Source: Streptacidiphilus carbonis (lineage in GTDB: Bacteria; Actinomycetota; Actinomycetes; Streptomycetales; Streptomycetaceae). Taken from it: 33,349 nucleotides of DNA. Positions within the stretch are counted from its first letter, which is position 1; every line of letters begins with the position of its first letter. The notes below the pieces were generated by a model, which had not been told where the DNA came from, searched no databases, and worked only from the letters and a program-made list of their open reading frames with translations. Shown here one piece after another: positions 1-33,349 of this stretch. A program made the position numbers and the translations under genes. The stretch is taken from assembly GCF_000787775.1 (NCBI RefSeq), contig NZ_BBPM01000004.1, positions 59,517-92,865 of the forward strand. The letters run 5' to 3'.

Positions 1-276
1 CCGGGGATGCCCCCCGGCGCACCGGGCGGCGCCCCCGGCACCGCCACCGGCGCGCCCGGCACTCCCCCGCCGCCCGCCTACCGCGAGCTGTCCGGGCGCG
101 AGGTGGAGGTGCTCCGCCTGGTCGCCGAGGGCCAGTCCAACAAGGCGATCGGCGTCGCCATGGGGCTGTCCGCGCTCACCGTGAAGAGCCACCTCGCCCG
201 GATCGCCCGCAAGCTGGGCACCGGCGACCGGGCCGGGATGGTCGCGGTCGCGCTGCGGACCGGGATCATCCACTAG
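1..276 (+). CDS. LuxR-family DNA-binding regulator, C-terminal part (5' end outside window)
   Basis: The frame is open from base 1 and stops with TAG at 274-276, so this is the 3' end of a gene that starts upstream. The visible part begins with a Pro/Gly/Ala-rich linker of about 25 residues. A complete LuxR/GerE helix-turn-helix follows: LSGREVEVLRLVAEG, then SNKAIG, then the recognition-helix region LSALTVKSHLARIARKLG. In this family the domain sits at the C-terminus, usually behind a response-regulator receiver domain, and binds promoter DNA as a dimer. The receiver, if present, is not in the window, so a NarL/FixJ-type response regulator is an inference. The ATG at base 7 is probably internal, because the linker before it would make an odd N-terminus. 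A strong hairpin follows the stop. Confidence 0.85.
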   Translation, partial: PGMPPGAPGGAPGTATGAPGTPPPPAYRELSGREVEVLRLVAEGQSNKAIGVAMGLSALTVKSHLARIARKLGTGDRAGMVAVALRTGIIH

Positions 277-283
277 TACGACC

Positions 284-334
284 GGTGCCCCACCGTACGA
301 CGGAACGTTCCTCCGCCCGTCACGGTGGGGTGCC
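284..334 (+). terminator. Hairpin terminator after the LuxR-type gene
   Basis: Bases 284-296 (GGTGCCCCACCGT) pair with 322-334 (ACGGTGGGGTGCC). The stem is 13 bp with two G-T wobbles and the loop is about 25 nt. It starts 8 nt after the TAG stop. There is no U-tract, as is usual for GC-rich actinobacterial terminators. Confidence 0.6.
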
Positions 335-415
335 GCCGGGTCCGGGTGCGGCGCCGCGACCGTGCGCCGCCTGTACGGCCCCGTGCGCGCAGGCGGACGG
401 GAAGGCGCACGGGCG

Positions 416-428
416 TAGGCTTGGCGCG
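416..428 (+). promoter_or_regulatory. Possible -10 box giving a leaderless rnd transcript
   Basis: TAGGCT at 416-421 fits the TANNNT -10 pattern and ends 7 nt before the GTG start at 428. No Shine-Dalgarno sequence precedes that start. This spacing is what a leaderless mRNA would show, a common arrangement in actinobacteria. No convincing -35 box is visible. Confidence 0.4.
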
Positions 429-1762
429 TGACCGACGCCCGCGAAGCCACCAGCGACAGCACCGACGACGCCACCGGCAGCCACGCTGCCGCCGACGGGG
501 TCGGCACCCCGGAGGCCGGCGGTCCGATTCCGCTGCTGGAGCCGCGCGAGGGGATCCCCCCGGTGGTCGCCGACGACGCGGCCCTCGCCGAGATCGTGGC
601 CCGCTTCGCCGCCGGCACCGGCCCGGTCGCCATCGATGCCGAACGCGCCTCCGGCTACCGCTACGGACAGCGGGCGTACCTGGTGCAGCTGCGCCGCCAG
701 GGCGCGGGCAGCACCCTGATCGACCCGGTCGGCTGCCCCGACCTGTCCTCCCTCGGCGCGGTCCTGGCCGACACCGAGTGGGTGCTGCACGCCGCCACCC
801 AGGACCTGCCCTGCCTGGCCGAGCTGGGCATGCGGCCGACCACGCTGTTCGACACCGAGCTGGCAGGCCGCATCGCCGGCTTCCCCAGGGTCGGACTGGG
901 ACCGATGGTCGAGAGCGTGCTGGGCTTCACCCTGGAGAAGGGCCACTCCGCCGTCGACTGGTCCACCCGTCCGCTCCCCGAGCCCTGGCTGCGCTACGCC
1001 GCACTGGACGTCGAGGTGCTGGTGGACCTGCGGGACGCGCTGGAGCAGGAGCTGGAAGCCCAGGGGAAGCTGGAGTGGGCCAAGGAGGAGTTCGCCGCGA
1101 TCGCCGCCGCCGGGCCGCCCGCGCCCAGGGTCGACCCCTGGCGCCGGACCTCCGGGGTGCACAAGGTGCGCCGCCGCCGACAGCTGGCCGCGGTCAAGGA
1201 GCTGTGGCAGAACCGGGACCGGGTCGCCCGCGAGCGTGACATCTCGCCGGGCCGGATCCTCTCCGACGCCGCCATCGTCGCCGCGGCCCTGGCCATGCCT
1301 GCCAACATCCACGCGTTGCAGGCGCTGCCCGGCTTCGGCCCACGGGTGCACCGCCGGGCGCTGGAGCAGTGGTTCGGGGCGGTCGAGGCGGCCCGGGCGA
1401 TCCCCGAGGCGCAGCTGCCGCCGCCCTCGGCCCCGCACGAGGGCCCCCCGCCGCCGCGGTCCTGGGCCGAGAAGGACCCGCTGGCCGCGGCCCGGCTCGC
1501 GGGCGCGCGCAGCGCGGTGGGAGCGCTCGCCGAATCGCTGAACCTGCCGCAGGAGAACCTGGTCTCGCCGGACCTGGTGCGCCGGGTCTCCTGGGCCCCG
1601 CCGGTCCCGGCCACGCCGGAGGCGGTCGCCGCGGCGCTGCGCGGCCACGGTGCGCGCCCCTGGCAGGCCGAGCTGGTGTCGCCGGTCCTCGCCAAGGCGT
1701 TCGCGCAGGCCCGCACCCCCGCACCGCTGTCCCCCGCGGCCCCGTCCAGCACCCAGGGCTGA
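428..1762 (+). CDS. rnd: Ribonuclease D (DEDDy 3'-5' exoribonuclease with HRDC domain)
   Basis: Encodes a 444-residue protein of the RNase D family, which trims 3' ends of tRNA precursors and other structured RNAs in the cytoplasm. After an acidic, Ala/Thr-rich N-terminus of about 40 residues comes the DEDDy exonuclease domain. Exo I is AIDAERASGYRYG with Asp70 and Glu72, Exo II is HAATQDLPCL, and Exo III is DWSTRPL...WLRYAALDVEVL with the Tyr and Asp. The HRDC domain follows at about residues 240-320 (RRRRQLAAVKELW, then LPGFGPR). It is longer than E. coli RNase D (about 375 aa) because of the N-terminal extension and a Pro-rich segment after HRDC. GTG 428 is the first start in the open frame and lies just after a -10-like TAGGCT. 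A hairpin overlaps the stop. Confidence 0.9.
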   Translation: MTDAREATSDSTDDATGSHAAADGVGTPEAGGPIPLLEPREGIPPVVADDAALAEIVARFAAGTGPVAIDAERASGYRYGQRAYLVQLRRQGAGSTLIDPVGCPDLSSLGAVLADTEWVLHAATQDLPCLAELGMRPTTLFDTELAGRIAGFPRVGLGPMVESVLGFTLEKGHSAVDWSTRPLPEPWLRYAALDVEVLVDLRDALEQELEAQGKLEWAKEEFAAIAAAGPPAPRVDPWRRTSGVHKVRRRRQLAAVKELWQNRDRVARERDISPGRILSDAAIVAAALAMPANIHALQALPGFGPRVHRRALEQWFGAVEAARAIPEAQLPPPSAPHEGPPPPRSWAEKDPLAAARLAGARSAVGALAESLNLPQENLVSPDLVRRVSWAPPVPATPEAVAAALRGHGARPWQAELVSPVLAKAFAQARTPAPLSPAAPSSTQG

Positions 1763-1787
1763 CCCCGGCAGGGCTGCCGCCGGGGTC
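1761..1787 (+). terminator. Hairpin terminator overlapping the rnd stop codon
   Basis: GACCCCGGC (1761-1769) pairs perfectly with GCCGGGGTC (1779-1787) across a 9-nt loop. The 5' arm begins inside the TGA stop (1760-1762). It separates rnd from fadA, which starts 190 nt further on. Confidence 0.6.
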
Positions 1788-1844
1788 GGCGGGGGTGTGA
1801 CCAAGCCCTGCCGGAGCCGCTGCGGGTTCGGTATGGGAAACGAA

Positions 1845-1862
1845 GTTACTAGCAGGTAGCAT
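1845..1862 (+). promoter_or_regulatory. Putative fadAB operator/-10 region
   Basis: GTTACTAGCAGGTAGC (1845-1860) is an imperfect palindrome with 10 of 16 symmetric positions. It overlaps TAGCAT (1857-1862), a TANNNT -10 candidate. The stretch 1831-1865 is visibly richer in A/T than its surroundings. TetR-type regulators of fatty-acid degradation often bind such sites, but no regulator is encoded nearby, so the role is inferred. Confidence 0.3.
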
Positions 1863-1973
1863 CTCTTCCAGGGACGTCGTCGACCCGTCACGGGCGGCGG
1901 CTGCCCCGCACCGGTCCAGCTGGGCCGCCACGTCATTTGGGCCCCCACTTGGGGACTTGGGAGGAGAGCCACC

Positions 1974-3194
1974 GTGCCTCGTACCGCGAGGGACGTCGTC
2001 TTCGTCGACGGCGTCCGCACCCCGTTCGGCAAGGCCGGACCGAAGGGCATCTACGCGGAGACCCGCGCCGACGATCTTGTGATCAAGGCCATCCGCGAGC
2101 TGCTGCGCCGCAACCCGAGCCTGGACCCGGCCCGCGTGGACGAGGTGGCCATCGCCGCCACCACGCAGATCGGCGACCAGGGCCTCACCCTGGGCCGCAG
2201 CGCGGCGCTGCTGGCCGGTCTGCCGAAGACGGTGCCCGGCTACTCGATCGACCGGATGTGCGCCGGCGCGATGACCGCCGCCACCTCGGTCGCCGGCGGC
2301 ATCGCCTTCGGCGCCTACGACATCGCCATCGCCGGCGGCGTCGAGCACATGGGCCGCCACCCGATGGGCGAGGGCGTGGACCCCAACCCCCGCTTCATGT
2401 CCGAGAAGATCGTCGACGAGTCGGCGCTGTTCATGGGCATGACCGCGGAGAACCTGCACGACCGGTTCCCGCACCTGACCAAGGAGCGCTGCGACGCCTA
2501 CGCCGTCCGCAGCCAGGAGAAGGCCGCCAAGGCCTACGCCAACGGCGTCATCCAGCCGGACCTGGTGCCGGTCGCGGTGCGCCGCACCGACGAGGCGGGC
2601 GGGGAGACCGGCTGGGGCCTGGCCACGGTCGACGAGCCGATGCGCCCCGGCACCACCATGGAGATGCTGGCCGGTCTGAAGACCCCGTTCCGTCCGCACG
2701 GCCGGATCACCGCGGGCAACGCGGCCGGCCTCAACGACGGCGCCACCGCCTCGCTGATCGCCGCCGAGGACGTGGCCCGCGAGCTGGGCCTGCCGGTCAA
2801 GATGCGGATGGTCTCCTACGCCTTCGTCGGCGTGGAGCCCGAGGTCATGGGCATCGGCCCGGTCCCGGCGACCGAGAAGGCGCTCCGCCAGGCCGGTCTG
2901 ACCATCGCCGACATCGGCGCGTTCGAGATCAACGAGGCCTTCGCCATCCAGGTCCTCTCGATGCTGGACCACTTCGGCATCGCCGACGACGACGAGCGGG
3001 TCAACCCCTACGGCGGCGCGATCGCCTACGGCCACCCGCTGGCCTCCTCCGGCGTGCGGCTGATGACCCAGCTGGCGCGGCGCTTCGAGGAGCGCCCCGA
3101 CGTCCGCTACGGCCTGACCTCCATGTGCATCGGCATGGGCATGGGCGGGACGGTCATCTGGGAGAACCCCAACTTCACCGAGGGTGGCAAGTGA
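1974..3194 (+). CDS. fadA: Acetyl-CoA C-acyltransferase (3-ketoacyl-CoA thiolase)
   Basis: A 406-residue thiolase catalysing the last step of beta-oxidation: CoA-dependent cleavage of 3-ketoacyl-CoA to acetyl-CoA and a shortened acyl-CoA. The N-terminus FVDGVRTPFGK is typical. The acylated cysteine is Cys96 in DRMCAGAM. The C-terminal catalytic residues are His354 in YGHPLASSG and Cys385 in CIGMGMGG, and NEAFAIQ is also present. The length matches the family. The GTG start at 1974 has a strong Shine-Dalgarno GGGAGGAG at 1959-1966 with 7 nt spacing. The stop shares a base with the fadB start, so the two subunits of the trifunctional complex are translationally coupled. The leader is long (about 110 nt from the candidate -10). 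Confidence 0.95.
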   Translation: MPRTARDVVFVDGVRTPFGKAGPKGIYAETRADDLVIKAIRELLRRNPSLDPARVDEVAIAATTQIGDQGLTLGRSAALLAGLPKTVPGYSIDRMCAGAMTAATSVAGGIAFGAYDIAIAGGVEHMGRHPMGEGVDPNPRFMSEKIVDESALFMGMTAENLHDRFPHLTKERCDAYAVRSQEKAAKAYANGVIQPDLVPVAVRRTDEAGGETGWGLATVDEPMRPGTTMEMLAGLKTPFRPHGRITAGNAAGLNDGATASLIAAEDVARELGLPVKMRMVSYAFVGVEPEVMGIGPVPATEKALRQAGLTIADIGAFEINEAFAIQVLSMLDHFGIADDDERVNPYGGAIAYGHPLASSGVRLMTQLARRFEERPDVRYGLTSMCIGMGMGGTVIWENPNFTEGGK

Positions 3195-5323
3195 TGAGCG
3201 ACACCACCGCGCTGCTGAAGCGCGCCCACGAGCTGTTCCCGGACGAGGTCGTCACCTCCGCCCACGTCCGCCACCTCGACCTGCCGCTCGGCGCGGGCAC
3301 GTTCGCGCTGATCACGCTGGACAACGGCTTCGACCACACCAAGCCGACCACCTTCGGCCCCGGCTCGCTGGCCAAGCTGAGCGAGGCGCTGGACCAGGTC
3401 GAGCGCGAGGCCGCAGCCGGCGACATCGCCGCCGTCGGTGTCACCGGCAAGCCGTTCATCTTCGCGGTCGGCGCCGACCTCAAGGGCGTCGAGGTGCTCA
3501 AGGAGCACAGCGACGCGCTGGCCATCGGCAAGGGCGGCCACGACGTCTTCAAGCGGATCGCGGCGCTGCCCGTCCCGACCTTCGCCTTCTACAACGGCGC
3601 GGCGATGGGCGGTGGCGTCGAGATCGGCCTGCACTGCGACTACCGCACCGTCAGCACCGGCGTCCCGGCGTTCTCGCTGCCGGAGTGCTTCCTCGGCCTG
3701 GTCCCCGGCTGGGGCGGCTGCACCATCCTGCCCAACCTGATCGGCCCCGCGAAGGCGATCTCGGTCATCATCGAGAACTCGCTCTCGCAGAACCGCCAGC
3801 TCAAGGGCAAGCAGGTGTTCGACCTGGGCATCGCCGACGCGGTGTTCGCTCCGGCCGACTTCCTGGAGCAGTCGCTGCTCTGGGCCGCCACCGTGCTCAA
3901 GGGCGAGACCGTCGTCGAACGCCCGGAGATCGACCGCGGCGAGGCCTGGGACGCGGCCGTCGCGCACGGCCGCGCCATCGCCGACTCCAAGGTGCACGGC
4001 GCCGCCCCGGCCCCGTACCGGGCGCTGGACATCATCGCCGCCGCCAAGAACGGCGACCTTCAGGCCGGCTTCGACGCCGAGGACGCGGCGCTGGCCGACC
4101 TGATCATGGGCGGCGAGCTGCGCAGCGGCATCTACGCCTTCAACCTGGTGCAGAAGCGCGGCAAGCGCCCGTTCGGCGCACCGGACAAGTCACTGGCCCG
4201 TCCGGTCACCAAGGTCGGCGTGGTCGGCGCGGGCCTGATGGCCTCGCAACTGGCGCTGCTGTTCGCCCGTCAGCTCAAGGTGCCGGTGGTGCTCACCGAC
4301 ATCGACCAGGAGCGGGTCGACAAGGGCGTGGGCTACGTCCACGGCGAGATCGACAAGCTGCAGGCCAAGGGCCGGCTCAACCAGGACGGCGCCAACCGGC
4401 TCAAGGGCCTGGTCACCGGCTCGCTGGACAAGGCCGCCGCCTTCGGCGACGCGGACTTCGTCATCGAGGCCGTGTTCGAGGAGATGGGCGTCAAGCAGCA
4501 GGTGTTCGCCGACGTCGAGGCCGTGGTCTCGCCGACCTGCATCCTGGCGACCAACACCTCCTCGCTGTCGGTCACCGAGATGGCCTCCAAGCTGGAGCAC
4601 CCCGAGCGGGTCGTCGGCTTCCACTTCTTCAACCCGGTGGCGGTGCTGCCGCTGCTGGAGATCGTCCGCGGCGAGAGCACCGACGACGCCTCGCTGGCCA
4701 CGGCGTTCGGCGTGGCCAAGAAGCTGAAGAAGACCGGCGTGCTGGTCAAGGACGCCCCGGCGTTCGTGGTCAACCGCATCCTCACCCGCTTCATGGGCGA
4801 GATCCAGACGGTCGTCGACGAGGGCACCCCGATCGACGTGGTCGAGAAGGGCGTGGAGCCGCTGGGGCTGCCGATGTCGCCGATCGTGCTGATCGAGCTG
4901 GTCGGACCGGCCATCGCGCTGCATGTGTCGGAGACGCTGCACGGGGCGTTCCCGGACCGGTTCGCCGTCTCGGAGAACCTGGCCCGGGTCGTCAAGGCCG
5001 GCAAGCGCGGGTTCTACACCTGGGCCTCCGGGCAGCAGGAGATCGACCCGGAGGTCGCCGCGCTGCTGCAGGTCGGCGACGTGGTGCTGACGCCGGAGCA
5101 GGTGCTGGACCGCGCGCTCTCCGCGGTGGCGCAGGAGATCGCGCTGATGCTGGACGAGGGCGTGGTCGCCGAGGCGCAGGACGTCGACCTGTGCCTGATC
5201 ACGGGCGCGGGCTGGCCCTTCCACCTCGGCGGGATCACTCCCTACCTGGACCGCAGCGGGGTTTCTGAGCGGGTCAACGGGAAGCCCTTCCTGGCTCCTG
5301 GGATCGCCAGCGTTCCGGCATAG
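3194..5323 (+). CDS. fadB: Fatty-acid oxidation complex alpha subunit (enoyl-CoA hydratase / 3-hydroxyacyl-CoA dehydrogenase)
   Basis: A 709-residue bifunctional enzyme. The N-terminal crotonase domain (about residues 1-220) hydrates enoyl-CoA; it shows the oxyanion-hole segments FAVGADLKG and NGAAMGGGVEIG and the acidic residue Glu164 in LPECFLGLVPG. The central NAD-binding Rossmann domain begins VGVVGAGLMASQLA (about residue 340). The dehydrogenase catalytic His477 lies in GFHFFNPVAVLP, followed by the C-terminal helical domain with FVVNRILTRF. The ATG at 3194 overlaps the fadA TGA (TGATG); GTG at 3191 is a possible alternative one codon upstream. Together with FadA it forms the cytoplasmic complex that carries out three steps of beta-oxidation. 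The gene is followed by the 5331-5417 repeat. Confidence 0.94.
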   Translation: MSDTTALLKRAHELFPDEVVTSAHVRHLDLPLGAGTFALITLDNGFDHTKPTTFGPGSLAKLSEALDQVEREAAAGDIAAVGVTGKPFIFAVGADLKGVEVLKEHSDALAIGKGGHDVFKRIAALPVPTFAFYNGAAMGGGVEIGLHCDYRTVSTGVPAFSLPECFLGLVPGWGGCTILPNLIGPAKAISVIIENSLSQNRQLKGKQVFDLGIADAVFAPADFLEQSLLWAATVLKGETVVERPEIDRGEAWDAAVAHGRAIADSKVHGAAPAPYRALDIIAAAKNGDLQAGFDAEDAALADLIMGGELRSGIYAFNLVQKRGKRPFGAPDKSLARPVTKVGVVGAGLMASQLALLFARQLKVPVVLTDIDQERVDKGVGYVHGEIDKLQAKGRLNQDGANRLKGLVTGSLDKAAAFGDADFVIEAVFEEMGVKQQVFADVEAVVSPTCILATNTSSLSVTEMASKLEHPERVVGFHFFNPVAVLPLLEIVRGESTDDASLATAFGVAKKLKKTGVLVKDAPAFVVNRILTRFMGEIQTVVDEGTPIDVVEKGVEPLGLPMSPIVLIELVGPAIALHVSETLHGAFPDRFAVSENLARVVKAGKRGFYTWASGQQEIDPEVAALLQVGDVVLTPEQVLDRALSAVAQEIALMLDEGVVAEAQDVDLCLITGAGWPFHLGGITPYLDRSGVSERVNGKPFLAPGIASVPA

Positions 5324-5330
5324 ACCATGA

Positions 5331-5417
5331 GGGGCGCGGGGCTCTGCTCGATGAAGAGCAGGCGCTGCCAACCATGCACCTCCGTAGAGGGCTGGTCGCG
5401 CAGTTCCCCGCGCCCCC
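5331..5417. repeat. Intergenic inverted-repeat element, likely fadB terminator
   Basis: GGGGCGCGGGG (5331-5341) and CCCCGCGCCCC (5406-5416) are a perfect 11-bp inverted repeat 64 nt apart. Inside lies a second hairpin, CTGCTC (5344-5349) with GAGCAG (5356-5361), and the sequence GGGCTGGTCGCGCAGTTCCCC (about 5390-5409). I recognise this wording as close to short intergenic repeats that recur many times in Streptomyces genomes, often at gene ends. It sits 7 nt after the fadB stop, so it may also end fadAB transcription. Confidence 0.6.
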
Positions 5418-5467
5418 AGTGGTGCACTACTCAGGGCGGTTGAGTATCCGCACCGATGCCCCTCGGC

Positions 5468-5480
5468 TGACGTACCGTCA
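5468..5480. promoter_or_regulatory. Small palindrome before the ANL operon
   Basis: TGACGTACCGTCA is a 5-3-5 inverted repeat ending 10 nt before the ATG at 5491, where no Shine-Dalgarno is apparent. It could be an operator at the start of the three-gene operon. The assignment rests only on symmetry and position. Confidence 0.3.
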
Positions 5481-5490
5481 AACTGGGTGC

Positions 5491-7059
5491 ATGGGGAGCT
5501 TTCTGCGCCAGTGGCTGTTGCGGATCGTCAGTTTCGGGCTGACCGGGATGTACCGGGTCTACCGCTCGCATCCGGCGGTGTGGCGGGCCATGGCGCGCAA
5601 CTACCGGCCCTGGATGGGCGACTTCGCCCGCCTGCACGCCTGGATGACCTGCCAGTTCGCCGCCCTGGACGTACCCGCCTACCGGGACCACCTGGCCGAC
5701 CACGGCTGGCGCTTCACCTGGTTCTCGCTGGCCTCGTACCCGCCCACCGACAAGGCTGGGTACGTCAGGGCCCACCCGGAGGACGCCCGGTCCTGGAAGG
5801 GCCGGGTCGAGGTCGCCGGCAGTGTGGTCGACGAGTCCTCGGGGTCGTCCGGGACGCCGTACAACTGGGTGCGCAGTCGGCGTGAGCTGAACACGGTGCA
5901 CCGCAATGTGGCCGGGTACACCTCGCTGGTGTTCCCCTCGCGGCGGCTGTTCGTGATCAACGCCTACTCGATGGGCGCCTGGGCCACCGGCACCAACACC
6001 GGCATCGCCATGGCCCGGATCGCCACCGTGAAGAACACCGGCCCGGACATCGAGAAGATCGTCGACACCCTGCGCCACTTCGGGCCGCGCTACGACTACC
6101 TGGTCACCGCCTATCCCCCGTTCCTGAAGCACCTGCGGGACCGGTTGGCCGGGGAGAGCTGGTTCTCCGGCTACCGGATGGCCGCCATGGTCGGCGGCGA
6201 GGGGATGACCGAGGCGCTGCGCGACTACGTCGGCGACGTCTTCGCCAAGGTCCGCTCCGGATACGGAGCCTCGGACCTGACCATCGGCATGGGCGGCGAG
6301 ACCACCTTCAGCGTCTGGCTGCGCCGGCGGATCCGCGAGGACGCCGCGCTCCGTGAGGCCTTCCTCGGGCCGGACGAGCAGCGGCTGCCGATGGTGTTCC
6401 AGTACAACCCGCTGGAGACCTATCTGGAGACCACCGGGACCGGCCGCACCGGCGAGATCCTCTGCACCATCAACTCCACCGCGGTGATGGCCCCGAAGCT
6501 GCGCTACAACATCGGCGACGAGGGCACCCTGCTCAGCTTCCCCGAGGCCTGGGAGCGGATCGCCGCGCTCGCCGCCGAACGCCCCGAACTGCTGGAGCAG
6601 GCCACCCGGACCCATCGGCGCGAGCGGATGCAACTGCCGCTGCTGTTCCTCTACGGGCGGGCCGACTCGACCGTCTCCTACATGGGCGCCAACATCTACC
6701 CCCAGGACGTCGAGTACGGCCTCTACGAGGGCAACCCGCTGGCGGGGGCCATCGAGGGCTTCGCACTCGGGTTGGCGGAGGGCGCCGATCTGGAGACCCG
6801 TCCGGTGGTGCACGTCCAGCTGCGGCCGGGGGCCGCGGCGGGCGAGGCGGAGCGGGAGCAGTTGGCGAAGACCTGCCGGGCCGGGGTACTGCGCCATCTG
6901 GCCTCCTGCAGCCGGGACTTCGCGCAGTCGATGGCCGAGGACGCCTCGGCGGCCGAGATCGAGGTGCGGATCCATCCGCACGGCACCGGGCCCTTCGCGG
7001 GCGGCTCAGGCATCAAGAACACATACCTGCTGAAGGGAGCTGAGCCCGATGCGCAGTGA
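5491..7059 (+). CDS. PaaK-like adenylate-forming (ANL superfamily) enzyme, unknown substrate
   Basis: A 522-residue protein related to phenylacetate-CoA ligases. The phosphate-binding loop is DESSGSSGTPYNW (about residues 113-125). The A5-type motif is GYGASDLTIGMG, the A7/A8 region is TGEILCTINS then RYNIGDEGTL, and the hinge is FLYGRADSTVSYMGANIYPQDVE split over the usual positions. A C-terminal catalytic lysine candidate, Lys509, lies in GSGIKNTYLL. All core elements for carboxylate adenylation are therefore present; whether CoA or another acceptor follows is unknown. The first 30 residues are hydrophobic and basic and may associate with membrane. ATG 5491 is chosen because homology-like sequence begins there. 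The gene overlaps the next by 11 nt, which indicates a coupled operon with the small protein and the nitroreductase-fold protein. Confidence 0.75.
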   Translation: MGSFLRQWLLRIVSFGLTGMYRVYRSHPAVWRAMARNYRPWMGDFARLHAWMTCQFAALDVPAYRDHLADHGWRFTWFSLASYPPTDKAGYVRAHPEDARSWKGRVEVAGSVVDESSGSSGTPYNWVRSRRELNTVHRNVAGYTSLVFPSRRLFVINAYSMGAWATGTNTGIAMARIATVKNTGPDIEKIVDTLRHFGPRYDYLVTAYPPFLKHLRDRLAGESWFSGYRMAAMVGGEGMTEALRDYVGDVFAKVRSGYGASDLTIGMGGETTFSVWLRRRIREDAALREAFLGPDEQRLPMVFQYNPLETYLETTGTGRTGEILCTINSTAVMAPKLRYNIGDEGTLLSFPEAWERIAALAAERPELLEQATRTHRRERMQLPLLFLYGRADSTVSYMGANIYPQDVEYGLYEGNPLAGAIEGFALGLAEGADLETRPVVHVQLRPGAAAGEAEREQLAKTCRAGVLRHLASCSRDFAQSMAEDASAAEIEVRIHPHGTGPFAGGSGIKNTYLLKGAEPDAQ

Positions 7060-7519
7060 CGACTTCTCGCTCGCGCCCGCACCCGCGCAGGCCGGTGCGA
7101 TGTTCGTGGGGGCCACCCGGTACTCCGGGCTGTGGTCCATCCTCGCGCTGGGGCCCGGCTGGCTGCGGATGGTCCGGGAGATGAAGCGGATGAAGGGCTA
7201 CGTCTGGCACAAGGTCTACTGGCGCGCACCCTTCACGCTGGGCACCATCGCCTTCTTCGCCGACCGCGACGAACTGCTGAAGTTCGCCCGGAGCAATGCC
7301 CATGCCCGGCTGATGTGCTGGCTGACCGACGAGGGCACCGAGCGGGCCACCGCGGGATGGATCAGGATCTACACCGCGGACGCGCACGGCTACACCAACG
7401 GCGCCTGGCGCGCCGAGGACGGCGAACTCGGCCACATCGACACCTTCGCGCCGCTGAGCACCGAGACCGAACGCGGCCTGCCCGCCCGCCCGGTGAAGCA
7501 CCTGGGCGGCAGGCCATGA
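7049..7519 (+). CDS. Uncharacterised 156-aa protein, possibly dimeric alpha+beta-barrel (monooxygenase-like) fold
   Basis: I do not firmly recognise this family. The pattern MFVGATRYSGLWS, then a helix with GWLRMVREMKRMKG, then a strand (APFTLGTIAFFADR) and the helix DELLKFARSNAHARLM, is reminiscent of small ferredoxin-like antibiotic-biosynthesis-monooxygenase or DUF4188-type proteins. Those proteins have a similar strand-helix order with a conserved Trp/His region. The C-terminal 40 residues (YTADAHGYTNGAW) carry no motif I know. The ATG lies inside the end of the upstream ANL gene (11-nt overlap), and the stop overlaps the next start by 4 nt. It is thus the middle cistron of a coupled three-gene operon. 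A role alongside an activated carboxylate and a flavin protein is inferred from position only. Confidence 0.6.
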   Translation: MRSDDFSLAPAPAQAGAMFVGATRYSGLWSILALGPGWLRMVREMKRMKGYVWHKVYWRAPFTLGTIAFFADRDELLKFARSNAHARLMCWLTDEGTERATAGWIRIYTADAHGYTNGAWRAEDGELGHIDTFAPLSTETERGLPARPVKHLGGRP

Positions 7520-8451
7520 CCTGGACGGACGACCTGCGCGCCTTGGCGCCCCTCGCCGCCCGGGCTCCCAGCCCGCACAACGCCCAGCCCTGGACCTTCG
7601 ACTTCACCGACGACGCGCTGACCATCGGCTGGGACCCGGCCCGCGCGCTGCCGGCCGGCGACCCCACCCGGCGGGACCTCCACCTCTGCCTCGGCGGCTG
7701 CGTCGAGACCTGGCTGATCGCGGCCGCCGACGCAGGCATCGACATCCGTGCCGAGATCTTCGTCGACGAGTCCACCCGTACCGTGGCCCGGCTGCTCCCC
7801 GCCGACACCCCCTACGCCACCGACTTCGCCTCCGCCGACATCGCCGCGCGGGCCTGCGCCCGTGGCGCGCACCTGGCCGCACGCCTCGACCCGGAGCAGA
7901 TCGCCCGCGCCCGGCTGCAGTTGACCACCGCGGGGCTGACCGAGCTGCCTTCGCGGGAGCTGGCCGACCTCGCCGTCCGGGCCGACCGCCGGCTGTGGTC
8001 CGCGCCCGGCGTCGCCGCTGAGCTGCGCTCCTGGCTGCGGTTGACGCCCCGTCATCCCCGGTACCACCAGGACGGTCTCAGCTACCGGGCGCTGGCGATG
8101 TCGCGGGCCGAGGCGCTCGGTCTGCGCGCCGTGCTCGCCGCACACGCGGCCCGTCCGCTGGCGCCTCTGCTCGCGGCCACCCAGGCCGGGCTGCTGCGCC
8201 GGGAGGGCAGCGTGCTGGTCCTCAGCGGCCGTCCGGAGACCGCCGAGGAGATGGTCGCCGCCGGTCGCGAACTGGTTCGGGTCTGGTACGCGCTGGCGGC
8301 CCAGGGCATCGCGGTGCATCCGCTCAGCCAGCTGATCGACTGCGCGGAGACCGAGCGGGAGCTGCGCCGCCGGATCGGCGCCCGGCCGCTGGCGGTGTTC
8401 CGGGCCGGTCTCCCGGTCAGCGCGCCGCCCCGGTCGGCCCGGCTGCCGTAG
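7516..8451 (+). CDS. Acg-type nitroreductase-fold flavoprotein
   Basis: A 311-residue protein with the N-terminal signature RAPSPHNAQPWTF (residues 18-30), typical of the Acg family (mycobacterial Rv2032/Acg and relatives) of FMN-binding nitroreductase-like proteins. Two tandem nitroreductase-like halves are expected. Later segments fitting the family are GLSYRALAMSRAEALGLR (about residue 190) and the C-terminal ISH-like stretch HPLSQLIDCAETERELR. In this family the flavin may be bound without clear reductase activity, so the reaction cannot be stated. ATG 7516 overlaps the previous stop (ATGA). It is the last gene of the operon, and its final 35 nt overlap the convergent GH13 gene, leaving no room for a separate terminator. 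Confidence 0.75.
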   Translation: MTWTDDLRALAPLAARAPSPHNAQPWTFDFTDDALTIGWDPARALPAGDPTRRDLHLCLGGCVETWLIAAADAGIDIRAEIFVDESTRTVARLLPADTPYATDFASADIAARACARGAHLAARLDPEQIARARLQLTTAGLTELPSRELADLAVRADRRLWSAPGVAAELRSWLRLTPRHPRYHQDGLSYRALAMSRAEALGLRAVLAAHAARPLAPLLAATQAGLLRREGSVLVLSGRPETAEEMVAAGRELVRVWYALAAQGIAVHPLSQLIDCAETERELRRRIGARPLAVFRAGLPVSAPPRSARLP

Positions 8452-9751
8452 CCACCAGCCAGCCTGCGCCGGTGAGTTCGGCCTCCCCGTCGCGCACCGT
8501 GCCGGGCCCTGCGGCATGCCGCCACTCCCCCTCGGCGGGCGGCAGCCCGGGCAGCGGCAGCCGGACCGGGTCGTCGCCCAGGCTGAGCGCCACGGCGAGG
8601 ATCTGCTGACCGTCCGTCACCGTGTAGACCAGGGTGGCGTCGGTCAGCAGCCGGACCGAGGTGCGGGCCCGGGTCAGCCAGGGATGGCGCCGGCGCAGGC
8701 CGATCAGCTGCTGGTGCAGGCGGTGGTGCACCGCCCCGTGGGGCGCCAGTCCGCCCGGCAGCGGGGGGAAGGCCGGGCGGACCGCGTCGTCCCCGCCCTC
8801 CCGCTCCTCCTTGACCCCGCGGAAGGCCTGCTCGTCACCGGAGTAGACGGACGGATGCCCGCCGACGGTGAGCAGCACCGCGAGGGCCGGGGCCAGGTGC
8901 CGCTCGTCGTCGAGCCTGCTGGCGATCCGGGTCACATCGTGGTTGCCGAGGAAGGTCATCGGGACGAAGGTGTCGAGCAGCGCGTTGTGCCGGTCCAGCG
9001 CCCAGGCCAGCTCGAACAGGTTGCGGTCGTTGCAGGAGCTCCAGAGCGCCTTCCAGAGCTCGTACTGGGTGACCGAGTCCAGGCCCCCCTTGTCCACGAA
9101 GGCCGGGTAGTCCCCGTGGATCACCTCGCCGACGAACCAGGCGTCCGGGTGGCGCGCTCTGACCCGGTCGGTGACGGTGCGCCAGAAGGCGTGCGGGACG
9201 GCGTAGGCGGCGTCCAGGCGCCAGCCGGCGATGCCGAGTTCCAGCCAGTGGCACATCACCTCGACCACATGGTCGGCGACGGCGGGTTCGTCGTGGTTGA
9301 GCGCGACCAGCCGGTGGTGGCCCTCGAAGGTGCGGTAGTCGCCGGTGGCCGGGTCGACGGTGAACCAGGTGGCGTACCGGGAGTCGCGGCCGCGGGCGTC
9401 CACGTCGGCGAAGGCCGGAAAGCTGCGGCCGACATGGTTGAAGACACCGTCCAGGATGACCCGCACCCCGCGTTCCGCGGCCTGTCCGACCAGCCGGCGC
9501 AGATCGTCCTCGGTGCCCAGCCGGGAGTCGATCCGCAGATGGTCGACGGTGTCGTAGCCGTGCGTCTCGGAGGCGAAGACCGGACCGAGCGCCAGGCCGT
9601 TGCAGCCGAGCCCGACCAGGTAGTCCAGCCAGTCGCCCAGCCGGTCCAGACGGTGCGCCGGGGACGTGTCCGGCGGCAGCGCCTGCGGCTCGGCCCCGGT
9701 GAAGCCCAGCGGATAGACCTGCCACCAGATCGCGTGCTCGGACCAGCGCAT
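8417..9751 (-). CDS. Intracellular GH13 alpha-amylase-family glycosidase
   Basis: A 444-residue (beta/alpha)8 enzyme with all four GH13 conserved regions: I DGVFNHVG, II GWRLDAAYA with the nucleophile Asp180, III FVGEVIHG with the acid/base Glu209, and IV FLGNHDVTRI with the stabiliser Asp272. No signal peptide is present, so it probably acts in the cytoplasm on maltooligosaccharides or related alpha-glucans; exact specificity (alpha-amylase, cyclomaltodextrinase or alpha-glucosidase type) cannot be read from motifs. An aromatic-rich start RWSEHAIWWQVYPLGF is typical of the barrel beginning. ATG 9751 is preferred over an in-frame upstream start at 9817 because it directly precedes the barrel and has GAGGGGG in front of it. 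Its 3' end overlaps the convergent Acg-type gene by 35 nt. Confidence 0.88.
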   Translation of the reverse strand: MRWSEHAIWWQVYPLGFTGAEPQALPPDTSPAHRLDRLGDWLDYLVGLGCNGLALGPVFASETHGYDTVDHLRIDSRLGTEDDLRRLVGQAAERGVRVILDGVFNHVGRSFPAFADVDARGRDSRYATWFTVDPATGDYRTFEGHHRLVALNHDEPAVADHVVEVMCHWLELGIAGWRLDAAYAVPHAFWRTVTDRVRARHPDAWFVGEVIHGDYPAFVDKGGLDSVTQYELWKALWSSCNDRNLFELAWALDRHNALLDTFVPMTFLGNHDVTRIASRLDDERHLAPALAVLLTVGGHPSVYSGDEQAFRGVKEEREGGDDAVRPAFPPLPGGLAPHGAVHHRLHQQLIGLRRRHPWLTRARTSVRLLTDATLVYTVTDGQQILAVALSLGDDPVRLPLPGLPPAEGEWRHAAGPGTVRDGEAELTGAGWLVATAAGPTGAAR

Positions 9752-9865
9752 GGCGCGTTCCCCCTCAGTGGGTCGCCGTCGGATCGGACGTGGGCCGTCC
9801 GCGGACACACGGTCCACCGGAGATGCTGCCAGGCGGAGCCCCGCACTGCCGGTAGGCGTGACCCT

Positions 9866-9893
9866 GCCCAGCGCGGCGGCGTGCGCGCTGGGC
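9866..9893 (-). terminator. Distal hairpin of a tandem terminator
   Basis: GCCCAGCGCG (9866-9875) pairs perfectly with CGCGCTGGGC (9884-9893) across an 8-nt loop. It lies downstream of the hairpin at 9916-9964 in the direction of leftward transcription and upstream of the GH13 start. Confidence 0.55.
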
Positions 9894-9915
9894 GTGCTGC
9901 GGGGACCACCGCGGC

Positions 9916-9964
9916 AGCGGGCCCGGCGCGGCTGCCGCCTCCGGCGGCACCGGCCGGGCCCGCT
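9916..9964 (-). terminator. Nested hairpin terminator after the thioredoxin-fold gene
   Basis: AGCGGGCCCGGC (9916-9927) pairs perfectly with GCCGGGCCCGCT (9953-9964). The interior holds a second hairpin, GCCGCC (9934-9939) with GGCGGC (9943-9948). It starts 36 nt past the stop of the leftward gene ending at 10001. Confidence 0.65.
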
Positions 9965-10000
9965 ACGAGCTCTCGTCCTGCCTCACACCCGATTCTTGCG

Positions 10001-10969
10001 TCAGGGAGTGCTTGCCGAGGGGGAAGCCGCCGCGGAGGCGGAGGCGGAGTCGCTCGGGCCGGTGACCACGACGACCGAGCCCGCCATCGGCGCGGCCTTG
10101 GCCGCCTTGATCACCGCGTCGGTCAGCTGCTCCGGGCTGATCATGGAGCCGCTGCCGACCAGGGCCACCGGCGTGCTGTTCGGGGCGGCGGTGGCCGTCG
10201 AGGTGGGTGCGGCACTGGCACTGGCGCTGCTGTCGGCGACCGTGGTGGTCATGGTGAGCACCGGGGCGCTGCCGTAGCCGGCCGCGGCGAAGTCCTTCTG
10301 CGAGTCCTGCACCCACACCTTGTGGTTGCCCTTGTCCACACAGCTGCGGAACACGTCCGTATCCAGGGCCTTGACCTTCTTGGAGAGCCTGATCAGCTCC
10401 GCGGTCGACCCGTAGGCGTCATCGCTCGGATCGGTCGGCTGATTCTCCAGCAGCACCTTGCGGTACCTGGCGAAGTCCGCGACCGAGGTGTCGACGGCAC
10501 AGGCCAGCGCGTTCCCGGCCTCCAGCGAGCCGTTCCCGCCGTGGGCCGCGTCCATCCCGGTGATCTCGCGGTACTCGACGTTGGTCGACCCGGAGCCGAC
10601 CAGCTGTGCCAGTGTGGCGTCGTACTTCTGTGCGAAGGCCAGCGAGGCCGGGTCGCGCATGTCCTCGTACACGGTCAGGGTGACCGACGCGTGGCCCCAG
10701 ACCGGCACCGCCAGGTTCTGCTTCCCGGTGGCCGTGGTCGGCGGGCTGAGCGTCTTGGCCTTGTGGTCGCGCACCAGCGAGCCGACGAACCCGGCCGCCA
10801 CGAACACCGCGACCACCCCGATCCCGGCGACCACCCAGCGCCGCGCCGACGAGCGCCGCACCGTGTCGGCTCCGGCGGGCCCGCCGGCCTTGTCCTGCTG
10901 GGTCCCGTTGGCCGCCGGGCCCTTGTCCGCGGAGTCTGCGGAGCCTGCGGAGTCTGCGGAGCGCTTCAT
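10001..10969 (-). CDS. Membrane-anchored DsbA/thioredoxin-fold-like protein lacking CXXC
   Basis: A 322-residue protein with a low-complexity cytoplasmic N-terminus, one transmembrane helix (about residues 45-66, RWVVAGIGVVAVFVAAG) and an extracytoplasmic domain. The layout and the segment VTLTVYEDMRDPASLAFAQ (about 95-114) match actinobacterial DsbA-like (thioredoxin_4) anchored proteins, where a CPxC-type motif would normally sit at this spot. Here it reads EDMRDPAS with no cysteine. Two other cysteines (ALACAVD, FRSCVD) remain. The C-terminus is Ser/Ala-rich. It is therefore probably not a thiol oxidoreductase; a structural or chaperone role is possible. ATG 10969 has GAGGA about 8 nt upstream. 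It lies 93 nt downstream of the GT-C glycosyltransferase gene on the same strand and ends in tandem hairpins. Confidence 0.65.
   Translation of the reverse strand: MKRSADSAGSADSADKGPAANGTQQDKAGGPAGADTVRRSSARRWVVAGIGVVAVFVAAGFVGSLVRDHKAKTLSPPTTATGKQNLAVPVWGHASVTLTVYEDMRDPASLAFAQKYDATLAQLVGSGSTNVEYREITGMDAAHGGNGSLEAGNALACAVDTSVADFARYRKVLLENQPTDPSDDAYGSTAELIRLSKKVKALDTDVFRSCVDKGNHKVWVQDSQKDFAAAGYGSAPVLTMTTTVADSSASASAAPTSTATAAPNSTPVALVGSGSMISPEQLTDAVIKAAKAAPMAGSVVVVTGPSDSASASAAASPSASTP
10928..10963 (-). repeat. Four 9-bp tandem repeats inside a coding N-terminus
   Basis: On the plus strand the units are CGCGGAGTC, TGCGGAGCC, TGCGGAGTC and TGCGGAGCG. They encode the SADSAGSADSAD stretch at the start of the thioredoxin-fold protein. 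A unit of 9 bp keeps frame, so copy number could vary without disrupting the gene. Confidence 0.7.
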
Positions 10970-11062
10970 TCAGCTTTTCCTCGTGGAGTTCATCAGCATG
11001 GCCTGAGCCACCGACCGTCCAGCTGTGCACCGGAAAGGATGCCATGGCTGGGTGGGAGACTC

Positions 11063-12631
11063 TCACTCGGGGACGCGGCAGGTCTGAGGATCCTTGAGGC
11101 GGTAGATCACCGTGGTGCCGTCGGTGCCCACCTCCCGGTAGTGGGCCGCCAGCAGGGCCCGCATCGGGGCGATGTACTCGGGGGCGTAGGGCGCGCCGCC
11201 GGAGTCGTCCACCACCACCTCGGGCAGCTGCTCGGACATCTCCGCGTCGAACGTCTTCCAGGCGTTGGGCATCCCGTCGGCCACGCCCACGCTCTCCGGG
11301 TTCCGCCCGCCGGAGTAGTTGGTGAGCAGGCCCGCGGTGAGGTACCGGGTGGCGGGCTTGCGGTCGGCCAGCCAGTACATCTCCGGGTGCATGCCCCAGA
11401 CCAGGACCGAGTCCTGCGGCTTGGTGTCCTTGGTCACCTCGGCGGCCACCGACTCGGCGTGCTGCAGCGGCTGGTGCGGCCAGAGGAAGCCGAGCGCGAC
11501 GAAGGCGGCACTGGCTGCCAGCGAGTAGATCAGCACCGGCTTCCAGCGGGCCGCCCCCTTGGCCACCGCGCCGACGCCGAGCAGCACCAGCGGCGGGATC
11601 AGCTGCAGGTAGTAGTGGCCGAAGAAGTGGAATCCGGTGATCACGCCGAGACCCGAGGAGCCGAACCAGATCCACAGGTCGGCGTCCTCCCGGACCCGGC
11701 GCCAGCGCCGGGCCAGGGGCACCAGCAGCCCCATCGCGGCGACCGCCAGGATCGCGGCGTTGCCGAAGGCCCGTCCCAGCATGTTCAGCCAGGCGCCGTC
11801 CAGCGAGGCGTACTCGCTACTGCCGGTGATCACCCAGAAGGCGAAGTTCTTGACCCCGGTCGACAGCGCGATCACCACGACCGGCAGCCCGAAGCCGAAG
11901 CCCAGCGCGGCCAGCGAGGTCCGCGGCCGTGATCCGCCCGGCCTGCGGCTGTCCTGGCGCAGCAGCCAGAGCACGGCGAAGAGCACCGCGCCGCCGGTCT
12001 GCTTGGTCAGCGAAGCGGCGGCCACCGCGGCCCCGGCCGGGCCCCAGCGGCGGTTCTGGGCGAACCAGAAGGCGGCGGCGGTGGCCGGCAGCATGAAGAC
12101 CTCGAAGGTGGCCGCCTGGCTGTCCTCGGGCGACAGGCCGATCGAGACCAGCAGGTAGAGGACTCCGGCACCGGCGCCCGCGCGGTTGCCCCAGCGCTTG
12201 CGGGCGATCGCCGCCAGCAGCACGGCCGTGGCCAGGTGCGCGCCGATGGCCAGCACCCGCAGCGGCCACAGCGAGGTCGAGCCGAAGAGCGCGAAGGCGC
12301 CCTCGTAGAGCCAGGGCAGCAGCGGCGGCTTGCGGTCCACCACGGTGTCGTAGAGCACCCCGCCGCCGGCCAGCATGCGGGCCTGGGTGGCGAGGTAGCC
12401 CTCGTCCGGGCTCCAGACCGTCCTGGCGAAGGACGGCAGATGGGTGAGCACGGCCAGTGCCCCGTAGAGGGGCACCAGCCGGGCCCAGTAGCCCGTGCGC
12501 AGCGCTTCGCGGGCGCGTGCGGCCAGCTCGCCCGGCGAAAGGCGGCCCAGTGGCAGAGCGACCGAGCCGCTGTTCATCCTCAGCTCGGACGAGCGGCGAC
12601 GGTCCGGCGGCTGATTCGACACACAGGCCAC
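11063..12631 (-). CDS. GT-C fold membrane glycosyltransferase (GT39/ArnT-like)
   Basis: A 522-residue polytopic membrane protein. The first periplasmic loop carries the acidic motif TVWSPDEGYLATQARM followed by YDTVVDRKPPLLPWLYE, the hallmark of dolichyl/polyprenyl-phosphate-sugar-dependent GT39-like transferases. About ten hydrophobic helices follow, among them YGALAVLTHLP, LFAVLWLL, FAFWVITG and ILAVAAMGLLVPLA. A soluble C-terminal domain ends the protein (QDSVLVWGMHPEMYWL onward). The acceptor (protein, lipid or cell-wall polymer) is unknown. GTG 12631 is the longest reasonable start, but a hairpin (12635-12651) covers its putative Shine-Dalgarno. ATG 12577, which gives MNSGSVALPL, is an alternative. 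It lies 71 nt downstream of dxs on the same strand and may be co-transcribed with it. Confidence 0.75.
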   Translation of the reverse strand: MACVSNQPPDRRRSSELRMNSGSVALPLGRLSPGELAARAREALRTGYWARLVPLYGALAVLTHLPSFARTVWSPDEGYLATQARMLAGGGVLYDTVVDRKPPLLPWLYEGAFALFGSTSLWPLRVLAIGAHLATAVLLAAIARKRWGNRAGAGAGVLYLLVSIGLSPEDSQAATFEVFMLPATAAAFWFAQNRRWGPAGAAVAAASLTKQTGGAVLFAVLWLLRQDSRRPGGSRPRTSLAALGFGFGLPVVVIALSTGVKNFAFWVITGSSEYASLDGAWLNMLGRAFGNAAILAVAAMGLLVPLARRWRRVREDADLWIWFGSSGLGVITGFHFFGHYYLQLIPPLVLLGVGAVAKGAARWKPVLIYSLAASAAFVALGFLWPHQPLQHAESVAAEVTKDTKPQDSVLVWGMHPEMYWLADRKPATRYLTAGLLTNYSGGRNPESVGVADGMPNAWKTFDAEMSEQLPEVVVDDSGGAPYAPEYIAPMRALLAAHYREVGTDGTTVIYRLKDPQTCRVPE

Positions 12632-12702
12632 GCTACCCGGTCACTCCGGGTTCACGCAGGCGGGTTTTCCCGGCCATGGCAGGACCACAGCGATCGCACA
12701 GG

Positions 12703-14607
12703 TCAGACCGGCGCGCCCGCCGTCACCTTGGCCACGAAGCCGGCCACCCGCTCGGCGATCGCCGGCCCGGTGAGCCCGATCTGCTCCAGGATTTCGTTGC
12801 GGGAGGCGTGGTCCAGGAACTCCTGCGGGATGCCGAAGTCACGCAGCGGCACGTCCACCCCGGCGTCGCGCAGCGCCTGGGCGATCGTCGCGCCGACGCC
12901 GCCGACCCGGCCGTTGTCCTCGACGGTGACCACCACGCGGTGCTCCGCGGCCAGCCCGGGCAGGGCCGGGTCGACCGGCTTGACCCAGCGCGGGTCGACC
13001 ACGGTGCTGCTGATCCCCTGGGCGGCCAGCATTCCGGCGGCCTCCAGGCAGGTGGCGGCCATCGCCCCGACGGACACCAGCAGCACGTCGGCGCGGACCG
13101 GGCCGACCGGCTCGCCGCTGTCGCGCAGCACGTCCATGCCGCCGATCCGGCCCACGGCCGGGATCGCCGGGCCGACGGTGCCCTTGGAGTAGCGGACCAC
13201 GGTGGGCGCGTCGGACACCGCCACCGCCTCGCGCAGCTGCGCGCGGAGCTGGTCGGCGTCGCGCGGCGCCGCCAGCCGCAGGCCGGGGACGACCTGCAGG
13301 ATGGACATGTCCCACATGCCGTTGTGGCTGGCACCGTCGGTGCCGGTGACCCCGGCCCGGTCCAGCACGAAGGTGACCCCGCTGCGGTGCAGCGCCACGT
13401 CCATGAGGACCTGGTCGAAGCAGCGGTTGAGGAAGGTCGCGTAGACCGCGACCACCGGGTGCAGCCCGCCGGTGGCCAGCCCCGCCGCGCTGACGGCGGC
13501 GTGCTGCTCGGCGATGCCGACGTCGTAGGTCCGCTCGGGGAACTCCTTGGCGAACGGGGCCAGGCCGACCGGGTGCAGCATCGCCGCGGTGATGGCGACC
13601 AGGTCGCTCCGCTCGCGGCCGAGCGCGACCATCTCCTCGCCGAAGACCGAGGTCCAGTCCTGGCCCGCAGTCTTCACGGGGAGGCCGGTGTCGGGGTGGA
13701 TCACTCCCACGGCGTGGAAGCGGTCCTCCTCGTTCTGCTCGGCGGCGCGGTAGCCGCGGCCCTTCTGGGTCAGGCAGTGCACGATGACCGGCCCGCCGAA
13801 GCCCTTGGCGCGCTTCAGCGCCGACTCCAGCGCCTGCTCGTCGTGGCCGTCGATCGGGCCGATGTACTTCAGGCCCAGGTCCTCGAACATGCCCTGCGGG
13901 GCGATGAAGTCCTTGAGGCCCTTCTTGGCGCCGTGCAGCGTCTCGAAGATCTGCTGGCCGACCACCGGGGTGCGCTGCAGCGCGTCCTTGCCCCAGGTGA
14001 GGAAGCGCTCGTAGCCCTGGGTGGTGCGCAGGGTGGCCAGGTGGTTGGCCATGCCGCCGATGGTGGGCGAGTAGGAGCGCTCGTTGTCGTTGACCACGAT
14101 GATCAGCGGACGGTCCTGGGCCTCGGCGATGTTGTTCAGCGCCTCCCAGGCCATCCCGCCGGTCAGCGCGCCGTCGCCGATCACCGCGACCACGCTGCGG
14201 TCCGTCAGGCCCTGCAGCTCGTTGGCCTTGGCCAGGCCGTCGGCGTAGCCGAGCACGGTGGAGGCGTGCGAGTTCTCGATCACGTCGTGCTCGGACTCGG
14301 CCCGGGACGGATAGCCGGACAGGCCGCCCCTGACCCGCAGTCGGGAGAAGTCCTGACGGCCCGTGAGCAGCTTGTGGACGTAGCTCTGGTGCCCGGTGTC
14401 GAAGAGCACCCGGTCCTTCGGGGAGTCGAACACCCGGTGCAGCGCCAGGGTCAGTTCGACCACGCCGAGGTTGGGGCCGAGGTGGCCGCCCGTCTTGGAC
14501 ACCTCCTCGACCAGGAAGCCGCGGATCTCCTCGGCCAGGACGCTGAGCTGCCCCGGGGTGAGCCGGTCCAGGTCGCGGGGTCCCCGAATGCGGGTCAGCA
14601 GGGCCAC
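12703..14607 (-). CDS. dxs: 1-deoxy-D-xylulose-5-phosphate synthase
   Basis: A 634-residue thiamine-diphosphate enzyme that condenses pyruvate and glyceraldehyde 3-phosphate to DXP, the first step of the MEP isoprenoid pathway. The N-terminus [19 protein letters not shown] and [20 protein letters not shown] (His for ThDP activation) are diagnostic. The ThDP/metal motif is [18 protein letters not shown]. The transketolase-type central domain follows with [15 protein letters not shown] and the C-terminal domain with [13 protein letters not shown]. The length is as expected for the family. The GTG start at 14607 is chosen over longer open sequence because AAGGAGGAA ends about 5 nt upstream and the conserved protein begins there. 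A hairpin terminator (14725-14756) and a longer one lie between it and the upstream sugar-transport operon, so dxs probably has its own promoter. Confidence 0.96.
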
Positions 14608-14724
14608 CCGTTCCTCCTTGCGTCGTCGACTCCGTCGTCGTAGGTCCACGGAGAGACATGAGTCTAGTAGGGACTGCTCCGAACGGGGGCACCCGAGGTC
14701 CCGGCCGGGTCGCGGGCATGCGAA

Positions 14725-14756
14725 TGCCCGGCACCGGAGCGGTACGGTGCCGGGCA
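14725..14756 (-). terminator. Hairpin between xylH and dxs
   Basis: TGCCCGGCACC (14725-14735) pairs perfectly with GGTGCCGGGCA (14746-14756) over a 10-nt loop. It is the second of two stem-loops met by transcripts leaving xylH, and it lies about 120 nt before the dxs start. It could also fold in the dxs leader. Confidence 0.5.
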
Positions 14757-14791
14757 GTCGGCGTGGTGCGGGGTGTCCCCGCATCTCGCAG

Positions 14792-14855
14792 CCACCGGCC
14801 GGCCCGGGGCGGACCTCCCCCTCAGAGGTCCGCCCCGGGGCGGTTCGGCCGGTGG
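14792..14855 (-). terminator. Long hairpin terminator of the xylFGH operon
   Basis: An inner 15-bp perfect stem, CCCGGGGCGGACCTC (14803-14817) with 14825-14839, has a 7-nt loop. An outer 10-bp perfect stem, CCACCGGCCG (14792-14801) with CGGCCGGTGG (14846-14855), extends it with only a small internal bulge. About 25 paired bases make it one of the strongest hairpins in the window. It lies about 40 nt past the xylH stop. Confidence 0.8.
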
Positions 14856-14893
14856 GGCCGGTGGAGCGTCGGAGCCGGTGGAGCAGCAGTGCC

Positions 14894-16159
14894 TCAGGCG
14901 CGGCCGGAGGACTTCTGGGTGCGGCGCGACAGCGAGTCGACGACCACGGCGGCAAGCAGCACGCCACCGGTGATCATGTACTGCACCGACTGGGCCTCGC
15001 CGAGCATGAACAGGCCGGCGTTGATGGACTCGATGACCAGCATGCCGAGCAGGGCCGACCAGACCTTGCCGCGCCCGCCGAAGAGGCTGGTGCCGCCGAT
15101 GACCGCGGCCGCGATGGCCATCATCAGGTTGTTGGGGTCGGAACCGCCCTGGTTGGCGGAGCTGATCGTCGCGGAGATGACCAGGCCGCCCAGCGCGGCG
15201 AAGAAGCCGGCGATGGAGTAGACCGAGATCCGGATCGCGGCGACGTTGATACCGGCGCGACGGCTGGCCTCGATGTTGCCGCCGACCGCGAAGATCTTGC
15301 GGCCGTAGCTGGTACGGCGCAGCACGAAGTCGCAGATGATCAGCGCGGCGAGGAAGAACACCAGGTTGTTGGGAACGCCCTTGTGCAGGTTGAGCACGTA
15401 GGCGGAGCCGAACGCGGCGACCGCCAGCACGGCCGTGCGCAGCACGACCTCGCTGGTGGGACGGAACGGGACCTTGGCGCGGCGGCGGCGGCCCTGCTCG
15501 CTCAGGCTGCTGAACAGCATGGCGGCCACGCCGACCGCGGCGAGGATGTAGGCGCCGGAGATGTCGCCGTTCAGGAAGAAGCTGTTGCCGCCGAAGAGGT
15601 GGATCAGCCCGGTGTCCGGCAGGTTGATGGTGCCGGTGTCGCCGAGCAGCCACAGCATCAGGCCGTTCCAGCCCAGGAAGCCGGCCAGGGTGACCACGAA
15701 GGCCGGGACGCCGATCTTGGCGAACACGAAGCCGTGGATCGCGCCGATGACGGCGCCGGTGGCCAGGGCCGCCAGGGTGGCGAGCCAGAGGTTGACCCCG
15801 TGGGTGACCGAGAGCACGGCGAAGATGGCCGCGGCCAGACCGCTGACCGAGCCCACCGAGAGGTCGATCTCGCCCAGCAGCAGGACGAAGACCAGCCCGA
15901 TGGAGAGCGTGCCGATGCCCACCATGTAGTAGGCGATGTACTCGAAGTTGGAGGCCGACAGGAAGTTGCCGTTGGAGGCGGCGAAGGCGGCCCAGATGAC
16001 GATCAGGCCGATGATCACGGGCAGGGAGCCGAGCTCACCGCCGCGGATCTTCCGCTTGAACTCGCTGATGTACCCGGAGAAGCCCTGCTCGCGGACGAGC
16101 AGTCGGGGGTCCACGGCCTGCTGGACCGCGGGGGCGGGGGTCTCGATGTTGTTGCTCAC
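14894..16159 (-). CDS. xylH: Sugar ABC transporter permease, XylH-like
   Basis: A 421-residue integral membrane permease of the ribose/xylose (BPD_transp_2) family, forming the channel for sugar import with the ATPase and binding protein encoded upstream. The cytoplasmic N-terminus (about 45 residues) precedes roughly ten helices, starting [17 protein letters not shown]. The family motif [15 protein letters not shown] is present, as are [21 protein letters not shown] (EAA-like coupling loop) and [14 protein letters not shown]. The length and insertion between helices match XylH rather than the shorter RbsC. The ATG at 16159 overlaps the end of the ATPase gene by 4 nt. Xylose as substrate is inferred from family resemblance and from the ROK regulator beside the operon, as in the Streptomyces coelicolor rok7B7-xylFGH locus. 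Confidence 0.85.
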
Positions 16160-16935
16160 TGGGTGGCCTCCGCCGTGCGGCTCTGGCGTCGGGTCACCGC
16201 GTTGTCGGTGGCACCGGTGATCGCGGCGATGATGGTTTCCTGGCTGGTCCCGTGGACCGGGAACGTCCCGTTGTTCTTGCCGAGGCGCAGCACCGCGACC
16301 CGGTCGGCGACGGCGCGCACGTCGACCATGTTGTGGCTGATCAGGATGACGCCGAGGCCGCGCTCACGCAGCCGCTCGACCAGGTCGAGGACCTGGGCGG
16401 TCTGCTCGACGCCGAGGGCGGCGGTGGGCTCGTCCAGGATGACGACCTTGGGGTCGCCGATCAGCGAGCGGGCGATGGCCACCACCTGGCGCTGGCCGCC
16501 GGAGAGGCTGGCGACCGGTATGCGCACGCTGGGGATGCGGATGGACAGGGTGCTGAGCAGCTCCGAGGCCTTCTGCTCCATGGTGACCTCGTCCAGGGTG
16601 CCGCGGCGCTTCAACTCGCGGCCCAGGTAGAGGTTGTTGACGACGTCCAGGTTGTCGCAGAGCGCCAGGTCCTGGTAGACGGTGGCGACGCCGAGGTGCT
16701 GGGCGTCCTGCGGCCGGTGGATGTTGACCGGCCGGCCCTCCCACTCGATCTGGCCCTCGTCGATCGGGTGAACTCCCGCGATCGTCTTGACCAGGGTGGA
16801 CTTGCCGGCGCCGTTGTCGCCGACCAGGGCGACCACCTCACCGGCGTGGACCTCGAGCTCGACATCCGTCAGTACCTGGACGGCGCCAAAGCGCTTGGAG
16901 ACCCCGCGCAACGCCAGTACGGGTGCGCTTGTCAC
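16156..16935 (-). CDS. xylG: Sugar ABC transporter ATP-binding protein, single-domain XylG-like
   Basis: A 259-residue nucleotide-binding protein that drives import. Walker A is VGDNGAGKSTLVK, the Q-loop region is VATVYQDLALCDNL, the signature is SLSGGQRQVVAIAR, Walker B is VVILDEPTAALG, and the switch histidine lies in LISHNMVD. Only one ATPase domain is present, whereas E. coli XylG and RbsA are about 500 residues with two, so this protein would have to act as a homodimer. The GTG at 16935 has AAGGAG (16945-16950 on the minus strand) 9 nt upstream, and longer in-frame sequence lacks family similarity. It overlaps xylH by 4 nt. A 291-nt gap with hairpins separates it from the binding-protein gene, so it may be expressed at a lower level than xylF. 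Confidence 0.87.
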   Translation of the reverse strand: MTSAPVLALRGVSKRFGAVQVLTDVELEVHAGEVVALVGDNGAGKSTLVKTIAGVHPIDEGQIEWEGRPVNIHRPQDAQHLGVATVYQDLALCDNLDVVNNLYLGRELKRRGTLDEVTMEQKASELLSTLSIRIPSVRIPVASLSGGQRQVVAIARSLIGDPKVVILDEPTAALGVEQTAQVLDLVERLRERGLGVILISHNMVDVRAVADRVAVLRLGKNNGTFPVHGTSQETIIAAITGATDNAVTRRQSRTAEATQ

Positions 16936-17127
16936 GTGAACCAACTCCTTAACCACCCGGTGCCTCGGGTGGGTTGCCGCGCCGTCCCGGGCGCAGACGG
17001 GTATGCGGTACACCAGATTTTTCGGGGAGCGACCCCCCGTACCCCCACGTCAAGCCGCCGTCGGGCGGCCGCCGGTGACGTGATCGGACCGGGCGAACGG
17101 GGCTGACGCCCCGTCAACTGCCCATGG

Positions 17128-17151
17128 TCCCGCGCCGAGCCCCGCGCGGGA
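17128..17151 (-). terminator. Hairpin between xylF and xylG
   Basis: TCCCGCGC (17128-17135) pairs perfectly with GCGCGGGA (17144-17151) over an 8-nt loop, 76-99 nt after the xylF stop. A weaker ACGGGG/CCCCGT stem lies at 17097-17114. In sugar ABC operons such intercistronic stems often protect the abundant binding-protein mRNA or attenuate downstream genes; which applies here is inference. Confidence 0.45.
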
Positions 17152-17226
17152 ATCCTTCCGGCTTGTGGCCGGGACCGGATCTCCTGCGCGGGGCGGTCGG
17201 GCTGGGTTGCTGCTCGTCAGTGCTGC

Positions 17227-18354
17227 CTACTGGATGCCGGCGGCGGTGCAGGCGGCCTTGTACGCCGCGGTGCAGATGTCGCTGGCGCTCCACAGCTGGT
17301 CCTTGACGACCGTGGACTCGACGTTCGCCTTGGTCACCAGCTGCGGGGTCAGCAGGTCCGAGGGGACGCTGTCGCCGGAGCCGCTGGTCTTGGTGGTGGT
17401 GGCGACCGAGGAGATGCTCTGGCCGTTCAGCAGGTCGACCGCGAGGGTCGCGGCGGCGTCGGCCTCGGGCTTGTAGGCCTTGTAGACCGTGTAGGCCTGG
17501 GTGCCGGAGACGATCCGCTGGATCGCGTCGAGCTGCGCGTCCTGGCCGCCGATCGGCAGGTTGCTGATGCCGGCGTTCTTCATCGAGGTGACGATACCGG
17601 CGGCCATGCCGTCGTTGGCCGAGTAGAAGCCGGCGATGTTCTTGGCGCCGAGCTGGTTGATCGCGGCCGCAGCCTTCTGGGCCGCGACGTCGGCCTTCCA
17701 CAGACCCGAGGCGTCGTAGGCGATGTCGACCTTGCCCGCGACAGCGGACTTGAAGCCGGACTTGAAGTCGGCGGCGTTCGGGTCGGCCGAGTCGCCGTCG
17801 ATCTCGACGATCTTGGCGGTCGGGGTGGCCTTGGAGCCGAGGGCGTCCAGCAGGCCCTGGCCCTGCAGCTTGCCGACGGCCACGTTGTCGAAGGACACGT
17901 AGGCGGAGACGGCACCCTGGGCGAGACGGTCGTACGCGACGACCTTGACACCCTTGGCGACGGCCGCGGTGACCGAGGACTTGATGGCGGCGGCGTCCTG
18001 CGCGTCGAGGATGAGGACCTTGACGCCGGCGTTGATCATGGTGGTGACCTGCTGCGCCTGGGTGGCGGGGCTGCCCGCGGCGTTGGCGTACTGGACCTGG
18101 ACGCTGGGCGCCAGTTCCTTGATCTTCGCCTCGATCAGCGGCTTGTCGAACTTCTCGTAGCGGGTGGTCTGGTTCTCCGGGAGGAGCAGACCGATGGTGC
18201 CGGCGCCGCCGGCGGCGGCCGAGGAGCCGCTGCTCGCGGCAGCCGAGGTGGAGGAGGAGCTGGAGCTGCTGCCGGCCTTGCCACAAGCAGCCATACCGAG
18301 CGCCATCGAGACTGCAGCAGTCGCGACGACAGTGCGGCGAAGAGAAGTGTTCAT
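17227..18354 (-). CDS. xylF: Sugar-binding lipoprotein of ABC transporter, XylF-like
   Basis: A 375-residue periplasmic-binding-protein-like lipoprotein that captures the sugar outside the cell. The signal peptide is MNTSLRRTVVATAAVSM, and the lipobox LGMAAC places the lipidated cysteine at position 24. A Ser/Ala linker follows to about residue 50. The type-I sugar-binding fold begins GTIGLLLPENQTTRYEKF and includes VLILDAQDAAAI, VVAYDRLAQGA and GFYSANDGMAAGI, all typical of the XylF/ChvE group. A GGGAGG sequence sits about 11 nt before the ATG at 18354. The gene is first in the transport operon, 121 nt downstream of the ROK regulator on the same strand, with its own candidate promoter in the gap. 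Confidence 0.88.
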   Translation of the reverse strand: MNTSLRRTVVATAAVSMALGMAACGKAGSSSSSSSTSAAASSGSSAAAGGAGTIGLLLPENQTTRYEKFDKPLIEAKIKELAPSVQVQYANAAGSPATQAQQVTTMINAGVKVLILDAQDAAAIKSSVTAAVAKGVKVVAYDRLAQGAVSAYVSFDNVAVGKLQGQGLLDALGSKATPTAKIVEIDGDSADPNAADFKSGFKSAVAGKVDIAYDASGLWKADVAAQKAAAAINQLGAKNIAGFYSANDGMAAGIVTSMKNAGISNLPIGGQDAQLDAIQRIVSGTQAYTVYKAYKPEADAAATLAVDLLNGQSISSVATTTKTSGSGDSVPSDLLTPQLVTKANVESTVVKDQLWSASDICTAAYKAACTAAGIQ

Positions 18355-18384
18355 CGTTTGGGGTGCCTCCCTGACGCGGTCGCC

Positions 18385-18420
18385 ACTTTGCGACCGAGGT
18401 GTGAGGGAGTCAACCTCCCT
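18385..18420 (-). promoter_or_regulatory. xylF promoter candidate with overlapping inverted repeat
   Basis: Reading leftward, TTGACT (18413-18408) and CAAAGT (18390-18385) are separated by 17 bp. This gives a good -35, a weak -10 and a short leader before the GGGAGG and ATG at 18354. AGGGAG (18404-18409) and CTCCCT (18415-18420) form a 6-5-6 inverted repeat over the -35 box, a plausible operator for the adjacent ROK protein. Confidence 0.45.
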
Positions 18421-18475
18421 GGTGAGGCTGGCGTCAATAAGTAAATCCTCACCGCCGCCAATCCGAACCTTTTCG

Positions 18476-19702
18476 TTATCTTCCTGAAGGCACGACCGCA
18501 ACAGAACGGCCCGAATCCCTACCGTCGGTGGCCGGCAATGCCCCAGAGTCACCCATCTCCGACATGACCAGGGCCAATGCCCCGAGCACCTCGGCGCGGC
18601 CGCCCAGGGTGCCGGGGACCACCGACAGTTGGCGGGCCGCGCTGGGGATGGCGTAGCGGGCCACCGACTCCCGGATCGGGTCCAGCACCAGGTCACCGGC
18701 CTCGGCGAGGTCTCCGCCGAGGATCACCCGGCGCGGGTTCAGCAGATTGCAGAGGTTGGCGACGCCGGTGCCGATCTGCCGGCCCACGTCGGCCAGCACC
18801 CGCCTGCAGCCCAGGTCGCCGCGCTGGGCCAGCTGGACCACCTTGGACAGCGTCAGATCGGTGCCGTGGCTGCTGCTGAGCAGGTTCAGGACGTGACGTG
18901 AGCCGACGAAGGTCTCCAGGCAGCCGCGGTTGCCGCAGCGGCACACCGGGCCCGACTCGTCCAGGGTGATGTGGCCGATCTCGCCGGCCGTCCCGCCCGG
19001 TCCGCGGTAGATCTGGCCCGAGATCACCAGTCCCGCGCCGACGCCGCTGGCGACCTTGATGTAGGCCAGGTCGGAAAGGCCGCGACCGGCCCCCCAGACC
19101 AGCTCGCCGAGCGCGCCCAGGTTGGCGTCGTTGTCGACGTAGACCGGCATCCCCAGCCGGCTGGAGAGCTCGCGCCCCGGGGCGATCCCGGTCCAGCCGG
19201 GCAGGATCGCGGTGGAGCCCAGCGCCCCGGTCTCGCCGTCGATGGGCCCGGGCACGCCCAGGCCGACCCCGATCACCTTGTCCGACCGGAACCCGGTCTG
19301 CTCCAGCAGCCGGGCCACCAGCTGCTCGGCCCGGCCGAAGCCCTGGTCCGCCGAGGCGTCGGTGTCCAGCGGCTCGCTCTCCTCGGCCAGCACCCGGTGC
19401 GCCAGGTTGCCCACCGCCACCCGGAGGTGCGAGTGGCCGAAGTCCACGCCCACCACGATCCCGGCGTCGGCGCTCAGCGAGACGCTGCGGGCCCGCCGCC
19501 CGCCGGAGGAGGTCGGGGTGACCACGACCGTGCCGACGTCCTTCAGCTCGCGCACGATGTTGGACACCGTGGCGGCCGACAACCCGGTGGTCCTGGCGAT
19601 CTCGGCCTGGGTCAGTGAGCCGGCCATCCGGACCGCCCTCAGCACCCGTTCCAGATTGGCCCGATGCAGAGAGGACTGCGATCCTGGCGTGTCCACGGAC
19701 AT
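18476..19702 (-). CDS. ROK-family transcriptional regulator, Rok7B7-like
   Basis: A 408-residue repressor-type ROK protein. An N-terminal winged helix-turn-helix (LTQAEIARTTGLSAATVSNI, about residues 30-50, then GRRARSVSL) precedes a sugar-kinase-like domain with VVGVDFGHSHLRVAVG (phosphate 1 motif), VYVDNDANLGALGE and GGTAGEIGHI. The zinc motif VCRCGNRGCLETF starts at Cys254. Sugar or sugar-phosphate binding to the ROK domain is expected to change DNA binding. In Streptomyces coelicolor the ROK gene rok7B7 adjoins xylFGH and has been linked to xylose transport and carbon control; the same gene order supports orthology here but does not prove it. ATG 19702 has GGGAGGG 6 nt upstream. The gene ends in TAA. 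Confidence 0.87.
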   Translation of the reverse strand: MSVDTPGSQSSLHRANLERVLRAVRMAGSLTQAEIARTTGLSAATVSNIVRELKDVGTVVVTPTSSGGRRARSVSLSADAGIVVGVDFGHSHLRVAVGNLAHRVLAEESEPLDTDASADQGFGRAEQLVARLLEQTGFRSDKVIGVGLGVPGPIDGETGALGSTAILPGWTGIAPGRELSSRLGMPVYVDNDANLGALGELVWGAGRGLSDLAYIKVASGVGAGLVISGQIYRGPGGTAGEIGHITLDESGPVCRCGNRGCLETFVGSRHVLNLLSSSHGTDLTLSKVVQLAQRGDLGCRRVLADVGRQIGTGVANLCNLLNPRRVILGGDLAEAGDLVLDPIRESVARYAIPSAARQLSVVPGTLGGRAEVLGALALVMSEMGDSGALPATDGRDSGRSVAVVPSGR

Positions 19703-19765
19703 GTTCCACCCTCCCAGGACCTGGCGACACGACCGTCCACCAGGGCCCGCCGCGTCATTGCGGCC

Positions 19766-19799
19766 AAGCTCAGTTACAACTTATGAAGCCTAAGCTCAG
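19766..19799 (-). promoter_or_regulatory. Direct repeats upstream of the ROK gene
   Basis: AAGCTCAG occurs at 19766-19773 and 19792-19799, 26 bp apart, in an A/T-richer patch (TTACAACTTATGAAGCCTAA between them). The patch lies 64-97 nt before the ROK start, where a promoter and autoregulatory site would be expected. No clear -35/-10 pair was found. Confidence 0.35.
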
Positions 19800-19915
19800 C
19801 CAATGGGGCGATGTCCCGTCAAGGCTGAAGGCCGATCGTTGCGAAACCTATGCCGGGATGCTGAAGGATTGGGATGATTTGCCCAGCAGGATTATTTGGT
19901 GGCGCCAGGCCGATC

Positions 19916-19941
19916 CGTCCGCTCAGTCGACCGAGCGGACG
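19916..19941 (-). terminator. Hairpin over the MFS transporter stop
   Basis: CGTCCGCTC (19916-19924) pairs perfectly with GAGCGGACG (19933-19941) across an 8-nt loop. It overlaps the leftward TGA stop at 19925-19923. It would end the MFS transcript before the ROK promoter region. Confidence 0.55.
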
Positions 19942-21203
19942 TTCCGGACCAGCACTCCGCCCAGCACTGTGACCACCGCCGTGGCCAGATACAGCGCGGT
20001 GTAGCCGCCCAGAAAGGCGACGATCGGCGCGGCCAGGGCGGGGGCCAGCACCTGCGGGCCCGAGTTCGCGACATTGATCACACCCAGGTCCTTGGCCCGG
20101 TCCAGGGCGGCCGGCAGCACCTGGGTCACCAGTGCCTGGTCCACCGCGAGGTAGATCCCGAAACCCGCGCCGAGGACCGCGGCGGCCAGCATCGCCGCCG
20201 TCCAGGAGTGAACGAAGGCGAGCAGGACCGCAGCCACCGCCATCACCCCGCAGCTGAGCGCCACGAACGGCTTGCGACGCCCGCGCCGGTCGGAGATCCG
20301 GCCGACCGGGACGGCGGTGGCCGCGGCGAACAGGGTGTAGATCACGGTCAGGACCAGCACGCCGGTGCCGGGGTCGCCGTAGTGGACCGAGTCGGTCAGG
20401 TAGAAGAGCAGGTAGAGCGTGCCCAGGGCGTTGCCGAGGTTGATCAGGAATCGGGTCAGCCAGGCCCAGGCGAAGTCGGGGTGGGCACCGGGGCTGATCC
20501 ACAGGCCGGCCAGGATCCGGCGCAGGTCCAGTGCCGGCCGCAGCGCCCGCGGCAGCACCGGCTCGGGGAAGCGCAGCGCGAAGGGCAGTGCGAACACCAC
20601 GGTGAGCAGGGCCAGAGTGCCGTAGCCGGACCAGATCCCGGTGAACAGCAGGGTGGTCAGCAGCGCGCCGAGGACCAGCCCGAAGGACTGCATGATCCCG
20701 GTCCAGCCGGAGACCTCGGCCCGCTGTCCGACCGGGACGGTGTCGGCGACCGGGGTGGTCACCCCGGCCAGCATGCCGTTCAGCCCCGCCTGGGCGACGC
20801 ACCAGCCCAGGGCCACACCAGGCACCGAGTGCTGGGCTGCGGTGAGGGCGAGTCCGGCCGCCCCGGCCAGGGCGCCGCCGACGATCCAGGGGCGGCGGCG
20901 GCCCCAGCGGCTCACGGTGCGGTCCGAGAGGGCGCCGGCCAGCGGGTTGGCGAAGACGGCGACCAGCGCGCCGGCCCCGGTGACCCAGGCGAGTGCGGTC
21001 GACTTGTGCGCCGGGTCGATGTGTTCCAGCTGCAGCGGTAGCAGGATCTGGATCGGCGTCATAAAAGCCATGAAGACAGCCAGCGTGGACAGGCTCAGTG
21101 CGGCCGTCCAGCCGGCCCGGACCCGGACGGTGGGCTCACCGAGGCCTGCGGGGCCCGGCGTGCCCGGTCCGTCGAGCGGTGTGTCCACACTGAGCCCGGG
21201 CAT
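19923..21203 (-). CDS. MFS transporter, probably glycoside uptake
   Basis: A 426-residue major facilitator with 12 predicted helices. The family loop 2-3 motif is ANPLAGALSDRTVSRWGRRR, and its second-half counterpart is VGRISDRRGRRKPFV. Hydrophobic segments run throughout, for example ALSLSTLAVFMAFM near the start and LYLATAVVTVLGGVLV at the end. It is paired with a GH1 beta-glucosidase on the same strand and with a shared palindromic operator, so uptake of a beta-glucoside or its aglycone-linked form is the likely job; the substrate is not readable. ATG 21203 (MPGLSVDTPL) is chosen because GGGAG sits about 5 nt upstream. ATG 21227 lacks one and abuts the operator palindrome. Confidence 0.82.
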   Translation of the reverse strand: MPGLSVDTPLDGPGTPGPAGLGEPTVRVRAGWTAALSLSTLAVFMAFMTPIQILLPLQLEHIDPAHKSTALAWVTGAGALVAVFANPLAGALSDRTVSRWGRRRPWIVGGALAGAAGLALTAAQHSVPGVALGWCVAQAGLNGMLAGVTTPVADTVPVGQRAEVSGWTGIMQSFGLVLGALLTTLLFTGIWSGYGTLALLTVVFALPFALRFPEPVLPRALRPALDLRRILAGLWISPGAHPDFAWAWLTRFLINLGNALGTLYLLFYLTDSVHYGDPGTGVLVLTVIYTLFAAATAVPVGRISDRRGRRKPFVALSCGVMAVAAVLLAFVHSWTAAMLAAAVLGAGFGIYLAVDQALVTQVLPAALDRAKDLGVINVANSGPQVLAPALAAPIVAFLGGYTALYLATAVVTVLGGVLVRNVRSVD

Positions 21204-21228
21204 CTGCACTCCCAACCCACCGCGCATG

Positions 21229-21251
21229 GAACATGAGGTGATCTCATGTTC
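21229..21251. promoter_or_regulatory. Perfect palindromic operator at the MFS promoter
   Basis: GAACATGAG (21229-21237), spacer GTGAT, CTCATGTTC (21243-21251) is a perfect 9-5-9 inverted repeat. It begins 25 nt before the MFS start and would cover the transcription start predicted from the adjacent -10. The same architecture recurs at 22728-22750. Confidence 0.75.
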
Positions 21252-21256
21252 GCGCG

Positions 21257-21285
21257 AGTGTAGTGGCGGCCCGGACCGCTGGGAA
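21257..21285 (-). promoter_or_regulatory. Candidate promoter of the MFS gene
   Basis: Reading leftward, TTCCCA (21285-21280) and TACACT (21262-21257) are 17 bp apart. Transcription would start near 21250, inside the palindrome, so a bound repressor would block initiation directly. Confidence 0.45.
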
Positions 21286-21351
21286 GGGGTCGGGGTCCGG
21301 TCCGCCACGGGGTCGGTCCGCGACGGGTCGGCCGCGGCCTGGGCGGCCGGG

Positions 21352-22698
21352 TCAGCCGCGGCGGTGCTCGGCGATCCGGTCGCGGTACCAGGCGTAGGAG
21401 GCCTTGGGGGTCCGGACCTGGGTCCCGAAGTCCACATGGACCAGGCCGAAGCGCTGGTGGAACCCCTCGGCCCACTCGAAGTTGTCCAGCAGCGACCAGG
21501 TGAAGTAGCCGCGGACGTCCACGCCCCGGGCCACCGCCTCGGCCACCGCGTCGATATGGTCGCGCAGGTACGTGATCCTGTCCCCGTCGTCGACCACGCC
21601 GTGCACCGGCCGGTCCGGCTGCGAGCAGCCGTTCTCGGTGACCCACAGCGGCGGCAGCGCGTCGCCGTACCGCTCCGCTGTCCCCACCAGCAGCTCGGTG
21701 AGCCCGTCCGGCACCACCGGCCAGCCGAACGCGGTGCGCGGGTACGCCTCCTCGGGCTCGGCCAGATCGAAGGGCAGCGGGCCCCCCGGGGTCTCCGGCG
21801 CCTTGATCCAGGTCGGGTTGTAGTAGTTGAGACCCAGGCCGTCCAGCGGTGCGGCGATGGCCGCCAGGTCGCCGTCCCGGATCAGGCCGCCCCAACCCGG
21901 GTCGGCCACACCGTAGTCGGAGAGGTCGGGATAGCGGCCGAGCAGCAGCGGATCGTTGAACAGCCGGTTGTGCAGGTTGTCGTAGGCCCCGGCGGCCGCG
22001 AGGTCCGCGGCGGTCCCGGCGGCCGGGCGGACCGGCGTGCAGTTGTTGGCGATCAGCACCTGCCCGGCGCCGTGCGCCCGCAGTGCGGCCACCGCCAGTC
22101 CGTGGGCCAGCAGTTGGTGGTGCGCCGCCGGGAGCGCGTCCAGCATCAGCGCCCGGCCGGGGGCGTGGACGCCGAAGGCGTAGCCGTAGGCCATGTGCAC
22201 GAACGGTTCGTTGAGGGTGATCCAGCGGCCGACCCGGTCGGCCAGGCGGTCCGCGGTGACCGCCGCGTACTCGGCGAAGCGGTGCGCGGTGTCCCGGTTC
22301 AGCCAGCCGTTCTGCTGCTCCAGGACCTGCGGGAGGTCCCAGTGGTACAGCGTCGGGACGGGGTCGATCCCGGCCCCGAGCAGTTCGTCCACCAGCCGGT
22401 CGTAGAAGTCCAGGCCGGCCTGGTTGACCCGGCCGGAGCCGGTCGGCAGGATCCGCGGCCAGGAGACCGAGAAGCGGTAGGCGTCCAGGCCGAGGCCCTT
22501 CATCAGGGCCACGTCCTCGGGGAAGCGGTGGTAGTGGTCGCAGGCGGTGTCGCCGGTGTGGCCGTCGCGGACCGCGTCCGGACGCCGGGCGAAGGTGTCC
22601 CAGACCGAATCGCCCCTGCCGTCCTCGTGGGCCGCGCCCTCGATCTGGTAGGCGGAGGTGGAGGCGCCCCAGGTGAACGAGGCTGGAAGCTGCGGCAT
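21352..22698 (-). CDS. GH1 beta-glucosidase, intracellular
   Basis: A 448-residue family 1 glycoside hydrolase with a single (beta/alpha)8 barrel. The acid/base is Glu164 in ITLNEPFVHM and the nucleophile is Glu355 in WVTENGCSQ. Other hallmarks are FTWGASTSAYQIEGAA near the start, YRFSVSWPRI, and GYFTWSLLDNFEWAEGF near the end. No signal peptide is visible, so it should cleave beta-glucosides after import, which suits the MFS gene 148 nt downstream. ATG 22698 is preferred to ATG 22752: it begins with the conserved MPQLPASFTWG, has AAGGAG 10 nt upstream, and the longer form would run through the operator at 22728-22750. Confidence 0.93.
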   Translation of the reverse strand: MPQLPASFTWGASTSAYQIEGAAHEDGRGDSVWDTFARRPDAVRDGHTGDTACDHYHRFPEDVALMKGLGLDAYRFSVSWPRILPTGSGRVNQAGLDFYDRLVDELLGAGIDPVPTLYHWDLPQVLEQQNGWLNRDTAHRFAEYAAVTADRLADRVGRWITLNEPFVHMAYGYAFGVHAPGRALMLDALPAAHHQLLAHGLAVAALRAHGAGQVLIANNCTPVRPAAGTAADLAAAGAYDNLHNRLFNDPLLLGRYPDLSDYGVADPGWGGLIRDGDLAAIAAPLDGLGLNYYNPTWIKAPETPGGPLPFDLAEPEEAYPRTAFGWPVVPDGLTELLVGTAERYGDALPPLWVTENGCSQPDRPVHGVVDDGDRITYLRDHIDAVAEAVARGVDVRGYFTWSLLDNFEWAEGFHQRFGLVHVDFGTQVRTPKASYAWYRDRIAEHRRG

Positions 22699-22727
22699 CG
22701 GCGATCCACTCCTTGGCAGTTCTCGAC

Positions 22728-22750
22728 AAACATGAGCTTCATTCGTGTTC
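22728..22750. promoter_or_regulatory. Operator-like palindrome between GH1 and TetR genes
   Basis: AAACATGAG (22728-22736), spacer CTTCA, TTCGTGTTC (22742-22750) has the same 9-5-9 layout as the perfect site at 21229-21251 and matches it at 15 of 18 arm positions. It lies in the 93-nt divergent region. TAGCGT (22767-22762, minus) is a candidate -10 for the GH1 gene, and TACACC (22766-22771, plus) is one for the TetR gene with its -35 region overlapping the site. Confidence 0.65.
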
Positions 22751-22791
22751 ACTGTTCGCCAACGCTACACCCGATCCGGCAGAGTGGGGGC

Positions 22792-23409
22792 ATGCACACC
22801 GCAGTACGCCGCCGTCCCGTCCAGCGCCGCAGCCTGGAGCGCTTCGAGCGGATCCTGGACTCCTGCGCCGAGCTCCTGGACGAGGTCGGCTACACCGCCC
22901 TCACCACCAAGGAGGTGGCCCGCCGGGCGCAGGTGCCGATCGGCACCCTGTACCAGTTCTTCCCCGGCGTCGAGGGGCTGCTCGGCGCGCTCGCCGAGCG
23001 CAATCTGGAGCACTTCACCGACCGGCTGGCCCGCCGGGTCGAGGCCGAGCAGCCCGCCCACGCCGGCGCGCTGGTCGACCTGGCGGTCGAGGAGTACGTC
23101 GCCATGCACCGCTCCGTCCCCGGCTTCGGGGTGGTGGACTTCGGCGCGGTCGGCATCACCGAGGACGAGCACAACCTGCATCTGCTCGACGAGGTGCTGG
23201 ACAACAACTCGGCGGTGGCCGAACGCCTGTGGACCTTCGCCGCCGACCTGCTGGGCACCGGCGGCGACCGCCCCGACCCGAGGCTCTCCCTGCGCATCGC
23301 GCTGGAGTGCGCGGACGCCGTCCTCCGCCTCGCGTTCCGCACCGATCCCGAGGGCGACCCGGCCCTGATCGCCGAGTGCAAGCGGCTGCTGCGCGGCTAC
23401 CTGTCCTGA
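22792..23409 (+). CDS. TetR-family transcriptional regulator of the GH1/MFS unit
   Basis: A 205-residue one-component regulator. The N-terminal HTH (about residues 20-65) reads RILDSCAELLDEVGYTALTT, then KEVARRAQVPIGTLYQFFP, the usual TetR helix 2-3 and recognition helix. The rest is an all-helical ligand-binding and dimerisation domain with no strong family match that I recognise. The ATG at 22792 has only a weak purine-rich GTGGGGG upstream. The gene is divergent from the GH1 gene, and the shared 9-5-9 palindrome in the gap and before the MFS gene supports local repression plus autoregulation. TetR control of a beta-glucosidase is less common than LacI or ROK control. A convergent hairpin terminator separates it from the chitinase gene. 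Confidence 0.88.
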   Translation: MHTAVRRRPVQRRSLERFERILDSCAELLDEVGYTALTTKEVARRAQVPIGTLYQFFPGVEGLLGALAERNLEHFTDRLARRVEAEQPAHAGALVDLAVEEYVAMHRSVPGFGVVDFGAVGITEDEHNLHLLDEVLDNNSAVAERLWTFAADLLGTGGDRPDPRLSLRIALECADAVLRLAFRTDPEGDPALIAECKRLLRGYLS

Positions 23410-23424
23410 CGCCGTGGACGCCGA

Positions 23425-23458
23425 GTGCCCGCCGCGAGGTCCTCCACGCGGCGGGCAC
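23425..23458. terminator. Bidirectional terminator between TetR and chitinase genes
   Basis: GTGCCCGCCGCG (23425-23436) pairs perfectly with CGCGGCGGGCAC (23447-23458) over a 10-nt loop. It lies in the 63-nt gap between two convergent stops (23409 and 23473), so it can serve both. Confidence 0.75.
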
Positions 23459-23472
23459 GGCATGTTCTGCTG

Positions 23473-24813
<1,341 letters not shown>

Positions 24814-24846
24814 GAGCGACCCTCTCAGGGGGTGAGCAGCGCAAAA

Positions 24847-24862
24847 ATTGGTCTGGACCAAG
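24847..24862 (-). promoter_or_regulatory. DasR-responsive element (dre)-like box in the chitinase promoter
   Basis: ATTGGTCTGGACCAAG matches the known Streptomyces dre consensus ACTGGTCTAGACCACT at 12 of 16 positions, including the TGGTC and GACCA arms. Read leftward, TGGTCCAGACCA resembles the 12-bp repeats described in Streptomyces chitinase promoters. Only one copy is present. It starts 34 nt before the ATG, just after the predicted transcription start, so DasR would act as a repressor. Confidence 0.7.
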
Positions 24863-24871
24863 TGAAGAACA

Positions 24872-24901
24872 GGTATAGGCCAATCACCAGGTTGAGCACA
24901 A
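24872..24901 (-). promoter_or_regulatory. Candidate chitinase promoter
   Basis: Reading leftward, TTGTGC (24901-24896) and TATACC (24877-24872) are 18 bp apart. Transcription would start near 24865, directly upstream of the dre-like box. Confidence 0.45.
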
Positions 24902-24915
24902 GAGGTGAAGAGGAA

Positions 24916-24957
24916 ACAGCAGTGCCCCCGCCGGGGTTCCGGCGGGGGCACTGCTGT
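24916..24957 (-). terminator. Strong hairpin terminator of acnA
   Basis: A perfect 19-bp stem pairs 24916-24934 (beginning ACAGCAGTGCCCCCGCC) with 24939-24957, closed by a GGTT tetraloop. In the leftward direction it is followed by TTCCTCTTCACC. It starts 47 nt after the acnA stop and lies just upstream of the chitinase promoter. Confidence 0.88.
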
Positions 24958-25003
24958 CTCAGGCGGGTGCTACGGGTACTGCCTTGTTGCTGCTTGCTTG
25001 CTG

Positions 25004-27727
<2,724 letters not shown>

Positions 27728-27776
27728 GACTGTCTCCCTGGTGTCTCTGGTGTTGACGTCAGCGCGGTCACACTGA

Positions 27777-27800
27777 GGATATCTTGATGTCGAGATAACC
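27777..27800. promoter_or_regulatory. 24-bp imperfect palindrome upstream of acnA
   Basis: The core TATCTTGATGTCGAGATA (27780-27797) has 14 of 18 symmetric positions, and flanking GG and CC extend the symmetry to 24 bp. It lies 50-73 nt before the acnA GTG and contains most of the local A/T. The pattern is that of a dimeric regulator site of MarR or similar type; the regulator is not identifiable from the window. Confidence 0.55.
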
Positions 27801-27933
27801 ATAGTGCATCCGCGCCGACGCAGAGAAGTAAGGACACCCTCACCACGGGGCCCCTGAGCTGAGCGGAAGGCCGGGGCGTACCGTGACAACCGAGTGGTCC
27901 GGACGCACCGTGACGAGATCGTGAGGGACACCC

Positions 27934-28134
27934 ATGAGCAGCGTGTGGAACGGCATCGGCGACGCACTGGGCACGATCATGAACGTGACCAGCGATGTGG
28001 CCCTGACCGGGTTCCTGGTGGTGCTGGGGCTGCTGGTGGTCGCGGTGCCGCTGTACATGGTCTACGCGGTGGTCAGCAGCGCGAGGCCGGCGGCGCGGAA
28101 GCAGCCCCCCGCACCCGCCGGCACGCGCCGGTAA
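27934..28134 (+). CDS. Small single-span membrane protein
   Basis: A 66-residue protein with no recognised family. The N-terminal 20 residues ([20 protein letters not shown]) are amphipathic. One transmembrane helix follows (about 24-47, [21 protein letters not shown]), and the tail is basic and Pro-rich. ATG 27934 has GAGGG 6 nt upstream (GTGAGGGACACCCATG), which supports translation. It is divergent from acnA. Its stop falls inside a 20-bp tandem repeat, so the last codons (AGTRR) derive from repeat sequence. Function unknown; similar tiny membrane proteins are common in actinobacteria. Confidence 0.6.
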
Positions 28135-28168
28135 CGGCCGGTACGCGCCGGTAACGGCCGGTACGCGA
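28121..28168. repeat. 20-bp tandem repeat, about 2.4 copies
   Basis: GCACGCGCCGGTAACGGCCG (28121-28140) is followed by GTACGCGCCGGTAACGGCCG (28141-28160), one base different, and a partial third copy GTACGCG. The first copy contains the TAA stop of the small membrane protein gene (28132-28134). Confidence 0.8.
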
Positions 28169-28170
28169 CA

Positions 28171-28198
28171 GCGGGCACCGGCGGCAGCCGGTACCCGC
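28171..28198. terminator. Hairpin between small membrane protein and ornithine carbamoyltransferase genes
   Basis: GCGGGCACCGG (28171-28181) pairs with CCGGTACCCGC (28188-28198) at 10 of 11 positions over a 6-nt loop. It lies between convergent stops (28134 and 28242). The sequence up to 28240 is rich in short CGGCAGTCGG-like repeats. Confidence 0.5.
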
Positions 28199-28241
28199 CG
28201 CAGTCGACGTCGGCAGCAGTCGGCACCGGCGGCAGTCGGAC

Positions 28242-29243
28242 TCAGTCGCCGAGGGTGGCGACCAGGATCGCCTTGATGGTGTGCAGCCGGTTCTCGGCCT
28301 GGTCGAAGACCACCGAGTGCTCGGACTCGAACAGCTCGTCGGTCACCTCCAGCTCGGTCATCCCGGTGCTGGCGTGCAGTTGCCGGGCGACCTCGGTGTC
28401 CAGGTCGTGGAAGGCCGGGAGGCAGTGCAGGAACTTCACGGCCGGGTTGCCGGTGGCCCGGACGGTGTCCATGGAGACCTGGTACGGCGTCAGCAGTTCG
28501 ATCCGCTCGGCCCAGACCTCCTTGGGCTCGCCCATGGAGACCCAGACGTCGGTGTAGAGGAAGTCCGCGCCGAGCACGCCCTTCGCGACGTCCGCGGTGA
28601 GGGTGATTCGCGCCCCGGTGCGCTCGGCCAGGGCCGCCGCCTCGGCCCGGACCTCGGCGGACGGCCAGAGCTGCTCGGGGGCGACGATCCGGATGTCCAT
28701 GCCCAGCAGCGCGCCGGTGACCAGCAGCGAGTTGCCCATGTTGTTGCGGGCGTCGCCCAGGTAGGCGAGGGCGACCCGGGGCAGCGGCTTGGTGCTGTGC
28801 TCCTGGATCGTCAGCACGTCCGCGAGCATCTGGGTGGGGTGCCACTCGTCGGTCAGCCCGTTCCAGACCGGGACGCCGGCGTGGGCGGCCAGCTCCTCGA
28901 CGACCTGCTGGCCGTGGCCCCGGTACTGGATGCCGTCGAACATGCGCCCGAGAACCCTGGCGGTGTCCTTGATCGACTCCTTGGCGCCCAGGTGCGAGCC
29001 GCTGGGGTCGAGGTAGGTGGTGCGCGCGCCCTGGTCCGCGGCGGCGACCTCGAAGGAGCAGCGGGTCCGGGTGGAGCCCTTCTCGAAGACCAGGGCGATG
29101 TTCTTGCCGCGCAGCCGGGGCTGTTCGGTGCCCGCGTACTTGGCCGCCTTCAGCTGGGCCGACAGGTCGAGCAGGAAGCGGAACTCCTGGGGGGTGAAGT
29201 CCAGCTCCTTGAGGAAGTGCCGGTGCCGAAGGTTGAAGGCCAT
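28242..29243 (-). CDS. argF: Ornithine carbamoyltransferase
   Basis: A 333-residue enzyme that makes citrulline from ornithine and carbamoyl phosphate, or runs in reverse in arginine fermentation. The carbamoyl-phosphate site is [13 protein letters not shown], followed by [10 protein letters not shown]. The ornithine-side motifs are [11 protein letters not shown] (SMG loop) and [11 protein letters not shown] (HCLP). At 333 residues, with [15 protein letters not shown] at the start, it resembles the longer E. coli ArgF/ArgI and catabolic ArcB forms rather than the roughly 310-residue actinobacterial arginine-operon ArgF. No other arginine genes are adjacent, so whether it is anabolic (argF) or catabolic (arcB) is open. 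ATG 29243 has CAGGAG upstream. Candidate ARG boxes lie in its promoter. Confidence 0.92.
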
Positions 29244-29286
29244 GGCGGTCTCCTGGGGTGACGGGGCGGGTGAGGTATTCGGGCCG

Positions 29287-29326
29287 ATTCAGCAATTCTA
29301 TACGCAGCTCGGCATGAATATGCGAT
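29287..29326 (-). promoter_or_regulatory. Candidate ARG-box region and -10 of the ornithine carbamoyltransferase gene
   Basis: Within this A/T-rich patch, GCATGAATATGC (29312-29323) has GCAT/ATGC half-sites, and GATTCAGCAATTC (29287-29299) has ATTC-type half-sites. The two are arranged like paired ArgR boxes. TATAGA (29302-29297, minus) is a -10 candidate between them. ArgR binding is inferred from pattern and gene function. Confidence 0.4.
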
Positions 29327-29350
29327 CAGCCCCCTCAGATGCCCCTCGGC

Positions 29351-29869
29351 TCACCGGAGCGGCAGCTCCATCTCGTACTCCTGGGCCGAGGGGTCCAGCG
29401 GGTAGGGGACGGTCCTTCCGGTACGGACGAAGCCGCGGCGCTCGTAGTAGGCGATCGCCCGGGCGTTGGACTCGTGCACCTCCAGCAGCAGCCGCGAGGC
29501 CCCGGAGGAGTCGCGGGCCCAGCCGGTCACGGCGTCCAGCAGCGCGTCGGTGACACCGAGCCTGCCACCGCGGTGGTCCGGGTGCACCCAGACGCCGACC
29601 AGCCAGGCGGTGTCCGGGCTGTCCTCGGGGACGTAGCCGTTCATCCCGCCGACCCAGGCGCCGGTGGCCCGCTCCACGGCGGAGTAGGACGTGCTGCCGG
29701 GGCGGGTGCCCCGGCCGGCCCGCTCGGTCCACTCCGCCGCGGTGCAGGCCACTGCCTGCTCGTAGGTCTCCAGATACGCCATCGGGGTGTCCTGGAGCAT
29801 GGCCAGCCGCATGCTGCGGACCTGTTCGGCGTCCTCGGGCCGGACGAGGTGGATGCGGTAGTCGGACAT
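29351..29869 (-). CDS. GNAT-family N-acetyltransferase
   Basis: A 172-residue acetyltransferase. The acetyl-CoA pyrophosphate loop is VWVHPDHRGGRLGVTDALL (motif A, about residues 93-111). The C-terminal motif B region LLLEVHESNARAIAYYERRG with FVRTGRT completes the fold. The N-terminus YRIHLVRPEDAEQVRSMRL is the usual first strand and helix. The substrate (small molecule, antibiotic or protein N-terminus) is not predictable. ATG 29869 is preceded by GAGGAG at 4 nt spacing. It lies 49 nt downstream of pnkp on the same strand, so it may be read through from the RNA-repair operon, though a functional link is not established. Confidence 0.85.
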   Translation of the reverse strand: MSDYRIHLVRPEDAEQVRSMRLAMLQDTPMAYLETYEQAVACTAAEWTERAGRGTRPGSTSYSAVERATGAWVGGMNGYVPEDSPDTAWLVGVWVHPDHRGGRLGVTDALLDAVTGWARDSSGASRLLLEVHESNARAIAYYERRGFVRTGRTVPYPLDPSAQEYEMELPLR

Positions 29870-29918
29870 GCTGCTCCTCGCTGGGGTCGTCCGCTGTGCT
29901 TCGTGCGTCGTGCAGTGG

Positions 29919-32504
29919 TCAGAGCCGGGGGTCGACCGGCTCCGACTCCAGGGCCAGTACGGCGAAGACCGCCTCGTGGACCCGCCAGAGCGGCTCGCCC
30001 CCGGCCAGGCGGTCCAGTGCCTCCAGGCCGAGGGCGTACTCGCGCAGGGCGAGCGAGCGCTTGTGGCCCAGGCTGCGCGAGCGGAGTCGGTCGAGATTGG
30101 CCGGGAGGGTGTAGTCGGGGCCGTAGATGATCCGCAGGTACTCGCGGCCCCTGACCTTCACGCCGGGCTGCACCAGCCGTCCGCCCTCGGGACGCACCAG
30201 CGAGGCCAGCGGCTTGACCACCATGCCCTCTCCCCCGGCCGCGGTCAGCTCCTCCCACCAGCGCACGGCGGCGGCGGTGGACTCCTCGTCGGCGGTGTCG
30301 ACCAGCAGTCGGCCGGTGCGCCGGAGCAGCCCGGCCTCGTCCGCTGCGACGAGTGCGTCGATCCAGGCGAGATGCTGGTCGTGCGGACGGACCGCCAGGT
30401 TGGCTCCCTCCGCGGCGAGGATCTGGAACGGCGCCAGCTTGATCCCTTCCAGGCCCTCAACCGGCCAGCAGTACTGCCGGTACGCCTCGGTGAAGGCTGC
30501 GGCATCCGCCCGGCGGGCCTCCTGGCGGACCGTCAGCCCATCCGTCTCCACCCCGCGTGCGCGAGCGGCGTGCAGAGCGGCGAGGGCCTCGGGAAGAACC
30601 GCCCCGGCGGCCGCACCGACCGCGGCGTACTGGCGCTTGAGCAGGCCGAGCGCCTTGAGCGACCAGGGCATCAGCTCGGCGTCCAGCAGCAGCCAGTCGC
30701 TGCCGAGCTCGTCGAACAGCCCGGCGGTGACCGCCGCGGAGCGCAGCCGGTCCAGGACCGCCGAGGTCAGTGCCTCGTCGTCGAGGAAGGCCCGCCCGGT
30801 GCGGGTCCAGATCGCACCGCCGGTGGACACGCCGAAGCGCTTCTCCAGGGCGGCGCCGTCCGCGTCGCGGCCCAGCAGGACCACGGCGCGCGAGCCCATG
30901 TGCTTCTCCTCGCACACCACCTGGCGCACCCCGTCGGCGAGGAAGCCGGCGAAGGCCTCCTCGGGGTGCTCCAGCCAGCCGTCCCGGCATGAGGTCGGGA
31001 CGGGGGCCATGGTCGGCGGCAGATAGGGGAGCAGCCGCGGGTCCAGCGCGAAGCGGCTCATCACCTCCAGCGCGGCTGCGGCATTCTCCTCCTTGACGGC
31101 GACCCGGCCGTGGTTGGCGGTCTCCACGATCCGGCGGCCCTGGACGTCGGACAGTGCCAGCGGACGGCCCTCGCGTGCCCCCGGGGCGTCGGTGATCAGC
31201 GGGCGCACCGGCTCGTACCAGACCTGCTCGGCCTCGACCTCGACCAGCTCCCGCTCGGGGTAGCGCAGCGCGGTCATGGAACCGCCGAAGACCGCGCCGG
31301 TGTCCAGGCAGATGGTGTTGTTGACGAAGTTCGCGGTGGGCGTCGGGGTGTGGCCGTAGACGACCAGGGCGCGGCCCCGGTACTCCTCGGCCCACGGATA
31401 GCGCACCGGCAGCCCGTACTCGTCGGTCTCACCGGTGGTGTCCCCGTACAGCGCGTGCGAGCGGACCCGGCCCGAGGTGCGGCCGTGGTACTTCTCGGGC
31501 AGCCCGGCGTGGCAGACCACCAGCCGGCCGTCGTCCAGCAGGTAGTGGCTGACCAGCCCGTCGATGAAGGCGCGCACCTCGGTGACGAACCCGGCCGGCT
31601 CCGCGGCGAGCTGGTCCAGCGACTCCTGCAGCCCGTGGCTGACCGTCACCTTGCGTCCGGAGAGCGCGCGGCCGAGCTTGTTCTCGTGGTTGCCGGGGAC
31701 GCACAGCGCGTGCCCGGCCGCGACCATCCCCATGACCAGCCGCAGCACGCCCGGGGTGTCCGGGCCGCGGTCGACCAGGTCGCCGACGAACACCGCGGTG
31801 CGGCCCTGCGGGTGCGCGGCGTCGACTGCGCGGCCCTCGGCGTCCCGGGTGACGGTGTAGCCGAGCCGGCCGAGCAGGGTGACCAGCTCGGAGCGGCAGC
31901 CGTGGATGTCGCCGACGACGTCGAACGGGCCGGTGAGGTGCCGCAGGTCGTTGTAGCGCTTCTCGTAGACGATCTCGGCGGCCTCGACCTCGGCCTCGCC
32001 GCGCAGCAGGTGCACCTTGCGGAAGCCCTCGCGCTCCAGGAACTTCAGCGAGCGGCGCAGTTCCCGCTGCTGACGCGGGATCACATGCGGGCTGAAGCCG
32101 GCCCGGTCCGGACGCAGCGCGTTGCGCTCGGCGCACACCCGCTCCGGGACGTCCAGTACGACGGCGACCGGCAGCACGTCGTACTCCCGGGCCAGGTCCA
32201 CCAGCCGGCGCCGGGCCTCGGGCTGGACGTTGGTGGCGTCCACGACCGTGAGCCGGCCGGCGGCCAGGCGCTTTCCGGCGATGTAGTGGAGGACGTCGAA
32301 GGCGTCCTTGGTCGCCGACTGGTCGTTGCGGTCGTCGGAGACCAGGCCACGGCAGTGGTCCGAGGAGACCACCTGGGTGGGCAGGAAGTGCCGGGCGGCG
32401 AAGCTGGACTTGCCCGAGCCGGTGGTGCCGACCAGCACGACCAGGGACAGGTCGGGCACGGGGAGCCGGCGCTTCTGCGGGGTCGCCGTGGTCTCGTCGC
32501 TCAT
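29919..32504 (-). CDS. pnkp: Polynucleotide kinase-phosphatase-ligase (bacterial Pnkp)
   Basis: An 861-residue three-domain RNA end-healing enzyme. The N-terminal 5'-OH kinase has the P-loop VGTTGSGKSSF with Lys32. The central 2',3'-phosphatase of the metallophosphoesterase class shows FDVVGDIHGCRSE, FVGDLVDRGPD, PGNHENKLGR and VVYGHTPT. The C-terminal adenylyltransferase/ligase has the nucleotidyl-accepting Lys534 in CEEKHMGSRAVV and the later motifs LLDAELMPW and EGMVVKP. Bacterial Pnkp repairs tRNAs cut by ribotoxins. It seals only together with Hen1, which is encoded directly upstream with a 4-nt ATGA overlap (32501-32504). All expected domains and catalytic motifs are present and the length is typical. 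The cytoplasmic complex heals both ends, methylates and ligates. Confidence 0.95.
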   Translation of the reverse strand: MSDETTATPQKRRLPVPDLSLVVLVGTTGSGKSSFAARHFLPTQVVSSDHCRGLVSDDRNDQSATKDAFDVLHYIAGKRLAAGRLTVVDATNVQPEARRRLVDLAREYDVLPVAVVLDVPERVCAERNALRPDRAGFSPHVIPRQQRELRRSLKFLEREGFRKVHLLRGEAEVEAAEIVYEKRYNDLRHLTGPFDVVGDIHGCRSELVTLLGRLGYTVTRDAEGRAVDAAHPQGRTAVFVGDLVDRGPDTPGVLRLVMGMVAAGHALCVPGNHENKLGRALSGRKVTVSHGLQESLDQLAAEPAGFVTEVRAFIDGLVSHYLLDDGRLVVCHAGLPEKYHGRTSGRVRSHALYGDTTGETDEYGLPVRYPWAEEYRGRALVVYGHTPTPTANFVNNTICLDTGAVFGGSMTALRYPERELVEVEAEQVWYEPVRPLITDAPGAREGRPLALSDVQGRRIVETANHGRVAVKEENAAAALEVMSRFALDPRLLPYLPPTMAPVPTSCRDGWLEHPEEAFAGFLADGVRQVVCEEKHMGSRAVVLLGRDADGAALEKRFGVSTGGAIWTRTGRAFLDDEALTSAVLDRLRSAAVTAGLFDELGSDWLLLDAELMPWSLKALGLLKRQYAAVGAAAGAVLPEALAALHAARARGVETDGLTVRQEARRADAAAFTEAYRQYCWPVEGLEGIKLAPFQILAAEGANLAVRPHDQHLAWIDALVAADEAGLLRRTGRLLVDTADEESTAAAVRWWEELTAAGGEGMVVKPLASLVRPEGGRLVQPGVKVRGREYLRIIYGPDYTLPANLDRLRSRSLGHKRSLALREYALGLEALDRLAGGEPLWRVHEAVFAVLALESEPVDPRL

Positions 32505-33349
32505 CGGGGGGCTACTTCCGGAGTAGGTGCTGTCGTGACGGTGGTGCGGGTGAAGGTGGCGAGCTGGGTCGGCGGACCGACCTCGGGGTCGTCGGGGCCG
32601 ACCGGGGCGAAGCCGACGGTGTAGCCGTAGCGCTCGGCGACCTGGTCGGCCCAGGCCCTGAATTCGGCCCGGTCCCACTCGAAGCGGTGGTCGGCATGGC
32701 GGACGTGTCCGGCCGGGAGGGACTCCCAGCGGACGTTGTACTCGGCGTTCGGCGTGGTCACCACGACCGTGCCGGGACGGGCCGCGCCGAACACGGCGTA
32801 CTCCAGCGCGGGCAGCCGGGGCGGGTCGACATGCTCGACCACCTCGGACAGCACCGCGGCGTCGTAGCCGGTCAGCCGGGCGTCGGTGTAGGTGAGCGCG
32901 CCCTGGACCAGGCGGACCCGGGCGGACTGGCGCTCGGACATCCGGTCCAGGTGCAGCCGGCGCGCGGCGATGGCCAGGGCGCGCGAGGACACGTCCACGC
33001 CCAGCACCTCGGTGATCCGGGGCTCCTTGAGCAGGGCGCCGACCAGGCTCCCCTCGCCGCAGCCCAGGTCCGCCACCCGGGTCGCCCCGGCGGCACGCAG
33101 CGCCTCGACGACGGCGGTGCGGCGCTGGACGGCCAGCGGGGTCGGCTTCTCCTCGACCTCCTCGGCCTCCGTCTCCACCTCGGGGACGGCGTTGTCGATC
33201 TCCTCAAGCTCGCGGTCGTCGGCCTCGGCGAGCCGGGCCAGCTCCAGCCGCTCCATCGCGCTGCGCGCCAGCGACCACCGGCGGGCCAGGTAGCGACGGG
33301 TGATCAGACCCAGCTCGGGATGGCCGCCGAGCCAACCCCCCTCCCGTCG
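32501..33349 (-). CDS. hen1: Hen1 3'-terminal RNA ribose 2'-O-methyltransferase, C-terminal part (5' end outside window)
   Basis: The frame is open to the window edge, so the start lies beyond 33349. About 282 codons are visible. They begin with the end of the N-terminal ligase-activating domain (GLITRRYLARRWSLARSAME), followed by an acidic linker (about residues 40-67 of the visible part) and the methyltransferase domain. SAM motif I is VADLGCGEGSL. The metal and RNA 3'-end site is LSEVVEHVDPPRL with TTPNAEYNVRW and GHVRHADHRFEWDRAEF, the signature of Hen1 enzymes. Hen1 methylates the 2'-OH at a repaired junction so that the ribotoxin cannot cut again, and its N-terminal domain is needed for Pnkp ligase activity. 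The ATG at 33256 is internal. Confidence 0.93.
   Translation of the reverse strand, partial: RREGGWLGGHPELGLITRRYLARRWSLARSAMERLELARLAEADDRELEEIDNAVPEVETEAEEVEEKPTPLAVQRRTAVVEALRAAGATRVADLGCGEGSLVGALLKEPRITEVLGVDVSSRALAIAARRLHLDRMSERQSARVRLVQGALTYTDARLTGYDAAVLSEVVEHVDPPRLPALEYAVFGAARPGTVVVTTPNAEYNVRWESLPAGHVRHADHRFEWDRAEFRAWADQVAERYGYTVGFAPVGPDDPEVGPPTQLATFTRTTVTTAPTPEVAPR

Follow-up and report, generated by a model that had tools for sequence, protein, structure and literature searches.

We identified two 9-5-9 palindromes that, as far as sequence comparison allows, are very probably operators of the TetR-family regulator encoded at 22792–23409, which would repress an MFS transporter gene, a GH1 gene and its own gene until released by a ligand. 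Both palindromes are located in a 33,349-bp stretch of the Streptacidiphilus carbonis genome (hereafter "the window"; the genome around it comprises 8.46 Mb in 139 contigs), in which the following features are relevant:

18476–19702, minus strand: ROK-family regulator with a winged-helix domain (Pfam), downstream of the MFS gene and in the same direction
19923–21203, minus strand: MFS transporter, 426 aa (Pfam MFS_1, 4.7e-34; MFS_2, sugar transport, 4.4e-14)
21229–21251: candidate operator 1, 9-5-9 palindrome with perfectly paired arms, 25 bp before the MFS start codon
21257–21262, minus strand: possible MFS -10 box (TACACT), found by eye and missed by the promoter scan
21352–22698, minus strand: predicted GH1 beta-glucosidase, 448 aa (TIGR03356 BGL; Pfam GH1, 9.6e-149)
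22728–22750: candidate operator 2, imperfect 9-5-9 palindrome, 29 bp from the GH1 start and 41 bp from the tetR start
22792–23409, plus strand: TetR-family regulator, 205 aa, divergent to the GH1 gene
22906–22959, plus strand: helix-turn-helix of the TetR protein, residues 39–56, TKEVARRAQVPIGTLYQF (model helices 39–45 and 50–56)
23473–24813, minus strand: GH18 chitinase-like gene, convergent with tetR

Operator 1 (GAACATGAG-GTGAT-CTCATGTTC) presented complete pairing of its arms (9/9 positions); operator 2 (AAACATGAG-CTTCA-TTCGTGTTC) presented pairing at 6/9 positions, which counts against its being a TetR operator. The two copies are identical at 15 of 18 arm positions and both have a spacer of 5 bp, confirming a first-pass annotation of this DNA that had described one palindrome shared by the MFS promoter and the GH1/tetR intergenic region. 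Both copies lie, by eye, close to ribosome-binding or start regions; operator 2 directly precedes the ribosome-binding region of GH1 and lies on the promoter side of tetR, and the distance given for operator 1 assumes that MFS translation starts at ATG 21203, with GGGAG 5 nt upstream (an alternative ATG, 21227, adjoins operator 1). The same annotation had placed both copies at predicted transcription starts, a placement that is deduced from position: TACACT, if it is a -10 box, would put the MFS transcription start at the edge of operator 1, but the promoter and terminator scan was empty, with no σ70 promoter-like site in 19700–23500; the empty promoter scan also counts against the operator model.

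The occurrence of this palindrome pair is far above chance expectation. At ≤3 mismatches, the pattern was found in the window at operators 1 and 2 only, with no operator-type site at the ROK gene or the GH18 gene, while 100 shuffled windows yielded a mean of 0.01 matches (largest number, 1). When the whole genome was searched with the 16 core arm bases (≤3 mismatches), three sites were found, i.e., the two operators and a site on another contig (C77:23182), and the reversed-pattern control gave none; the many unrelated genome-wide copies that the first-pass annotation had listed as evidence against its model were thus not observed. Across 14 genomes of the genus, the same loose setting gave 79 forward and 17 reversed matches in total, and single 3-mismatch sites elsewhere are therefore not trustworthy alone.

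The regulator itself is a typical two-domain TetR protein, with a TetR_N helix-turn-helix domain (Pfam PF00440, 41.6 bits; cut-off 24) and a C-terminal ligand-binding and dimerisation domain (TetR_C_22, 62.6 bits; cut-off 26.4) that comprises eight helices in the model; the fold of the model matched 3bni. A palindromic site at both its own and its target promoters, as expected of a TetR repressor, is evident at the level of sequence. By TetR gene, the nearest named relative is Streptacidiphilus jeojiense (94% identity). Of 116 TetR relatives, 80 were kept for locus comparison and divided by an identity cut, rather than by a tree, into a subgroup (L004–L032; 54–94% identity in the best segment) and a distant group (L033–L083; ≤50%). 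The subgroup is represented in Streptacidiphilus, Kitasatospora, Streptomyces, Streptantibioticus, Nonomuraea, Saccharopolyspora, Embleya, Yinghuangia, and Catenulispora, and its recognition helix reads IGT in all 29 rows, as compared to IGS (47 rows) or VGS (4 rows) in the distant group. At ≤2 mismatches, the consensus occurred 40 times in 25 of the 29 subgroup loci and not once in the 51 distant loci; patterns with a spacer of 4 or 6, or with reversed, mirrored or swapped arms, all gave zero matches in both sets. In the locus from the nearest species (L004), both sites were present, at 3 mismatches. Three subgroup loci (L021, L025, and L031) contained no site even at ≤4 mismatches, which counts against the model; the DNA of these loci, which for L021 amounts to 5.4 kb only, also contained no relatives of GH1, MFS, GH36, M19, or GH5.

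A wider comparison covered 297 family genomes, drawn from a larger group, in which sites were counted at ≤1 mismatch and subgroup membership was assigned at E ≤1.4e-50 (the next value being 3e-49). Sites were found in 75 of the 101 genomes with the TetR subgroup and in none of the 196 genomes without it (Fisher 2e-48, not corrected for shared ancestry), and the reversed pattern was found in none of the 297. In genus g9, the only genome with a subgroup protein (G258) is also the only one with a site; in genus g6, sites occurred in seven of the eight subgroup genomes and in no other genome. The 26 subgroup genomes without a site at 1 mismatch count against the model. Taken across genera, the comparison shows that the site, the TetR subgroup and the target genes occur together. 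This association also bears on whether the palindromes might be bound by another regulator, such as the ROK protein encoded downstream of the MFS gene, with their place beside tetR being incidental. ROK proteins commonly control sugar genes, and this one contains a winged-helix domain; however, the sites track the TetR subgroup, and tblastn found a ROK relative nearby in only two of the 29 subgroup loci (L004 and L024), making binding by such a regulator highly unlikely.

To assign genes to sites, we used the subgroup loci at ≤2 mismatches and 30 further loci from the 297-genome scan (L094–L123) at ≤1 mismatch, excluding neighbours with <35% identity; genes in these loci were called with a simple GC-position filter, which misses genes. 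Nearly all sites (39/40 and 31/32, respectively) precede tetR/GH1, an MFS gene, a GH36 alpha-galactosidase gene or a gene encoding an M19-like protein with a CBM32 module. In the subgroup loci, 25 sites precede tetR (and GH1 as well in 23 cases), seven precede GH36, seven precede the M19-like/CBM32-like gene, and one is unassigned; in the second set, 23 precede GH1 (two of them also tetR), eight precede the MFS homologue, and one is unassigned. Conservation in orthologous loci, which the first-pass annotation had put forward as a check, was thus observed for MFS, GH1 and tetR alike in the relatives examined. Two strong sites, L008:1749 (1 mismatch) and L104:1501 (perfect), adjoin no recognised target and count against the model. 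An MFS gene follows GH36 in four loci (L007, L009, L014, and L020), and in L009 and similar loci the MFS relative and the end of the GH36 gene overlap. The M19-like protein (L009:10373–12442 and relatives, with a site upstream in seven loci) has a C-terminal domain nearest to CBM32-like modules of glucanase/chitosanase; its predicted structure was unusable (mean pLDDT 37). In the genome studied here, this protein was matched only in its CBM part, and GH36 homologues (50–51% identity) are present on other contigs without a site at 3 mismatches.

Within the genus, a site precedes GH1 in all 13 orthologues found, beginning 51–138 bp upstream; one genome (G070) presented no GH1 match. In five of these 13 genomes (G037, G042, G050, G058, and G066), tetR is located on a different contig than GH1 and its site, and in several g14 genomes (e.g., G142, G122, G089, and G156) GH1 and its site are found tens to hundreds of kb from tetR or on another contig, suggesting that the site travels with the target genes rather than as part of one DNA segment. 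In Streptacidiphilus sp. 4-A2, the GH1 gene beside tetR was matched in two pieces (L024:4350–5890), and the locus contains no MFS relative.

The GH1 protein scored above the curated cut-off of the beta-glucosidase model (TIGR03356, 572.9 bits; cut-off 478.5) and below the cut-offs of the 6-phospho models, its translation contains TLNEPF and VTENGC (the TLNEP and TENG motifs hold the two catalytic glutamates of GH1 enzymes), and no signal peptide was visible by eye; these features are those of a putative beta-glucosidase with unphosphorylated glycosides as substrates, in keeping with import through an MFS transporter rather than through a phosphotransferase system. The MFS protein passed the MFS_2 model (52.3 bits; cut-off 27), scored far below the cut-off of TIGR00792 gph (37.8; cut-off 231.35), and also matched multidrug-resistance models below threshold. 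We propose that a TetR dimer would bind AA(C/T)(A/G)TGAG-N5-CTCA(T/C)GTT at the promoters of the MFS gene and of the divergent GH1/tetR pair, blocking transcription of MFS and GH1 and limiting its own synthesis, until an intracellular ligand derived from a sugar or glycoside frees the DNA; the MFS protein would then import the glycoside for cleavage by the cytosolic GH1 enzyme. An alternative, in which the TetR protein activates transcription or a compound such as a toxic aglycone is exported by the MFS protein, would agree with the sub-threshold multidrug-resistance matches and with the fact that MFS exporters are often among the targets of TetR regulators. We nevertheless consider it unlikely: the position of the operators at start regions fits repression, and the MFS protein passes a sugar-transport model, has a site in common with a cytosolic glycosidase and has relatives that overlap the GH36 gene end.

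The first-pass annotation had limited the regulon to the transporter, the hydrolase and the regulator itself; the tracking of the TetR subgroup by the sites supports the TetR protein as cognate regulator of these genes, but the regulon extends beyond two sites. In the genus, it probably also includes an apparently secreted protein with SGNH-like and ricin-lectin parts and, in most species but not in S. carbonis, an endoglycoceramidase-like GH5 protein. The third site of the present genome (C77:23182; L158:5183–5203) is located 114 bp before a gene whose product is apparently secreted and combines a ricin-B lectin domain with a GDSL/SGNH-like part (scoring 29 bits, under the Pfam cut-off of 32.9). 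The same asymmetric site recurs before orthologues of this gene (72–100% identity) in 13 of 14 genus genomes, the present one included, and a chance match was rejected on these grounds; in G019, only pieces of such a gene lie behind similar sites.

A fourth site in the genus (AACATGAG-N5-CTCGCATT) precedes a GH5 gene whose product contains a GH5_C domain. The nearest relative of solved structure of the genus protein (L148) is Rhodococcus endoglycoceramidase II (PDB 2osw; 4.3e-36), placed in GH5_28, an endo-glycosylceramidase subfamily (PMC3526467); the genus protein resembles this enzyme in its GH5 match and GH5_C domain, yet it is encoded in relatives and not in the S. carbonis genome, and its activity is a prediction. 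The site was found upstream of the GH5 gene in all ten genus genomes with an orthologue (L159–L168, with the G070 gene lying in two frames), and no orthologue was found in the present genome, G002, G019, or G046. A deviant arm, AATGCGAG, is common to the GH5 site and to the operator that G002 and G019 carry before GH1, suggesting recognition of both by one and the same protein. The GH5 upstream regions, within and beyond the genus, were examined in 51 of the 145 genomes with a GH5 match. Outside the genus, 11 of 35 such regions from genomes with the TetR subgroup presented a site at ≤4 mismatches, as compared to none of six from genomes without it, a difference that alone is not decisive; the counts become 9/10 in the genus and 10/35 outside it if the regions are cut at the extrapolated start codon, which the sites of L164 and L197 overlap. 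In g14 genomes such as G083, G057, and G184, the GH5 match is interrupted by in-frame stops (one or two), which may reflect gene decay or misassembly.

These additional targets affect the choice of substrate. The plant aryl-glucoside or aglycone inducer of the first-pass annotation is a conjecture, possible but not favoured by the comparison, and under the same TetR protein and operators the substrate could be a plant aryl-beta-glucoside or a cellobiose-like glucoside, with GH5, GH36 and the SGNH-like protein as later recruits. This reading, which we regard as plausible but somewhat doubtful, agrees with tetR, GH1 and MFS being the commonest genes behind the site, with the match of GH1 to the beta-glucosidase model, and with the lack of a close GH5 orthologue in this genome; it agrees less well with the site that every genus genome with an endoglycoceramidase-like orthologue carries before that gene, and with the seven sites that precede GH36 among the 40 of the subgroup loci. 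The constancy of the site before the SGNH-like/ricin-lectin and GH5 genes makes a glycolipid-derived sugar a live alternative, and the presence of GH36, GH5, SGNH-like/ricin-lectin and M19-like/CBM32 genes behind sites indicates a glycolipid-derived or mixed oligosaccharide about as well; judged by these predicted functions, a glycolipid head-group sugar or a mixed alpha-galactoside/beta-glucoside is about equally possible as substrate. More tentatively, one operator may serve a TetR switch for glycolipid scavenging, in which the secreted GH5, SGNH-like/ricin-lectin hydrolase and M19-like/CBM32 proteins would cleave the sugar head off glycolipids of fungal, plant or animal origin, the MFS protein would import the head sugar, and cytosolic GH1 (plus GH36 in Streptomyces) would finish its breakdown, with the head-group glycoside or the lipid part as inducer. 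S. carbonis, which has no GH5, would then depend on the SGNH-like protein or on neighbours.

Autorepressing TetR regulators encoded divergently to a catabolic or transport gene are known (e.g., TetR, KstR, and FadR). The regulon proposed here resembles them in the helix-turn-helix TetR_N domain, the all-helical C-terminal domain and a palindrome found both between the divergent genes and at another promoter, and differs in that the targets are glycoside hydrolases and an MFS protein of the sugar-transport type. In the CebR/BglC-type control of cellobiose use in Streptomyces, a LacI-family regulator represses a GH1 beta-glucosidase gene and a sugar importer gene; the target types are thus alike, whereas that system has a LacI protein, an ABC importer and another operator in place of a TetR protein and an MFS transporter. 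The fold match, 3bni, is a TetR-family protein of Streptomyces coelicolor for which the PDB records consulted give neither a ligand nor a regulon; judged by identity rather than by a tree, it is as similar to the window protein as are members of the distant group, the loci of which have no site. To our knowledge, TetR control of glycoside use has rarely been described. A review of hemicellulase regulation does not contain the term "TetR" (PMC10766802), and a search of the open-access literature, which leaves out most subscription journals, yielded no paper describing this regulon and no pointer to TetR control of an endoglycoceramidase in open-access literature listings. The regulon appears well supported and ordinary in kind, as TetR autorepressors of neighbouring operons are known, with an unusual set of predicted targets. 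It yields a precise operator for this TetR subgroup and a set of targets whose functions are uncertain, and could, when the inducer has been identified, be used as a promoter-operator part in actinobacteria. The proposed switch is found in many soil actinobacteria, with a glycolipid, instead of a simple plant glucoside, as its possible natural substrate; the endoglycoceramidase-like link would give a regulatory handle on possible glycosphingolipid use by these bacteria.

Two minor observations concern additional sites. Three genus genomes contain a near-identical site (one at 3 mismatches) at position 2001 of L230–L232, flanked by an inositol-monophosphatase-like gene and a gene encoding an apparently secreted beta-helix-like protein, which may represent a fifth site of the genus. 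Another site, found in a single genome (L142), precedes a phosphoesterase/ricin-lectin gene.
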